64,000 nt of DNA from assembly GCF_002895945.1 (NCBI RefSeq), contig NZ_NPZB01000002.1, positions 62,001 through 126,000 on the forward strand. Reading direction: 5' to 3'. The translations under genes and the position numbers were made by a program. Shown in pieces: positions 1-64,000 of this stretch. The DNA comes from Solilutibacter silvestris (GTDB lineage Bacteria; Pseudomonadota; Gammaproteobacteria; Xanthomonadales; Xanthomonadaceae). The notes below the pieces were generated by a model that had not been told where the DNA came from, made no database searches, and was given only the letters and a program-made list of their open reading frames with translations. Each line of letters starts with the position of its first letter. Within the stretch, counting starts at the first letter, position 1.

Positions 1-678
1 GTGGGCGAAACGCGCGAGGTAGGTGGCGAAGGCGTCGACATATTCGGGACGCAACGTGCCCTTGATCAGACTGTCGCTGTCCTTCATCCAACCCGGTGCG
101 CTCCATGGTGACGCCATCACCTTGAGGTCCGGATTGAGTGCGTGCGCCTGTCGCATCAGGGGGATGACGGTGTCGCGCACATGATCGAAACGATAGTGCT
201 GCAGTCGCAGATCGGGCAGGTTGCCGGGCGGATCATCCAGCGAATAGTGGATGGACGAGAAATCCGATGCGCCGATCGGGATGCGCGTGAAATCGAAACC
301 CAGTCCGCCATCGTTTCGCGAGAACAGGTAGCGCATTGCCGCATCGCGTCGTGGCTCGGGCATGGCGAGCAACAGCGACGAGGAGGCATCGGTCATGGCG
401 GCACCAAATCCGACGATTGATTGCATGCGGTGGCTGGAATCGATGCGGATGTCGGGATGCGCGATCGGCGTGGCCAGACGTTGCACCGCGACCGGTTGCA
501 GGCGCATGCGGTGGTCATCCGTGGTGATCCACGCTTGTGCCCGCACGTTGGCGGCGTAAGCGATGGTTGCCGGCATCAGGCCCGAGGCCAACAGGAACAG
601 CAGCGATGCGAGCGGCGATCCGGTGCTGCAGTGCGGGGTAAAAAATCGATGAATGCCGGCGATCGAATGCAGAGTCAT
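1..678 (-). CDS. GH30 family glucosylceramidase-like hydrolase, 5' part only
   Basis: An open frame of 226 codons begins at ATG 678 on the minus strand and leaves the window at base 1, so only the N-terminal part is present. Residues 1 to about 43 form a signal peptide with a long N-region (hydrophobic stretch LASLLFLLASGL, likely cleavage after AYA), so the enzyme is exported. The mature part has GH30 hallmarks: IVGFGAAMTDASSSLL, then a Gly/Phe-rich strand with RIPIGASDFS, and ASPWSAPGWMKD. The catalytic glutamates would lie beyond the edge. GH30 enzymes cleave beta-glucosyl or beta-1,6-glucan linkages by retention; the substrate here is inferred from the divergent TonB receptor and GH3 gene. 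It shares a 91-bp intergenic region with the receptor gene. Family assignment is firm, subfamily is not. Confidence 0.85.
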   Translation of the reverse strand, partial: MTLHSIAGIHRFFTPHCSTGSPLASLLFLLASGLMPATIAYAANVRAQAWITTDDHRMRLQPVAVQRLATPIAHPDIRIDSSHRMQSIVGFGAAMTDASSSLLLAMPEPRRDAAMRYLFSRNDGGLGFDFTRIPIGASDFSSIHYSLDDPPGNLPDLRLQHYRFDHVRDTVIPLMRQAHALNPDLKVMASPWSAPGWMKDSDSLIKGTLRPEYVDAFATYLARFAH

Positions 679-707
679 GCGGTCTTGCCCGATGGATGAA
701 GGTTTTG

Positions 708-736
708 TTGACAATCCATTAGGGCTCCGTTATGAC
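708..736 (+). promoter_or_regulatory. Sigma70-type promoter of the TonB receptor gene
   Basis: TTGACA at 708-713 is a perfect -35 hexamer and TATGAC at 731-736 is a fair -10, separated by exactly 17 bp. It points at the receptor start at 770. The -10 overlaps the palindromic operator at 733-746. Confidence 0.65.
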
Positions 737-746
737 AGCGCTGTCA
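733..746. promoter_or_regulatory. Perfect 14-bp palindrome, LacI-family-type operator
   Basis: TGACAGCGCTGTCA is its own reverse complement and has the central GCGC typical of LacI-family operators. It overlaps the -10 hexamer of the receptor promoter, so a bound repressor would block transcription. It lies between the divergent GH30 gene and the receptor-GH3 pair and could control both. No LacI-type gene is inside the window; assignment to that family is inference from the motif shape. Confidence 0.6.
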
Positions 747-769
747 ATTGCTGATTTCGCGAGACGCCC

Positions 770-3532
770 ATGCTCCGTGCTGCCCGTTCGACACGTCGTT
801 CCCCCCACGCCTTGCGTCTTGCACCATTGGCGGCCGCATGCAGCTTGCTGCTGCTGATGGGCAACGCAAGCGCCCAGACCACCGCCCCATCCAGCCAGTC
901 AACGACGAACGAGTCCAACAAGGATCAGAACCAGCTTGGGACGGTCACTGTGACCGGCATCCGCGGCAGCGTCGAAAAGTCGGTGAAGAAGAAGGAACAA
1001 TCAAACTCGATCGTGGAAGCGGTGAGCGCTGAAGACATCGGCAAACTGCCTGACATTTCGATCGCCGAATCGATCGCGCGATTGCCGGGCGTGACCTCGC
1101 AGCGTGTGGATGGTCGTGGCCAGGTCATCAACATCCGCGGCATGTCGCCGGACTTCAGCACCACCTTGTTGAATGGCCGCGAGATCGTCAGCACCGGCGA
1201 CAGCCGCAGCGTCGAGTACGACCAGTTCCCGGCGGAACTGATGAATGGCGTGATCGTGTACAAGACACCCGATGCCGCCCTGGTCGGGCAGGGGTTGGCC
1301 GGCACGGTCGATCTGCAGGCGATCCGCCCACTGAGCGTCGGAAAGCGCCGGGTCGTGTTCTCCGCATCGGGCGAGCACAATTCGTTCGGGAAGCTGACAT
1401 CGGGTGCGAAATCGACGGGCTACCGCATGAGCGCGTCGTATGTCGACCAGTTCCGCGACAACACCATCGGCGTGGCGATCGGCATCGCGCGGATGGATTC
1501 ACCGTGGCAGGAGAAGCATTACAAGGCTTGGTGGTGGGGTGGGTCCGAGGGTTGGTTCCCGAGTGGACATGGCAAGCCGGACGGCGCGATCGCTCTGCAG
1601 GGTGCCGAAAACTGGGTGAAGACGCATGACCTCAAGCGTACCGGCGTGATGGGCGTGCTGGAGTTCCGTCCCAACAAGAGTTTCCACAGCGTGTTCGATT
1701 TGTATTACACCAAGTTCGACCAGAACGAGCTGATGCGTGGCGTGATGTGGGCCAACGATCCATGGACCAATGGCGGGAATGTCACCTATTCCGGCGTGCA
1801 AACCACCAATGTCAATGGCGCGCAATTCGTCACCGGCGGCACACTGCACAACGTGAGGCCGGTAGTGCGCAACGACAGCAACACGCGCGGAGATACGGTG
1901 GCCGCGATCGGCTGGAACAATACCTTCCAGCTGGATCCGTGGACCGCGACCGTCGACATGAGCTGGTCGCGTGCACGCCGCCATCAGTCGCAACTCGAGA
2001 CCTATTCTGGTCCTACCACCGGACAGGACATCGGCTTCAGCATCCCGCTGTCGCCGGCCTATGCGCAGTTCTCGACCGGCAACTTCGCGGATCCATCCAC
2101 GATTTTGCTGGGAGATCCAGCTGGCTGGGGCCATGATGGGCGCCTGGAAAACTCATACCAGCAAGACAAGATGCATGCGCTGCGCTTCGATCTCGATCGT
2201 GCACTGGATTCGAAGTTCCTGAGCCACTGGTCGGCGGGATTGAACATCAATCGTCGCGAGAAGGACAAGAGCTCGCTGGTCTACTTCGCCAACCTCAAGG
2301 GCGGCGCGACCACCGCGCCATTGAGCGCTTCCGATCTGTTGGCCCCGACTTCGCTGGGCTTTTCCGGCATCGGGAACGTGCTCAGCTACGACCCACGATC
2401 GATTCTCGGCAAGTACTACGACGTGTCGCTCAACCTGAGCGACGATGACGTGAAGAAGGACTTCAATGTCATCGAGAACGTCACGACGGCATATACCAAG
2501 GTCGACATCGATGCCGATCTTGGCAGTCACGTGCACATGCGGGGCAACGCCGGCGTGCAATGGGTGCGGACCAATCAGTCGTCCACCGCGTTCAATGTCA
2601 ATAACGGCTTGGCCGGTTCTCAGACCATCGGTACGCATTATTCCGATGCATTGCCCAGCCTGAACTTGGTATTCGATTTCGGACACGGTTGGATCACCCG
2701 TTTCGGTGCCGCCAAGACCTTGTCGCGCGCGCCGATCAATTATCTCAGCGCGGCCAGCGGCGCCGGCGTGGATATCACCACGCGGACGTGGAGCGGCGGT
2801 GGCGGCAATCCGAAGCTGGAGCCGTACCGCGCCAACGCATTCGACGTTTCGTTCGAAAAATACTTCGGTACGGCCAGTTATGTCGGCTTGGCATTCTTCC
2901 ACAAGAAACTCAATACCTACGTCTACCAGCGTTCGATCCCGTGGGATTTCACCGGCTATGCCAATAGCAGTGGTGTCACGCCGGTCTCCAACATGGGCAC
3001 CTTCTACACTTGGGCCAACGGCACCGGTGGTGAGATGAAGGGCGCCGAGTTGAGTGCCGCGATCAACTTAGGGATGTTGCACCCGGTGCTGGATGGATTC
3101 GGTGCGACGATCAACGGCTCGTATACCAAGACGTCGATCAAGCCAAACGGGCCTGATTCTGTCGAAACCGATACGCTGCCAGGGCTCTCGAAGATCGTTG
3201 CCAATGGCACCGTCTACTACGAACGCCGTGGCTTCTCGATCCGCCTGAGCGAGCGCTATCGTAGCTCGTATCGCGGCGAGTATTCGTACCTGTTCGGTTC
3301 GCGCAGCATCCTGCGGTCGTTGTCCGAACGCCAGCTCGATTTCCAGACCAGTTACGAGTTCGGCGACAACACGCGGCTGCACGGCTTGTCGATCCTGTTC
3401 CAGGTCAACAACATCACCAATACGCCCTATCGGACCGTGCAGGACAGCAATTTCCCCGGTGGCCTGATGGCGCCACAGGAATACACCACCTATGGGCGAC
3501 AGTACATGGTCGGCCTGAGCTACAAACTCTGA
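770..3532 (+). CDS. TonB-dependent receptor, carbohydrate-type
   Basis: A 920-residue outer-membrane receptor. Residues 1-35 form a signal peptide ending near ASAQ. A TonB-box-like LGTVTVTGIRGS precedes a plug domain at about residues 65-180 (SAEDIGKLPDISIAESIARL, INIRGM, LLNGRE). The rest is a long beta-barrel ending in GLSYKL. The plug wording is that of the large Xanthomonas-type receptor family that imports glycans and other large substrates. The gene lies two bases plus a short spacer before the GH3 gene and divergent from GH30, so it probably imports oligoglucosides. A promoter and palindromic operator sit just upstream. The substrate is inferred from neighbours, not seen in the protein. 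Confidence 0.9.
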   Translation: MLRAARSTRRSPHALRLAPLAAACSLLLLMGNASAQTTAPSSQSTTNESNKDQNQLGTVTVTGIRGSVEKSVKKKEQSNSIVEAVSAEDIGKLPDISIAESIARLPGVTSQRVDGRGQVINIRGMSPDFSTTLLNGREIVSTGDSRSVEYDQFPAELMNGVIVYKTPDAALVGQGLAGTVDLQAIRPLSVGKRRVVFSASGEHNSFGKLTSGAKSTGYRMSASYVDQFRDNTIGVAIGIARMDSPWQEKHYKAWWWGGSEGWFPSGHGKPDGAIALQGAENWVKTHDLKRTGVMGVLEFRPNKSFHSVFDLYYTKFDQNELMRGVMWANDPWTNGGNVTYSGVQTTNVNGAQFVTGGTLHNVRPVVRNDSNTRGDTVAAIGWNNTFQLDPWTATVDMSWSRARRHQSQLETYSGPTTGQDIGFSIPLSPAYAQFSTGNFADPSTILLGDPAGWGHDGRLENSYQQDKMHALRFDLDRALDSKFLSHWSAGLNINRREKDKSSLVYFANLKGGATTAPLSASDLLAPTSLGFSGIGNVLSYDPRSILGKYYDVSLNLSDDDVKKDFNVIENVTTAYTKVDIDADLGSHVHMRGNAGVQWVRTNQSSTAFNVNNGLAGSQTIGTHYSDALPSLNLVFDFGHGWITRFGAAKTLSRAPINYLSAASGAGVDITTRTWSGGGGNPKLEPYRANAFDVSFEKYFGTASYVGLAFFHKKLNTYVYQRSIPWDFTGYANSSGVTPVSNMGTFYTWANGTGGEMKGAELSAAINLGMLHPVLDGFGATINGSYTKTSIKPNGPDSVETDTLPGLSKIVANGTVYYERRGFSIRLSERYRSSYRGEYSYLFGSRSILRSLSERQLDFQTSYEFGDNTRLHGLSILFQVNNITNTPYRTVQDSNFPGGLMAPQEYTTYGRQYMVGLSYKL

Positions 3533-3539
3533 GGTGGCG

Positions 3540-6059
3540 ATGAAGCGTGCACTTGCGATAGCCGTGGTGGCAGGGTTGATGCTGCCACCGGTGTTGGCGG
3601 GACAGAACAGTCGCGATACGGCGACACTGCACGATTGGCCGCGCGTGCATAGCGCGGTCGCGAAAGACGCAGCCATCGAAGCACGGGTCCGCGAGATCCT
3701 GGCGTCGATGACGCTGGCGCAGAAGATCGGGCAGATGACCCAGCCCGAGATCAAAACGATCACACCCGATGAAGTGCGTCGCTACTACATTGGCTCGGTG
3801 CTCAATGGCGGCGGATCATGGTCGCGCAAGAACAAGCACGCAGACGCCAGGGATTGGTTGGCGCTTGCCGATGCCTATCACGCCGCGTCGATGGGCACTG
3901 ATGCCAAGGTGCCGATCCCGATCATCTGGGGCACCGACGCCGTGCATGGGCACAGCAACGTGTTCGGCGCCACCACGTTCCCGCACAACATCGGACTGGG
4001 TGCGGCACGCGATCCGGAAATGATCCACGAAATCGGCGCGGCGACCGCGCGTGCAACTCGCGCCACCGGCATCGATTGGGCGTTCTCGCCGACGCTGGCG
4101 GTGGTGCAGAACCCGCGCTGGGGTCGCAGCTACGAGAGTTTCTCCTCCGACGGCATGCTGGTGAAGCAGTACGGCGAAGCCTACGTGCGCGGCATGCAGG
4201 GTGACCTGCGCGGCGACGGCACGACGATCGCCACCGCCAAGCATTTCATCGGAGATGGTTCGACCGACAACGGCAAGGATCAAGGCATCAGTACGGTCAG
4301 TCGGGCGGAAATGCTCAACGTGCATGCGCAGGGCTATTACGGCGCGCTCGCTGGCGGCGTGCAGACGGTGATGGCCAGTTACAACAGTTGGAACGATCGT
4401 GGCGATGGCATCGACTACGGCAAGATGCATGGCGCGAAGGCACTGCTGACCGATGCGTTGAAGCAGAAGATGGGCTTCGACGGCTTCATCGTTTCCGACT
4501 GGAACGCCATCGGCCAATTGCCAGGCTGCACGAATGACAGTTGCGCCAAGGCGATCAATGCCGGTGTCGACATGGTGATGGTGCCGGATGACTGGAAAGC
4601 ATTCATCGCCAACACCACGAAGCAGGTCGAACGCGGTGAAATCCCGGTGTCGCGCATCGACGATGCAGTGAGCCGGATCCTGCGTGTCAAGCTGCGCGCC
4701 GGACTGTTCACGCGCAAACCATCGGACAGCAGCTTTGCAGGCAAATCCGAAGCATTGCAGGCGCGTGCGCTTGCACGGCGTGCGGTGCGCGAGTCACTGG
4801 TGCTGTTGAAGAACGAGCGTGGCCTGCTGCCGTTGCATCGCGGCCAGCGCATCCTGGTGGTGGGCAAGACTGCCGATTCGATTCCCAACCAGACCGGTGG
4901 CTGGTCGTTGACCTGGCAGGGCAGCGACAACAGCAATGCCGATTTCCCCAACGCGCAAAGCATCCTCTCGGGATTGCGCGAGGCTGCGGGCGATGATCGC
5001 GTCATCGTCAGCACCGATGGCAGGGATGTCGATCCGTCGAAGTTCGACGCGGTGGTCGCGGTGATCGGCGAAACGCCCTATGCGGAGACCAACGGCGACA
5101 TCGTGTCGTCCGATACCGTGACGCACAGCCGACGTTTCCCCGAAGATCTCGCGGCGCTCAAGACCGCGCATGCCAGTGGCAAGCCGGTGGTGACGGTGTT
5201 CGTCGCGGGGCGCCCGCTCTATACCAATGACCTGATGAATCTGTCCGATGCCTTCGTGGCCGCGTGGTTGCCGGGGACCGAAGGTGGTGGCGTCGCCGAT
5301 GTGCTGTTCGCGCGCAATGGTGCCGCGTTCCGTGGGCGCCTCGGTTTCCCCTGGCCTAGCGTGCCATGTCCCGCACCGATCAATCATCCCGATGCCAAGC
5401 GGCCGTGGTTGTTCAAGGTCGGATACGGCCTGCGATACGGACAGAAGGCTTCGCTTCAAGCGTTGCCGGTCTCGACACTGGAGCGCTGCGGCGATGCCAC
5501 GGTGTTGCCGATCTTCAACATGGCCGATGCACCGATGTTCGCGCTGTATGTCGGTGCGGATGGAAAGGACCAGGCACTCGGTGGTGATCTCAATCGAGTG
5601 TTGCGGTGGCCGGCCGACAAGCCGGCGGTCGAGATCGCCACCGTGCAAGTGAATACCCAGCAGGACGCCAAACAGGTGACGTGGCTGGCGCCGGCGTCGT
5701 TCTTCTCGCGCAACCCGTCGCGCAACAATCTCGCGGCGATGCAGACCGCGAATGCGGCATTGCTGTTCGATGTCGTGGTGCGGACGGTGCCGAAGTCGCC
5801 GGTGCTGGCATCGATGCAATGCGGTGCCGGATGCAAGGGGAAAGTGGATATCAGCGAAGCGATCGCCGCGGCCGGCATTGGCCAGAAGAAAACGATCAAG
5901 ATTCCGCTGGCATGTTTCGCCAAGGCCGGTGCGGACATGCCCGGGATCGAGGAGCCGTTCCACATCGACGCCAATGCACCATTCAGCGCGGCGTTCGCCA
6001 ATATCCGTGTCGTCAGCGGTGCCGCTGCGGATCAGGATGCAGTGAAGTGCGCCCGCTGA
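3540..6059 (+). CDS. Secreted GH3 beta-glucosidase / exo-glucanase
   Basis: An 839-residue glycoside hydrolase family 3 enzyme. ATG 3540 is preferred over the in-frame GTG 3534 because GAGG at 3531-3534 is spaced as a Shine-Dalgarno site for it. Residues 1-20 are a signal peptide (MKRALAIAVVAGLMLPPVLA). The N-terminal GH3 barrel carries the nucleophile Asp320 in GFIVSDW, and the substrate-site KHFIGDG is present. The (alpha/beta)6 sandwich domain follows, with VAGRPL and WLPGTEGGG. The last ~170 residues form an extra domain of the kind seen in ExoP-like marine exo-glucanases (carbohydrate-binding fold inferred). It releases glucose from the non-reducing end of beta-glucans. Translation is probably coupled to the receptor gene, whose stop ends at 3532. 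Confidence 0.9.
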   Translation: MKRALAIAVVAGLMLPPVLAGQNSRDTATLHDWPRVHSAVAKDAAIEARVREILASMTLAQKIGQMTQPEIKTITPDEVRRYYIGSVLNGGGSWSRKNKHADARDWLALADAYHAASMGTDAKVPIPIIWGTDAVHGHSNVFGATTFPHNIGLGAARDPEMIHEIGAATARATRATGIDWAFSPTLAVVQNPRWGRSYESFSSDGMLVKQYGEAYVRGMQGDLRGDGTTIATAKHFIGDGSTDNGKDQGISTVSRAEMLNVHAQGYYGALAGGVQTVMASYNSWNDRGDGIDYGKMHGAKALLTDALKQKMGFDGFIVSDWNAIGQLPGCTNDSCAKAINAGVDMVMVPDDWKAFIANTTKQVERGEIPVSRIDDAVSRILRVKLRAGLFTRKPSDSSFAGKSEALQARALARRAVRESLVLLKNERGLLPLHRGQRILVVGKTADSIPNQTGGWSLTWQGSDNSNADFPNAQSILSGLREAAGDDRVIVSTDGRDVDPSKFDAVVAVIGETPYAETNGDIVSSDTVTHSRRFPEDLAALKTAHASGKPVVTVFVAGRPLYTNDLMNLSDAFVAAWLPGTEGGGVADVLFARNGAAFRGRLGFPWPSVPCPAPINHPDAKRPWLFKVGYGLRYGQKASLQALPVSTLERCGDATVLPIFNMADAPMFALYVGADGKDQALGGDLNRVLRWPADKPAVEIATVQVNTQQDAKQVTWLAPASFFSRNPSRNNLAAMQTANAALLFDVVVRTVPKSPVLASMQCGAGCKGKVDISEAIAAAGIGQKKTIKIPLACFAKAGADMPGIEEPFHIDANAPFSAAFANIRVVSGAAADQDAVKCAR

Positions 6060-6089
6060 GGCGCACGCACTTCCAGTTCGTCCTGACGA

Positions 6090-6962
6090 TTACGGTGCGG
6101 CTTGCGGCTTGAATCCCGGATCCAGCGCTTCGTTCAACACCAGTGCGAGGCGGTCCGCCGCCTGCAACACGCGACGTTCCGCCAGCGGGCGCATCGCCTC
6201 GCCATAACTCGCATCCAGTTTGTGACCGTCGGGATAGGTGCCCCAGGCATCGATCAGGCGGCAGGATTCCTGCGCCCATTGCGTTGGATTGGCGTCACTG
6301 GTTGCGATCGGCGGCCACGGACGACGTGCCAAGTCGTCGGCGAAGGCGCGCGGGTGCATGCCGGTTTCGCCGAGGATGTAGTAGTCCCACATCGCGTGCA
6401 GGTTGGTGCCCATCACGCCATCGACGTAGTTCTTCTGCGCATACACCTCTGGCTTCAGTTTGGTGCGCAGGCTGATCTGGTACTGGTTGCCGCCGACATC
6501 GTCGTGGCTGCTGGCGTGGAACGGTTGGTGGACGTCGCCGACCAGATGCACCACGAACTTCAGCGCATCACGGCGCGCATCGAGTGGCTGGCTGCGATCG
6601 CGCAGGATCGCCAGCTGCGCTTCGATCGCGGCGATCACGCAATTTCCGTCCTTGCATTCCTTCGCGGGTTCATACGCGCATTCCGGGCCGCTCAACTTGA
6701 CGTAATGCCAGCGCGAGGTGCGCTTGAAGCGGTCGGGATCGGTATTGCGCAGCTCATCCGCCCAGTTGGCGACGCCGGCCAGCGTCGGTTCGCGTTCGCC
6801 GGCCAGCAGCTTCGCGACTTCGGCCTTGGCGGCGGGCGTGAGGTGGCGTTCGGCGAGATCGCCGATCATGCGGTGGCCCAGCGGCGCCCAGGCCAGGACG
6901 GGCAAGGCGCAGGCGAGCAGGAGGAGGGCGATGAGGAGGCGCGGTTTGGTGATTTTGTTCAT
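6090..6962 (-). CDS. S1/P1-family secreted nuclease
   Basis: A 290-residue zinc-dependent nuclease that cuts single-stranded nucleic acids and removes 3' phosphates. The signal peptide (residues 1-24) ends at VLA, so that Trp25 becomes the mature N-terminus, as S1/P1 enzymes require for zinc binding through the terminal amino group. Further zinc ligands are visible: His30 in PLGHRMIGD, NWADE, RWHYVKL, FVVHLVGDVHQPFHA and LHAMWDYYI. Length fits the family. ATG 6962 is chosen because the signal peptide begins there; the frame stays open upstream into the gap region but without family features. It is divergent from gap. It may supply nucleotides or phosphate from external DNA/RNA (inference). 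Confidence 0.92.
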   Translation of the reverse strand: MNKITKPRLLIALLLLACALPVLAWAPLGHRMIGDLAERHLTPAAKAEVAKLLAGEREPTLAGVANWADELRNTDPDRFKRTSRWHYVKLSGPECAYEPAKECKDGNCVIAAIEAQLAILRDRSQPLDARRDALKFVVHLVGDVHQPFHASSHDDVGGNQYQISLRTKLKPEVYAQKNYVDGVMGTNLHAMWDYYILGETGMHPRAFADDLARRPWPPIATSDANPTQWAQESCRLIDAWGTYPDGHKLDASYGEAMRPLAERRVLQAADRLALVLNEALDPGFKPQAAP

Positions 6963-6975
6963 GGCCCGATGGTAG

Positions 6976-8052
<1,077 letters not shown>

Positions 8053-8080
8053 GCCGCGCTACCCATTCAGGATGTTTTAG

Positions 8081-8110
8081 AGGCCCCGCTTGCGGGGCCT
8101 TGTTCGTTTC
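8081..8110 (+). terminator. Rho-independent terminator after gap
   Basis: AGGCCCCGC at 8081-8089 pairs perfectly with GCGGGGCCT at 8092-8100 around a two-base TT centre, followed by a T-rich tail (TGTTCGTTT). The same stem recurs at 8712-8733. Confidence 0.85.
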
Positions 8111-8221
8111 GGGTAGTCACCAACACGAAGCGGATTCATGGCAGACTTTCCACAAATGTTGACCGCGGTCACGTACCCCGGGTCGCGGTTGGTTTCGTTG
8201 GGGTGGGGAAGGAGAATCAAA

Positions 8222-8692
8222 ATGAAGCAACGTGTATTGGTGGGCGGCATCGCCTTGGCATTCGCGTCGGTGTTGTTTTGCACCGATGCCAGCGCAGGCC
8301 TGCCGTGGGGCAAGAAGAAGGATGAGTCCAAGCAGGACGACAAGGCCAAGAGCGAACAGACGGATCATGGGCCGATGCGTACCGTGAAGGGCAAGGATGG
8401 CGTCGAAGGCGAAATCTACGGCACTGCCGCCGCCGGCTCGCCGTTCAGCAGGCTCGAAATCGGCATGCCACAGAAACAGGTGCAGGATCTGCTTGGACAC
8501 CGCGACGCCGATTGTGGTGGCTATTCCACCGGCAAAGCATGGATTCCGTTCTATCACGGTGGAGATACATCGCGCTGGGAATGCGCGTACAAGGGCCTCG
8601 GCCGCCTGATCTTCACCTCGCAATCGGCTTACGATTCGCGCAGCGTGCTGATCAAGATCGTCAACGACCCCAAGGATTCCGGCTACCGTTGA
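8222..8692 (+). CDS. Secreted protein with SmpA/OmlA (BamE)-like domain
   Basis: A 156-residue protein of unknown function. ATG 8222 is chosen because AAGGAG precedes it and a signal peptide begins there (residues 1-26, cleavage near ASA). A short charged linker rich in Lys/Asp follows. The C-terminal part reads SRLEIGMPQKQVQDLLG, the typical start of a BamE/SmpA-like fold (G-M-x3-V-x2-LLG), then WECAYKGLGRLIF. There is no lipobox cysteine, so it is probably periplasmic and soluble, unlike BamE itself. It sits alone between two near-identical terminators within the gap-pgk interval. The fold call is inference from the short motif. Confidence 0.7.
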   Translation: MKQRVLVGGIALAFASVLFCTDASAGLPWGKKKDESKQDDKAKSEQTDHGPMRTVKGKDGVEGEIYGTAAAGSPFSRLEIGMPQKQVQDLLGHRDADCGGYSTGKAWIPFYHGGDTSRWECAYKGLGRLIFTSQSAYDSRSVLIKIVNDPKDSGYR

Positions 8693-8711
8693 TCGCCAAT
8701 CGATGCACTCG

Positions 8712-8741
8712 AGGCCCCGCAAATGCGGGGCCTTCGTTTTT
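8712..8741 (+). terminator. Rho-independent terminator with the same stem as the gap terminator
   Basis: AGGCCCCGC (8712-8720), loop AAAT, GCGGGGCCT (8725-8733), then TCGTTTTT. The nine-base arms are identical to those at 8081-8100; only the loop differs. Confidence 0.9.
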
Positions 8742-8806
8742 GGGCGATTTGAACCGTACCCGTCGTCCCGCGACAATAGGCGTCTCCCACGCTCCGGAAC
8801 CACGCC

Positions 8807-9979
8807 ATGGCCATCACCCGCATGACCGATCTCGACCTGCGCGGCAAGCGCGTGCTGATCCGCCAAGACCTGAACGTGCCAGTCGCCGACGGCGTGGTGA
8901 CTTCCGACCAGCGCATCCTCGCCTCGATCCCCACGCTCAAGGCCGCGCTCGATGCCGGTGCGGCGGTGATGGTGACGTCGCATCTCGGCCGTCCCAAGGA
9001 AGGCGAATGGAGTGAGGCCGATTCGCTGGCGCCGGTGGCGCGTCGCTTGTCGGAATTGTTGGGCCGCGAGGTTCCGCTGCTGCGCGATTACCTTGATGGC
9101 GTCGACGTCGCGCCGGGGCAACTGGTGCTGCTGGAAAACTGCCGCATGAATGCCGGCGAAGGCAGGGACGACGAGGCACTCTCGAAGAAATATGCCGCGC
9201 TGTGCGATGTCTTCGTGATGGATGCGTTCGGCACCGCGCATCGCGCGCAGGCCTCGACGCATGGCGTCATCCAATTCGCGAAGCAGGCTGCCGGCGGTCC
9301 GTTGCTGATGGCCGAACTCGACGCGCTGGCCAAGGCATTGCAGCATCCGGCGCGCCCGTTGCTGGCGATCGTCGCTGGCAGCAAGGTGTCGACCAAACTC
9401 GAACTGCTGTCGTCGCTGGTCAGCAAGGTCGATCAACTGATCGTCGGCGGCGGCATCGCCAATACCTTCATCGCGGCGATGGGCCATGGCGTCGGCAAAT
9501 CGCTGGTCGAACACGATTTGATCGGTACTGCAAAACAGATCATGGCCGATGCGAAAGCGCGCGGCGCGGAGATTCCGTTGCCGGTCGACGTGGTGGTCGC
9601 GCCGGAGTTCAAGGCCGACGCGCCGGCGACGATCAAGCCGGTCGATGCTGTCGGCGCCGACGACATGATCCTCGACATCGGGCCGGAGACGGCCGCGCGT
9701 TACGCGTTGATGATCAAGGACGCCGGCACCGTGGTGTGGAACGGCCCAGTCGGGGTGTTCGAATTCAAGGCCTTCGCGGGCGGCACCGAAACCGTGGCTC
9801 GTGCCATCGCCGAATCGAAAGCGTTCTCGATCGCCGGCGGCGGCGACACCCTGGCCGCAGTCGACAAGTTCGGGATCGAGAAAAACGTGTCCTACATCTC
9901 CACCGGCGGCGGCGCCTTCCTCGAATTCCTCGAAGGCAAGACCTTGCCGGCGGTCATGGCGCTGGAGGCGCGCGGCTGA
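8807..9979 (+). CDS. pgk: Phosphoglycerate kinase
   Basis: A 390-residue cytoplasmic kinase that transfers phosphate from 1,3-bisphosphoglycerate to ADP. Signature motifs are intact: [11 protein letters not shown] at the N-terminus, [40 protein letters not shown] and the C-terminal [16 protein letters not shown]. Length equals that of typical bacterial enzymes. The start ATG 8807 gives the standard N-terminus. It follows a terminator and therefore has its own promoter, which I could not identify with confidence. Second enzyme of the glycolytic block. Confidence 0.98.
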
Positions 9980-10030
9980 CAATCCCCCAACTTGCGGCTA
10001 GTCTTGACGTGCAATCTCGGGGGAATCGCA

Positions 10031-12061
10031 ATGGGGATGAAAACACTGTGGTGTGCGTTGCTGCTGGTTTGCGCCGGCGCGGCGCCAGCGGAAACGTTCA
10101 AGCGCGGGGAATATGAATTCACAACCGGGCCGGTTCCTGCATTCGTGCAGTTGCGCGGGCCGCTTCCCGACGCGTGGCCGGCATCCGCGCCCGGTGGGGA
10201 TGAAGGCAACTGGCGGACCTGGCGTTATGACGAGCAAGTCGATCATCGCGCCAGCAGGAACGATGACTATTTCGAGTACATCTACCAGCCGCGGACGCAG
10301 TCGAACCTCGGCCAGGCCGGTCGCTACCAGATCGAATTCAATCCCGACTACCAGCACCTGGTGATCCATGCGGTGGCGTTGCGCCGCAACGGCAAGTGGG
10401 AGGATCGCCTGCGCCCCGCAACCATCACCGTGGCTCGCCGGGAAAGCGAATTCGAGCAGGACATTGCCAACGGCACAGTCGAGGCATTGATCGTGCTCGA
10501 CGACATCCGCGTCGACGATCTCGTCAGGATCAGCTACACCGTGCAAGGCGGCAATCCGGTACTCGCCGGCCAGGAATCGGAATCGATCTACCTGGGCTGG
10601 AACAGTCCGATGCTCGACAGCTGGTTGCGGGTCCTGTATCCGCCACGCAGCGATGTCGCCATCCACAGCGAACACACCAAGGTGCAGGCCGACTATCGCG
10701 AGCTTGCGGACGGGCGCGAAATGGAGTTCCACCAACACGGCACGCCTGCCATCCAGAACGAGGATGACTATCCGGTGTGGTATCAGCCGTATCCCTACGT
10801 GCAGGCGTCGCAGCGTCGGAGCTGGGGCGACGTGGTGGCGTGGGCGTTGCCGTTGTATCCATCGGACAGGCAATTGCCGGCCGATCTGCAAGCGCGCATC
10901 ACGCAATGGAAAACATTGCCCGACCCCGATGCGCGATTGGCCGCGGCATTGCGCGCGGTACAGGACGAAGTGCGCTATTTCGGCGTCGAGACCGGGCAGA
11001 ATTCCCATCGCCCGAATGCACCGGGCGTGACCTGGTCGCGTCGCTATGGCGACTGCAAGGACAAGGCCTACCTGCTGTCGATGATCCTGCGCCAGCTCGA
11101 CATCCGCGCGGAACCGGCGCTGGTTTCCACGGTTCGCGGCAAGCGGATCGGGGAATTTTCACCATCGGGCGCGGTGTTCAACCATGTCATCGTGCGTGTG
11201 GACATCGGCGGGCAGGCGGTGTGGGTCGATCCGACGGCTTCGCTGCAAGGTGGGATGCCGCGCGATACCGATCTGAGCGCTTACGGCATGGCCTTGCCGA
11301 TCCGGTCGGGGCAACAGGGGTTGGAGTCGATTGCCGCACCGGTGACCAACCGGCTTGCAGTGAATACCAGCGAACACTTCGTGATCCAGCCCGATGGTTC
11401 CGCGCGCCTCGACATCACCACCGAGTACCGAGGCGGCGCGGCCGACGACATGCGCTCCAGCGTCAACCGCCAGCGCCTCGACGACCTCAAGCGCAACTAT
11501 GCCGAGTATTACCAGAAGCGTTATGGCCAGCTCGACGTATTGGCCGCGCCAGTCATCAGCGACGACTTGCCCGGCAATGTCCTGAAGGTGAACGAGTCGT
11601 ACCGCATCGTCCATGCCATCGGCAACGAAGGCGCGCTCAAGGCGCTGCAAATCTACGGTGAGGCGTTGTCGCAGCCATTGAAACTGCCGAAGACGATGTC
11701 GCGCAGCGGGCCGCTGTATTTCGCGCGTCAAGGCACCTACCGCCACGAAACCCGGGTGACCGCGCCAGCGACCTGGGTGGCGGCCTTCGGTGGCGACACT
11801 GATGAGCAGAAGACGAAAGCGTTCGATTACACGCGTTCGGTCAAAACCAGTGGCCAGGAGGCGCACGTCGTCTACGAGGTCAAGATCGATGATCGCTACG
11901 TGGCGGCCGATCAAGGCGTGGCGCACGTCGAGGCATTGCGCAAGGTGCGCGACGACCTGTCTTCCACGTTGCGTTATCGGGTGCCGCTTCAAGGCGAGGC
12001 GGCGGACCGCGATCGCCGACTCAAGGCATTGCTGGATGATGTCTCCGGAGCGAAGAAATGA
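10031..12061 (+). CDS. DUF3857 and transglutaminase-like domain protein, exported
   Basis: A 676-residue protein. ATG 10031 has a G-rich ribosome site just upstream and begins a signal peptide (MGMKTLWCALLLVCAGAAPA). Residues ~50-240 match the DUF3857 region. A transglutaminase/protease-like core follows, with the Cys in RRYGDCKDKAYLLSMIL, the His in VFNHVIVRVDI and the Asp in VWVDPT, i.e. a complete Cys-His-Asp triad. The C-terminal third is a beta-rich region of unknown role. Such proteins are common in Xanthomonadaceae and Bacteroidetes, and their substrates are unknown. Its stop overlaps the start of the next gene (ATGA), so the two are made together. Sited between pgk and pyk, but no glycolytic role is implied. 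Confidence 0.85.
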   Translation: MGMKTLWCALLLVCAGAAPAETFKRGEYEFTTGPVPAFVQLRGPLPDAWPASAPGGDEGNWRTWRYDEQVDHRASRNDDYFEYIYQPRTQSNLGQAGRYQIEFNPDYQHLVIHAVALRRNGKWEDRLRPATITVARRESEFEQDIANGTVEALIVLDDIRVDDLVRISYTVQGGNPVLAGQESESIYLGWNSPMLDSWLRVLYPPRSDVAIHSEHTKVQADYRELADGREMEFHQHGTPAIQNEDDYPVWYQPYPYVQASQRRSWGDVVAWALPLYPSDRQLPADLQARITQWKTLPDPDARLAAALRAVQDEVRYFGVETGQNSHRPNAPGVTWSRRYGDCKDKAYLLSMILRQLDIRAEPALVSTVRGKRIGEFSPSGAVFNHVIVRVDIGGQAVWVDPTASLQGGMPRDTDLSAYGMALPIRSGQQGLESIAAPVTNRLAVNTSEHFVIQPDGSARLDITTEYRGGAADDMRSSVNRQRLDDLKRNYAEYYQKRYGQLDVLAAPVISDDLPGNVLKVNESYRIVHAIGNEGALKALQIYGEALSQPLKLPKTMSRSGPLYFARQGTYRHETRVTAPATWVAAFGGDTDEQKTKAFDYTRSVKTSGQEAHVVYEVKIDDRYVAADQGVAHVEALRKVRDDLSSTLRYRVPLQGEAADRDRRLKALLDDVSGAKK

Positions 12062-14316
12062 AAGCGATGTTGCGAATTACCTTGGCCTCCCTGCTGGTGA
12101 CCGCTGCCCCGGTCGCGTTGGCGCAGGTGGCGGGCAAGGCACCCGAACAGGCTTGGTCGTGGTTCCTGTCGAACGCCAGCAGCGAGGACGTGAGCGATCT
12201 CTATTCGGCGCTCGGCGACAGCGGTTACGTGCGTTCGCGTGTCACCACGGAGACTTGCGCGAAGGGCGAGGCTGGCCTGAAACGCGCAGCGGTGAAAGTC
12301 CCGGTTTCGCTGGCGTTGCATCGCGCGCTGCAACTGTGCGCGGAGGCGCGCGGTGACAAGGTCGCGGCGGATGCCGAGGTCGCGGCGTTCGCCGCGCTAT
12401 GGAAATATGCCGGGCAGCAGGCCGGCAGCGGCGCATGGCGCCGGCCGCTCCGCATCGTGGTGCTCAATGATGCCTATGCCGCGCTCGATGCCATGGGCCT
12501 GGAGTTCAACCACGAATTCTATGAAGGCGTTCGCGCCCATGGCGATTTCCCCATCCAGATCGTGGCGCGGGATCCGGAGCGCAAGGTCGAGCGCCATTTC
12601 AGCTTCGACTATGTAGTGGCCCAGGCAGTCATCGATCGCAAGAACCCGAACGCCGGCACCGCAGCGCATCTCAATGGGACCGCGAGTGAGTTCGTCGATG
12701 CCTACAACAAGGCAGGGGAGTTGTCCGCACGCGACGTGAAAGCGGTCAACGTCGCATTGGAGAAAGAGGCGCTTGCGGAGCGTGTGGCGGCGTTGCGTCC
12801 GCTGGCGAGCGAGGGTGGGCTGCTCTCGCTCGGCACCTGGGAAATCGTGTGCGGACTCAAGCCATACGCGGGCTGTGCCGATGGACTGATCGATGCTTTG
12901 CTGTCGCTGGCCGAGAAGAAACAGGGTTTTGCGATGGTGATGCTGGCGACGGCCTATCGCAACGGCATCGGCATCGCCCGTGATGAAAAAGCGGCCAACT
13001 TGCTGCTCGATGCGGCGGACGACCAGTGGTGGCAGCGTGGCGCTTCGGTGGAGGCGGCGCGATTCGAGGCAACGTTGCACCCAGATGGTGGAACGAACGG
13101 GTTCGACGAGCGCCTTGCGCGCGCAGCGATGGCCGGCAATCCCGAAGCAGGCCCATTGCGGATTGCGTTGTCCTTTGAAGGGACGCACGGCCACAAGATC
13201 GATGCGGCCGGCATCGCCGAATTGTCGAAGCCGGAGAACAACGCGAAAGGAAATGGCGATCGGTTGATCGCGATGAACCTGAGGACGCACCGCGACAATG
13301 CCGACGCCATGGCCTGGGAAGACAAGGCTGCCGCAGCTGGGGACGGCGAATCCAGCCGCCGGGTTGCGGAGCGCTGGCTGGATGCGCATCCGGGACAGCA
13401 AGCGGATGCCGCCACCCTCGACTTGCTGAAGCGTGGGGCATACGCAGGCGATCACGTGGCGATGCAGCTGTTGGCGATCCAGGCACTTCTGGGCAAGCGC
13501 TGGCGCGACGCGGAACTGCAGTTGCTGCCGGCGATGGCCGAGGGCGATGTTGCATCGACCTACATGCTGCTGAATTTGTGGCAACAGGGTTACAAGGGGC
13601 TTTATGGCACGCCGGAACTCGCGCGCCAAGTCTACGATGCGCTGGCGGTCGCGCCCGAAGGCGCACGGGCGCGGCGCGAGTTGGCGATGATGACGGTCGA
13701 TGGCCGTGCCGGCATCGCCAAGGATGGCGCGAAGGCGCGGGCGATGATCGATCGCGACGTGCGTGCCGGTGATGCCGAGTCGCAGACCATGTATGCCACA
13801 TGGCTGCTCTATGGCATCGGCGGTGCCAAGGACGTTGCCGAAGGGCGGCGCTGGATGGAGAAAGCGGTCGCGACGAAATCGCGCATCGCGCTCATCCAGT
13901 ACGGCAGCTGGCTGGTCCAGCAAAGCGACGCCCGGGCCGATCACGTGCATGGCATCCAGTTGTTGCAGGAGGCGGACGCAGGGGGCTCGGCCCTCGCGCG
14001 CAACAACCTCGCATGGGCCCATTGCACTTCGCGTTTTGCCGATTTGCGCGATGCCGGCAAGGGGCTTCAGGTGTCGAAGCGAATGCAGGAGATCGACAAG
14101 CCCCTCGAGCCCGGCACGCTGGATACCGTCGCCGCCTGCTACGCCGCAGCCGGCCAGTTCGACGAAGCGACGCGCTTGCAGGAGTTGGTGGTGTCGCAGA
14201 CCCAGGCGCTACTGGCGCGCGGCGCGACCAATTCCGAGACGATCAATCGCATGACCGAACGCCTCACCCTCTTCAGGAAGCACCAGGCCTATATCGAACC
14301 GGCGGGGGCGCCCTGA
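12058..14316 (+). CDS. Exported Sel1/TPR-like repeat protein
   Basis: A 752-residue protein with a signal peptide (residues 1-22, ending ALA). The second half contains Sel1-type helical repeats: MLATAYRNGIGIARDEKAANLLLDAA, then YATWLLYGIGGAKDVAEGRRWMEKAV, and NNLAWAHC; a TPR-like pair is at the end (VAACYAAAGQFDEATRLQELV). Sel1 repeats usually mediate protein-protein contacts in the periplasm. The N-terminal 250 residues resemble nothing I recognise. The ATGA overlap with the DUF3857/transglutaminase gene indicates translational coupling and a likely joint function. No catalytic residues are evident. Confidence 0.75.
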   Translation: MKAMLRITLASLLVTAAPVALAQVAGKAPEQAWSWFLSNASSEDVSDLYSALGDSGYVRSRVTTETCAKGEAGLKRAAVKVPVSLALHRALQLCAEARGDKVAADAEVAAFAALWKYAGQQAGSGAWRRPLRIVVLNDAYAALDAMGLEFNHEFYEGVRAHGDFPIQIVARDPERKVERHFSFDYVVAQAVIDRKNPNAGTAAHLNGTASEFVDAYNKAGELSARDVKAVNVALEKEALAERVAALRPLASEGGLLSLGTWEIVCGLKPYAGCADGLIDALLSLAEKKQGFAMVMLATAYRNGIGIARDEKAANLLLDAADDQWWQRGASVEAARFEATLHPDGGTNGFDERLARAAMAGNPEAGPLRIALSFEGTHGHKIDAAGIAELSKPENNAKGNGDRLIAMNLRTHRDNADAMAWEDKAAAAGDGESSRRVAERWLDAHPGQQADAATLDLLKRGAYAGDHVAMQLLAIQALLGKRWRDAELQLLPAMAEGDVASTYMLLNLWQQGYKGLYGTPELARQVYDALAVAPEGARARRELAMMTVDGRAGIAKDGAKARAMIDRDVRAGDAESQTMYATWLLYGIGGAKDVAEGRRWMEKAVATKSRIALIQYGSWLVQQSDARADHVHGIQLLQEADAGGSALARNNLAWAHCTSRFADLRDAGKGLQVSKRMQEIDKPLEPGTLDTVAACYAAAGQFDEATRLQELVVSQTQALLARGATNSETINRMTERLTLFRKHQAYIEPAGAP

Positions 14317-14383
14317 CAACGAATACACGTTCCGGGCTGTCGTGCGGATGTGCTAGCGTCATTGGTCCAATCAGGAGCCTCGA

Positions 14384-15835
14384 ATGTCACAGCACCGCCG
14401 CCGCACCCGCATCCTCGCCACCCTTGGCCCGGCCACTGATTCGCCGGAAGTCCTGGATGCGCTGATTCGTGCCGGCGTCGATTGCGTGCGTCTCAATTTC
14501 TCCCACGGCGATCCCTCGGCGCAGGTCGAGCGCGCCCGCGCGCTGCGTGAAGCCGCGGCGCGTGCGGGGCGCGAGATCGGCATCCTCGCCGACTTGCCCG
14601 GCCCAAAGATCCGCGTCGAACGTTTCGCCGATGGCAAGGTGGCGCTGAAGGAAGGCCAGCGTTTCGATCTGGTGGCCGAACTCAATCCCCCACCGGGCGA
14701 TGCCAGCCAGGTCGGCGTGAGCTACCTCGGCCTGCCTGGCGATGTCGTCCCCGGCGACGTGTTGCTGCTCGACGACGGCATGGTGCAGTTGCAGGTCGAG
14801 AAGATCGAAGGCCAGCGCATCATCAATCGCGTCCTCAACGATTCGGTGCTGTCCGATCGCAAGGGCCTCAACAAGCAGGGTGGCGGTTTGTCGCTGGGCG
14901 CGATCACCGAACGCGACCACGAACTCATTGCGATCGCTGCACAACTCGATGCCGACTTCATCGCGGTGTCGTTCTGCCGCGATGCCGCCGACATGGAGGA
15001 AGCGCGCCGGGCCGCGCAATCGCACGGCAGCCACGCCGCGCTGGTGGCCAAGATCGAGCGCGCCGAGGCGATCGAGAACCTCGACGAGATCATCGACGCC
15101 AGCGACGTGGTGATGGTGGCGCGCGGCGATCTTGGCGTGGAAATCGGCGACGCCGAATTGCCCGGCCTGCAGAAGAAGATCATCCAGCACTCGGTGCAGC
15201 GCAACAAGGTGGTGATCACCGCGACGCAGATGCTGCAGTCGATGGTGTCGAGCCCGATGGCGACGCGCGCGGAAGTGCTCGACGTCGCCAACGCCGTGAT
15301 CGACGGCACCGACGCGGTGATGCTGTCGCAGGAAACCGCCGCCGGCCAGTATCCGGTGCGCGCGGTGGAAGCGATGGCGCGCATCTGCATCGGCGCCGAA
15401 AAGCAGTTCAATAGCGACACCAACTACGAAGGCGCGCAGCGTGATCTCGATCGCGTCGACAACGCCATCGCGATGGCGACGATGTTCCTGACCCAGCACA
15501 TTCCTGTCGAGGCGATCATCGCCCTGACCGAATCCGGCGGCACCGCGCGCTACCTGTCGCGTTTCCGTTCGCCGGTGCCGATCTACGCCTTCTCGCGCCA
15601 TGCCGATGCCCGTCGCCGCATGTCGCTGATGCGCGACGTGTTCCCGATCGCCTTCGACAGCCGCGGCCTGTTCGCTGGCCAGGCCGCCCGCCAGGCGATC
15701 CGCCACCTGCTGGACGCCGGATTGCTGGACGAGGGCCAGCGCGTGCTGTTCACCAGTGGCGAGAGCATGCATCAGCACGGTTCCACCAATACCCTGCGCG
15801 TGCTGGAAGCCAGCCACAACATGCCGACGGCGTGA
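14384..15835 (+). CDS. pyk: Pyruvate kinase
   Basis: A 483-residue enzyme making pyruvate and ATP from phosphoenolpyruvate. Family motifs are present in order: RTRILATLGPATDSPEVL, RLNFSHG, ILADLPGPKIRVERF (substrate and metal site), the B-domain insert, FIAVSFCRDAADMEEA, VAKIERAEAIENLDEI, MVARGDLGVEIG, and VITATQMLQSM, then the C-terminal regulatory domain. Here the usual SxTKD-type loop reads DRKGLNKQG. Third enzyme of the glycolytic block; 60 bases separate it from the repeat-protein gene. Confidence 0.97.
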   Translation: MSQHRRRTRILATLGPATDSPEVLDALIRAGVDCVRLNFSHGDPSAQVERARALREAAARAGREIGILADLPGPKIRVERFADGKVALKEGQRFDLVAELNPPPGDASQVGVSYLGLPGDVVPGDVLLLDDGMVQLQVEKIEGQRIINRVLNDSVLSDRKGLNKQGGGLSLGAITERDHELIAIAAQLDADFIAVSFCRDAADMEEARRAAQSHGSHAALVAKIERAEAIENLDEIIDASDVVMVARGDLGVEIGDAELPGLQKKIIQHSVQRNKVVITATQMLQSMVSSPMATRAEVLDVANAVIDGTDAVMLSQETAAGQYPVRAVEAMARICIGAEKQFNSDTNYEGAQRDLDRVDNAIAMATMFLTQHIPVEAIIALTESGGTARYLSRFRSPVPIYAFSRHADARRRMSLMRDVFPIAFDSRGLFAGQAARQAIRHLLDAGLLDEGQRVLFTSGESMHQHGSTNTLRVLEASHNMPTA

Positions 15836-15897
15836 ATTGACATTGATCGAATCTGGGTGTAATAACGCTAAGCATCGATCAGGAACCGGAGGGGCCA

Positions 15898-16503
15898 ATG
15901 AAATCCACCATTTCACTGTGGTTGTTGCTCGCGTCGCCGCTTGCAATGGCGGCCGATGGCCCAAGGGCGCCGGTCGTGGAAGATGCGACTCTGTATGGCT
16001 CACCCCTGCAGTTGGTGGCTCCGGCCCCAATCGGTGAAGACCATAACGTGAACGCTTGTGTTGCCGTTGGTTACACGGTGAAACCCGATGGGGCCCTCGG
16101 GGAGTTCGAGGTCGTGGATGCGTGGAGCGGCAAGCCGCCGGCAAGCGCGAGACTGCGGCTCTATTGGGAAAATTATGGCAAGATCGCCGCCCAAGCCGTG
16201 CAGGTGGCTCAGACCAAGGTGCGAATGCAGGCTCCTGCAGAGATGGTGCGGACGGTGTCGCGAGTGTCGTTTGGACCGGATGCCGCAGAAGACAATCGGT
16301 GCATGGTTCGCAACGCGCATGACAGCTATGCTGCTGCAGACGATTACCGTCTGAACCTGCAAGTGGTGTTGAAAGAGGCGAGGGCGTTGCGCGTGGCCAA
16401 TGAGGGGCCCAACGTGCGATTTGACCCTGCTCCCAAGATACCCGGACCGCCGCCGCCATCGCCGTCGCCCAAACCGCAGTCGAGCTCCGGTTCGCAAGGC
16501 TGA
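15898..16503 (+). CDS. Secreted protein with TonB C-terminal-like fold
   Basis: A 201-residue protein whose ATG is preceded by GGAGGGG. Residues 1-19 are a signal peptide ending AMA. The central part (VAVGYTVKPDGALGEFEVVDAWSG) has the strand-DG-strand pattern of TonB C-terminal domains, but there is no N-terminal membrane anchor or proline-rich linker; instead the proline-rich stretch is at the C-terminus (PGPPPPSPSPKP). Function unknown. It lies between pyk and fba. The TonB-C likeness is an inference from pattern. Confidence 0.6.
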   Translation: MKSTISLWLLLASPLAMAADGPRAPVVEDATLYGSPLQLVAPAPIGEDHNVNACVAVGYTVKPDGALGEFEVVDAWSGKPPASARLRLYWENYGKIAAQAVQVAQTKVRMQAPAEMVRTVSRVSFGPDAAEDNRCMVRNAHDSYAAADDYRLNLQVVLKEARALRVANEGPNVRFDPAPKIPGPPPPSPSPKPQSSSGSQG

Positions 16504-16520
16504 AATTCTTTTCAACCCGC

Positions 16521-16526
16521 TATAAT
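16521..16526 (+). promoter_or_regulatory. -10 element upstream of fba
   Basis: A perfect TATAAT lies 31 bases before the fba start codon. No good -35 hexamer is visible at the expected distance, so the promoter call rests on the -10 alone. Confidence 0.5.
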
Positions 16527-16557
16527 TGCGTTTTCCCTGCGCCAGGACGAAAACGCA

Positions 16558-17562
16558 ATGAGCATCGAACAGCTTGCCGAAACCGCCCGTGCCATGGTCG
16601 CCCCGGGCAAGGGCATCATCGCCATCGACGAATCCGCATCGACCTGCCAGAAACGCTTCGATGGCGTCGGCATCGCCAGCACCGAGGAAAGCCGCCGCGC
16701 CTATCGCGAGCTGCTGCTGACCGCACCGAAGGTCGACGACTACCTGTCCGGCGCCATCCTGTTCGACGAAACCATCCGCCAGTCGACCAAGGACGGCGTG
16801 CCGTTCGCCAAGTACATGGCCGATCACGGCATGATCCCGGGCATCAAGGTCGACAAGGGCACGGTGCCGTTGGCCGGCTTCCCCGGTGAACTGGTGACCG
16901 ACGGCCTCGACGGCCTGCGCGCGCGCCTGCAGGAGTACTACAAGCTCGGTGCGCGTTTCGCCAAGTGGCGCGCGGTGATCAACATCGGCGAGGACATCCC
17001 GTCCGGCACCTGCATCGAGTCCAACAGCCACGCCTTGGCGCGCTATGCCGCGTTGTGCCAGGAGCAGGGCATCGTGCCGATGGTGGAACCCGAGGTGCTG
17101 ATGGACGGCGACCACGACATCGAGACCTGCTACGAAGTCACCGAGGTCACGCTGCGTTCGCTGTTCGACGCGCTGTACCAGCACAACGTCGCGCTGGAAG
17201 GCACCATCCTCAAGGCGTCGATGGTCGTTCCCGGCAAGGATTGCCCGGACCAGGCCAGCGTCGAGGAAGTTGCCGAAGCCACCCTGATGTGCCTGAAGTC
17301 GACGGTGCCGGCGATCCTGCCGGGTATCGTGTTCCTCTCGGGTGGACAGAGCGATGAAGCCGCCACCGCGCATCTCGATGCGATGAACCGCATGGGCCCG
17401 AATCCGTGGCCGCTGTCGTTCTCCTATGGTCGCGCCATGCAGCAGGCCGCGTTGAAGCTGTGGTCGCAGGACATGGCCGGCAACTGGGCCAAGGCGCAGG
17501 CCACCGTGTATGAACGCGCCAAGGCGAACGGGTTGGCTGCACTGGGCCAGTGGCAGCGCTGA
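16558..17562 (+). CDS. fba: Fructose-bisphosphate aldolase, class I
   Basis: A 334-residue Schiff-base aldolase that splits fructose-1,6-bisphosphate. The class I signatures GKGIIAIDESASTCQKRF, AKWRAVINIGEDIPS, and MVEPEVLMDGDHDIETC are present; the Schiff-base lysine is Lys219 in GTILKASMVVPG, where most family members read LLKPNMV. The C-terminal LSGGQSDEAATAHLDAMNR is also intact. No metal-binding class II motifs. This closes the glycolytic block and is followed by its own terminator. Confidence 0.96.
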   Translation: MSIEQLAETARAMVAPGKGIIAIDESASTCQKRFDGVGIASTEESRRAYRELLLTAPKVDDYLSGAILFDETIRQSTKDGVPFAKYMADHGMIPGIKVDKGTVPLAGFPGELVTDGLDGLRARLQEYYKLGARFAKWRAVINIGEDIPSGTCIESNSHALARYAALCQEQGIVPMVEPEVLMDGDHDIETCYEVTEVTLRSLFDALYQHNVALEGTILKASMVVPGKDCPDQASVEEVAEATLMCLKSTVPAILPGIVFLSGGQSDEAATAHLDAMNRMGPNPWPLSFSYGRAMQQAALKLWSQDMAGNWAKAQATVYERAKANGLAALGQWQR

Positions 17563-17591
17563 TGCCTGACGCTGCTGCGCGGCCGTGATCG

Positions 17592-17619
17592 AAAACGCCA
17601 GCCTTGCGCTGGCGTTTTT
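17592..17619 (+). terminator. Rho-independent terminator after fba
   Basis: AAAACGCCAGC (17592-17602) and GCTGGCGTTTT (17608-17618) form an 11-bp stem with loop CTTGC; the T-run is part of the 3' arm. Confidence 0.92.
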
Positions 17620-17694
17620 ATTGGGAGATCGAGCTTCGCGCATCCATGTCGAAAGTCACGGGTGCGTCATCCTCCATCCGCATAAAATTGCCTG

Positions 17695-18783
17695 ATGAAA
17701 TTCCGTACAGATTCGATGGGCCGGCTCTGTGCCGGTGGAATGGTCGCGGGCCTACTGCTTGCCGGTTGCCAGCGCGGCGCCGATGCCGGGAAATCCGCCG
17801 CTAAAGGCGACCAGCCGGTATCGGTGGTGATCGAACGCATCCAGCCGCAGCCGTGGACGGACACGGTGCAGGCGCTGGGCACGGTCAAGGCGCATGAATC
17901 GGTGACGGTGACCGCCAAGGTAAGCGAAACCGTGCAGAGCGTGCATTTCGACAGCGGCCAGTGGGTGAACCGCGGTGCGCCGTTGGTGACGCTGACGGGC
18001 CAGCAGCAGCAGGCAGCATTGGCCGCTGCGGCAGCCAGCGCGAAGGAAGCCGACACGCTGTATCAGCGCCAGTCGCAACTCGCTGCGCAGCAGCTGATCG
18101 CGAAGTCGATGCTCGATACCCAGAAGGCGACGCGCGATGCCGCCATCGCGCAGGTGACGCAGATCCGCGCCAATCTCTCCGATCGGGTGATCCGCGCGCC
18201 ATTTTCCGGATTGCTCGGCTTGCGCCAGGTGAGTCCGGGCACGCTGGTGACGCCGGGCACGGCGATCGCCACGCTCGATGATGTCTCGCGCGTCTACGTC
18301 GATTTCCCTGTGCCGGAAACCGAGTTGGCGAACGTGTCGCCCGGGCAATCGATCACCGGCACCACGCAGGCATGGCCGGGGCGCGAATTCTCCGGCACGG
18401 TACAGACTTCGGCGGGACGTCTGGATACCGGCTCGCGTGCGATGACGATGCGCGGCGATTTTGCCAACCCGGATCGCGCGTTGAAGCCCGGCATGCTGGT
18501 GAACGTCGAGGTCACGCGCGGCACGCATCCGGCCATCGTCGTACCCGAACTCGCGGTGATGCAGGTCGGTTCGCAGACCTTCGTCTGGCGCGTCACGCCC
18601 GAAAACAAGGCGCAGAAAGTCGAGGTCGAACTTGGCGGGCGCATTCCCGGCAAAGCGATGGTGAGCAAGGGACTGGATGGCGGCGATCGCATCGTGGTCG
18701 ATGGCGTCGGCAAGGTGAAGGCAGATGCCACGCTCAAGGCTGCGCCGCCAGCGACCGTGCCGACTGGGACAGCGCACAAGTGA
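17695..18783 (+). CDS. RND efflux periplasmic adaptor lipoprotein
   Basis: A 362-residue membrane-fusion protein. The N-terminus has a lipobox (LLAG-Cys25), so it is anchored by lipid in the periplasmic face of the inner membrane. The usual order is visible: biotinyl/lipoyl-like hairpin (VKAHESVTVTAKVSETV...), an alpha-helical hairpin rich in Ala/Gln (residues ~100-155), DRVIRAPFSGLLGLRQVSPGTLVTPG closing the lipoyl domain, then beta-barrel and membrane-proximal domains. It partners the pump encoded immediately downstream, with a 4-base overlap. No outer-membrane factor gene is adjacent. Transported substrate unknown. Confidence 0.94.
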   Translation: MKFRTDSMGRLCAGGMVAGLLLAGCQRGADAGKSAAKGDQPVSVVIERIQPQPWTDTVQALGTVKAHESVTVTAKVSETVQSVHFDSGQWVNRGAPLVTLTGQQQQAALAAAAASAKEADTLYQRQSQLAAQQLIAKSMLDTQKATRDAAIAQVTQIRANLSDRVIRAPFSGLLGLRQVSPGTLVTPGTAIATLDDVSRVYVDFPVPETELANVSPGQSITGTTQAWPGREFSGTVQTSAGRLDTGSRAMTMRGDFANPDRALKPGMLVNVEVTRGTHPAIVVPELAVMQVGSQTFVWRVTPENKAQKVEVELGGRIPGKAMVSKGLDGGDRIVVDGVGKVKADATLKAAPPATVPTGTAHK

Positions 18784-21700
18784 AACTGTCCGACGTCTCG
18801 ATCAAGCGGCCGGTGCTGGCGGTGGTGATGAGCCTGCTGCTGGTGGTGCTGGGCGTGATGTCGTTCATGCGCCTGACGTTGCGCGAACTGCCGGCGATCG
18901 ATCCGCCGATCGTGTCGGTGCAGGTCGATTACCCCGGTGCATCGTCGAGCGTGGTGGAGACGCGCATCACCAAGATCCTCGAAGACAGCATGGCTGGCAT
19001 CGAGGGAATCAACACCATCGACTCCACCAGCCAGAACGGCAGCTCGCGCATCAGCATCGAATTCCTGCCGACCCGCGACATCGAAGGCGCCACCAATGAC
19101 GTGCGCAACGCGGTGAGTCGCGTCGCCGGCGATGTCCCGCCGGAAGCACGCCCGCCGGAAATCACCAAGGTCGAGAGCGATTCCGATCCGATCATCTGGT
19201 TCAACCTGCGCTCGTCCAACATGGACACGCTGCAGCTCACCGACTATGCGCAACGCTACCTGGTCAATCGTTTCTCCAGCCTGCCCGGCGTCGCCACCGT
19301 GCGCATGGGCGGCGGCCAGATCTACGCAATGCGTATCTGGCTCGACAACGATGCGATGGCTGCGCGCGGCATCACCATTCCCGATGTCGAAAACGCGTTG
19401 AAGCAGGAGAACGTCGAGCTCGGCGCCGGCCATCTCGAATCGAAGGACCGCGACTTCATCCTGCGGGTGATGCGCGACTACACCACGCCGGAAGCATTCG
19501 CGCAGTTGCCGGTGACACGCGGCAACGATGGCTATGTCGTCAAGCTCGGCGACATCGCCACGGTCAAGCAGGAATCGGCGGAACGCCGTGCGTGGTACCA
19601 CAGCAACGGCGAATTGGCGATGGGCATCGGCATCGTCAAGACCTCGACCGCCAACAGCCTCGATGTCGCCAAGGCAGCGCAGGCTGAAGCCGACCGCATC
19701 CGCAAGTCGTTGCCTGCCGGTACCGACATCTACGTCGCCTTCGACAACACCACATTCATCGCCGCCGCTGTCGAGCGCGTCTACGGCACGCTGATCGAAG
19801 CGGTGATCCTGGTGCTGGTGGTGATCTGGCTGTTCCTCGGCAGCGTGCGCGCGGCGCTGATCCCGGCGGTGACGGTGCCGGTGTGCCTGATTGCATCGTT
19901 CATCGCGCTGTATGCGTTCGGGTTCTCGATCAACCTGCTGACATTGTTGGCACTGGTGCTGTGCATCGGCCTGGTGGTCGACGACGCGATCGTGGTGGTG
20001 GAGAACATCCAGCGTCGTGTCGATCTTGGCGAGCCGGCATTGGTCGCGGCAAAACGCGGCACCGCGCAGGTCGCGTTCGCGGTGCTGGCGACGACCGCGG
20101 TGCTGATCGCGGTGTTCCTGCCGGTCGGCTTCCTGCAAGGCAATACCGGGCGATTGTTCCGCGAGCTGTCGGTGGCGATGGCGGCGGCGGTGGCGATTTC
20201 GGCCTTCGTCGCGTTGACGCTGACGCCGATGATGGCCTCGAAATTGTTGAAGCCGCATACCGGTCCGCACGCGGTGCATTCCAATCGCGTCAGTGAATGG
20301 TTGAACGCGCGTTTCACCAGCATGGCCGATGCCTATCGTGCATTGCTGACGCGCGTGGTCGGCCGCGCCTGGTTGTTCGCCGGCTTGATGGTGGTGGCGC
20401 TGGTGGCGACGGTGCTGCTGTTCAAGGCATTGCCGAGCGAACTCGCGCCGGCGGAAGATCGCGGCACCTTCCAGATCATGGCGGAAGGCCCGGAGGGCGC
20501 GAGCTTTGACTACACCGTCGCGCAGATGAAGAAGGTCGAGCAGGTGCTGCTGGGCGAAACCGGGCCCGGCAAGCCGCTGGAGCGCGCCAATCCGCGCGTG
20601 CCCGGCAGCTTCGGCGTCAGCGAGGACATGTACATCGGTCGTGCCAGCGTCTTCCTCAAGGACTGGCGCGAGCGCAAACAGAGCACCGCCGATGTCGCCG
20701 CCGAATTGCAGAAAAAACTCTCCGCCATCACCAGCGTGAAGTCGCGCACGATGCTGACCGGTGGGCTGGTGCGCACGCGCGGACAGCCGTTCCAGCTGGT
20801 GCTGGGCGGTCCCGACTACGCCGAGCTGGCGCAGTGGCGCGATATCCTGATGGCGAAGATCAACGACTATCCCGGCTTGAACGGCGTCGATTCCGATTAC
20901 AAGGAAACCCGGCCGCAGATGCGGGTGATCATCGACCACGCGCGCGCTGCCGACCTTGGCGTCACCGCGCAGGCGATCGGCGGTGCATTGCAGGCGCTGA
21001 TGGGTGGCGAGCGCATGACCACCTTCGTCGACGATGGCCAGGAATACGACGTGATGCTGCAGGCCGGGCGCGACAATCGCGATTCGGTGGCCGATCTCAA
21101 TGACATCCAGGTGCGCTCCAAGAGCGGCGTGCTGGTGCCGTTGTCCAATCTGGTCACGCTCAAGGAAATCGCCGAACCGGGTTCGCTGGCGCGCTTCAAT
21201 CGCCTGCGTTCGATCACGATTTCCGCCGGCCTCGCACCGGGCGCGCGCCTCGGTGATGCGGTGGCGTGGGCACAGAAGACAGTGAAGGAATCATTGCCGG
21301 AACACGCGCAGATCAGCTGGAAAGGCGAATCGCGCGAGTTGCAGCAATCCGGCGGCGAAGTGCTGCTCACCTTCGCGTTGGCGCTGCTGATCGTCTATCT
21401 GGCGCTGGCCGCGCAGTTCGAGAGCTTCCTGCATCCGCTGGTGATCATGCTGACGGTGCCGCTGGGCGTGCTCGGCGCGTTGCTCGGGCTGTGGATCACC
21501 GGTGGCACGCTCAACCTGTTCTCGCAGATCGGCATCGTGATGCTGGTCGGCCTCGCCGCGAAAAACGGCATCCTGATCGTCGAATTCGCCAACCAGCTGC
21601 GCGACGAAGGCCGCAGCGTGCGTGACGCCATCATCGAGTCGGCGTCGATCCGCCTGCGCCCGATCCTGATGACGTCGATCGCAACGGTGATGGGCGCGAT

Positions 21701-21914
21701 CCCGCTGATCGTTGCCGGCGGTCCGGGATCGGCCAGCCGCGCCACCATCGGCGTGGTGGTGGTCTTTGGCGTCTCGGTATCGACGTTGCTGTCGCTGTTC
21801 GTGATCCCGGCGTTCTATCTGGTGATCGCGCCGCACACGCACTCGCCGGAAGCGATCGGCCACGAGCTCGACAAACTGGAAGCGGAAACCGCGAACGTGG
21901 GCGGTCATGCCTGA
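18780..21914 (+). CDS. RND multidrug efflux transporter, inner-membrane pump
   Basis: A 1044-residue AcrB-like proton-driven transporter. The start is GTG 18780, overlapping the adaptor stop; the frame remains open upstream but the homologous N-terminus KLSDVSIKRPVLAVVMSLLL starts here. Twelve membrane segments in two sets of six flank two large periplasmic loops. The proton-relay Asp401-Asp402 in CIGLVVDDAIVVVENI and the LVGLAAKNGILIVEF segment are intact. The sequence resembles the MexK/CeoB/MdtBC-type branch more than AcrB proper (impression only). Co-transcribed with the adaptor; ends 8 bases inside the next gene. Confidence 0.96.
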   Translation: MKLSDVSIKRPVLAVVMSLLLVVLGVMSFMRLTLRELPAIDPPIVSVQVDYPGASSSVVETRITKILEDSMAGIEGINTIDSTSQNGSSRISIEFLPTRDIEGATNDVRNAVSRVAGDVPPEARPPEITKVESDSDPIIWFNLRSSNMDTLQLTDYAQRYLVNRFSSLPGVATVRMGGGQIYAMRIWLDNDAMAARGITIPDVENALKQENVELGAGHLESKDRDFILRVMRDYTTPEAFAQLPVTRGNDGYVVKLGDIATVKQESAERRAWYHSNGELAMGIGIVKTSTANSLDVAKAAQAEADRIRKSLPAGTDIYVAFDNTTFIAAAVERVYGTLIEAVILVLVVIWLFLGSVRAALIPAVTVPVCLIASFIALYAFGFSINLLTLLALVLCIGLVVDDAIVVVENIQRRVDLGEPALVAAKRGTAQVAFAVLATTAVLIAVFLPVGFLQGNTGRLFRELSVAMAAAVAISAFVALTLTPMMASKLLKPHTGPHAVHSNRVSEWLNARFTSMADAYRALLTRVVGRAWLFAGLMVVALVATVLLFKALPSELAPAEDRGTFQIMAEGPEGASFDYTVAQMKKVEQVLLGETGPGKPLERANPRVPGSFGVSEDMYIGRASVFLKDWRERKQSTADVAAELQKKLSAITSVKSRTMLTGGLVRTRGQPFQLVLGGPDYAELAQWRDILMAKINDYPGLNGVDSDYKETRPQMRVIIDHARAADLGVTAQAIGGALQALMGGERMTTFVDDGQEYDVMLQAGRDNRDSVADLNDIQVRSKSGVLVPLSNLVTLKEIAEPGSLARFNRLRSITISAGLAPGARLGDAVAWAQKTVKESLPEHAQISWKGESRELQQSGGEVLLTFALALLIVYLALAAQFESFLHPLVIMLTVPLGVLGALLGLWITGGTLNLFSQIGIVMLVGLAAKNGILIVEFANQLRDEGRSVRDAIIESASIRLRPILMTSIATVMGAIPLIVAGGPGSASRATIGVVVVFGVSVSTLLSLFVIPAFYLVIAPHTHSPEAIGHELDKLEAETANVGGHA

Positions 21915-22653
21915 TCCGGCCGCCACCCGCGAGCTGCGCATGTATGGCGTCAACGCGGTGCGCGCGGTGTTCGCGCGTCGCCCCGAGGCATTGCGGAAAC
22001 TGTGGTTGTCGGAAGAGCGCGTCGGTGCGTTGCGCGATGTGCTGAAGTGGTGCGCAGCGCATCGTGTCGGCTACCGGATCGTGCCTGATGAGGACCTGCG
22101 CAAGCTCGCGGCGAGTTCGCATCACGAAGGCGTGGTCGCCGATGTTGCACGCATGCCGATGCCGCGCCTCGATACGTGGTTGGCCACACGCTCCGCCGGG
22201 CGCGATTGCGCCTTGTGGCTGGATGGCGTCGGCAATCCGCACAACCTCGGCGCGATCCTGCGCAGCGCCGCGCATTTCGGCATCGGCGCGTTGTTGATTC
22301 CGCGTGATTCCGACCTGCAATTGTCGGGTGCGGCGGCACGCGTGGCGGAAGGCGGTGCCGAAGCAGTGGATTTCGTGCGCTTGCCGGCAGCACACGAGGC
22401 GTTGTCGATGCTGCGTCGCGCCGGCTACACCACGGCAGCGACGCTGGTGGATGGTGGCGATGACCTGTTCGCGACGCCGTTGCCGCAGCGACTGGTCTAC
22501 GTGATGGGCGCGGAACAGCGCGGCATGGATCGTGGACTGGCGGCCGACTGCGATCTGCGCGTGTCGATTCCCGGCAGCGGCGCGGTGGAAAGCCTCAACG
22601 TCGCCTCGGCGACCGCAGTGCTGCTGGCCGCCTGGGCGCGCAGCACCGGCTGA
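21907..22653 (+). CDS. TrmH/SpoU-family RNA 2'-O-methyltransferase
   Basis: A 248-residue SAM-dependent methyltransferase with an N-terminal L30e-like substrate-binding domain (residues ~8-85) and a C-terminal SPOUT knot. The three SpoU motifs are clear: LDGVGNPHNLGAILRSAAHFG, YVMGAEQRGM, and IPGSGAVESLNVASATAVLL. It resembles RlmB (23S rRNA Gm2251) and TsnR-type enzymes, but the exact target RNA cannot be told from sequence. It overlaps the RND pump stop by 8 bases, so it is probably co-transcribed, although the functions are unrelated. Confidence 0.88.
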   Translation: MPDPAATRELRMYGVNAVRAVFARRPEALRKLWLSEERVGALRDVLKWCAAHRVGYRIVPDEDLRKLAASSHHEGVVADVARMPMPRLDTWLATRSAGRDCALWLDGVGNPHNLGAILRSAAHFGIGALLIPRDSDLQLSGAAARVAEGGAEAVDFVRLPAAHEALSMLRRAGYTTAATLVDGGDDLFATPLPQRLVYVMGAEQRGMDRGLAADCDLRVSIPGSGAVESLNVASATAVLLAAWARSTG

Positions 22654-22665
22654 TCGTCGCGACGA

Positions 22666-24075
22666 TTATTTCTTCGGCTTTTCCGGCGCCGGCAGCGTGC
22701 CGCTGCCCAGGCTGCCGTCGACATTGGCGGCGATGAAGGCGAGGGTGGCGTAGGCGGCGATATCGACGCGCAGGTCTTCGGGATCGACCTTGTCGAGCGT
22801 GTCATCCGGCGTGTGGTGGAGGTCGAAGTAGCGGCTGGCATCGTGCGCGAACGCGCCGGCTGCGGAGCCGGCATCCTGCATCAGGCCCATTTCCGATTCA
22901 GCTTCGCCCTTGCCCGGGGTATAGGCGACGCCGAGTGGCTTCAGCAGGTCCGCGACCTGGGCCATCGCCGGGTCTGCGGCCTTCGACCAGCGCCCACCGA
23001 ATTCATAGACGCGACCGGGACCGGAATCGGATTCCATCACGATCTGGCTGTCGCGGATCTTGTCCTTCTGCGATTCCGCATAGACACGACCGCCCCACAG
23101 GCCCTGTTCCTCGTTGGCGAAGGCGATCACGCGGATGGTGCGTTGCGGGCGCTGCACCCCACCCGCGAGTTTCGCCGCCGCCATCGAGATGGCGATACCG
23201 GTGCCGTCGTCGATGGCGCCGGTGCCGAGGTCCCAGGAATCGAGGTGGGCGCCGAGCGCGACGATCTCGTTCGGTTTGCTGCGCCCGGTGATTTCGCCGA
23301 TCACGTTCTGCGAGGTGTAAGTGCCATTGAAGCCGCAATCGAGCGCGACGCGGATGCGCGTCGGCCCGAGCTTGACGAGACGCCCCAGTTGATCGGCGTC
23401 GTTGTTGCTGAGCGCGGCTTCCGGGATTGGCTTGACGCCGTTCTCGAAGCGCGTCATGCCGGTGTGCGGATTGCGATGCCAGTCGGTGCCGGCCGGGCGC
23501 ATCACGTAACCGATCGCGCCAGCCTTCGATGCGGCGGAAGCGCCAGTGGTACGCACCCTGCTGCCGATACCGTAACCATGGCCGTCCTTCGCCCTGGGCA
23601 TGATCACGTCGACGAAGGCGATCTTGCCGGCCAGCGATCCCGGCGCGGCATTCTTCAGCGCGTCCAGCGAATCGAAACGCACCACGTCACCTTCGACAGT
23701 GCCACCGGGGCTGCCACCGAGCGCGGTCAACACCAGTTTCTGCGAATGCGCACCCAGTACTTCACCGTGCTCGCTGCGGCGCTCCCATTTCGGGAACGTC
23801 ACCGGTTGCGTCCACACCTTGTCGAAGCCGAGTGCCTTGAACTTGGCCTTGGCCCATTCCACCGCGCGGGCATCGGCCTCGCTGCCGGCCAGTCGTTGCC
23901 CGACTTCGGTGGTCAGCGATTCCAGCACTTGCCAGCCGGTCTCGTCCTTCAGTGCCTGGTCGCGCAGTGACGCCGCCGATTGCACCATCGCCGGGGATGC
24001 CTTGGTTTCCGCTGCGAACGCGGGCGTGCCGGCGATCAGGGCGGCGAGGGAAACGGCGAGCAGGGTGCGGTGCAT
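22666..24075 (-). CDS. M28-family zinc aminopeptidase with PA domain
   Basis: A 469-residue exported peptidase. A signal peptide occupies residues 1-21 (ending AFA). A protease-associated domain insert is at ~130-240 and the catalytic M28 domain is at ~260-455. Dinuclear zinc ligands are visible: His and Asp in GAHLDSWDLGTGAIDDG, Glu-Glu in FANEEQGLWGG, Asp in MESDSG, and His in YFDLHHTPDDT. Such enzymes remove N-terminal residues from peptides or degrade dipeptides outside the cytoplasm. The C-terminus is Lys/Pro-rich. Convergent with the methyltransferase gene, 12 bases apart. Confidence 0.93.
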   Translation of the reverse strand: MHRTLLAVSLAALIAGTPAFAAETKASPAMVQSAASLRDQALKDETGWQVLESLTTEVGQRLAGSEADARAVEWAKAKFKALGFDKVWTQPVTFPKWERRSEHGEVLGAHSQKLVLTALGGSPGGTVEGDVVRFDSLDALKNAAPGSLAGKIAFVDVIMPRAKDGHGYGIGSRVRTTGASAASKAGAIGYVMRPAGTDWHRNPHTGMTRFENGVKPIPEAALSNNDADQLGRLVKLGPTRIRVALDCGFNGTYTSQNVIGEITGRSKPNEIVALGAHLDSWDLGTGAIDDGTGIAISMAAAKLAGGVQRPQRTIRVIAFANEEQGLWGGRVYAESQKDKIRDSQIVMESDSGPGRVYEFGGRWSKAADPAMAQVADLLKPLGVAYTPGKGEAESEMGLMQDAGSAAGAFAHDASRYFDLHHTPDDTLDKVDPEDLRVDIAAYATLAFIAANVDGSLGSGTLPAPEKPKK

Positions 24076-24168
24076 GGTGATGGCCTCGGCGCAAAGGAAA
24101 CCCCGAGCGTAGCAGCCCGGGGTTGCCTGCGATCCGTGCCAATCGTCATGCCGACGGCGGCGTACGGA

Positions 24169-24582
24169 TCACTTCTTCAGTTCGTCGCGGATCTCGCGCA
24201 ACAGAAGAACTTCCTCGCTCGGCGGTGCGTCGGCCGGCGCCTCGGCGGGCTTGCGCATGCGGTTGTAGACCTTGATGAACAGGAAAATCACGATTGCGAT
24301 CAGCAGGAAGTCGATACAGGTCTGTATGAAGTCGCCGTACTTGATCGCCACTTCCGCGACTTTTTCCTTGCCGGTGGCCGGATCCATCACCGCCGGCGTG
24401 ATGACGTGCTTCCAGTCCTTGAAGCTGACGCCGCCGCTGAGCAGGCTGATGGATGGCATCACGATGCCTTCGACCAGCGCGGTGACGATCTTGCCGAATG
24501 CGGCGCCGATGACGACACCGACCGCCAGATCGACCACGTTGCCCTTGGCGATGAATTCCTTGAACTCGCTGACCATGCCCAT
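24169..24582 (-). CDS. mscL: Large-conductance mechanosensitive channel
   Basis: A 137-residue inner-membrane channel opened by membrane tension on osmotic downshock. The N-terminus [41 protein letters not shown] matches the MscL signature including the gating helix TM1. TM2 is [20 protein letters not shown], and the C-terminal bundle ends [13 protein letters not shown]. Start ATG 24582 or 24576 cannot be separated; the latter aligns with typical starts. The periplasmic loop is somewhat longer than in E. coli. Confidence 0.97.
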
Positions 24583-24630
24583 GCGTTGCGCCCTGTGTGG
24601 AGAGGTGGCCGGAGCATAGCGCAGCACTGT

Positions 24631-25329
24631 CTAGACGATTTCACCTTCGAGAGCGAGAAGCCCGCCCAGCCGGGCGACGAAACGGTCGCCGCGCTGCAGT
24701 GCGGCAACGCTGGCGGGGGTGCCGGTGAAGACCAGGTCGCCACGGCGCAGGGCATACAGCTTCGACAGTTCGATCAGCACATCGGGCACGTCCCAGATCC
24801 AGTCGCGCAATGCGCCGCGCTGGCGCAGTTCGCCATTCACTTCGAGGGAAATCTCCAGTGCCGACAGATCGCCCGCCTCCGAAGCGGGGATCACCGTGCT
24901 GATCGGCGCGGAATGATCGAAGGCCTTGCCGATGTCCCACGGCAGCGATTTCGCCTTGCACTCGGCCTGCAGGTCGCGCCGCGTCAGGTCGAGGCCGATG
25001 GCATAGCCGAACACCAGCGCCTCGGCCTGCGCACGCGTGAGTTCGCCGGGCGCTGCATCGGCGCCGAGCACCGCGACCAGTTCGACTTCGTGGTGCAACT
25101 CATGCGTGGCGGAGGGATAGGCCACTCGACCATCGGTGACGATGGCGTCGGCCGGCTTCTGGAACAGCACGGGACGGCCACGCGCTTCCGGCGCTGCCGG
25201 CGTCGCGCCCATCTCGCGGGCATGGTCGGCAAAGTTGCGGCCGATGCAATGGATGCGATGCACCGGGATCGTGCGGCCATCGGCGGTGGCGACGCGTGGA
25301 ATCGGCAGGGGCGGGAAGAGATCGTTCAT
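24631..25329 (-). CDS. Fumarylacetoacetate hydrolase-family protein
   Basis: A 232-residue FAH-fold hydrolase/decarboxylase. Motifs: HRIHCIGRNFADHAREMG, RPVLFQKPADAIV, the metal-binding ELHHEVELVAVLG, then KSLPWDIGKAFDHSAP and GDLVFTGTPASV. Members act as acylpyruvases, fumarylpyruvate hydrolases or oxaloacetate decarboxylases, so the substrate is not resolved. Start ATG 25329 fits the family N-terminus; the frame is open upstream antisense to the Rieske gene. The divergent start of the Rieske gene lies within 70 bases. Confidence 0.88.
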   Translation of the reverse strand: MNDLFPPLPIPRVATADGRTIPVHRIHCIGRNFADHAREMGATPAAPEARGRPVLFQKPADAIVTDGRVAYPSATHELHHEVELVAVLGADAAPGELTRAQAEALVFGYAIGLDLTRRDLQAECKAKSLPWDIGKAFDHSAPISTVIPASEAGDLSALEISLEVNGELRQRGALRDWIWDVPDVLIELSKLYALRRGDLVFTGTPASVAALQRGDRFVARLGGLLALEGEIV

Positions 25330-25395
25330 GGCGCTGCATCGATGCGACGGGAACGTTATCCTGCGATCGAATTCCCCGCCATTGCAAGCCACGCC

Positions 25396-25752
25396 GTGTC
25401 CGATCCGCTCATCACCTTGGAACACATTCCCGACCACGGTTTCGCGGAAGCGAGCGGCACGGTCGATGGCGATGCCGAATCGCTGATCCTGCGTCGCGAC
25501 GGCACGCGTGTGGCCGCCTGGTTCAATATCTGTCCGCACGCGGGACGACGACTGGACTGGGCGCCCGGGGAATTCCTGCTGTCGCGCACCGGCGATCTGG
25601 TGTGCGCAGCGCACGGCGCCAGTTTTTCACCGATCGATGGCCGTTGCACGGGGGGGCCGTGCCTGGGCGCATCATTGCGCGCGGTACCGGTGGTCGTGCG
25701 CGATGGCGCGGTGTTCCTGCGTGACGTCAGCGGAACATCTGCAACAGATTGA
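25396..25752 (+). CDS. Rieske [2Fe-2S] protein
   Basis: A ~118-residue soluble Rieske protein. The cluster ligands are Cys46 and His48 in CPHAGRRLDW, and Cys70 and His73 in CAAHGASF. A second cysteine pair-like stretch GRCTGGPC follows. There is no membrane anchor or catalytic oxygenase domain, so it is a small ferredoxin-like Rieske protein, probably an electron carrier. The start is uncertain: GTG 25396 gives the usual N-terminus, while ATG 25342 would add 18 residues; neither has a clear ribosome site. Its 3' end overlaps the convergent SLC13 gene by 26 bases. Confidence 0.82.
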   Translation: MSDPLITLEHIPDHGFAEASGTVDGDAESLILRRDGTRVAAWFNICPHAGRRLDWAPGEFLLSRTGDLVCAAHGASFSPIDGRCTGGPCLGASLRAVPVVVRDGAVFLRDVSGTSATD

Positions 25753-27571
25753 CCATCGCCACCACGATCCCGATGTAGATGCAGGCCAGCGGTCCGCCGA
25801 CGCGCCACAGATCGCGCGGGGTATAACCGCCGGGGCCGATGATCATCGAGATCACCGGATTCGATGCCGTCATGAAATTGCACGACGCCGACAGCGCGAC
25901 GATCAGCGCGAAACTGGTGGGATTGCCGCCGGTCGCCAGTGCCAGGTTGACCGCGATCGGCACCAGCATGATGGTCGCGCCGACGTGGCTGATGATCAGC
26001 GAGAACAGCACGGTCAGGATCGCCAGCGCGAGTTCGATCAATACCAGTGGCGTGGCCTGCGGGATGCGATCGACGGTATGGCCAGCGACCCACGCCGCGG
26101 CGCCGCTGGAATCCATCGCCCAACCGAGCGGAATCAGGCAGGCCATCAGGAATACGGTTTTCCAGCTGATCGCGGCGTAGGCCTCGTCCATGTGGATCAC
26201 GCCGGTCAACAGCATGCCGGCGACACCGGTCATCAGCGCGATCGGCACCGGCACCCGCGATGACAACGCGATCAGCATGGTGACCGCGAAGATGGCCATC
26301 GCGATCTTGAACTTGTGCGGACGCTGGCGCGCCTTCGGATAGTCGGTGACGACGACGAAATCCTTCTGCGCCGCGACTTCCGCCAGGCGTTGCCAAATGC
26401 AATGCAGTACCAGCATGTCGCCGGCGCGCAGCGGGATATTGCGCACGTCCTCGCGCAGCACTTCGCGATCGCGATTGATCGCCAGCAGGCTGATGCCGTA
26501 CTGTTTGCGGAAGCGCAACTCGGCCTGGGTCTTGCCGATGAAGCGCGAATTCGGCGGCACCACCGCTTCGGCGATGCCGGCGCGGCTCGGGTTGAACAGA
26601 TCGCCGAATTCGCGCAAGCGCGTCGATGCGGTGAGCTTGTGCGCGTCAGCGAAACGCAGCACCTCGTCATTCGGTCCCATCGCGCCGAGCACATCGCCGA
26701 CCCAGATGCGCGCATCGGACGGCGGCGCCAGTCGCGACTCGCCGTGGCTGCGGTGGGCCAGCAGCAGTGGTGCGCCGACCATGCGTTCGGCTTCGCCGAT
26801 GGTGGTGCCGACCAACGGGCTCTGCGGCGTCACCGTCAGTTCGAAGACATCGCCGTTGATGCCGTAGGTATTGGCGAAATAACTCTCGGTGCGACCGGGC
26901 GTCACCGCGCGGTCTTCCTCACGCAATTGACGGTCGCCATGGAAGCGGAAATACAGCAGCACCGCGATCACCATCGCGATGCCGATCGGCATCGGCGCGA
27001 ACATCTTGAACGGATGGATCGAGGCCGCGCCCGACGGCATGTTGGCGTTGGCCGACATCAGCAGGTCGTTGAGCAGGATCAGCGGCGAATTGCCGACCAT
27101 GGTCAACGCGCCCGCCATCACGATGGTCGCGGCGATCGGCAACAACATCCGCGACGTGGCGATGCCGGTGCGCGCGGAAATGCGCGAGGACACCGGCAGG
27201 AACATCGCCATCACCGACGGGTTCTGCATCAACGGCGACACCGCCGCCGCCGACAGGCAGGTGAGGGTGAGCAGGCGTTTTTCAGATCCGCTGGAACGTC
27301 GCAGCAACCATCCCGCCAAGCGATTCAGCGCACCGGTGCGTTCCAGTCCGGCGCCAAGGATCATCGTCGAGATGATGCTGATCACCGCGCTGCCGGAAAA
27401 ACCACCGAACAGGTCTTCCGGCGCGATCAACCCGGTGAGACCGAGCAGCACCAGCACGCACAACGCGACCACGTCGGGACGGATGCGTTCGAACAGGAAC
27501 AGCACCATCGTCAGCCCGACCAGGCCGAGCACCATGGCCATGTCGCTGCTGAGGACGAGGCCGCTGCCCAT
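25727..27571 (-). CDS. SLC13/DASS-family permease with two RCK_C domains
   Basis: A 614-residue inner-membrane transporter. Two transmembrane halves (residues ~5-195 and ~410-612) flank two TrkA-C/RCK_C regulatory domains at about 215-295 and 300-390 (VFELTVTPQSPLVGTTIGEAERM, AVVPPNSRFIGKTQAELRFRKQYGISLLAI). The pore motifs MQNPSVMAMFLPV and SHVGATIMLVPIAV are of the CitMHS/SLC13 type. Substrates in this family are dicarboxylates, sulfate or other anions, and cannot be told here. It lies 2 bases downstream of trmB, so it ends the leftward thiS-thiG-trmB run. Confidence 0.9.
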   Translation of the reverse strand: MGSGLVLSSDMAMVLGLVGLTMVLFLFERIRPDVVALCVLVLLGLTGLIAPEDLFGGFSGSAVISIISTMILGAGLERTGALNRLAGWLLRRSSGSEKRLLTLTCLSAAAVSPLMQNPSVMAMFLPVSSRISARTGIATSRMLLPIAATIVMAGALTMVGNSPLILLNDLLMSANANMPSGAASIHPFKMFAPMPIGIAMVIAVLLYFRFHGDRQLREEDRAVTPGRTESYFANTYGINGDVFELTVTPQSPLVGTTIGEAERMVGAPLLLAHRSHGESRLAPPSDARIWVGDVLGAMGPNDEVLRFADAHKLTASTRLREFGDLFNPSRAGIAEAVVPPNSRFIGKTQAELRFRKQYGISLLAINRDREVLREDVRNIPLRAGDMLVLHCIWQRLAEVAAQKDFVVVTDYPKARQRPHKFKIAMAIFAVTMLIALSSRVPVPIALMTGVAGMLLTGVIHMDEAYAAISWKTVFLMACLIPLGWAMDSSGAAAWVAGHTVDRIPQATPLVLIELALAILTVLFSLIISHVGATIMLVPIAVNLALATGGNPTSFALIVALSASCNFMTASNPVISMIIGPGGYTPRDLWRVGGPLACIYIGIVVAMVNLLQMFR

Positions 27572-27573
27572 GG

Positions 27574-28308
27574 TCAGTTGCGGTCGTAGATCAGGTCGAA
27601 CACCGGATGGCCAAGCCGTTGGCCGCGCGTCTCGAAATGCGTCTGCGGACGCCACGCCGGGCGCGGCGGCTGTCCGCGCGGGCCAGCGCGATTCACCAGG
27701 CCGGGCGTGGCATCGAGCACGTCCCACATTTGTTCGGCGTAATCGGGCCAGTCAGTGGCGAGATGCAGGCGACCATCGGCCGCGAGTTTGCGCACCAGCA
27801 GCGCGGCGAATTCCGTGTTCACCAACCGGCGCTTGCCGTGGCGTTTCTTGTGCCAGGGATCGGGGAAATAGATGCGGATTTCGTCGAGGGAAGCGTCGGC
27901 GATTTCGTTTTCCAACACTTCCACTGCATCGTGGTGATACAGGCGCACGTTCTTTGCATCATCGGCGGCAAGCGCATTCAACAGGCGACCGACCCCGGGC
28001 GCATGCACTTCGATGCCGATGTGGTCGCGCGCCGGATCGAGTGCGGCGGAATAACGCAGCGCCTCGCCGTTGCCGAAGCCGATCTCGACGATGCGCGGCG
28101 CATGGCGGCCGAACACCGCATCGAAATCACGCGGTTGGCCGCTGTAGTCCAGCCCGAAGCGTGGCCATTGATCATCGAAGGCCTTCTGCTGCGCCGGCGT
28201 GAAGCGGCCCTGGCGCAACACGAAACTGCGGATGCGACGATGACCGGGCTCCACCGTGAACGGCTTCGGCGGAACTTTCGCGCCGTCGCTGGAGAACGGG
28301 TTCGTCAT
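27574..28308 (-). CDS. trmB: tRNA (guanine-N7-)-methyltransferase
   Basis: A 244-residue SAM-dependent enzyme that methylates G46 in the tRNA variable loop. Signatures: [12 protein letters not shown] (SAM site), [33 protein letters not shown], and [12 protein letters not shown]. Start ATG 28308 overlaps the thiG stop (ATGA), so translation is coupled. The C-terminus [17 protein letters not shown] is typical. Confidence 0.97.
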
Positions 28309-29093
28309 CCGATCAATCCATCCAGCGGCGACGACGCACTGGCGTAACGCTTGCGCGGGATGCGGCCGGCGAGGAAGGCATCGCGGCCGGCTTCGACGGC
28401 AAGCTTCATCGCCCGCGCCATCCGCACCGGATCCTTGGCGCCGGCGATCGCGGTGTTCATCAGCACGCCAGCGCAACCGAGCTCCATCGCGATCGCGGCG
28501 TCCGACGCGGTGCCGACGCCGGCATCGACGATGATCGGCACCTTGGCGTTCTCGACGATCTCCATCAGGTTGTAGCGGTTCTGGATGCCGAGGCCGGAAC
28601 CGATCGGCGCGGCCAGCGGCATCACCGCGACGCAGCCGATTTCTTCCAGGCGCTTGCACAGGATCGGATCGTCGCTGGTGTAGACCATCACGTGGAAACC
28701 ATCGGCGACCAGCTGTTCCGCCGCCTTCAAGGTCTGGATCACGTCGGGAAACAGGGTCTTCTGGTCGCCCAGCACTTCGAGCTTGGTCAGGTTGTGGCCG
28801 TCCAGCAACTCGCGCGCGAGGCGACAGGTACGCACGGCGTCCTCGGCGGTGTAGCAGCCGGCGGTATTGGGCAGGATGGTGTAACGATCGGGCGGCAGCA
28901 CGTCGAGCAGGTTGGGCTCGCCCGGATTCTGGCCGATGTTGCTGCGGCGGATCGCCACGGTGACGATCTCGGCGCCGGCGGCTTCGGTGGCGGCGCGGGT
29001 TTCGTCGAGATCCCTGAATTTGCCGGTGCCGGTGAGCAGGCGGGAACGGTAGGTCTTCCCTGCGATGATCAGGGCGTCGTCGGAAGTGTTCAT
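28305..29093 (-). CDS. thiG: Thiazole synthase
   Basis: A 262-residue TIM-barrel enzyme that builds the thiazole phosphate of thiamine from deoxyxylulose phosphate, dehydroglycine and ThiS-thiocarboxylate. Motifs: [52 protein letters not shown] with the Schiff-base lysine region, and [14 protein letters not shown] with [16 protein letters not shown]. It follows thiS by 62 bases. No TPP riboswitch is seen upstream of thiS-thiG. Confidence 0.97.
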
Positions 29094-29155
29094 GGGGAAA
29101 TTATCGCCGAAAGGAATGAACGGTTGCCGGGGTGCTTGGAAGTTCGGACGATCGC

Positions 29156-29356
29156 TTACCCACCACCCAGCGCATGCACGATCTCGACGCGATCGCCATT
29201 CCGCAATTCCGTCGTCGCATGGCGGCTGCGCGGAACGATCTCGCCATTGACCTCGACCGCGACGCGTCGATCCGCCAATCCTTCCGACTGAAGCAGCGTG
29301 GAGATGGTGGTGGCGGGCACGCAAATATGCGGTTCGCCGTTGAGCTGGATATCCAT
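29156..29356 (-). CDS. thiS: Sulfur carrier protein ThiS
   Basis: A 66-residue ubiquitin-like sulfur carrier ending in Gly-Gly-Gly; the C-terminal glycine is adenylated and thiocarboxylated to donate sulfur to ThiG. The beta-grasp pattern is visible ([38 protein letters not shown]). ATG 29356 is preferred; GTG 29362 would add two residues. First gene of the thiS-thiG-trmB-permease run. Confidence 0.93.
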
Positions 29357-29472
29357 CTGCACATTGTCGCCCGATCCGGACCGTGACGCGACGCAACATG
29401 CGGGCGTTAGGTTTTCGTGAAACCATTCGCCATACGCGGGCGAATCCAGCCCGGTCGAACGAGATCCGAACC

Positions 29473-31341
29473 ATGCGCACCAAGCTGCTTTGCACCGCCC
29501 TGGCGTCTGCCCTCTCGATGGTGGCCCTGCCGGCCGCCGCCCAGTACGTGGACACCCACGCCCAGACCTTCAGTCAGACGATCTTCTTCGGCGACAGCCT
29601 GACCGATGCCGGTTTCTTCCGGCCGCTGCTGCCAGCCAATGCGCAGCCGGTGATCGGCCAGTTCACCACCAACCCGGGCACGACTTGGGCGCAGAACCTG
29701 GCGCGCTATTACGGTCAGAACGGGAACGCTGCGTGGTTGGCATCGCCGACCGGACCAGCTGCGAGTACCGGCGATGATTACGCCGTGGGTGGTGCGCGCG
29801 TGGTCGCGCCAGTTTCGGGTGCTTTGGGTCCGATTCCTTCAGTCGATCAGCAAGTGAATTTCTATCTTGCCAGCACTGGCGGTCGTGCCGACCCGCGCGC
29901 GCTTTACACCGTCTGGGGTGGTGCCAACGATCTGTTCGCAGTGGTCGCAGGTGCTCCGGCCCAGGCCACCATCGGCGCAGCGGTGGGCGGCGAAGTCGGC
30001 ATCGTCGGCAAATTGCAGGCAGCAGGCGCGCGCTATGTACTGGTGCCCAACATCCCCGACCTCGGCCAGACGCCGTCGTTCCGTGCGCAAGGCGCCGCAG
30101 CACAGGCCCAGGGCACGCAGTTGGCGATGGCCTACAACAGCGCGCTGTATCAGGGATTGGCCGGCCAAGGCCTGCGCTTCATCCCGCTCAACACCTTCGG
30201 GATGATCCAGGAAATCGTCGCCAATCCGGCGCCTTACGGTTTCACCAATGTCACCGGCACCGCCTGCCAGCCGCAGATCACCGCGAATTCGCTGACCTGC
30301 AACCCGACGTCCTATGTGACTCCGGATGCGCCGTATACCTATGCCTTTGCTGATGGCGTGCACCCCAGCCTTGCCGCCCACAAGATCCTCGGTGATTACG
30401 CTGTCGCCACCCTGGAAGGCCCGCGCCAGATCGCCATCCTGCCGCTGTCGGCGATGAGCGTCGGCCGCGCGCGCGCCGACCTGCTGTCGTCGCAGCTGGC
30501 CAGCATGCGTGGCAACGACGGCATGCGCTGGTGGTTCAATGGCAACCTCGATCAGCAACGCTACAATCGTGGCCCGTCCGGTGATGGCTTCAACGGCGTC
30601 GGCCCGTCACTGGGTGGCGGCCTTGGCTGGAACAGCGGCGCCTTCCGTTACGGCGGCGCGATGAACTACGGTCGCCAGAGCATCGATTACTCGGCCAGGC
30701 GCGGCGATTTCCGCCAGACCGACATCTCCATCGCCGGCTTCGCCGGCTGGCACAACGAAAACGCTTGGGTGAACGCCCAGCTCGGCTATTCGCGCCTGCA
30801 GTACAACGTGCACCGCGACGTGCCGCTGGGACAGGTCATCCGCACGCATACGGGCAAAGCCAACGGCAGCGACATCTACGGCGGCATCGATGCCGGCTGG
30901 ATGTTCCACGGCACCAAGTTCGACCACGGTCCGGTGGGCGAAGTGCTGATCCAGCGCATTAGTGTCGATGGTTTCACAGAAAGCGACGCCAATCTTTCGA
31001 CCGCGCTGGCCTATCCGAAGCAAACCTTCAACTCGCGCTTGGCATCGCTGGGCTACGAAGGTCGTTACCACATCGCCGAAGGCTGGACGCCGTTCGCGCG
31101 CCTCAGCGTCGACCGTGAATTCGGCAAGATGCCGACGGAAGCGCGCGCCAGCATGCCGAGCGTCGGTTCGATGGAGTTCGCGGTGCCGGGCCCGTCGTTC
31201 GATCGCAGCTACGGTTCGCTGGCCGTCGGCCTGCGCGGCCAGTTCGATGGCCTCGACGTGATGGCCGGCGGGACCACGACCGTTGCACGCAAGGGCGGCA
31301 ACTATCGTTCGCTGTCGCTGACCGTCGGCAAGACGTTCTAA
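29473..31341 (+). CDS. Autotransporter SGNH/GDSL esterase
   Basis: A 622-residue outer-membrane esterase of the EstA type. Signal peptide 1-25 ends at PAAA. The passenger has the GDSL block [12 protein letters not shown] with nucleophile Ser42, the Gly block, GGANDLF (Asn block) and the catalytic pair Asp294/His297 in DGVHPS. From about residue 360 a 12-strand autotransporter barrel follows, ending in VGKTF with the terminal Phe used by the BAM machinery. ATG 29473 starts the signal peptide; an in-frame upstream start at 29383 lacks any signal. EstA homologues hydrolyse lipids at the cell surface and affect motility and rhamnolipid production in Pseudomonas; the role here is unknown. Confidence 0.94.
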
Positions 31342-31352
31342 CTAACCATTGC

Positions 31353-31391
31353 TTGACACACGGCCAGCACGCTGCGGTTAGAATCCGCAGC
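31353..31391 (+). promoter_or_regulatory. tRNA-Gly promoter with the -10 enclosed in an inverted repeat
   Basis: TTGACA at 31353-31358 and TAGAAT at 31379-31384 are spaced 20 bp, longer than ideal. The -10 is flanked by perfect 7-bp arms GCTGCGG (31371-31377) and CCGCAGC (31385-31391). The repeat may be an operator, or the remnant terminator of the esterase gene, although no T-run follows. Confidence 0.5.
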
Positions 31392-31395
31392 GTTC

Positions 31396-31469
31396 GCGGG
31401 TGTAGCTCAATGGCAGAGCTGTAGCTTCCCAAGCTACTGACGAGGGTTCGATTCCCTTCACCCGCTCCA
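31396..31469 (+). tRNA. tRNA-Gly (anticodon CCC)
   Basis: The 74-base gene folds as a complete cloverleaf: acceptor arms GCGGGTG and CACCCGC, anticodon stem GTAGC/GCTAC with seven-base loop TTCCCAA (anticodon CCC), T-arm with GGTTCGATTCC. The 3' CCA is encoded at 31467-31469. Confidence 0.96.
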
Positions 31470-31475
31470 ATCCAT

Positions 31476-31499
31476 TCACGGCGGCTTCGGCCGCCGTGA
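31476..31499 (+). terminator. Strong TTCG-loop hairpin after tRNA-Gly
   Basis: TCACGGCGGC (31476-31485), loop TTCG, GCCGCCGTGA (31490-31499): a perfect 10-bp stem. There is no T-run, so it may process or stabilise the tRNA 3' side, or attenuate entry into the rimB-like gene, rather than act as a classical terminator. Confidence 0.5.
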
Positions 31500-31517
31500 C
31501 CGTCTGGAGGCCATCAC

Positions 31518-31955
31518 ATGTCGGAAACGGTCACCGTGGGATGGCGGGAAACCGTGGCGTTGCCGGAATTCGGGATCGAGCGCATCCGCGCCAAGATCGA
31601 TACCGGCGCGCGCAGTTCATCGTTGCATGTCGATCGCCAGTGGCGGCTCGAACGTGACGGCCAGCCGTGGGTGGGATTCGTGATCCAGCCACGACCCGGT
31701 GCCGAGGTGGTGACGGTGGAAGCACTGCTGGTGGACGAACGCGACGTCATCGATTCCGGTGGCCATCGCGTGCGGCGGCCGTTCATCCGCACGCGCATGC
31801 GCCTGGCCGACGTCGAGCGCGAGATCGAACTCAACCTCGCCGATCGCCGTGGCATGCGCTTCCCGATGTTGCTGGGTCGCCAGGCCATGCAGGAAAGCTT
31901 CATCGTCGACCCCTCACGCTCGCACCTCCATCGCCGCAGGAAGTCCGTCGAATGA
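31518..31955 (+). CDS. RimB-like retropepsin-type protein (DUF785)
   Basis: A 145-residue protein of the family often called putative ATP-dependent zinc protease. It has the aspartic-protease-like motif [13 protein letters not shown] and a distal [11 protein letters not shown] strand. In Pseudomonas fluorescens the homologue RimB is encoded with RimK and modulates its activity on ribosomal protein S6. Here it overlaps rimK by the ATGA of stop and start, which supports the same role. The third Pseudomonas partner, RimA, is not adjacent. Confidence 0.85.
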
Positions 31956-32884
31956 AACTCGCGATCCTGTCGCGCAATGCCAAGTTGTATTCCACCAAGC
32001 GACTGGTGGAAGCCGCGCGCGTGCGCGGCCATAGCGTGCGAGTGCTCGATCCGCTGCGCTGCTACATGAAGATTGGCAAGGGCGACTTCGAGATGCATTA
32101 CAAGGGCGCGCGGATTTCCGGTTACGACGCGGTGATCCCGCGCATCGGCGCATCGGTGACGCGTTATGGCACTGCGGTGCTGCGTCAGTTCGAATTGATG
32201 GGCACGACATCGCCCAACAGTTGCGACGCCATCCTGCGTGCGCGCGACAAGCTGCGCAGCCACCAGTTGCTGGCCGCCGAGGGCATCGATCTTCCCGCCA
32301 CCGTGTTCGGCGACAACCCCGACGACACCGTCGACATGCTGTCGATGCTCGGGCCACCGCCGCATGTCATCAAGTTGAACGAAGGCGCGCAGGGCGCGGG
32401 CGTGATGCTCACCGAAAAACCGTCGGCATCACAGGCGGTGATCGAGGCATTGCGTGGCCTCTACGCGCAATTCCTGGTGCAGGAATTCGTCGCCGAAGCG
32501 CAGGGCGCCGACCTGCGCTGTTTCGTGGTCGGTGATCGCGTGGTCGGGGCGATGAAGCGCCAGGCACCGAGCGGCGATTTCCGTTCCAACCTGCATCGTG
32601 GCGGCACCGCGGAACCGGCCGAGCCGCGCGACGATGAAGTCGAAGTCGCGGTGCGTGCGGCCAAGGTGCTGGGCCTTGGTATCGCCGGTGTCGACCTGAT
32701 CCGTTCCAGGCGCGGGCCACTGGTGCTGGAGGTCAATTCGTCGCCAGGACTGGAAGGCATCGAAGCCGCGACCGCAGTCGACATCGCCGGCGCCATCATC
32801 GACCACGTGGCTGCTTGCGCGAAGGAACCGAATGGCCGCAAGCGTGTCAAACCTCTCTCGGCCCGGTCGAAGAAGCGCGATTGA
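31952..32884 (+). CDS. rimK: RimK, ribosomal protein S6-glutamate ligase
   Basis: A 310-residue ATP-grasp ligase that adds glutamate residues to the C-terminus of ribosomal protein S6. N-terminal RimK pre-ATP-grasp domain (residues 1-95, [21 protein letters not shown]), then the ATP-grasp core: [57 protein letters not shown] and [13 protein letters not shown] (metal ligands). ATG 31952 starts within the rimB-like stop codon. The Lys/Arg-rich tail is about 10 residues longer than in E. coli. Confidence 0.95.
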
Positions 32885-32927
32885 GCCCCCTGTGCCAGAA
32901 TGAATCGAAGGATGGAGGAGACAGCCC

Positions 32928-33608
32928 GTGCGCGTGCTCTTGATTGAAGATAACCAGGATATCGCCGCCAATCTTGGCGATTACCTCGAGGATCGCGGCC
33001 ATGCGGTCGATTTCGCCGCCGATGGCGTGACTGGCTTGCATCTGGCGGTGGTGAACGATTTCGATGCGATCATCCTCGACCTCAACCTGCCCGGCATGGA
33101 TGGACTCGAGGTCTGCCGCAAGCTGCGCAACGACGCGCGCAAGCAGACGCCGGTGCTGATGCTGACCGCTCGCGACAGCCTCGACAACAAGTTGGAAGGC
33201 TTCGAGTCCGGCGCCGACGATTACCTCGTCAAGCCATTCGCGCTGCAGGAAGTCGATGTGCGATTGAATGCGTTGGCGCGCCGTGGCAAGGGTCCGAAGC
33301 CGCGCGTGCTGTCGATCGCCGATCTCGAATACAACCTCGATACGCTGGAAGTACGGCGTGGCGGCAAGTTGCTGCAGCTCAACCCGACGGCGTTGAAGAT
33401 TTTGCAGGCGCTGATGGAAGCCGCGCCTGCGGTGGTCACGCGCCAGGATCTGGAAACACGCGTGTGGGGCGAGGAACTGCCCGATTCCGATTCGTTGCGC
33501 GTGCATATCCACGGCCTGCGCGCGGTGATCGACAAACCGTTCCCGGTGCCGTTGATCCAGACTCGCCACGGCATCGGCTATCGCATCGCTGTGCCGGATG
33601 CCGGCTAA
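32928..33608 (+). CDS. OmpR-family response regulator
   Basis: A 226-residue DNA-binding regulator. Receiver domain 1-120 with the acidic pair in LLIEDNQ, phosphoacceptor Asp51 in ILDLNLPGMDG, conserved Thr in MLTARD and Lys in YLVKPF. A winged-helix output domain occupies ~125-222 (VVTRQDLETRVWG, HIHGLRAVIDKPF, RHGIGYRI). Start is GTG 32928 with GGAGGAG just upstream. It overlaps the histidine kinase gene by 11 bases. The signal and targets are unknown. Confidence 0.95.
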   Translation: MRVLLIEDNQDIAANLGDYLEDRGHAVDFAADGVTGLHLAVVNDFDAIILDLNLPGMDGLEVCRKLRNDARKQTPVLMLTARDSLDNKLEGFESGADDYLVKPFALQEVDVRLNALARRGKGPKPRVLSIADLEYNLDTLEVRRGGKLLQLNPTALKILQALMEAAPAVVTRQDLETRVWGEELPDSDSLRVHIHGLRAVIDKPFPVPLIQTRHGIGYRIAVPDAG

Positions 33609-34953
33609 GCCCACTCGCTCCAACTTGCCAGGCTTGCCGACGCGCCACAACCGGCGCCGTCTGCGCACGCGCATCGTGCTGTCGTTCTTCCTGCTCGGCC
33701 TCGGGCTGACGATGTTGTTCGCCTATGCCACCAACGAAGTGCGCGTGCGCATCGAGAGCTCGCTGATCGAGGACGCGCTCAACAACAACATCGACGAGTA
33801 CGCGCGGCGCTGGTACGCGGCCACCGACAAGAAGGATGTGGGCGCGCCTTACCAGCAGATGTACGGGAAAGTGGTGGGGAAGGACAAGTTCGAAAGCCTG
33901 AAGGTGGAGCAGCCGGACTGGTATCGCCTTGGCGACGGCATTCATACCATCAGCGGCAACAACGTCGACGGTTCCGCCTTCTCCTACAAACTGGCGGTGC
34001 GCAAGACGCCGGAGGAATGGTTCTTTTTCGCCTACGACACCTCGCGCGCGGCGCGTGGCGAGCAGAAGATCAAATATGTGCTGTGGGAATCGATCGCGAT
34101 CTTCGGCCTGCTGTCGCTGCTGCTCGGCTGGTGGTCGGCGTCGCGGGTGATGCGCCCGGTTTCCGACCTGGTGGGCCTGCTCCGTCGTCGCTCCAGCGGC
34201 CATGACGACAATCGAGCATTTGCACCGCATTTCGCCGACGACGAGGTGGGCGAGTTGGCGCGCGCGCTCGACGATTATTCCGACCGAATCAACGATGCCG
34301 CCCTTCGCGATCGCGAGTTCAATGCCGACGTCAGCCACGAGTTGCGCACGCCACTGGCGGTGATCCGCAGCACGGTGGAACTGATGCTGGAACAACCTGA
34401 CCTCGGCGACAAGATGCGCGAACGCATCCTGCGCATCCAGCGCGCCCAGGAAGGCGGCACCGCGATCACCGAAACACTGTTGCTGTTGTCGCGCGAGGAA
34501 CGCGTGCGCGGCGACACATCGGTTGCCCGCGTGGCCGAGCAGTTGCTGGAAGCGCAGCGCCTGCAACAACGTCGCGGCAAGCAGCTCGATCTGCGCATGG
34601 AAGGCAATACCGCGCTGATGGTGGATGCGCCGGAAGCAACGGTGAATGTCGCGCTGGGCAATCTGATTGCCAACGCGGTACGTTACACCGATAGCGGCAG
34701 CGTGATCGTGCGCCTCGACAGCGACTCGGTCGACGTGATCGACACCGGGCGCGGACTCAGCGACGAGGACGAACAACGGATGATGGAACGAGGCTATCGC
34801 GGCAACGCATCGAGCAATACCAAGGGTGCCGGCATCGGTCTTGCCATCGTCAATCGCATCTGCGCGCTGTATGGCTGGCAGATGCAGGTGCAACCGCGTC
34901 GCGACGGCACCGTTGGCACCGTGGCGACGCTCAGGTTTTCCGCGCTCAGATGA
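33598..34953 (+). CDS. Sensor histidine kinase
   Basis: A 451-residue membrane kinase, cognate of the upstream response regulator. TM1 at about residues 25-45 and TM2 at ~162-182 enclose a ~115-residue periplasmic sensor. A HAMP-like linker (SRVMRPVSDLVGLLRRR) leads to the H box DVSHELRTPLA with His247. The catalytic domain shows NLIANAVRYT (N box), VIDTGRGL (G1) and GAGIGLAIVNRI (G2). The F box is weak. Its stop codon overlaps the convergent ilvE gene by 8 bases. Confidence 0.94.
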   Translation: MPAKPTRSNLPGLPTRHNRRRLRTRIVLSFFLLGLGLTMLFAYATNEVRVRIESSLIEDALNNNIDEYARRWYAATDKKDVGAPYQQMYGKVVGKDKFESLKVEQPDWYRLGDGIHTISGNNVDGSAFSYKLAVRKTPEEWFFFAYDTSRAARGEQKIKYVLWESIAIFGLLSLLLGWWSASRVMRPVSDLVGLLRRRSSGHDDNRAFAPHFADDEVGELARALDDYSDRINDAALRDREFNADVSHELRTPLAVIRSTVELMLEQPDLGDKMRERILRIQRAQEGGTAITETLLLLSREERVRGDTSVARVAEQLLEAQRLQQRRGKQLDLRMEGNTALMVDAPEATVNVALGNLIANAVRYTDSGSVIVRLDSDSVDVIDTGRGLSDEDEQRMMERGYRGNASSNTKGAGIGLAIVNRICALYGWQMQVQPRRDGTVGTVATLRFSALR

Positions 34954-35857
34954 AGTCGAGCCAGCCGCGGGTGTCGGCGCTGGCGCCGTGGACGAGATCG
35001 AAATAGGCCTTTTGCAGTTTCAGCGTGACCGGGCCGGCCTTGCCAGCGCCGATCGTGCGGCCATCCACCGATCGGATCGGCGTGACTTCGGCGGCGGTGC
35101 CGCACATGAACAACTCGTCGCAGAGGTAGAGGTATTCGCGCGGGATGTCGCGCTCGACGATGTCGATGCCCATTTCGCGTGCCAGCGTCATCAGTGTATT
35201 GCGGGTGATGCCGTTGAGGAGTGCGGCGCTGATCGGCGTGGTGTGCAACGCGCCATCGATCACCAGGAAGAGGTTCTCGCCGGCGCCTTCGCTGAGCAGG
35301 CCGGTCGAGGCCAGCGCGATGCCTTCGCCGAAGCCGAGGCGACGCGCTTCGCGCGCGACCAACTGACCCGACAGGTAATTGCCGCCGGCCTTGGCGCCCG
35401 CAGGAATGGTGTTCGGGGCGAAACGCTGCCAGCTCGACACGCAGGCGTCGATGCCCTGTTCCAGCACGCCCTCACCGAGGTAGGCGCCCATCTTCCAGGT
35501 CGCCACCGAGACATCGACCGGGGTGTCGGCGCTTAGCCCGAACCCGCCGAGTCCACGGAACGCGATCGGGCGCAGATAGGCTTCGCGAAAACCATTGCGG
35601 CGCACGATCTCGCGATGGGCTTCGCTGATCTGCTCCGGCGTGTAGGGAATCTCGATTTCATGGATGCGCGCCGAGGCGAACAAGCGCTTGGTGTGATCTT
35701 CCAGACGGAAGATCGCCGGGCCGTGCGGCGTGTCGTAGCAACGGACGCCTTCGAACACCGACGAACCGTAGTGCAACGCGTGTGACATCACGTGGGTGGT
35801 GGCTTCGGCCCAAGGCTTGACCTGGCCGTTGTGCCAGATCCATTGCGGGTAGTCCAT
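34946..35857 (-). CDS. ilvE: Branched-chain amino acid aminotransferase
   Basis: A 303-residue fold-type IV PLP enzyme interconverting Leu/Ile/Val with their 2-oxo acids. Motifs: WIWHNGQVKPWAEATTHVMSHALHYGSSVFEGVRCY, RLEDHTKRLFASA, YLRPIAFRG, the PLP-lysine region GAKAGGNYLSGQL, LSEGAGENLFLV, and MCGTAAEVTPIRSVD. ATG 35857 gives the normal N-terminus. No other ilv genes are adjacent. Confidence 0.96.
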   Translation of the reverse strand: MDYPQWIWHNGQVKPWAEATTHVMSHALHYGSSVFEGVRCYDTPHGPAIFRLEDHTKRLFASARIHEIEIPYTPEQISEAHREIVRRNGFREAYLRPIAFRGLGGFGLSADTPVDVSVATWKMGAYLGEGVLEQGIDACVSSWQRFAPNTIPAGAKAGGNYLSGQLVAREARRLGFGEGIALASTGLLSEGAGENLFLVIDGALHTTPISAALLNGITRNTLMTLAREMGIDIVERDIPREYLYLCDELFMCGTAAEVTPIRSVDGRTIGAGKAGPVTLKLQKAYFDLVHGASADTRGWLDFI

Positions 35858-35930
35858 TGCGTTCGTCCTGGGCGGTAGGGAACCGCTATTGTCGCCGCTG
35901 GCGGCCACCCCGGGCTAGGGGCAGGTTCGA

Positions 35931-36443
35931 CTAATAGCTGATCCACCAGCAGTTTTCGTGGCGCCGCAGATGGAAGTTGGTGCTGGTGGTGGCGTTGCCT
36001 TTGCCTTGGGCCAGCACCAGGCGAACGGCGCCAGTGGAGAGCTGGGTGTCGAGCAGCTGGTGGTTGCGGGTCAGGCTAGCGAGTCGGTCGGCGATGTCGT
36101 AGCCGGATTCCGTTCCCAACCCCGGCCAGTGGTAGACGCCAACCAGCCGGTTGGGATCGCTGGTATCGAAGGCGAGGGTGATTTCGTGGACGAGATCATC
36201 CAGCGTGTGCGCGCAGCCGGCGCGCACGGCCTGGCGACCCAGGCTCATCGTCGCGCCCGAAGGCGGTGTGTGCGGAACGCCGCGATCTGCAGCACCGAAG
36301 GCGGCGCAGGGTTTGTCGCTGTACAGCACTTCGCCGCTCGCGCCGGTGCATTCGTGGATGGCGGATTGTGCGTGGGTGCGCAGCGGCAACGACGCGATCG
36401 CCAGCAATGCCAGGCAGGAAACGAGGATGGATAAATTGCGCAC
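35931..36443 (-). CDS. Exported DUF4124-like protein
   Basis: A 170-residue protein with a signal peptide (residues 1-25, ending THA). The first mature segment IHECTGASGEVLYSDKPC is the DUF4124 pattern (a short strand with two cysteines that could form a disulfide). The rest holds one more cysteine-containing helix (RAGCAHTLDDLVHEIT) and ends HENCWWISY. The function is unknown. Both neighbours are leftward, but the gaps are 73 and 41 bases, so an operon is possible. Confidence 0.72.
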   Translation of the reverse strand: MRNLSILVSCLALLAIASLPLRTHAQSAIHECTGASGEVLYSDKPCAAFGAADRGVPHTPPSGATMSLGRQAVRAGCAHTLDDLVHEITLAFDTSDPNRLVGVYHWPGLGTESGYDIADRLASLTRNHQLLDTQLSTGAVRLVLAQGKGNATTSTNFHLRRHENCWWISY

Positions 36444-36484
36444 CCGCGCACTCTAGCGCGGAATGCGTCATGTTTCGCTCGCGA

Positions 36485-37309
36485 TCAAGCCAGCCGCTGC
36501 AATATCGCCTGCGTCGGGCGCGCCATGTTCAGCGTGTAGAAGTGCAGGGCGGGCGCGCCACCATCGACCAGGCGACGACACAGGGTGGCGACGAGATCGG
36601 CGGCGAATTCGCGGATGGCTTCGGCGTCGTCGCCGTGTGCGCGCATGCGTTGGCCGATCCAGCGCGGGATTTCCGCACCGCAGGCTTCCGAGAAGCGCCG
36701 CAACTGGGTGAAGTTGGAGATCGGCATGATCCCGGGAATGATCGGAATGTCGATGCCGCGTTTGCGCACGTCATCGATGAAGTGGAAGTAGGCGTCGGAG
36801 TTGTAGAAATACTGGGTGATCGCGTTGTGCGCGCCGGCCTTGACCTTGCGCTCGAAGTTGGCGAGATCGACATGGGCGTCGTCGGCCTGCGGATGCGTTT
36901 CCGGATACGCGGCCACCGTGACCTGGAAATGATCGCCATGCTCGGCGCGGATCAGCTCGACCAGTTCGTTGGCGTAGCGCAGGTCGCCCTGGCCGATCAT
37001 CCCCGAGGGCATGTCGCCACGCAGTGCGATGATGCGCGAGCAGCCGAGCGCGCGGTACAGCTTCAGCAACGAACGGATTTCCTCGCGGCTGCCACCAACG
37101 CAGGTCAGGTGCGGCACGCCATCAACACCATGCTCGCCGCGCAGCCGTTGCACCGTTTCCGGCGTGTGGCTGAGGGTCGAACCACCGGCGCCGAAGGTCA
37201 CCGACATGAACTCCGGCGAATGAGGCTTGAGCTTCTGCACGCTGCGATCAAGCTGTGCGCGTTGTTCGTCGGTCTTGGGCGGATAAAACTCGAAGGAAAG
37301 AGGCGTCAT
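36485..37309 (-). CDS. metF: 5,10-methylenetetrahydrofolate reductase
   Basis: A 274-residue FAD-dependent TIM-barrel enzyme that makes 5-methyltetrahydrofolate for methionine synthesis. Motifs: SFEFYPPKT at the N-terminus with the catalytic Glu, FMSVTFGAGGS, VPHLTCVGGSREEI, ALRGD, ITQYFYNSDAYFHF, IPIIPGIMPI. It is one of three methyl-cycle genes here (with ahcY and metK). The promoter region carries a palindromic site similar to that of ahcY (37351-37368). Confidence 0.97.
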   Translation of the reverse strand: MTPLSFEFYPPKTDEQRAQLDRSVQKLKPHSPEFMSVTFGAGGSTLSHTPETVQRLRGEHGVDGVPHLTCVGGSREEIRSLLKLYRALGCSRIIALRGDMPSGMIGQGDLRYANELVELIRAEHGDHFQVTVAAYPETHPQADDAHVDLANFERKVKAGAHNAITQYFYNSDAYFHFIDDVRKRGIDIPIIPGIMPISNFTQLRRFSEACGAEIPRWIGQRMRAHGDDAEAIREFAADLVATLCRRLVDGGAPALHFYTLNMARPTQAILQRLA

Positions 37310-37338
37310 CGCAGGCGGTCGGTTTCCGGGTGGCGTCC

Positions 37339-37368
37339 AGTATATCTCTTTGTCGCGATGAAGCGATA
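37339..37368 (-). promoter_or_regulatory. metF promoter with TATCGC-N6-GCGATA-like operator
   Basis: On the leftward strand a -10-like TATACT lies at 37344-37339. Just upstream, 37351-37368 reads TGTCGC-GATGAA-GCGATA on the plus strand: one mismatch from the perfect palindrome at the ahcY promoter, with the same 6-bp spacer. It occupies the -35/spacer region, where no good -35 hexamer is visible. A wider repeat, GTCGCGAT (37352-37359) and ATCGCGAC (37373-37380), overlaps it. Confidence 0.55.
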
Positions 37369-37435
37369 TCTAATCGCGACGGGGCGGTCTGGCACCATCG
37401 AACTACATGAAATCAATGATCTGCGGGAGTCGATA

Positions 37436-38578
37436 GTGAACAAGATGACGATGTTGGGCCGGACGCTGCCGCTGCTGTTCCTCGCGGGTTGCGCCGCCAC
37501 GGGCGGCGGGTCCGCGCCCTCGGGTTCGAAGCTGTCGCAGCCACAGGCTGCAGCCGTGGATACCGCGGTGGCGGAAGGCATGCGCCGCGATGGCACGGTC
37601 GGCATGGCCATCGGCGTGATCGAGAACGACCGCATCGTCTACCTCAAGGGCTACGGTGACGCCGATCGCGAGGCACACGTTCCGGTGACGACGCGGACGA
37701 TGTTCCGCTGGGCCTCGGTCTCCAAGCCGGTGGCGGCGATCGCGGCGATGCAGCTGGTCGAGCAGGGCAAGCTCGATCTCGATGCCGATGTGCGCGGCTA
37801 CGTGCCCGAATTCCCGGACAAGGGCGTCAAGATCACCACGCGCCAGCTGCTGGGCCACCAGGGCGGCATCGTCCATTACGACAACGGGCCGGTGGTACCC
37901 ACCGTGAAGACCTACGCGCAGGCGCATCCGTTCGCCGATGTCGTCGTCGCGCTCGATGCGTTCAAGGACTCGCCGCTGGTGAACGCGCCGGGGACCAAGT
38001 TCAACTACACCACCCATGGATTCATGCTGGTCGCGGCCGTGGTGCAGCGTGCGGGTGGCGAACCGTTCGCGCAGCAGGTGCGCGAACGCATCATCGAGCC
38101 GCTGCATCTGACAACGATGCAGCCGGACTACCAATGGATCGCGATTCCCGATCGCGCGACCGGTTACGTGAAACAGGACGGCGCGGTCGCGCGCTCGACC
38201 GATACCGACGTCAGCTGGAAACTCGGCGGTGGTGGCTACATTTCCGACATTGGCGATTTCGCCGGTTTCGCCAAGGGCGTGCTCGATGGTCGCCTGGTGT
38301 CCGCCGCCACGCAAACCGCGATGTGGACGCCGCAGAAGACAGCGGATGGCAAGGCGACCGGATACGGCCTCGGCTTCGATGTCAGCAATGAAGGTGGACG
38401 CCTGCGCATCGCACACAGCGGATCACAGGAGAAGACGCGCACCTGGCTGGCGATCTGGCCGCAGGAAAAACGCGGCATCGTCATCATGACCAACAGCGAA
38501 TGGGTCGATCCGAAGAAATATGCCACGCCGGTGCTGGAGGCGATCGAAGCGCTGGATGCAACGCACGCTGCGAGGTAG
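37436..38578 (+). CDS. Serine hydrolase lipoprotein, beta-lactamase/EstB class
   Basis: A 380-residue class-C-beta-lactamase-like hydrolase. GTG 37436 is chosen because GGGAG precedes it by 6 bases; ATG 37445 is an alternative. The N-terminus has a lipobox (LFLAG-Cys19), so it is membrane-anchored. SxxK is Ser94-Val-Ser-Lys97, and the C-terminal HSG appears in IAHSGSQEK. The Tyr motif reads YTT rather than the usual YxN. Such proteins are esterases, D-aminopeptidases or peptidases more often than beta-lactamases; the substrate is unknown. Divergent from metF, sharing its regulatory region. Confidence 0.88.
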   Translation: MNKMTMLGRTLPLLFLAGCAATGGGSAPSGSKLSQPQAAAVDTAVAEGMRRDGTVGMAIGVIENDRIVYLKGYGDADREAHVPVTTRTMFRWASVSKPVAAIAAMQLVEQGKLDLDADVRGYVPEFPDKGVKITTRQLLGHQGGIVHYDNGPVVPTVKTYAQAHPFADVVVALDAFKDSPLVNAPGTKFNYTTHGFMLVAAVVQRAGGEPFAQQVRERIIEPLHLTTMQPDYQWIAIPDRATGYVKQDGAVARSTDTDVSWKLGGGGYISDIGDFAGFAKGVLDGRLVSAATQTAMWTPQKTADGKATGYGLGFDVSNEGGRLRIAHSGSQEKTRTWLAIWPQEKRGIVIMTNSEWVDPKKYATPVLEAIEALDATHAAR

Positions 38579-38602
38579 TCGCGCTGTCATCGGTCAGACA
38601 AA

Positions 38603-38631
38603 ACGGGCGCCTTGCGGCGCCCGTGTCGTTT
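38603..38631. terminator. Bidirectional terminator between the serine hydrolase and ahcY
   Basis: ACGGGCGCC (38603-38611), loop TTGC, GGCGCCCGT (38616-38624). On the leftward strand the loop is GCAA and the hairpin is followed by TTTT, suiting ahcY; rightward the tail is GTCGTTTC. Confidence 0.8.
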
Positions 38632-38659
38632 CAAGCAGCGATGATGATCGCCGCGTCGA

Positions 38660-40105
<1,446 letters not shown>

Positions 40106-40145
40106 GGTGGGACTCCGTATTGGTGAGCCGATGGCTCGTCACTAC

Positions 40146-40219
40146 GGGCGCCGTTGTCGATTGCCGAGCCTGGTGGACCACGCTTCACTTGGAAAGCGGC
40201 CATCGCAGCGCCCCTCGGC
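40146..40219 (-). promoter_or_regulatory. SAH riboswitch in the ahcY leader
   Basis: Reading leftward from 40219, GCCGAG opens P1, followed by the conserved GGGCGCTGCGA core, a variable P4-like arm, CCAGGCTCGGC closing P1, and AACGGCGCCC. The last segment pairs with GGGCGCT to form the pseudoknot P2. The P2 pair that is A-U in other examples is G-C here, i.e. covariation. The aptamer binds SAH and turns expression on. A small hairpin (GAGCC/GGCTC) and the ribosome site CGGAGT lie between it and the ahcY start at 40105. Confidence 0.93.
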
Positions 40220-40227
40220 AGGCCGCC

Positions 40228-40249
40228 ATTTTATCGCAATATCGCGATA
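40228..40249 (-). promoter_or_regulatory. ahcY promoter with perfect TATCGC-N6-GCGATA operator
   Basis: A leftward -10-like TAAAAT (40233-40228) would start RNA at about 40221, one or two bases before the riboswitch. The palindrome TATCGC-AATATC-GCGATA (40232-40249) fills the -10/-35 spacer and overlaps the -10 by two bases. No good -35 is visible. The same site with one mismatch lies at the metF promoter. The cognate regulator is not in the window; ArsR-type SahR/SamR proteins have been proposed for methionine genes in Proteobacteria. Confidence 0.6.
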
Positions 40250-40340
40250 AAGGGATGAATGGATCGGTGATTTCGCCGGAATCCACGCAGGCTGAACGCA
40301 TCCGTGGCACTCTCGTCAGTCCAAGTCCATTGGAGGCTCC

Positions 40341-42389
40341 ATGGATTACGGTACCGAGCAGATCCGCAACATCGCGCTGGCCGGGCATCCCGGCGCCGGC
40401 AAGACCCAGCTCTTCGAGGCGTTGCTGCATGCCGGCGGCGCCATCAACAGCCCCGGCTCCGTCGAGCGCGGCAGCACCGTCTCCGATTTCGATCCCTTGG
40501 AGAAGGAGCGCGGCCACTCCATCGACGCGGCGATCGCCAGCACCGATCACAAGGGCATCCACGTCAATCTGGTCGACACGCCGGGCTATCCCGATTTCCG
40601 TGGCGCAGCGCTGGCGGCGCTGGCGGCGGTCGATACCGTGGCGGTGGTGGTGGATGCCGACACCGGCGTCGGCCACGGCACGCGACGGATGATGCAGATC
40701 GCGGCGGAACGCGGCTTGTGTCGTGCCATCGTCGTCAACAAGATCGATGCAGCGGGTGCAAATTGCGCACGCGTCATGGATGAGTTGCGATCGAACTTCG
40801 GCAACGCGGTGCTGCCGCTCAATCTTCCTGCGCAACGCCGAAGCACGGTGATCGATTGCTTCGGCAACAGCAGCGGCGACAGCGATCTCGGGCCGGTGGC
40901 CGATTGGCACCAGCGCATCATCGACCAGGTGGTCGAGATCAACGAAACGGTGATGGACCATTTCCTCGAGCTCGGCGAAGGTGGTTTGTCCGGGCAGGAA
41001 CTGCACGACGCCTTCGAGCAATGCCTGCGCGAAGGGCATCTGATCCCGGTGTGTTTCGTCTCGGCGCGGCAGGGCGCCGGCGTGGCGGAATTGCTCGACA
41101 TCGCCGAACGCCTGTTTCCGCATCCGGGCGAAGCCAATCCGCCGCCGTTCGTCAAGGGAATTGGCGGCGATGCCGTCGCCATCGAGGCCCGCCCCGATCC
41201 CTCCGCGCATGTGATCGCCGACGTGTTCCGCATCATCCACGATCCCTTCATGGGCAAGCTCGCGGTGTTCCGGGTGTACCAGGGCACGCTGAAGAAGGAC
41301 GCCACGTTGTTCGTCGACGATGGCCGCAAGCCGTTCAAGGTCGCGCACCTGTTCAAGCTCAAGGGCAAGGAATACGTCGAGATCGCGCGCGCCGTGCCCG
41401 GCGATATTGCCGCGGTGGCGAAAGTGGACGAACTGCATTTCGATGCGGTCCTGCACGATTCGCATGACGAGGACCAGATCCACCTGAAGCCGACGTCGTT
41501 CCCGAGTCCGATGTTCGCGCTGGCGATCGAGGCGGCGAGCAAGGGGCAGGAACAGAAACTCGCATCGGCCTTGCACAAGCTTGCGGACGAAGATCCCGCG
41601 GTGCAGGTGCATCACGACGCCGAGTTGAACGAAACGGTGTTGCGCGGATTGTCCGACTTGCACCTGCGCGTGCTGATCGATCGCTTGAAGTCGCGCCATG
41701 GCGTCGCCGTCGCCACCCATCCGCCACGCGTGGCCTATCGCGAAACCATCGGTGCGAAGGCCGAGGGTCATCATCGCCACAAGAAACAGACCGGCGGCGC
41801 GGGACAGTTCGGAGAAGTGTTCCTGCGCGTCGAGCCGTTGCCGCGCGGCGGCGGTTTCGAATTCGTCGATGAAGTGAAGGGCGGCACCATTCCCGGGCAA
41901 TTCCTGCCGGCGGTGGAGAAGGGCGTGCGCCAAGTGTTGAAGGCGGGCGCGCTGGCCGGATTCCCGTTGCAGGACGTCCGCGTGATCGTCTACGACGGCA
42001 AGCATCATTCCGTCGACAGCAAGGAAGTCGCGTTCGTCGCGGCGGGCAAGAAGGCGTTTCTGGATGCGGTGGCCAAGGCGCAGCCGCAAGTGCTGGAACC
42101 GGTGGTCGATCTTGAAGTGACGGTACCCGATGCGAACGTCGGTGACGTCAGCGGCGCGTTGTCATCGAAGCGTGCGCAGATCCTCGCGACCGATTCGCTG
42201 CGCGGCGGCGAGATCGTGGTGCGCGCGAAAGCGCCATTGGCGGAACTCGACGGCTTCGCCGCGGAACTGAAATCGATCACCGCCGGGCGCGGACGCTACG
42301 CCATCGACTTCAGTCATTACGATCCGGCGCCGGCGCGCATGCAGCAGGCGCTGGCCGCGGCGTGGAAACCGAGGGTGGAGGAGGATTGA
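40341..42389 (+). CDS. EF-G-like translational GTPase (EF-G-2 type)
   Basis: A 682-residue five-domain elongation-factor-G paralogue. G1 is GHPGAGKT (residues 15-22), switch I reads KERGHSID instead of the usual RGITI, G3 is DTPGYPDF, and G4 is NKID. The catalytic His of EF-G (DTPGHVDF) is Tyr83 here, a feature shared with EF-G-2-type proteins of Thermus. Domains II-V follow, with the domain IV/V RHGVAVATHPPRVAYRETI and KGGTIPGQFLPAVEKGV. It is probably not the main translocase; its role (ribosome recycling, stress or slow translocation) is unknown. Divergent from ahcY. Confidence 0.9.
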   Translation: MDYGTEQIRNIALAGHPGAGKTQLFEALLHAGGAINSPGSVERGSTVSDFDPLEKERGHSIDAAIASTDHKGIHVNLVDTPGYPDFRGAALAALAAVDTVAVVVDADTGVGHGTRRMMQIAAERGLCRAIVVNKIDAAGANCARVMDELRSNFGNAVLPLNLPAQRRSTVIDCFGNSSGDSDLGPVADWHQRIIDQVVEINETVMDHFLELGEGGLSGQELHDAFEQCLREGHLIPVCFVSARQGAGVAELLDIAERLFPHPGEANPPPFVKGIGGDAVAIEARPDPSAHVIADVFRIIHDPFMGKLAVFRVYQGTLKKDATLFVDDGRKPFKVAHLFKLKGKEYVEIARAVPGDIAAVAKVDELHFDAVLHDSHDEDQIHLKPTSFPSPMFALAIEAASKGQEQKLASALHKLADEDPAVQVHHDAELNETVLRGLSDLHLRVLIDRLKSRHGVAVATHPPRVAYRETIGAKAEGHHRHKKQTGGAGQFGEVFLRVEPLPRGGGFEFVDEVKGGTIPGQFLPAVEKGVRQVLKAGALAGFPLQDVRVIVYDGKHHSVDSKEVAFVAAGKKAFLDAVAKAQPQVLEPVVDLEVTVPDANVGDVSGALSSKRAQILATDSLRGGEIVVRAKAPLAELDGFAAELKSITAGRGRYAIDFSHYDPAPARMQQALAAAWKPRVEED

Positions 42390-42403
42390 TCCTCCCCAGA
42401 CAA

Positions 42404-42430
42404 ACGGCCCGCTTGCGCGGGCCGTCCGTG
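42404..42430. terminator. Terminator shared by the EF-G-like gene and metK
   Basis: ACGGCCCGC (42404-42412), loop TTGC, GCGGGCCGT (42417-42425). The leftward RNA has a GCAA loop and the tail TTTG. Both genes converge on it. Confidence 0.75.
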
Positions 42431-42452
42431 TATTGCATCAGGTGCGAGGCGA

Positions 42453-43697
42453 TTACTTGCGGCGCGCCTTGCCCTTCGCGGCCTTGGCCAGTTCTTCGGC
42501 GCGATCGGTCGCTTCCCAGCTGAAGGCGACGGCCTTTTCCTTCTTGCCATCCAGACCGGCGTAGGTGATCTGTTCCGGCTTGCGGCCGAAGTGGCCGTAG
42601 GCGGCGGTGCGCTGGTAGATCGGGTGCACCAGGTCGAGCATCTTGATGATGCCGTACGGACGCAGGTCGAAATGGGCGCGGATCAGCTTCTCGATCTCGG
42701 TGTCCGCGATCTTGCCGGTGCCGAAGGTGGTGACCGAAATCGAGGTCGGTTCGGCGACACCGATCGCGTAGCTCACTTGCACTTCGCACTTGTCGGCGAG
42801 GCCGGCGGCGACGATGTTCTTCGCCACGTAGCGCGCGGCATAGGCAGCCGAACGATCGACCTTCGACGGATCCTTGCCGGAGAACGCGCCGCCACCATGA
42901 CGGGCCATGCCGCCGTAGCTGTCGACGATGATCTTGCGACCGGTCAGGCCGCAGTCACCCACCGGGCCGCCGATCACGAAGATGCCGGTCGGGTTGATGT
43001 GGACCTTGTTCTTCGGCAGCGTGTCGTACCACTTCTTCGGCAGCACCGGCTTGATGATGTGCTCGCGGACGGCCTCGACCAGATCCTTCTGCTTGATGTC
43101 CGGGTCGTGCTGGGTCGACAACACCACCGCTTCGATGCCGGTAATGGTGTGGCCTTCGCCGTCGTAGCGCAGCGTGACCTGCGACTTCGCATCCGGGCGC
43201 AGCCACTTCAGCTTGCCGTTCTTGCGCACCTTGGCCTGCTGTTCCACCAGGCGGTGGCTGTAGTACAGCGGCGCGGGCATGTATTCGGGTGCCTCGTTGC
43301 TGGCGTAGCCGAACATCAGGCCCTGGTCGCCGGCGCCCATTTCCTCGGGCTTCTTGGCTTTCTTGCTGGTGCCATCGACACCGGCGGCGATGTCCGGCGA
43401 CTGCTTGCCGAGCATGTTGATGATGGCGCAGGTGTGGCCATCGAATCCGACGCGCGAGTTGTCGTAGCCGATGCCATTGATGACGTTGCGCGCCAATTGC
43501 TCGATGTCGACCCACGCAGTGGTGGTGACTTCGCCAGCGACCACGGCCGCGCCGGTCTTGACCAGGGTTTCGCAGGCCACGCGGGCGCGTTTGTCCTGGG
43601 CCAGGATCGCGTCGAGCACGGCGTCGGAAATCTGGTCCGCGACCTTGTCGGGATGGCCTTCGGACACCGATTCGGAGGTGAACAGATAGTCGGACAT
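42453..43697 (-). CDS. metK: S-adenosylmethionine synthetase
   Basis: A 414-residue enzyme making SAM from methionine and ATP. Motifs: [59 protein letters not shown], and [23 protein letters not shown] 43697 has AAGGAT upstream. About 25 residues longer than E. coli MetK, with a Lys/Ala-rich C-terminal tail ([11 protein letters not shown]). The upstream region does not contain the ahcY/metF palindrome or a SAM riboswitch that I can recognise. Confidence 0.98.
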
Positions 43698-43895
43698 CGG
43701 CTTATATCCTTTTATACGGATGGAGAGATAGGTGCGCATGATACACGGAGACGGGGCCTGCGCACAGTCCGGCCCCGGTGATTTAACGCCGGTTGTGCAA
43801 TCCCTGCCACGGATGTCACACAACTGCCGCCGCGATGACACGCCGCTGTCGTTGCCGACGGAGACGCTGCCGGCATCCACAGGGTACGCCCGCCG

Positions 43896-45614
43896 ATGCT
43901 GCAACTTGAAGACCGCCTGCAGTCCCGCTTCCCGCGCTGGTTCCATGGTCGGCGCGCGCACGTGGTGCGGCCGTTGCTGCGATCGCTGGCGCGCTGGTCG
44001 CGGCTGGATCGGATCGATACATTCCTGAATGCCCATGCCGATTTGCGGGGGCACGACTTCGTCCGCGCCGGGCTCGATTTCCTCCAGGTGCGCTATGCCA
44101 TCGGTGATGCGGATCTGGCGCGGATTCCGCCGCAGGGACGCCTGGTGATCGTCGCCAACCATCCCTCCGGCGCGACCGATGCCTTCGCGCTGCTGGACGC
44201 GGTTGGCCGGGTACGGCGCGATGTTCGTATCGTCGCCAACGATTTCCTCACCGCGCTGGAACCGCTCCGCGACCTGTTGCTGCCGGTGCGCATCCTCGGC
44301 GGGCGACCAAGCAGCGATTCATTGCGCGCGATCGAAGCGGCGTTGCAGCGCGAGGAATGCGTGATCGTGTTTCCCGCAGGCGAAGTCTCGCGGATGTCGC
44401 CGCGCGGGATCCGCGACGGACGCTGGCGCCGCGGCTTCCTGAAATTCGCGCGCGCGGCCAACGCACCGGTGCTGCCGGTGCACGTCAAGGCGCGCAATTC
44501 CCTGTTGTTCTACGGCACCTCGGCGATGTTCAAGCCGGTGGCGACAGCATTGCTGGCCCGCGAGATGTTCGCCCGTCGCAACGACCAGATCCGCTTGCGC
44601 GTTGGCGAGACGATGATCCTCGCGGCGGATGCTGCGCCGGCTGCAGCGATCAATACCGTGCGTCGCGCGGTCTACGCGTTGGCCCGGCGGCCGCGGGATG
44701 GATCGGAAGCGGCGACGCTTGCACAGGAATCGTTGGCGCCATCGCAATCGGTGACGGTGATCCGCGATGCGGTGCAGGCGCTGGAGCTGCTCGGCCGCAC
44801 CAGCGACGGCAAGGACATCCGCATCGGCCAACTGGCGGCGGGTTCGGCCTTGCTCGACGAAATCGGTCGCCTGCGCGAGCTGACCTTCCGGATGGTCGGC
44901 GAAGGCACCGGCAGGCGCGTCGATCTCGATCTCTACGACAGCTGGTACGAACACATCGTGCTGTGGGATGCGCAGGCTGGACGCGTCGTCGGGGCGTATC
45001 GCATCGCCCGCGGTGCGCGCGTGCTGGCCGAACGCGGATTGCAGGGTCTCTACACGGCGTCGCTGTTCGATTACCGCGAAGCCGCGATCCCGCATCTGGC
45101 CCAGGGCATGGAGTTGGGACGCAGCTTCGTGGCGCCGGATTACTGGAACAGCCGCAGCCTCGATTACCTGTGGCAGGGCATCGGCGCCTACCTGCAACGA
45201 CACGCCGACATTCGTTATCTGTTTGGGCCAGTGTCGATCAGCGCCGCGTTGCCGGTGTCGGCGCGCGAGCAACTGGTCGCGTACTACTCGCGTTTTTTCG
45301 GCGGCCAGTCGAGTCTTGCGACCTCGCGCCGCCCGTTCTGTTACTTCGCCGCGCCGCCGGAATTCGGCGATCTCGACGGCGATACCGCGTTCCGCGTGCT
45401 CAGGGCCAATCTCGATGCACTGGGTGCGCAGGTGCCGGTGCTCTACAAGCAATACACCGAATTGTGCGAGCCGGGTGGCGCGCGATTTCTCGCCTTCGGT
45501 GTCGATCCCGACTTCAGCAATGCCGTGGATGGATTGATCGAAGTCGATCTCCAACGCCTGCGTGCGAAGAAACGCCAGCGTTACCTCGGCGCGGCGACGC
45601 CGGTTCCGGCATGA
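43896..45614 (+). CDS. Two-domain acyltransferase, PlsC-like plus OlsB-like GNAT (OlsF-type candidate)
   Basis: A 572-residue fusion. The N-terminal half (to about residue 270) is a PlsC-type glycerophosphate acyltransferase with NHPSGATD (His89 and Asp95, the H-x5-D spacing of this subgroup) and [10 protein letters not shown]. The C-terminal half matches the OlsB/hemolysin-like GNAT family: [64 protein letters not shown]. OlsB adds a 3-hydroxyacyl group to ornithine and a PlsC-type enzyme adds the second chain, so one protein could make ornithine lipid, as bifunctional OlsF does. That role is inference. It overlaps the downstream phosphatase gene (ATGA). Confidence 0.82.
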
Positions 45615-46417
45615 CTGCAGGCCGCCAGCGCGCGGTCTTCCTCTCCGACGTCCACCTCGGCTCGCGCCACTGTCACGCAGAGGAACTCGCTGCGTTCCTC
45701 TCCAATCTGGCGTGCGAGCGCCTGTACCTGGTCGGCGATATCGTCGATCTGTGGTGGATGGCGCAGCGGCGCGCGGTGTGGGGCGTCGCGCAACATCGCG
45801 TGGTGGAGGCGCTGCACGCCTTGCGTCGCGCCGGAACCGAAATCGTCTACATCCCCGGCAACCACGATCGCCCGATCCGTCGGTTCTGCGGCCTCGCACT
45901 GCCGGCGATGCGCGTGCGTCGACGCATGGTCCACGTCACCGCTGACGGTCGTCGCCTGCTGGTGGTGCATGGCGATGACTACGATGCGGTCACGCATTTC
46001 GGCGGGGTGCAGGAACGTTTCGGCGACTGGCTGTACTACCGCATCCTCACCGGCAACCAGTGGTTGAATCGCGCGCGCCGTCGCTTCGGCCTGCGCTACT
46101 GGTCGCTGTCGGAATTCCTCAAGCGCCAGAGTGGCGCGGCGGAGCGCTATATCGATCGCTTCATGCAGGCTGCACTCGACGATGTGCGACGGCGCGGGCT
46201 GGATGGCGTGATCTGCGGCCATATCCATCGTCCCGCACTGGTGCGACACGAAGGACTGATCTACGCCAACGATGGCGATTGGGTGGAGAGCTTGACCGCG
46301 CTGGCGGAAGACCGCGATGGCACTTTGCGGCTGTTGTCGCACGCGGGCGAGGTGCTGTCCGAATTGCCACCACGCCTGCAATTGGTGATGGAAGAGGCGT
46401 TGCCGAAGGCGGCGTAG
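45611..46417 (+). CDS. LpxH-like metallophosphoesterase
   Basis: A 268-residue calcineurin-fold phosphoesterase of the UDP-2,3-diacylglucosamine diphosphatase group (COG2908). Metal-binding motifs in order: SDVHLGSR, GDIVDLWW, PGNHD, VHGDDYD, GHIHRP. It also has the family's YANDGDWVESLTAL. True LpxH is shorter (~240 residues), so this may be a paralogue acting on another lipid phosphate. The start overlaps the stop of the acyltransferase gene, which suggests a shared lipid pathway. Confidence 0.87.
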   Translation: MTAGRQRAVFLSDVHLGSRHCHAEELAAFLSNLACERLYLVGDIVDLWWMAQRRAVWGVAQHRVVEALHALRRAGTEIVYIPGNHDRPIRRFCGLALPAMRVRRRMVHVTADGRRLLVVHGDDYDAVTHFGGVQERFGDWLYYRILTGNQWLNRARRRFGLRYWSLSEFLKRQSGAAERYIDRFMQAALDDVRRRGLDGVICGHIHRPALVRHEGLIYANDGDWVESLTALAEDRDGTLRLLSHAGEVLSELPPRLQLVMEEALPKAA

Positions 46418-46427
46418 CGGTGCGCGA

Positions 46428-47420
46428 TCACGCCGCGATGGCGTAGCGTTCCCCGGCGATCAATGTGTCGAAATAGTCGCTGGTCAGGCGGACCTGGCCT
46501 TCTGCAGTTTCCGCGGCGTTCACCACTGCGCGGAACGCGGAGTTCTCCGGGCGATCCTTGGCATACCAGCCGAGATGCTTGCGGGCGATGCGCACGCCGG
46601 AGACTTCGCCGTAGAACTCATGCAGTGCATGCAGGTGGCCGAGCAGAATGCCGCGAATTTCGGCCAGCTCCGGCGCGGGCAACAGTTCGCCAGTCGCGAG
46701 GAAGTGCGCGACCTCGCGAAAGATCCATGGCCGACCCTGTGCGGCGCGCCCGATCATCACCGCATCGACGCCGGTGCGGCGCAATACCTCGGCAGCCTTG
46801 CGTGGAGAATCGATGTCGCCGTTGGCGATCACCGGGATGCGCAACATCGACCTGATCGCGGCGATGGTGTCGTACTCGGCGGTTCCGCTGTATTGCTGGT
46901 CGCGGGTACGGCCGTGCACCGCCAGCGCGGCGATGCCGCAGTCCTCGGCGATGCGCGCGATCATCGGCGCATTGCGATGTTCGGCGTCCCAGCCGGTGCG
47001 GATCTTCAGCGTCACCGGGACATCGACGGCGTTGACCACGGCGGACAGGATTCCGGCGACCAGGGTCTCATCGCGCATCAATGCCGAACCGGCCCAGGCG
47101 TTGCAGACCTTCTTCGCCGGGCAACCCATGTTGATGTCGATCAGTTGCGCGCCGTGATCGACATTGTGGCGTGCGGCATCAGCCATGATCGCCGGCACCG
47201 TTCCGGCGATCTGCACGCTGATCGGCGCCGGTTCGCCATCGTGGTCCATTCGCGTGCGCGACTTGCTGGTGTTCCAGAAACGCGGATCGGACGTCGTCAT
47301 CTCCGACACGGCCAAGCCCGCGCCCAGTTGCTTGCACAATTGGCGGAATGGCTTGTCGGTGACCCCAGCCATGGGCGCGAGGATCACCTTCGGTTCGATG
47401 CGGTACGGCCCGATCTGCAT
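46428..47420 (-). CDS. dusB: tRNA-dihydrouridine synthase B
   Basis: A 330-residue FMN enzyme that reduces uridines in the tRNA D-loop. Motifs: VILAPMAGVTDKPFRQLC, INMGCPAKKVCNAWAGSALM with catalytic Cys, VTLKIRTGWD, VHGRTRDQQYSG, IPVIANGDIDSP and MIGRAAQGRPWIFRE. The start MQIGPYRIEPKV at 47420 is the usual one. The common partner fis is not adjacent. Confidence 0.96.
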   Translation of the reverse strand: MQIGPYRIEPKVILAPMAGVTDKPFRQLCKQLGAGLAVSEMTTSDPRFWNTSKSRTRMDHDGEPAPISVQIAGTVPAIMADAARHNVDHGAQLIDINMGCPAKKVCNAWAGSALMRDETLVAGILSAVVNAVDVPVTLKIRTGWDAEHRNAPMIARIAEDCGIAALAVHGRTRDQQYSGTAEYDTIAAIRSMLRIPVIANGDIDSPRKAAEVLRRTGVDAVMIGRAAQGRPWIFREVAHFLATGELLPAPELAEIRGILLGHLHALHEFYGEVSGVRIARKHLGWYAKDRPENSAFRAVVNAAETAEGQVRLTSDYFDTLIAGERYAIAA

Positions 47421-47440
47421 GGGCACATTGTAGTGGCGCA

Positions 47441-47466
47441 CGAAAAACCCGGCCTGGGCCGGGTTT
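47441..47466 (-). terminator. Terminator after the NupG-like gene
   Basis: AAACCCGGCC (47445-47454) and GGCCGGGTTT (47457-47466) form a 10-bp stem with a two-base centre. On the leftward strand it ends in a TTTTT run. Confidence 0.85.
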
Positions 47467-47492
47467 CGTGGAAGCGATCGGGTGATGTCACC

Positions 47493-48749
47493 TCAATGCG
47501 CGATCTGCACGTCCTTGTTGCGATCATGGCGATAGCGGAACAGCGGCACGAACAGGATCGCCATCACCAGCGCGTACAGCGCGAATGTGATCCAGATGCC
47601 ATGCCAGTCCTTCACGCCACCGGCACTGGTGAACCAGCGATCGATCATCCAGCCGCTGATCGAGCTGCCCAGCACCGCGCCGATGCCATTGGTCATCAGC
47701 ATGAACAGGCCTTGTGCCGAGGCACGGATGCGCGGATCGCTCTGCTGCTCGACGAACAGCGAGCCGGAGATGTTGAAGAAGTCGAAGGCCATGCCGTAGA
47801 CGATGCAGCTGAGGATGATCATCCACAGGCCCGGTCCCGGATTGCCGTAGGCGAACAGGCCGAAGCGCAGGAACCACGCCACCATGCTGATCGTCATCAC
47901 TGTCTTGATGCCGAAGCGGCGCAGGAAGAACGGAATCGCGAGGATGAACAGCGTTTCCGAGATCTGCGAGATCGACATGATGATGGCGGGGTACTTCACC
48001 GCCAGCGAACCGGTGTAGGCCGGATTCTTCTCGAATTCACCGAGGAAGGTGCCGCCGTAGGCATTGGTCAGCTGCAATGCCGCACCCAGCAACATCGCGA
48101 AGATGAAGAACACCGCCATGTTGCGATCGCGGAACAACCGGAACGACGTCAGCCCGAGGATATCGAGCAGCGAACGGCTGCCGATCTGGGCCATGCGCGG
48201 CGGCGCCGGAGGCAGGCTGAACGCATAGATGCCGAGCACGAATGCGGCACCTGCAGCCACGTAGAACTGGCCAGGCGATTTCTCCAGTCCGAGCAGGCTG
48301 GTGGTCCACAGCGCGGCGATGAAACCGATCGTGCCCCAGACGCGGATCGGTGGATAGTCGCGGATCACGTCCATGCCGTTCTGCTTGAGCGCGTTGTAGG
48401 CCACCGCGATCGCCAGCGAGATGGTCGGCATGTAGCAGATCATCGTCGCCAGGATCAGCAGGAAGAACTGGTTGGGATTGGCTGCCTGCGGCAGCAGGCA
48501 CAGGAAGACGCCACCGAGGATGTGCAGCACGCCGTACAGCTTTTCGGCATTGATCCAGCGGTCGGCGACGATCCCCATCAGCGACGGCATGAACAGCGCC
48601 GAGATGCCCATGGTCGAGAAGATCGCGCCGAAGCTGGTACCCGACCAGCCACGATTCTCGAACCAGTAGCGGCCGATGGTGATCAGCCATGCCCCCCAGA
48701 CGAAGAACTGCAGGAAGTTCATCACGGTGAGGCGCAGCTTCAAGCTCAT
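47493..48749 (-). CDS. NupG/XapB-type nucleoside permease
   Basis: A 418-residue MFS transporter with 12 membrane segments of the nucleoside:H+ symporter family. The N-terminus MSLKLRLTVMNFLQFFVWGAWLITIGRYWFE is typical of NupG, as are STMGISALFMPSLMGIVADRWINAEKLYG and FFNISGSLFVEQQSDPRIRASAQGLFMLMTNG. It imports nucleosides by analogy with NupG. No nucleoside catabolism genes are adjacent, but the S1/P1 nuclease of this window could supply substrate. Confidence 0.9.
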   Translation of the reverse strand: MSLKLRLTVMNFLQFFVWGAWLITIGRYWFENRGWSGTSFGAIFSTMGISALFMPSLMGIVADRWINAEKLYGVLHILGGVFLCLLPQAANPNQFFLLILATMICYMPTISLAIAVAYNALKQNGMDVIRDYPPIRVWGTIGFIAALWTTSLLGLEKSPGQFYVAAGAAFVLGIYAFSLPPAPPRMAQIGSRSLLDILGLTSFRLFRDRNMAVFFIFAMLLGAALQLTNAYGGTFLGEFEKNPAYTGSLAVKYPAIIMSISQISETLFILAIPFFLRRFGIKTVMTISMVAWFLRFGLFAYGNPGPGLWMIILSCIVYGMAFDFFNISGSLFVEQQSDPRIRASAQGLFMLMTNGIGAVLGSSISGWMIDRWFTSAGGVKDWHGIWITFALYALVMAILFVPLFRYRHDRNKDVQIAH

Positions 48750-48793
48750 GGTGTGTCCGGTCTTGGGTTCCCGGGACGGAGATTAACGCGAAA

Positions 48794-49369
48794 TCATCCG
48801 ATCCCGCGCAATGCCACCCACAGGCCCAACGCCAGGAACACCAGCGCCGCGGTGATGCGCGCTGCCTTCAACGGCAACTTGTGGGCGAAGCGCGCGCCCA
48901 GCAACACCACCGGGACGTCGGCGACCAGCATGCCCAGCGTGGTGCCGGAAATCACCTGCCACAGTGGTGAATACTTGGTGGCGAGGAGAGCGGTCGCGAC
49001 CTGTGTCTTGTCGCCGATCTCGGCCAGGAAGAACGCGATGGCGGTGGCGAGGAAGGCGCCGTGCGCAGGCAATGGCGCGTCTTCCTCGATGGTGTCGGGC
49101 TTCAAGGTCCACAACGCGATGCCGATGAAGCTGGTCGCCACCACCCAGCGCAACACTTCTGGCGTCAACCAGTGCGCGATCAGCGAACCCAGCCAGGCCG
49201 AGGCGGCATGGTTGAGCAGGGTCGCGACGAGGATGCCGGCGATGATCGGCAGCGGGCGACGGAAACGCGCGGCCAGCAGCAGGGCAAGCAGTTGCGTCTT
49301 GTCGCCGATCTCGGACAGGGCAATGGTGCCGGCGGAAATCAGCGCGGTGGAGAAGGGCAGGTCGATCAT
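48794..49369 (-). CDS. Gdt1/TMEM165 (UPF0016)-family cation transporter
   Basis: A 191-residue membrane protein with two hydrophobic repeats, each carrying the E-x-G-D-K-T signature: ALSEIGDKTQLLALL near residue 20 and FLAEIGDKTQVATAL near residue 118. Bacterial members export manganese; eukaryotic ones move Mn/Ca. Its single-gene setting between two unrelated neighbours shows no yybP-ykoY-type Mn riboswitch that I could recognise in the short upstream region. Confidence 0.93.
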   Translation of the reverse strand: MIDLPFSTALISAGTIALSEIGDKTQLLALLLAARFRRPLPIIAGILVATLLNHAASAWLGSLIAHWLTPEVLRWVVATSFIGIALWTLKPDTIEEDAPLPAHGAFLATAIAFFLAEIGDKTQVATALLATKYSPLWQVISGTTLGMLVADVPVVLLGARFAHKLPLKAARITAALVFLALGLWVALRGIG

Positions 49370-49427
49370 CGGCGAATTTTACCCGGTCGCGCCATTAGAC
49401 TGTCGTTCCGCAGTCAAGGACACCGCC

Positions 49428-50396
49428 ATGCAATACCGCCGCCTGGGTACCACCGGATTGCAATTGTCGGCGCTGTCGTTCGGTGCGTGGATCACCTTCG
49501 GCGACCAGATCGGCCGCACCGAATCGCGCAACCTGATCGCCGCCGCCTGGGATCACGGCATCAATTTCTTCGACAACGCCGAGATCTATGCCCATGGCCG
49601 CGCCGAGGAAGTGATGGGCGATGTCATCGCCGACCTGCGCCTGCCGCGCGACGGCTACGTGGTTTCCAGCAAGGTGTTCTTCGGTGCGCGCCCGAACCCG
49701 CTGCCGACGCAGCGCGGCCTCTCGCGCAAGCATGTCTTCGATGCCTGCCACGCGGCGATGCAGCGCCTGCGCGTCGATTACCTCGATCTTTACTTCTGCC
49801 ATCGCCCCGATCCCGACACACCGATCGCGGAAACCGTAGCGGCGATGGACACGCTGGTGCGCCAAGGCAAGGTGCTCTATTGGGGGACATCGGAATGGCC
49901 GGCGGAATTGATCGTCGAGGCGCATCGCATCGCGCAGTCGGGTGGCTACACGCCGCCGGCGATGGAGCAGCCGGAATACAACCTGTTGCATCGCCGCCGC
50001 GTGGAGCAGGAATACGCGCCGCTCTACCGCGACTACGGCATGGGCACCACGATCTGGTCGCCACTGGCCTCGGGCATGCTCACCGGGAAATATGCGAGCG
50101 GCGTGCCGGCGGAATCGCGACTGGCGCAAAGCGATCACCAGTCGTTGCGTCATGAACTGCTGGAGGATCGCGATGGTGGCACCCGCATCGCGCGTTCCAA
50201 CGCCTTCGTCGCCATCGCGCGCGAAGCCGGCCTGATCCCGGCACAACTGGCGCTGGCGTGGTGCCTGCGCAATCCCCATGTCTCCACGGTGATGCTCGGT
50301 GCCAGCCGCGTCGAACAACTGCTGCAGAACCTGCCGGCGCTGGACTTGCAGGTCGACGACGCGTTGTGGGCGAGGGTGGAGGCGGCTGTCGGCTGA
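49428..50396 (+). CDS. Aldo/keto reductase, Kv-beta/YghZ-like
   Basis: A 322-residue NADPH-dependent TIM-barrel reductase. Motifs: LRYRR-type start MQYRRLGTTGLQLSALSFGAW, catalytic Asp/Tyr in FDNAEIYAHGRAEEVMG, Lys in VVSSKVFFG, LDLYFCHRPD (His), WGTSEW and the cofactor-binding WSPLASGMLTGKY and LGASRVEQL. It is closest to potassium-channel beta-subunit-like reductases; the substrate is unknown. Divergent from the Gdt1 gene. Confidence 0.93.
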   Translation: MQYRRLGTTGLQLSALSFGAWITFGDQIGRTESRNLIAAAWDHGINFFDNAEIYAHGRAEEVMGDVIADLRLPRDGYVVSSKVFFGARPNPLPTQRGLSRKHVFDACHAAMQRLRVDYLDLYFCHRPDPDTPIAETVAAMDTLVRQGKVLYWGTSEWPAELIVEAHRIAQSGGYTPPAMEQPEYNLLHRRRVEQEYAPLYRDYGMGTTIWSPLASGMLTGKYASGVPAESRLAQSDHQSLRHELLEDRDGGTRIARSNAFVAIAREAGLIPAQLALAWCLRNPHVSTVMLGASRVEQLLQNLPALDLQVDDALWARVEAAVG

Positions 50397-50451
50397 TTGT
50401 TTTCGACATCGGCCTATACTCGCCACATAGACAAGGGTGAGGAGTGGTGCG

Positions 50452-51402
50452 ATGGGTGGAATTCTTGCTGCGATCGTGATCTTCGCGTTGGTGGTGCTGG
50501 TCGCCAAAGCGGTGCGGATGGTGCCCCAGGGTTATGAATGGACGGTGGAGACGTTCGGCAAGTACACGCACACGTTGTCGCCGGGCCTGCATTTCCTGAT
50601 GCCGATCTATCAAGGCGTCGGTCGCAAGATCAACATGATGGAACAGGTGCTGGAAGTCCCCAGCCAGGACGTGATCACCAAGGACAACGCGGTGGTCAAG
50701 GTCGATGGCATCGTGTTCTTCTCGGTGCTCGATGCCGCCAAGGCGGCCTATGAAGTGGCGACGCTGGAAATCGCCATCCTCAACCTGGTGATGACCAACA
50801 TCCGTACCTCGATCGGTTCGCTCGATCTCGATGAATCGCTGTCCAAGCGCGATGAGATCAACGCCAAAGTGCTGGTCGCCGTGGACGCCGCCACCCATCC
50901 GTGGGGCATCAAGGTCAACCGCATCGAACTGAAGGACATCGCGCCGCCACGCGATCTGGTCGATTCGATGGCGCGGCAGATGAAGGCTGAGCGTGAGAAG
51001 CGCGCCAACATCCTTGAAGCGGAAGGTTTCCGCCAGGCTGCGATCCTGAAGGCCGAAGGCGAGAAGCAGTCGGTGATTCTCGAAGCCGAAGGCAACCGCG
51101 AAGCCGCGTTCCGCGCCGCCGAAGCACGCGAACGCGCGGCCGAAGCCGAAGCCAAGGCGACGCAACTGGTGTCCGACGCGATTTCCGCGGGCAACGTCCA
51201 GGCGATCAACTACTTCGTCGCACAGAAATACATCGAGGCGTTCAAGGCGTTGGCCGAAGCGCCGAACCAGAAGTTCGTGATGATGCCGATGGAAGCGTCG
51301 GGCGTGATCGGTTCGCTGGCCGGCATCGCCGAACTCGCGCGCGAAGCGCTGGAGCGCCAGCCCAGCGCTTCCAAACCACCGCAACTGTCGCAGCGGGGCT
51401 GA
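50452..51402 (+). CDS. SPFH/band-7 membrane protein, paraslipin (QmcA-like)
   Basis: A 316-residue protein with one N-terminal membrane segment (residues 4-24), a band-7/SPFH domain (VPQGYEWTVETFGKYTHTLSPGLHFLMP...) and a coiled coil rich in Ala/Glu (ANILEAEGFRQAAILKAEGEKQ, EARERAAEAEAKA). ATG 50452 has GAGGAG 7 bases upstream; an in-frame GTG 50437 is less likely. Such proteins form membrane microdomains and support FtsH-type proteolysis. It precedes an NfeD gene by 3 bases, the standard SPFH-NfeD pairing. Confidence 0.95.
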   Translation: MGGILAAIVIFALVVLVAKAVRMVPQGYEWTVETFGKYTHTLSPGLHFLMPIYQGVGRKINMMEQVLEVPSQDVITKDNAVVKVDGIVFFSVLDAAKAAYEVATLEIAILNLVMTNIRTSIGSLDLDESLSKRDEINAKVLVAVDAATHPWGIKVNRIELKDIAPPRDLVDSMARQMKAEREKRANILEAEGFRQAAILKAEGEKQSVILEAEGNREAAFRAAEARERAAEAEAKATQLVSDAISAGNVQAINYFVAQKYIEAFKALAEAPNQKFVMMPMEASGVIGSLAGIAELAREALERQPSASKPPQLSQRG

Positions 51403-51405
51403 GCC

Positions 51406-51852
51406 ATGCGTACCGAAGTCGTCGTCTGGGCTGCGTTGGCGTTATTGCTGTTCGCCGCCGAGGCGATGGCGCCGGGCGCCTTCATGCTGTGGTTGGGGCT
51501 GGCCGCCGCCGCGACGTTTGCGCTCGTCTTGCTGATGCCGGGCATGGCGGTGCTGGCGCAAGTGGTGGTGTTCGCGGTGCTCAGCGTGATCGCGATCCTC
51601 ATCTACCAGCGCTGGTTTCGCAAACGCGCGCGCCACAGCGATCAACCCACGCTCAATCGCCGCGCACAACAACTGGTCGGCACTGTCGTGGTGTTGGCCG
51701 AACCGATCGTCAACGGCCAGGGACGACTGCAGATCGCCGACGCGTTCTGGACCATCCGCGGTCCCGATGCGCCCGCTGGCACCCGCGTGCGCATCGCCTC
51801 GACCGATGGCATGGTGTTCACTGTCGAGCCTGCTGTTGGAGCCAATGAATGA
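51406..51852 (+). CDS. NfeD-family membrane protein
   Basis: A 148-residue short NfeD (NfeD1b type, YbbK-partner). Two to three N-terminal membrane segments (residues 5-60) and a C-terminal OB-fold (LVGTVVVLAEPIVNGQGRLQIADAFWTIRG...VRIASTDGMVFTVEP). It works with the upstream SPFH protein in membrane organisation. The 3' end overlaps the lipoprotein gene by ATGA. Confidence 0.93.
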   Translation: MRTEVVVWAALALLLFAAEAMAPGAFMLWLGLAAAATFALVLLMPGMAVLAQVVVFAVLSVIAILIYQRWFRKRARHSDQPTLNRRAQQLVGTVVVLAEPIVNGQGRLQIADAFWTIRGPDAPAGTRVRIASTDGMVFTVEPAVGANE

Positions 51853-52367
51853 GATTCGGAAGACTTCGCCCCATCCCGAGGGGCAAGTTTTCATGGAAGA
51901 AAACGATCGTCGCAACCAGCACCACATTGGCGTTCGCGCTGGGCGGTTGTGCGTCAACCCCACCGACCGCGAAATCTGATGCCGCGCGCGATGCAACCGC
52001 TGATCCCTACATCAGCGCACCGGACGCGGTGACTCGCGCGCAATCCGCACCCACCCGCAACGTCGCCGGCATCTTCGAACTGACCGTGCGCTCGGTGGTC
52101 GTGCGCGATGGCATCGTCCTGCTGGACTCGGAAAATGATCCGCGAAAACCCGATCTGCTGGTGGTCGAAGTGATGCCATCGGCACAACGCGAGATCCTTG
52201 CCCGCACCCACCACTCGGCGGCCCGTTACTTCCGCAACAAGCACATCACCGTGCAGGGCGTGGCCCGGCGCGTGGTGATGGGTCCGCCGGGCAAGAACGC
52301 TGCGGCGCGTTACGGCACCCGGGTCCAGATGGACCACTTCGCACAGGTGCTGACCATCCTGGATTGA
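51849..52367 (+). CDS. Hypothetical lipoprotein
   Basis: A 172-residue protein with an unusually long basic N-region followed by a lipobox (FALGG-Cys34). After a Ser/Ala/Asp-rich linker, residues ~70-172 have alternating strands (FELTVRSVVVRDGIVLLDSE, HITVQGVARRVVMGP, RVQMDHFAQVLTI) resembling a small OB-like or beta-barrel domain; no family recognised. ATG 51849 is the only usable start. It is translationally coupled to NfeD, so it could be an envelope partner of the SPFH-NfeD pair. Confidence 0.7.
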   Translation: MRFGRLRPIPRGKFSWKKTIVATSTTLAFALGGCASTPPTAKSDAARDATADPYISAPDAVTRAQSAPTRNVAGIFELTVRSVVVRDGIVLLDSENDPRKPDLLVVEVMPSAQREILARTHHSAARYFRNKHITVQGVARRVVMGPPGKNAAARYGTRVQMDHFAQVLTILD

Positions 52368-52397
52368 GCGCGGCGACCCGTCGCGGTTGGCACTGCT

Positions 52398-53156
52398 TCA
52401 GTGGGACAGCAACTGCGCGAACCGCGTGACTTCCTGCGGGTCCATGTCGGTGACGATCGCGGCGGGTTGCCCGTCGAGCGTGATGGCTTGCAGCGCGTAG
52501 CCCTGCTGCTGCGCTGGGCCGACGCGCGTTGCCCCTGTGCGGGACAGCACGAATACGTCGATGAGATGTTGCCCATGGCGATAGACCAGCACCGGGACGC
52601 GTTCGCTGCCGACGTAATCGATGCGGCCGCCGACCAGCGCGAAACCTTGCCCGCTGAAGTCGCGCACCTCGGGCGATTGCGCGACCTTGCCCGCGAACCA
52701 CGGTTTGACGGTGTGGTGATCGCTGGAGACCACATCGACGGGTGAGGTGGCCGCGAGCGCACGCCAGTGGCTCGCGAACAGATCGCTGGCGAGTTGCGCC
52801 TGCACCGACGCATCGTGCGTCGAATGCCACCATTGCAGTGACAGCCCGCCTGCACCGAATGCGATCACGCAAGCGGCGGCGTAGCGCATCCATGTCGGTG
52901 CCGGCCGCCATGCGTGTTGCGGTTGCGCAGGCGTTGGCGTGGCGATCGCGGCTACGATCCGCTCATGCAGCGCCGGCGGTGCCGGGTAACGCAGCGACGC
53001 TTCGTGCAAGGCGCGGCGCAATTCGTCGGATTCGCTCAACGCGCCACGACAACTGGCGCAGCCATCGACATGGGCCTCGAAGGCGCGCGCATCGGCGCGG
53101 TCGAGTTCATTGTCGAGATAGGCGTCGAGCAGGGAGCGTGCGAGCCTACAGTCCAT
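52398..53156 (-). CDS. Anti-sigma factor with zinc-finger HC2 domain
   Basis: A 252-residue inner-membrane anti-sigma factor. The N-terminal cytoplasmic ZAS domain has His29-x3-Cys33-x2-Cys36 (HVDGCASC), then a single membrane segment at about residues 88-108 (MRYAAACVIAFGAGGLSL), then a ~140-residue periplasmic sensor. Last gene of the phosphoesterase-cupredoxin-sigma operon; it overlaps the sigma gene by 11 bases. It should hold the ECF sigma inactive until a periplasmic signal arrives. Confidence 0.9.
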   Translation of the reverse strand: MDCRLARSLLDAYLDNELDRADARAFEAHVDGCASCRGALSESDELRRALHEASLRYPAPPALHERIVAAIATPTPAQPQHAWRPAPTWMRYAAACVIAFGAGGLSLQWWHSTHDASVQAQLASDLFASHWRALAATSPVDVVSSDHHTVKPWFAGKVAQSPEVRDFSGQGFALVGGRIDYVGSERVPVLVYRHGQHLIDVFVLSRTGATRVGPAQQQGYALQAITLDGQPAAIVTDMDPQEVTRFAQLLSH

Positions 53157-53682
53157 GGGAACCCTCCATTGTCGTGGCGACGAGCGCGCGTTGCAGTTGC
53201 GCGCGGCCGCGCGCCAGGCGCGACATCACCGTGCCGATGGGGATGCCCAAGACGTCGGCGATCCCGCGGTAGGACAGGCCCTCGATTTCGCGCAGGACCA
53301 ACGCCTCGCGGAACTCCGCAGGCAGTGCGTGCAAGCCACGGGCGATGCGTGCACTGCACTGTTCCGCATACAGGTGGTCCGCAACCTCGTCGTCACCGGC
53401 GTTTCGCAATGTCTCGATCACGCGCGGACCATCGGCGACGTGCAGTCGCATTTCGCGTTTGCGCGTGGAGAGTTTCGCCAGGCAGCAATTGCGCACGATC
53501 GCCAGCCACCACCCACGGGCATCGCCGCCTGCGTAGGTGTGTGAACCGCGTGCAGCGCGCAGGTAGGCATCGTGGACGGCATCGGCGGCGTCGCTTTCGT
53601 TGCCGAGCAGCCAGCGCGCAAGGTTGTAGGCGGCGTCCAGATGCCGCAATGCAAGTTCGCCGACCCATGCGGGTGTCGCCAT
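53146..53682 (-). CDS. ECF-type RNA polymerase sigma factor
   Basis: A 178-residue sigma-70 factor of the extracytoplasmic-function group. Region 2 covers residues ~10-80 (AYNLARWLLGNESDAADAVHDAYLRAAR, GWWLAIVRNCCLAKL) and region 4 covers ~115-165 (LPAEFREALVLREIEGLSYRGIADVLGIPIGTVMSRLARGRAQL). No regions 1 or 3. The cognate anti-sigma overlaps its 3' end. The upstream genes in the same operon (cupredoxin, phosphoesterase) probably belong to its regulon, with autoregulation inferred. Confidence 0.93.
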   Translation of the reverse strand: MATPAWVGELALRHLDAAYNLARWLLGNESDAADAVHDAYLRAARGSHTYAGGDARGWWLAIVRNCCLAKLSTRKREMRLHVADGPRVIETLRNAGDDEVADHLYAEQCSARIARGLHALPAEFREALVLREIEGLSYRGIADVLGIPIGTVMSRLARGRAQLQRALVATTMEGSHGL

Positions 53683-53686
53683 CAGG

Positions 53687-54061
53687 TCACTTCAAGTGTC
53701 GTGGGCGTTGCGCGGCGGATGGGGAAGTGGGACGGACATGCACGATCCCGGTCATGAACGGGTGCAGGCTGCAAACGTAGCTGAAATCGCCAGCGGTTGC
53801 GAACCGATGCTCGAAACGATCGTCGGTGTCCATCGCTTTCGAGGCAAAACTGTGGTCGCGTGCGGCGATGGCGTGCGGCGTCTGGTCGTGGTTGAGCCAA
53901 ACCACGGTGGTGCCCGCCACCACGGTGATTTCGCCGGGGGTGAACGCGAACTTGTCGATCACGATCGTGGGCGGTGTCGTGGCGGGCATGGTCGATGATG
54001 CGGCTTGCGCCACCGATGCCAGCGCGAACGCCAGACCGAGAATTGCGGTCGAGGCTTTCAT
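53687..54061 (-). CDS. Periplasmic cupredoxin
   Basis: A 124-residue blue-copper protein with a signal peptide (residues 1-20, ending QAA). The copper ligands of an amicyanin/plastocyanin-type site are visible: His63 in QTPHAI, Cys97, His100 and Met103 in YVCSLHPFM. The eight-strand cupredoxin spacing fits (FAFTPGEITVVAGTTVVWLNHD). It may carry electrons or buffer copper. Its start overlaps the phosphoesterase stop (TGATG) and it ends 4 bases before the sigma gene. Confidence 0.9.
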   Translation of the reverse strand: MKASTAILGLAFALASVAQAASSTMPATTPPTIVIDKFAFTPGEITVVAGTTVVWLNHDQTPHAIAARDHSFASKAMDTDDRFEHRFATAGDFSYVCSLHPFMTGIVHVRPTSPSAAQRPRHLK

Positions 54062-55068
54062 CAGCCACCTCCGTTCATCGCAGGCTGCGCCGGCATGCGT
54101 TCGAGCGGGGTGTCGACCAGCGCGAGTTCGCGCTTGCCACGCACCACCGTCAATTGCCGCGTACCGAGCATCTTGCCGAGTTCACCCGCGGGCACCGTCA
54201 CCGGTCCCGGTTCGCCGATCCCGCTCTGGCCGGGCGTCGGCAATGGATAGGCGAGCGACATCGCGGTGTGCAGGGCGATGTTGCCCTCCACCTTCTGCAG
54301 CACCTGGTGGATGTGGCCATTGAGGATCGTGACCGAGCCATAGGGACGCAGCAGCGCAAGCGCGCGTTCGGCGTCGGCGGTGCCCCAGCCCCAGGCCGCG
54401 TACACCGTCCACAACGGGATGTGGCCGAGCACGACGATTGGCGTGCTGTGCGAGACGCGCGCCAGATCCTGCCGAAGCCAGGCGATCTGCGCATCGCCCA
54501 GCGATGTCATCGTGCCCATGGTGAAGTTCAATACATTGGACAAGCCGATGAAATGGACGCCGCCCTGATCGAAGCTGTACCACGCGCGGCCCTTGCCGTC
54601 GTGGTCGAAGTACTTCAGATAGCCGTTCAAACCGTCGTCGAGCGCATCGTGCTCGCCGGGAATCGTGTGCACGCGGTCCACCTTCAGCTCCTGGAACAGT
54701 TCACGCGCCTGCCCGAACTGCTCGGGCTTGGACAGATGGCTGACATCGCCGGTATGCACGACCAGCGCCGGCCGCGTCGGCAGTGCGTTGATCTCGCCCA
54801 TGGCGCGGCGCAGGCTGCCGACCACGTCGGGATTGGCCGCCTTGTTGAAGCCGATGTGGGTGTCGCTGATCTGGACGAAGCTGAAGCCGGCGTTCGCGAC
54901 CGCGGCCGGATGATTCGGGTCGGATGTTGCGAATGCCTGCGGGATCCCGCCGACCACGCTCCAGACGATGGCGCTGCCGGTCCATGCCGCGAGACAGCCG
55001 AGTGCCTGCCGGCGGTCGGGGCGTTCGGGATTGTCACGGTCCTGGTCTTGCGGAGGGTTGCTGTTCAC
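54061..55068 (-). CDS. Tat-exported metallophosphoesterase with GEHD motif
   Basis: A 335-residue calcineurin-like phosphoesterase. The start is GTG 55068 with CAGGAG 6 bases upstream. The N-terminus has a twin-arginine-type signal (PDRRQALGCLAAWTG) ending at FATSD, so the folded enzyme is probably exported. Metal motifs in order: ISDTHIGF, HTGDVSH, PGEHD, LGHIPLW, NGHIHQ. The third motif, GNHD in most of the superfamily, has Glu139 in place of the metal-binding Asn. First gene of the operon. Substrate unknown; cAMP phosphodiesterases and acid phosphatases share the fold. Confidence 0.9.
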   Translation of the reverse strand: MNSNPPQDQDRDNPERPDRRQALGCLAAWTGSAIVWSVVGGIPQAFATSDPNHPAAVANAGFSFVQISDTHIGFNKAANPDVVGSLRRAMGEINALPTRPALVVHTGDVSHLSKPEQFGQARELFQELKVDRVHTIPGEHDALDDGLNGYLKYFDHDGKGRAWYSFDQGGVHFIGLSNVLNFTMGTMTSLGDAQIAWLRQDLARVSHSTPIVVLGHIPLWTVYAAWGWGTADAERALALLRPYGSVTILNGHIHQVLQKVEGNIALHTAMSLAYPLPTPGQSGIGEPGPVTVPAGELGKMLGTRQLTVVRGKRELALVDTPLERMPAQPAMNGGG

Positions 55069-55094
55069 GGCTGACTCCTGCGGGGATTCACCTA

Positions 55095-55125
55095 TCCAGA
55101 TCGCCGCGGGGGCGGATTTATTCCC
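55095..55125 (-). promoter_or_regulatory. Candidate ECF promoter of the phosphoesterase-cupredoxin-sigma operon
   Basis: On the leftward strand GGGAATAAA (55125-55117) is separated by 16 bp from TCTGGA (55100-55095), 27 bases before the GTG start. The GGAATA-type -35 and this spacing suit ECF-dependent promoters, and no sigma70 -35 is seen. Autoregulation by the operon's own sigma factor is inferred. Confidence 0.5.
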
Positions 55126-55188
55126 GACCACCTGCGACGAGCTGCCCTGATCCGCGATAATCACGGTTTCCCTGTCGCGATATCCGCC

Positions 55189-56301
55189 ATGACCCAGAAG
55201 ACCATCCTCAATGACACCCACCGCGCCATGGGCGCGAAGATGGTCGACTTCGGCGGTTGGGACATGCCGATCCACTACGGCTCGCAGATCGAGGAGCACC
55301 ATCAGGTGCGCCGTGATGCCGGCATGTTCGACGTCAGCCACATGACCGTGGTCGACCTGCGCGGCGCCCGCACCCGCGAGTTCCTGCGCAAGCTGGTCGC
55401 CAACTCGGTGGACAAGTTGCAGAAGCCGGGCAAGGCGCTCTACACCGCCATGCTCAACCCGCAGGGCGGGGTGATCGACGACCTCATCGTCTATTTCATG
55501 TCGGAAGACTGGTTCCGTCTCGTCGTCAACGCCGCCACCCGCGACAAGGACCTGGCGTGGATCAGCAGTGAAGCGCGCGCCTTCGATGTCGAAGTGCAGG
55601 AACGTCCCGAATTCGGTATGGTCGCCGTGCAGGGTCCGAACGCCCGCGCCAAGGTGATCGACCTGTTGCGCGAGGAAGATCGCGCGCCGGTCTCGAAGCT
55701 GGTGCGCTTCAGCGCCCGCGAAGCGAAGACCACCGATGGCATCGACGTGTTTGTCGCGCGCACCGGCTACACCGGCGAGGATGGCTTCGAGATCGTGGTG
55801 CCGGAAGATCGCACCGTCGCGTTCTGGAATGCACTGCACGCGGTCGGCGTCGCGCCGGCCGGGTTGGGCGCGCGTGACACCCTGCGCCTCGAAGCCGGCA
55901 TGAATCTCTACGGCCAGGACATGGACGACAGCGTGTCGCCGTATGAAGCCGCACTCGGCTGGACGGTGGTGCTGGACGACCTTGCTGATGGAAAGCCGCG
56001 CGACTTCACCGGTCGCGCCGTGATCGAACCGCAGGCCAAGTCGGCGCCGCGCCAGATGATCGGTCTGGTGATGGACGAGAAGGGCGTGTTGCGCCACGGC
56101 CAGCGCGTGCTCACCGCGAATGGCGACGGCGAGATCCTCTCCGGCACCTTCTCGCCGACCATCGGCAAGGCGATCGCGTTCGCGCGCGTGCCCGCGGGCG
56201 AACCGGGCGACGTGCGCGTCGACATCCGCGGCAAGGAAGTCCCGGTGCGCGTCGTCAAGTTCCCGTTCGTCCGGGACGGCAAGATCCAGGATGGCGTCTG
56301 A
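55189..56301 (+). CDS. gcvT: Glycine cleavage system T protein (aminomethyltransferase)
   Basis: A 370-residue tetrahydrofolate-dependent enzyme that releases ammonia and transfers the methylene group from the H protein. Motifs: [86 protein letters not shown] and [11 protein letters not shown]. It is followed by gcvH 72 bases downstream; gcvP is not adjacent. No glycine riboswitch was found in the 120-bp upstream region. Confidence 0.97.
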
Positions 56302-56373
56302 TCGCACCATGACGCATCTCTTCGTTAGACTATCGCCACCTTCCCCCGAAACCCTGCAAACGCGGAGCGCCCC

Positions 56374-56772
56374 ATGAGCCAGGAAATCCCCGGTGATCTG
56401 AAATTCCTGAAGTCGCACGAATGGGTGCGCGTCGAAGGTGACGGTCGCGCCACCATCGGCATTTCCGACCACGCACAGGAACTCCTGGGCGATCTCGTCT
56501 ATGTCGAACTGCCCGCCGTCGGCGAGGCGCTGGAAGCCGGCAACGCCTGCGCCGTGGTCGAGTCGGTGAAGGCGGCATCCGACGTCTACGCGCCGGTCAG
56601 CGGCAAGGTTCTGGAGGTCAACGCCGCGCTCAGCGACAAGCCCGAGACCATCAACGAGGACGCCTACGGCGATGGTTGGCTGTTCGTCATGCAGATGAGC
56701 GAGCCCGACCAGGTGAAGGAACTGCTCTCGCCGGACGACTACGAACAGGCGATGGCCGACGACGAGCACTGA
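56374..56772 (+). CDS. gcvH: Glycine cleavage system H protein
   Basis: A 132-residue lipoyl carrier. The lipoylated lysine is Lys66 in [16 protein letters not shown], within a normal barrel-sandwich fold: [35 protein letters not shown]. It shuttles the aminomethyl intermediate between P, T and L proteins. Followed by a strong terminator. Confidence 0.97.
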
Positions 56773-56808
56773 TCGACGTCGCTGGTCGTCACCAGATCTG
56801 CATCACGC

Positions 56809-56841
56809 GAAGCCCGGTCATCGACCGGGCTTCTTCGTTTT
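56809..56841 (+). terminator. Terminator after gcvH
   Basis: GAAGCCCGGTC (56809-56819), loop ATC, GACCGGGCTTC (56823-56833): an 11-bp perfect stem followed by TTCGTTTT. Confidence 0.92.
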
Positions 56842-57509
56842 CATCGACGTCTCTTCACCACTTGAACACGTCGATTGCACCGTCTGAAGTTCGCGCACTT
56901 TCACGCAAATCGGATGTTGCGATGCCGGAAACGGTATCTTCGCCGAAAATAATTTCAACGCGATTCACCCGTCGTCGAACCGGTCTCGAACGCGTCACTG
57001 CGTTCCCGCGAAGCATCCGCAACATCACTGCATCACTGCTGACGCAAAAAAGAAACAACTTGAAAACAAGTCTTTTCTGAAAAGCGATTGCGCGCGTGGA
57101 TGCATCGCGTGGCGCACACGCGTCGATGCCGGGCGATCTTCGTGGAGATCAAGCGCGGGCCGGATCGGGGCGTACATGAAAAAAATTTCACGAAAGGTGT
57201 TGACACGGAGAAAACGTCTACTTACGTTTCGCCCAACTGGAATGCGGTAACGCATCGAGTGATCGAACGCAAGTCCAACGTGGGGAGTCAATCGCGACGC
57301 GCATCCGGCGCGGAAAGGTTCGTCTCCCTGTCCCATTCCTCCCCATCGAATCGAATGAGGGGTCGCGCAGCACTGTCGTTGTGCGCGGCACCACACCCAA
57401 TCCGTTCCGCGACTTCGGGCGCGACAACGGTCCGTGGCGGGTCCGACTCCCGCTGTGCGTATGAACCGGCCTGGCTGGTTCGTTACAACTCAAGACGAGG
57501 AGCCATCCA
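56842..57509. other. Non-coding stretch between gcvH and the H1-like gene
   Basis: About 670 bases with no convincing gene on either strand. It is more A/T-rich than its surroundings in parts. It holds a doubled CATCACTG (57023-57038), adjacent small hairpins ACTTG/CAAGT (57058-57071) and CTTTTC/GAAAAG (57072-57084), and a promoter-like TTGACA at 57200-57205. The 3' ~300 bases are likely the long leader of the H1-like gene. A small RNA is possible but not shown. Confidence 0.5.
57200..57228 (+). promoter_or_regulatory. Candidate promoter of the H1-like gene
   Basis: A perfect TTGACA (57200-57205) is followed at 16-17 bp by TTACGT/TACGTT, a weak -10. Transcription from here would give a ~275-base 5' leader. 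Confidence 0.4.
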
Positions 57510-57950
57510 ATGGCGATGAAAAAAGCTGCGAAGAAGGCCGCCAAGAAACCGGCGAAGAAGGCCACCAAGAAGGCCGCCAAGAAGACCGTCCGCAAGGCTG
57601 CCAAGAAGACCGTGAAGAAGGCCGCCAAGAAGACCGTCCGCAAGGCTGCCAAGAAGACCACGAAGAAGGCCGCCAAGAAGACCGTCCGCAAGGCTGCCAA
57701 GAAGACCGCGAAGAAGGCCGCCAAGAAGACCGTCCGCAAGGCTGCCAAGAAGACCGCGAAGAAGGCCGCCAAGAAGACCGTCCGCAAGGCTGCCAAGAAG
57801 ACCGTGAAGAAGGCCGCCAAGAAGACTGCGAAAAAGGCCGCCAAGAAGACTGCGAAGAAGCCGGCCAAAAAGGCTGCGAAGAAGGCTGGCAAGAAGCGCG
57901 CTTCCAAGAAGCCTGCTGCACTGCCGATGATGCCGACCCCGATGATCTGA
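57510..57950 (+). CDS. Histone H1-like Lys/Ala-rich DNA-binding protein
   Basis: A 146-residue, strongly basic, low-complexity protein. Residues 22-117 are twelve octapeptides of the form AAKKT-x-(R/K)-K, in which TVRK and TxKK units alternate for most of the array. The N-terminal MAMKKAAKKAAKKPAKK and C-terminal RASKKPAALPMMPTPMI flank it. No globular domain. It resembles H1-like and AlgP-like proteins that bind DNA or polyanions. ATG 57510 has CGAGGAG upstream. The repeat array likely varies in length between strains (inference). It has its own terminator. Confidence 0.85.
   Translation: MAMKKAAKKAAKKPAKKATKKAAKKTVRKAAKKTVKKAAKKTVRKAAKKTTKKAAKKTVRKAAKKTAKKAAKKTVRKAAKKTAKKAAKKTVRKAAKKTVKKAAKKTAKKAAKKTAKKPAKKAAKKAGKKRASKKPAALPMMPTPMI
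57573..57860 (+). repeat. In-frame tandem repeat, 48-bp double unit (24-bp single unit)
   Basis: Twelve 24-bp units encode residues 22-117 of the H1-like protein. The units alternate GCCGCC and GCTGCC starts and GTCCGC versus GTGAAG or GCGAAG centres, giving near-identical 48-bp double units. The last two single units break the alternation. Confidence 0.9.
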
Positions 57951-57975
57951 TCGTCGATCGCGCTTGCGTTACTTG

Positions 57976-58011
57976 AAAACTCCTCCCCGTTCGCGGCGGG
58001 GGAGTTTTTTT
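57976..58011. terminator. Terminator after the H1-like gene, probably bidirectional
   Basis: AAAACTCCTCC (57976-57986) pairs with GGGGGAGTTTT (58098-shifted arm at 57998-58008) with one G-T pair, followed by a seven-T run rightward; leftward it ends in TTTT. The convergent serine hydrolase gene ends 8 bases beyond it. Confidence 0.88.
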
Positions 58012-58018
58012 ATGCGCG

Positions 58019-59347
58019 TCAGTCGTTGCCGGAACCGTTGCTGTCGTCGCTGTTCGGCGTGGCCGAATGGTCACCGGCGATATCGGGTATCGCCGCACCG
58101 GTGATGGTGTTGGGAATCCACGCCACCGCCGGCAGGTCGAGCGCGCGGTCGAGGATGGTCGGCAACAATCCCGAGGGCAGCGCGCTTTCGCTGTTCCACA
58201 GGATGACCACGCCGAGGTCGCGGTCGGGCAGCACCGCCATCGCGCCGCGATAACCCTGCACCGCGCCGCCGTGGAAATACAACGGATGGCCGGCGTAGCT
58301 CATCACCCGCCAACCGAATCCGTAACCGGCGGAGTCCAGTCGTTCGCGGCGCCAGCCGCTGCCGCGCAGCTCGGTCGGCGTGGACACCTGCGAGGTATGC
58401 AACTGCGCCAACACGTTGGCTGGCAGCACATCGAGGCGATGGCCGCTCTGCGCGATCATCCATTGCGCCATGTCGCTGATGCTGGCGTTGACGCCCGCGG
58501 CGGGCGCGAGCTGGTAGAAGTTGGGCTTGGGCATCAACGCGCGCCAGCGGGCACCACCACGCACATGCGGCTTGGCCCAGCGCGGACTCGATTCGATGCC
58601 CTTCAGGCCGTAGCTGGCGTCGTTCATGCCGAGCGGCTTGAACAGGCGCGCCTGCACCGCGTCGGAATAGAAATTGCCGGTGGCGGCGAACACGACGTCG
58701 CCGATCAGGCTGAAGGCGACGTTCTGGTACGCGTAGCACTCGCCGGGCATGCACTTCATCGGCGCCGAGGCGAGCTTCTGCACGGCGCTGGGATAGTCGA
58801 GATTGCCTTCGATATCGCGATCGTAGGCGTTCTTGGTCAGGCCGACGCGGTGGCTCATCAGGTCGGCGACGGTCACGCTCTGGGTCGCGCCTTCCGATTG
58901 CAGGCGGAAGCTGGGCACATAACGCACCACCGCATTGTTCCAGGCGAGGCGACCATCGTTCACCAGCAACCCGGTCAACGCGCTGGCGAAGGATTTCGAC
59001 AGCGATGCCAAGCGGAAGGCGGTATGCGCATCGATCGGTTGCGGATGGCTGACATCGGTCACGCCATAGCCGCGCTCCATCAGCACCTGGCCGTTCTGGA
59101 CGACCGCCACCGCAAGGCCGGGCACGCGTTCGCCGGCAACCAGTGCGCGCGCGATGCGATCGACTTCGCGCAGGTCGACCTGCGACACCGAAATGTTTCC
59201 GGTGGTCGGCGGATTCGGTTTGATGGCTGCTGCAGGCGTCTGCTGCGCCGGATCCGGGCGCGCCCAGCCTTCTGCGGTCTGCGCCGTCGCGGAGGTCGCG
59301 GCGAACAACATCGCCGGAACCAGGATGGACAGCATGGACTGACGCAT
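58019..59347 (-). CDS. Exported serine hydrolase, class C beta-lactamase-like
   Basis: A 442-residue exported hydrolase. ATG 59347 begins a signal peptide (residues 1-23, ending ATA-Q). The catalytic domain has SxxK in LASLSKSF, YxN in YAYQNVAF, and HGG in FHGGAVQGY, so all three active-site motifs are intact. It is longer at the C-terminus (Asp/Ser/Gly-rich tail) than AmpC. More likely an esterase or D-amino-peptidase than a beta-lactamase. It is paralogous in fold, not close in sequence, to the serine hydrolase at 37.4 kb. Confidence 0.88.
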   Translation of the reverse strand: MRQSMLSILVPAMLFAATSATAQTAEGWARPDPAQQTPAAAIKPNPPTTGNISVSQVDLREVDRIARALVAGERVPGLAVAVVQNGQVLMERGYGVTDVSHPQPIDAHTAFRLASLSKSFASALTGLLVNDGRLAWNNAVVRYVPSFRLQSEGATQSVTVADLMSHRVGLTKNAYDRDIEGNLDYPSAVQKLASAPMKCMPGECYAYQNVAFSLIGDVVFAATGNFYSDAVQARLFKPLGMNDASYGLKGIESSPRWAKPHVRGGARWRALMPKPNFYQLAPAAGVNASISDMAQWMIAQSGHRLDVLPANVLAQLHTSQVSTPTELRGSGWRRERLDSAGYGFGWRVMSYAGHPLYFHGGAVQGYRGAMAVLPDRDLGVVILWNSESALPSGLLPTILDRALDLPAVAWIPNTITGAAIPDIAGDHSATPNSDDSNGSGND

Positions 59348-59499
59348 GCGGTGGATCCCGGTACGCGGATTGTTCACGGCGAGGCTTCCCAAGTGGTCAT
59401 CGGCAGTGTAATCAGGCTGTCTGCGAGTTGCATGAACAGGGAGAGGAGTGCCTGGTATCACCTTGATTTCAAAAGAGCATCCCGCGAGCCCGGGTGGGG

Positions 59500-60432
59500 T
59501 CAGTCGGTCTCGCCGCGGTCGTTCGGGCGCATCAGGAAATTGCGCAGGGCCTGTCGGGGGCCGGAATAGGGTGTGAGATCGCGTTGCTCTTTGCAGCTTG
59601 CCGGATTGTTGGTCACGGCGATGTCGACGCCGCGTCGGAAAGCCTGGTCGCAACTCGCCGTGAGGCGTTCTTCCAGCATCTGGTAGCGCCACGAATTCAC
59701 CGAGACCAGCTTGCCGGCCTGATGCAGCCGCGCGATGCGCGCAGCGGTGGCGAAGGTGGCGTTCATCTCGACTGCCACGAGCTTGGGATCGTGTTGCGCA
59801 ATGATCCAGTCAATGTCGTCGTCGCTGGTCGCCTTGAATTGCAGGAACACGTCCTTCGAGATCTTGCGCGCGGCGGCGTATTTCTCACGATCGCCCTGGG
59901 CCTGGAAATACACGCGATCGAGCATGTCGGCGCGGATGGCGAGTGCGATCGCCGGCGCAACCACGTCCAGCGTCTTGAACTCGGCGTCGAGGATGATCCT
60001 GCCGTTCGCCTTCGCATGCGCCAGCGTCTCTTCGAAGCGCGGCAACGGATCGCCAGCGCGCAACCGGCATTGGCGGATCTGCGCGGAAGTCAGCCTGTCG
60101 GGAGCGCCACGACAGGTGCTCTTGGTCGACAAGTCATCATCGTGGAAGACGAACACATCGCCATCGCTCGAGGCGTGCAGATCCATCTCGAGGATGTCCG
60201 CAGTCCCGGCAGCCGTGGTGGCATCGAACTGGCGCTGCACGTTCTGCAATCCGAAATAGCCGCCACGATGCGCCGCCACGTAGCTGCGTCCCAATGGGTG
60301 CTGATTCACCTCCGGTGGCAACCCCTCCGGCGTGGCGTAGTGCGCGACCGCAGTGACTGCGCACAAGCATGCGACCGCGATCAGGATGACTTTCGATTTC
60401 GACATGCGCGGGAGCAGGGCGTAAAAGGACAT
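59500..60432 (-). CDS. Glycerophosphodiester phosphodiesterase
   Basis: A 310-residue GDPD-family enzyme anchored or exported by an N-terminal hydrophobic segment (residues 14-30). Catalytic signature: AHRGGYFGLQN (His-Arg), the metal ligands in ILEMDLHASSDGDVFVFHDDDL, and ILDAEFKTLD. It hydrolyses glycerophosphodiesters to glycerol-3-phosphate and alcohol. ATG 60432 and 60405 are both possible starts; neither has a good ribosome site. It overlaps nothing and faces away from the transporter gene. Confidence 0.9.
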   Translation of the reverse strand: MSFYALLPRMSKSKVILIAVACLCAVTAVAHYATPEGLPPEVNQHPLGRSYVAAHRGGYFGLQNVQRQFDATTAAGTADILEMDLHASSDGDVFVFHDDDLSTKSTCRGAPDRLTSAQIRQCRLRAGDPLPRFEETLAHAKANGRIILDAEFKTLDVVAPAIALAIRADMLDRVYFQAQGDREKYAAARKISKDVFLQFKATSDDDIDWIIAQHDPKLVAVEMNATFATAARIARLHQAGKLVSVNSWRYQMLEERLTASCDQAFRRGVDIAVTNNPASCKEQRDLTPYSGPRQALRNFLMRPNDRGETD

Positions 60433-60511
60433 GCTGACAGCATTCGGTCACCAGCATTCAATTTCCTTGCAACCGTGTTAACGTCGCGCAACGTCGAAAC
60501 GCGTTTGGCCG

Positions 60512-61810
60512 ATGCCCGTCACAGATTCTCAGCGCGTCCACCAGGGGGAATGGCCGGCGATGGCGCTGTCCTTCCTGTATTTCTTCTGCGTGCTGGCTGC
60601 CTACTACGTGATCCGGCCAGTGCGCGAGCAACTGGCTTCCGCAGTCGGGTCGACCCAGTTGCCATGGTTCTACGCGGCCACCTTTGCGGCCATGCTGGTG
60701 CTGGCGCCGATCTTCGGCGCGGTGGTGTCGCGCTGGCCGCGGCGCATCGTGGTGCCGATGCTCAACATCGTCTTCATCATCTGCCTGCTGGGATTCATCC
60801 CGTTCTTCGCCCATTCGGGATTGCTGTCACCGCGCGCGCTCGGCATCGCCTTCTTCGTCTGGGTCAGCGTCTTCAATCTGTTCGTGGTCTCGGTGTTCTG
60901 GATTTTCATGACCGATATCTGGACGGTTGAACAGGCGCGCAGGCTGTTTCCACTGATCGCGTTGGCAGGCACGCTGGGTGCGATCGCCGGCCCGGCGCTC
61001 ACGCAATCGCTGGTCACGGTGATCGGCGTCGCGCCGTTGCTGGCGGTGTCGGCGGGATTGCTGGCCATCGCGGTGGGATGCGTGATCGCACTCGGGCGCT
61101 GGGCGCGCGTCCATGGCGAGAAGCGCCACGATCCCGACCACGAAGCTGCGGTTGGCGGCAGCATGTGGGATGGGCTGAAGCAGATCTTCGCGACGCCGTT
61201 CATGCGCGCGATGGCGATCCTGTTGCTGCTCGCCGATGGCATCGGCACGGTCAACTACGCCCTGGTGACCGATTACTCGCACGTGACCTTCCTCGATCCG
61301 GTGGCGCGCACCGCGTTCCATGCGCGGATCGATCAGATCGGCAACATCCTTACCGCGCTGACGCAACTGCTGGTGACGCGTTGGCTGCTGCCACGCAAGG
61401 GGCCGGGCGTGGTGATCCTGGTCTGGGCATTGGTCAGCGCCGCCATGCTGGTGCTGGTGGTGTTCACCCCCGATCCGCACGCGCCGATGCTGGCGGGATT
61501 GCCGGTGGTCGCGTTGGCATTGATCGTCAGTCGCGGCCTGGCATATGGCATGTCCGAACCCGCCCGGCATGCGCTGTTCGCCTCGGTGCCGCGTGCGCTG
61601 CGCTACAAGGGACAGAGTGCGGTCGACACCGCAGTCTGGCGCTTTGGCGACATGGCGATCGCCACCGGCATGAATTTGCTGCGCGGGATCGGTGCGACAG
61701 TGGGCGTGTTCGCCGCACTCAGCACGATCAGCGCGTTGCTGGCCGGCTGGATCGGCTGGCATACAGCCAATAAGGCGCAGGATGCACGCGATGCAAGATC
61801 AGCCGACTGA
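60512..61810 (+). CDS. MFS-type transporter, NTP/NDP-exchanger-like
   Basis: A 432-residue protein with about 12 membrane segments. MALSFLYFFCVLAAYYVIRPVREQLASAVG and the loops RWPRRIVVPMLN and WTVEQARRLFPLIALAGTLGAIAGPALT are of the kind annotated in Xanthomonadaceae as ATP/ADP-translocase-like. True NTP/NDP exchangers belong to intracellular bacteria and plastids, so a real nucleotide exchange function is doubtful here. It overlaps the downstream phosphoesterase gene by 20 bases. Confidence 0.78.
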   Translation: MPVTDSQRVHQGEWPAMALSFLYFFCVLAAYYVIRPVREQLASAVGSTQLPWFYAATFAAMLVLAPIFGAVVSRWPRRIVVPMLNIVFIICLLGFIPFFAHSGLLSPRALGIAFFVWVSVFNLFVVSVFWIFMTDIWTVEQARRLFPLIALAGTLGAIAGPALTQSLVTVIGVAPLLAVSAGLLAIAVGCVIALGRWARVHGEKRHDPDHEAAVGGSMWDGLKQIFATPFMRAMAILLLLADGIGTVNYALVTDYSHVTFLDPVARTAFHARIDQIGNILTALTQLLVTRWLLPRKGPGVVILVWALVSAAMLVLVVFTPDPHAPMLAGLPVVALALIVSRGLAYGMSEPARHALFASVPRALRYKGQSAVDTAVWRFGDMAIATGMNLLRGIGATVGVFAALSTISALLAGWIGWHTANKAQDARDARSAD

Positions 61811-62726
61811 ACCGCAAGGCAGGGAAAGCGATACGCCGCACGATTCGGCAGCCACGCTGCGTCGGCGCAGGCGTCAACGCCGGAAGTGGGAGCGCGTGCT
61901 GTTGGTGGTCGTGGCGTTCCTCGTCGCCTGCGGCCTGTATGCATGGCTATGGGAGCCGCGCCAGCTGATTGAGCGCGATTACACGTTGCACCTGGCGAAC
62001 TGGCCGGCGCAGTGCGATGGCCTGCGCATCGACCAGGTCACCGATCTCCACACCGGTTCGTGGATGAACGGCATCGACAATGTCGATCGCGTCGTTGCGA
62101 AACTCGCCGCCAGTGATTCCGACGTCGTGGTGTTCACCGGCGACTACGTGATCCTCAGCGTGGTGCTGGGCAAATACGTCGATCCCGCGACCATCGCCAA
62201 TCATCTCGCGCCATTGACGCAGAAGAAGCAGGTCTATGCCGTGCTCGGCAACCATGACTGGTGGGACGGCGGTCCGCGCGTGGCGGCCGAGTTCGAGCGT
62301 GTCGGCATCCAGGTGCTGGAAAACGAATCGACGCGCGTTGGCGTGCGCGATTGTGGCTTCAACCTGGTCGGCGTGGATGATCTCACCGCCGGCAAGCCGC
62401 AGCCGCTGGCGGCTTACGCGCGGATCGATCCCGGCCTGCCGACGATCGCGCTGGAGCACGAGCCCGAGATGTTCCTGAAGTTCCCGGAATCGACCGCGCT
62501 GGTCCTGGCGGGACACACGCATGGTGGCCAGGTGAATCCGTTTGGCTTGCGCACGCCGTCGACGTTCCGCGCCAAGTCCGCGGCGTTGAGCGGCGAATAC
62601 CATGTCGGTGAGCGCACGCTGTTCGTGTCACCCGGCATCGGCACCAGTTGGTTGCCGTTGCGGATGGGGCGTTATCCGGAAATTTCGCGGTTGACATTGC
62701 GTGGGCGCGAAAAGGGCGCGCAGTAA
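61791..62726 (+). CDS. Membrane-anchored metallophosphoesterase, YaeI-like
   Basis: A 311-residue phosphoesterase with one N-terminal membrane segment (RKWERVLLVVVAFLVACGLYAWL), so it acts on the periplasmic face. Metal motifs: TDLHTGSW, FTGDYV, LGNHDWWDGG, and AGHTHGGQ. YaeI-type enzymes hydrolyse phosphodiesters and lipid intermediates. ATG 61791 is favoured over 61782. It starts inside the transporter gene, indicating coupling. Confidence 0.9.
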   Translation: MQDQPTEPQGRESDTPHDSAATLRRRRRQRRKWERVLLVVVAFLVACGLYAWLWEPRQLIERDYTLHLANWPAQCDGLRIDQVTDLHTGSWMNGIDNVDRVVAKLAASDSDVVVFTGDYVILSVVLGKYVDPATIANHLAPLTQKKQVYAVLGNHDWWDGGPRVAAEFERVGIQVLENESTRVGVRDCGFNLVGVDDLTAGKPQPLAAYARIDPGLPTIALEHEPEMFLKFPESTALVLAGHTHGGQVNPFGLRTPSTFRAKSAALSGEYHVGERTLFVSPGIGTSWLPLRMGRYPEISRLTLRGREKGAQ

Positions 62727-62792
62727 CAGGCGCACGTCGTTCCGAACCACGCGCTGGCTGGCGTGTGTGACCAGCTCCAATGCACGACACGC

Positions 62793-62997
62793 CGTGAATA
62801 CGTCCATGTAGGCTCGTACGTGCCATCCATGGCACGTCACGGTCGTGCATCGGACTGGCGCACCCACTTGCCGCGCGCGTGTTGTTGCTTTTCAGAGACT
62901 TGAAAGCCACCACCGGCGGCGTCAGCGCGGTTCGTCCGTATGGCCGACCATTCCGCCGCATGGATGCGGCGGCTGAGCCTACATGGACGTATTCACG
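62793..62997. repeat. Pair of inverted REP-like elements with covarying hairpins
   Basis: A perfect 23-bp inverted repeat has arms at 62793-62815 and 62975-62997. Two bases inside each arm lies a 20-base hairpin: ACGTGCCAT-CC-ATGGCACGT (62818-62837) next to the left arm, and CCGCCGCAT-GG-ATGCGGCGG (62953-62972) next to the right. Both hairpins keep the CAT-CC-ATG core on the repeat's own strand while the stem bases differ and compensate. The 0.1 kb between them has no gene. With 62727-62792 this accounts for the whole gap before fadE; I see nothing else in it. Confidence 0.8.
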
Positions 62998-63044
62998 GTC
63001 GCGGTCATATGGACAACCGACGCAGGCGCACAGCCGGGCGATAA

Positions 63045-64000
63045 CTACGCCACCGCGCGCGACGACCGCTGCTCGTGTGCGACGAGATCGCGATACCCGG
63101 CCGAACGCAGTTCCTCCGGATCGAAGTCGTCAACCATGATGGTGTCGAGCGTCATCGTCCGCAGCTCGCGCAACTGATCGGCTTCCTCGGCAGTGATCCA
63201 GCCTTCGCGCACGCCTTCGACGAGTTGATCCTCGAACTCCAGCGCTTCGATCTCGTGGCTCTTCAGCGCCTTCAGGAACTTGCGTTCCACCGGCTCGGCC
63301 ATCACGAACTTCGGCAGGTAACTGATGATGCGGCCCGCCGGATTGTTCTCGCCCGGCGTGGTGAAGATGCCTTCGGCCAGGCGATCGCGCGCGTCGGATG
63401 GCGTCATCAGCAGGCTCGCCACCTTGTGGCCGAGACGATCGCTCGGTGCCTGCGCACGGCGCCCCCACGGGAAGATGATCGGCCACAGCAGCCACGCCAC
63501 CGGGCGCACTGGGAAGTTGCGCAACGCGCCCGACAGCGCGGTCTCGATCTTGTTCACCGCATCGTGGAAGGCCCAGGCCAGCAACGGCTGGTCGCTGTCC
63601 GGGCGGCCTTCGTCCTCATAGCGTTTCAACATGCTGCTGGCGATGTAGAGCTGGCTCAGCACATCGCCAAGGCGACCGGACAGGGACTCCTTGAACTTCA
63701 ACTTGCCGCCGAGCATCAGCATCGAGATGTCGGCCATCACCGCCAGATTGGCGGAATAGCGATTCATCTTGCGGTAGTAGCGACGCGTGTAATCGTCGCC
63801 CGGGGCGCGCCCGAAGCGCGACCACGTCAACCCGAACCACAGGCTGCGAACGGCATTCGAAATCGCCGCGCCGATGTGGCCGAACAGTGCGCTGTCGAAC
63901 GCGTCGATGCGTTCACCGGCATCGGGGATCTGGGTCGCCTTCATTTCCTTCATCACCCATGGATGGCACAGGATCGCGCCTTGTCCGAAGATCATCAGCG
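63045..64000 (-). CDS. fadE: Acyl-CoA dehydrogenase FadE, C-terminal part
   Basis: Open to the right edge, so only the C-terminal ~318 residues are present. The sequence matches the C-terminal domain of the large FadE-type dehydrogenases (DUF1974 region): LMIFGQGAILCHPWVMKEM, MADISMLMLGGKLKFKESLSGRLGDVLSQLYIASSMLKRY, FPVRPVAWLLWPIIFPWGRR, and the end GEGWITAEEADQLRELR-like helix. FadE oxidises acyl-CoA in the first step of beta-oxidation at the inner membrane. The catalytic flavin domain lies outside the window. Leftward, with the REP-like pair just downstream. Confidence 0.9.
   Translation of the reverse strand, partial: LMIFGQGAILCHPWVMKEMKATQIPDAGERIDAFDSALFGHIGAAISNAVRSLWFGLTWSRFGRAPGDDYTRRYYRKMNRYSANLAVMADISMLMLGGKLKFKESLSGRLGDVLSQLYIASSMLKRYEDEGRPDSDQPLLAWAFHDAVNKIETALSGALRNFPVRPVAWLLWPIIFPWGRRAQAPSDRLGHKVASLLMTPSDARDRLAEGIFTTPGENNPAGRIISYLPKFVMAEPVERKFLKALKSHEIEALEFEDQLVEGVREGWITAEEADQLRELRTMTLDTIMVDDFDPEELRSAGYRDLVAHEQRSSRAVA

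Follow-up and report, generated by a model that had tools for sequence, protein, structure and literature searches.

The two convergent units that lie between a phosphoesterase gene and a fadE-like gene of Solilutibacter silvestris belong to a dispersed structured repeat of the Ysr224 type, which is found across the Gammaproteobacteria in scattered, patchily distributed copies at gene 3′ ends. The repeat is real, ordered and class-wide, and is partly known already as Ysr224. Its units keep a folded shape while their sequence drifts. As far as tested, it is REP-like in habit and is not a RAYT REP. We tentatively propose, with somewhat less than even confidence, that the repeat is best explained as a 3′-end RNA element carrying a putative CsrA-type double site.

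The element between two convergent genes

The window, by which we mean the whole stretch of 64,000 nucleotides analysed, contains one such composite element (Table 1), which takes up most of the space separating two convergent genes. A preliminary description had reported here a perfect 23-bp inverted repeat framing two hairpins, each unit consisting of a head, two bases and a 9-2-9 hairpin. This layout is present on both sides. The head CGTGAATACGTCCATGTAGGCTC (62793–62815) is perfectly complementary to 62975–62997, with pair 62792/62998 adding one more, and the CAT-CC-ATG core occurs in each hairpin (62818–62837 and 62953–62972) on its own strand. The feature is larger than this inverted repeat, spanning approximately 62748–63042, with outer arms beyond the heads that pair with sequence inside. 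The heads are parts of two units of about 100 nt, in which an outer stem, P1, encloses the hairpins P2 (within the head) and P3. The arms of the left unit pair around its head and 9-2-9 hairpin, and the right unit follows the same plan on the opposite strand. The element had been placed before fadE; in fact, the fadE-like gene is on the minus strand and ends at 63045–63047, so gene 3′ ends face the element from both sides. Searching the window with 15 bases of the head gave two exact matches, which are the two heads, and two three-mismatch matches elsewhere, at chance level.

Table 1. Positions in the window of the composite element, its parts and the adjoining genes.
Feature	Position	Strand	Basis
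Whole composite element, two convergent units and spacer	62748..63042	.	Limits by eye, where homology between genome copies ends
Left unit, outer stem P1, 5′ arm	62763..62788	+	Inverted repeat I2 with 62842–62867; P1 covariation
Left conserved head, including mini-hairpin P2 (GAA TAC [GTCCAT] GTA GG CTC, 62796–62815)	62793..62815	+	Sequence, genome search, P2 pairing and covariation
CATGGACG, candidate CsrA/Rsm-type site CANGGANG, P2 loop, left unit	62801..62808	-	Sequence; motif from excerpts of PMC6849547 and PMC7652899
Left hairpin P3 (the 9-2-9 hairpin of the preliminary description)	62818..62837	+	Sequence, covariation
CATGGATG, second candidate CANGGANG site, P3 loop, left unit	62824..62831	-	Sequence; loop survey
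Left unit, outer stem P1, 3′ arm	62842..62867	+	Inverted repeat I2
Spacer between units, variable in length among genome copies	62868..62927	.	Alignment of 15 genome copies
Right unit, spacer-side arm of P1 (GGA strand of this unit)	62928..62948	+	Sequence and fold
Right hairpin P3	62953..62972	-	Sequence, covariation, fold
CATGGATG, candidate site within right P3	62959..62966	+	
Right conserved head with P2	62975..62997	-	Sequence, genome search, covariation
CATGGACG, candidate site within right head	62982..62989	+	
Right unit, outer P1 arm	62998..63020	+	Sequence and fold
Upstream gene, calcineurin-like phosphoesterase (PF00149), stop TAA 62724–62726	61692..62726	+	
Downstream gene, bacterial acyl-CoA dehydrogenase C-terminal domain (PF09317, ACDH_C; fadE-like), stop 63045–63047	63045..63995	-	

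Copies, relatives and folded shape

The preliminary description expected a genome search for the head to return many copies, mostly in inverted pairs. The 22-base core has 52 copies with at most three mismatches in the 2.85-Mb genome (28 on the plus and 24 on the minus strand, ten exact). The reversed-pattern control returned none, so these copies are not due to chance. There are two main head types, ATAC..GTAG and ATCC..GGAG. Among the 33 places analysed, convergent pairs account for 17, single units for 15 and a tandem pair for one; inverted pairs are thus frequent. A further convergent pair (L218) was removed from this analysis by a duplicate filter, having a stretch in common with L021; its second head, a GTGAACCC variant, is not among the 52, and its two P3 hairpins are alike. 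Each of 15 aligned pairs combines one unit with an AGCCGC-type P3 and a partner with a different P3. Differing P3 hairpins within a pair are a tendency and not a rule, L218 being the exception.

Genes around the copies were called by ORF length, with GC3 added for the convergence counts and the stricter orientation counts, and not by annotation. They could be resolved at 28 of the 33 places (the other five gave no resolvable genes), of which 21 lie between convergent genes, five between co-directional and two between divergent ones. Control gaps in the same loci are convergent in 2 of 18 cases, against these 21 of 28 (Fisher p 5e-5). The intergenic regions that flank the copies in this genome are mosaics of repeats. 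For example, a second dispersed motif resembling GTCATCCCGAGCGCAGTGAGGGATC and a solo palindrome resembling CACGCGCTGGCTGGCGTG recur next to copies (L001, L002, L012 and L025, among others). At four loci (L007, L017, L020, L022), copies have an extra palindromic stretch of roughly 80 nt at the P3 apex, like another repeat inserted in the loop.

Beyond this genome, exact 22-base matches occur in Methylotuvimicrobium, Marinobacter, Stenotrophomonas, Lysobacter, Arenimonas, Rheinheimera, Aquisalimonas and others, among the matches listed (80 of at least 119 stretches). Within the genus, one pattern finds 51 heads in this genome (G000), 52 in a congener (G079) and none in three others. Heads are present in 26 of 149 genomes of the family sample and in 13 of 369 of the class sample, with up to 315 copies in one genome (G395). 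In the phylum sample they occur in 11 of 398 genomes, all 11 Gammaproteobacteria, with 261 of the sampled genomes belonging to other classes (counted by eye). Records of S. maltophilia also contain heads, and two Arenimonas loci in the family (L034 of G103 and L050 of A. terrae) have identical sequence around both heads. An exact match labelled Rhodospirillales comes from a metagenome bin and may be misbinned. A contig in a bin labelled Klebsiella pneumoniae (L052, CAMDWI010000036.1), for which misbinning is possible, carries four heads in 8 kb. One Ysr224-like query found no match in 5,426 E. coli genomes. ERIC is a palindromic intergenic repeat of similar size, part of whose sequence starts GTGAATCC; ERIC-like matches are present in E. 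coli genomes, but the Ysr224-like query had none there.

The closest named relative is Yersinia sRNA 224 (Ysr224, Rfam RF02770), whose consensus has the same core, ACGCCGUaAAuaCauCCaUGUAgGCuCG, followed by a hairpin with a CCaUCCcuGG apex. Its model scores 26.0 and 24.9 bits on the two window units and 40.8 at best elsewhere, which does not reach the gathering score of 70. These sub-threshold alignments, most of them end to end, include both window units as well as units of other genera. Ysr224 is a named sRNA modelled along the UCC strand with a different fold, unlike the GGA-strand plan described here. In excerpts of the Ysr224 literature, transcripts are reported for several copies in Y. 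ruckeri (PMC12112432), and Ysr224 is listed among abundant, temperature-responsive sRNAs (PMC9029176); these excerpts of the two papers make no link to CsrA and do not describe a mobile repeat. No title on the element appeared among the listings for CsrA with REP, loop or sponge terms, and the printed motif strings led, among the matches listed, to seemingly unrelated papers, which is no proof that the element is undescribed.

The preliminary description had also claimed covarying stems behind a conserved head, and a broader alignment bears this out. We collected 235 units by their head, and 185 of these have a P3 TCC loop (the 50 without one were dropped, as was one of the 185 that contains N). 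Covariation was assessed on 65 aligned cluster representatives, in which conservation of the head and P2 is partly built in, since units were gathered by their head. The usual unit consists of P1 (free in sequence), a core ACGCCGTGAATACGTCCATGTAGGCTC, P3 (again free in sequence) and a closing arm, and some copies are broken or chimeric. RNAalifold predicts 30 pairs, 27 of them with compensatory changes. In the named 35-pair structure, 81.0% of cells are paired, against 56.2% in shuffles and 36.6–47.0% when the structure is slid. Two-sided changes affect 32 of the 35 pairs (shuffles 29.6) and 641 cells (shuffles 244.3), and the covariation score is 0.594 against 0.184. In P2, TAC/GTA pairs switch to TCC/GGA and CCC/GGG.

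Mismatches in the stems indicate which strand folds. On the GGA strand, P1 has 42 G-U against 10 A-C appositions in the 41 well-formed units, 105 against 67 in all 65, and 58.0 against 9.7 when averaged by cluster. Over P1 and P3 together, the 41 units have 46 G-U and 15 A-C where column make-up predicts 128 to 115; of the individual units, 21 have more G-U, 6 have more A-C and 14 have equal numbers (p 0.006). P3 alone has no strand bias (4 G-U, 5 A-C in the 41 units), and P2 includes a G-U in 65 of 65 units but is fixed by the search. The strand asymmetry of P1 mismatches is compatible with folding of either RNA or single-stranded DNA.

Candidate CsrA sites at 3′ ends

Read on the GGA strand, CANGGANG (C-A-N-G-G-A-N-G) stands in the P2 loop of every representative and in the P3 loop of most. 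The distance from GGA to GGA is 18–21 nt in 65 of 65 representatives and exactly 20 nt in 47. A P3 search that made no demand on the loop found 157 hairpins, of which 153 have a loop with TCC, the reverse complement of GGA, with 77 of 234 units having no detectable P3. Among the 27 one-mismatch copies listed from outside the family (class sample, with the mismatch free to fall anywhere and a capped number of copies listed per genome), 22 have their mismatch at one or other of the two Ns in CANGGANG, as judged by eye.

This octamer is the core of the published Rsm site, A/U-CANGGANG-U/A, as given in an excerpt of PMC6849547. Excerpts of a second source (PMC7652899) report RUACARGGAUGU as the SELEX consensus for CsrA, mostly in six-base loops, and state that CsrA bridges two sites 10–63 nt apart, with the optimum given as >18. 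The left P2 site, ACATGGACGT, matches the longer SELEX motif fully, and the observed spacing falls within the bridging range in all 65 representatives. Placement of CANGGANG in a hairpin loop, preferably of six bases, is supported by alignment and covariation and not by minimum-energy folds. We infer that the unit would act as a folded RNA at mRNA 3′ ends, where its GGA strand would display two CANGGANG loops that one CsrA/RsmA dimer could bridge. With the units in an inverted pair, transcripts of either flanking gene would contain one GGA unit. The likeliest roles would be 3′-end protection or termination, together with CsrA docking or titration. CsrB/RsmZ-type RNAs are single sRNA genes with many sites. 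Like the units predicted here, they hold GGA in hairpin loops with sites spaced for dual binding, according to excerpts of PMC7652899; unlike them, the present element is a dispersed repeat with two putative sites per unit, as judged from sequence.

Several observations count against the CsrA reading. In minimum-energy folds of the GGA strand, the P2 GGA is unpaired in only 15 of 65 units and the P3 GGA in 56; the corresponding counts for an open UCC on the UCC strand are 36 of 65 in P2 and 63 in P3. For 45 of the 65 units, the more stable computed fold is that of the GGA strand. SELEX ligands had mostly four or fewer contiguous pairs, as stated in an excerpt of PMC7652899, which makes their stems shorter than P3. 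The UCC-strand folds and these short SELEX stems have lowered our confidence in what is still the best explanation. The Ysr224 consensus, which follows the UCC strand, is to be listed on the same side. Further, CsrA does not account for AGC and TTCAC. Orientation is also unhelpful: single units between co-directional genes (n=51, crude gene calls, after setting aside 45 units that fell within predicted ORFs and 25 at edges) are read as the UCC strand in 28 cases and as the GGA strand in 23, and stricter gene calls give 7 UCC and 9 GGA. This lack of bias is an objection, which the inverted pair softens and does not remove. The presence of CsrA itself proved uninformative as a discriminator, as it occurs with or without the repeat. 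There is one CsrA match in this genome, CsrA is present in 29 of 29 family genomes checked (including the three element-free congeners) and in 313 of 369 class genomes, and a match is absent from two of the 13 head-bearing class genomes, G342 (98% complete) and G488 (85% complete).

A possible though rather doubtful alternative is a plain bidirectional 3′-end element, in which a REP/BIME-like stem would terminate transcription or protect the 3′ ends of mRNAs, with loops conserved for a reason unrelated to CsrA. The preference for convergent genes in this genome is what such an element would produce, and it recurs more weakly at other GC-rich loci (11 of 35 resolved places against 6 of 51, p 0.03, with 33 more places lacking resolvable genes). 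The absence of orientation bias suits it equally. So does the fadE locus in congeners, compared by eye: the same 3′ end carries unrelated hairpins in the three element-free congeners, one of which (G130) is a classic A-tract/T-tract terminator, and a single unit in G079, where P3 is changed by compensating differences. However, the T-tract terminator pattern that we looked for in the element was not found, and a plain stem leaves unexplained why two loops with the same CANGGANG are kept at a fixed distance, class-wide, despite the drift of their stems.

Mobility and wider meaning

The other live rival of the CsrA-type reading, which we consider unlikely, is a selfish mobile repeat. Some enzyme would recognise its GGA strand as folded single-stranded DNA, and shape and loops would be kept for transposition and not for the host. 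Its patchy spread through the family and class samples, and the contrast between two copy-rich Solilutibacter genomes and three congeners with none, would fit such a history. So would the differing content of the fadE locus among congeners, and the finding that one strand folds, yet shows no preference relative to genes. Against this, no associated transposase was found. There was no match in 72,556 plasmids with two queries and no exact match in IMG/VR viral contigs with two patterns. A coding gene of one jumbo phage (two records) contains a match of 26 out of 28 bases, which we took as chance. For comparison with MITEs, the outer ends of the element could be placed approximately, and no empty site was clean enough to show a target-site duplication. 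We also considered that an autonomous form might carry a gene flanked by two units, and did not adopt this idea, as there is a single case with a spacing of about 1 kb. In that case (L107, 5670–6800, Paraperlucidibaca), two units about 1.1 kb apart surround an ORF of 294 aa with a DUF4357 domain, a GIY-YIG-like N-terminus by eye and no transposase match. Seven further long spacings between units are listed, L137 among them.

The preliminary description read the element as a classic REP or REPIN moved by a RAYT, with a RAYT gene flanked by copies to be expected in the genome. The first half of this reading stands: the repeat is dispersed, intergenic, multi-copy and often in inverted pairs, has a REP-like layout and contains GTAG within the head. 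Mobilisation by a RAYT is very improbable. PF01797 does match in 21 of 26 head-bearing genomes, including this one, where the only match is a decayed Y1 fragment of IS200/IS605 type (C2:13595–13859; L031, L032) that lies outside the window and has no heads around it. The curated RAYT model NF047646 has no match in G000, G079 or G082, despite 52 heads in G079 and 72 in G082. We read about 1.5 kb on each side of 57 RAYT/Y1 loci (47 distinct genes), a sample of the search matches in head-bearing genomes. None has a head with at most three mismatches in that range, and none is flanked on both sides. Relaxing to four mismatches gave one-sided hits more than 1 kb from the gene at two of the 57 loci, of which that at L225 is chance-like. 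The other, at L234 in the genome with 315 heads, resembles a real but decayed unit about 1.4 kb away and counts in favour of a RAYT. None of the 14 RAYT loci in the genomes of L069, L061, L075 and L116 lies near a head, and the RAYTs at L223 (G395) and L224 (G230) are accompanied by other repeats. For the loci examined, we reject the link to RAYTs on the grounds that no head with at most three mismatches lies near a RAYT gene.

The inverted repeats that adjoin the L223 and L224 genes (CCCGTATGAAGCGTAG... and GGTAGGGTGCGCATTGCGCACC) are unlike the present element, which these genomes also carry.

GTAG/CGTC REPs and TIR families were described by Di Nocera et al. 2013 (PMC3733652). According to excerpts of that paper, GTAG-REPs are, like the present element, dispersed intergenic palindromes, often in inverted dimers with the tag outside, with covarying stems and a preference for gene 3′ ends. 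They differ in having an unpaired tag next to the palindrome. Here, GTAG is a paired strand of P2 that covaries with its partner, to GGAG and GGGG, and is therefore not such a tag, and GCTC and about two further bases precede P3. Their palindromes measure 20–40 bp, whereas the unit here is about 100 nt with two hairpins inside an enclosing P1, and they go with RAYTs, of which we found no association here. The TIR families of TIRYT genes, as outlined in excerpts of the same paper, are self-complementary repeats near each other in S. maltophilia, a species that also has heads. Compared by description, the element may overlap or be identical with one of these families.

Template switching within quasi-palindromes would make long, nearly perfect arms, as many of these are, but the idea that covariation is its by-product, arising when one arm is copied to replace the other and without any selection on the fold, is highly improbable, as it predicts neither a G-U bias on one strand nor conserved loops.

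These results join a multi-copy "sRNA" of Yersinia with REP-like repeats of Xanthomonadaceae, Marinobacter and Methylotuvimicrobium, around a core that is conserved but is not the recognition tag of a RAYT. Rfam hits to Ysr224 may mark a repeat family and not one sRNA gene. Returning to the 3′-end RNA element with two putative CsrA sites, we think it conceivable, although on balance doubtful, that a mobile class-wide repeat carries a ready-made, predicted CsrA/RsmA hairpin pair to gene 3′ ends, and that in copy-rich genomes the resulting tens to hundreds of dispersed putative sites would rewire or buffer the Csr network. If the loops do not bind CsrA, it becomes a sharp question why both hairpins conserve one octamer throughout the class. 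If they do, dispersed repeats would become part of a global regulatory network.
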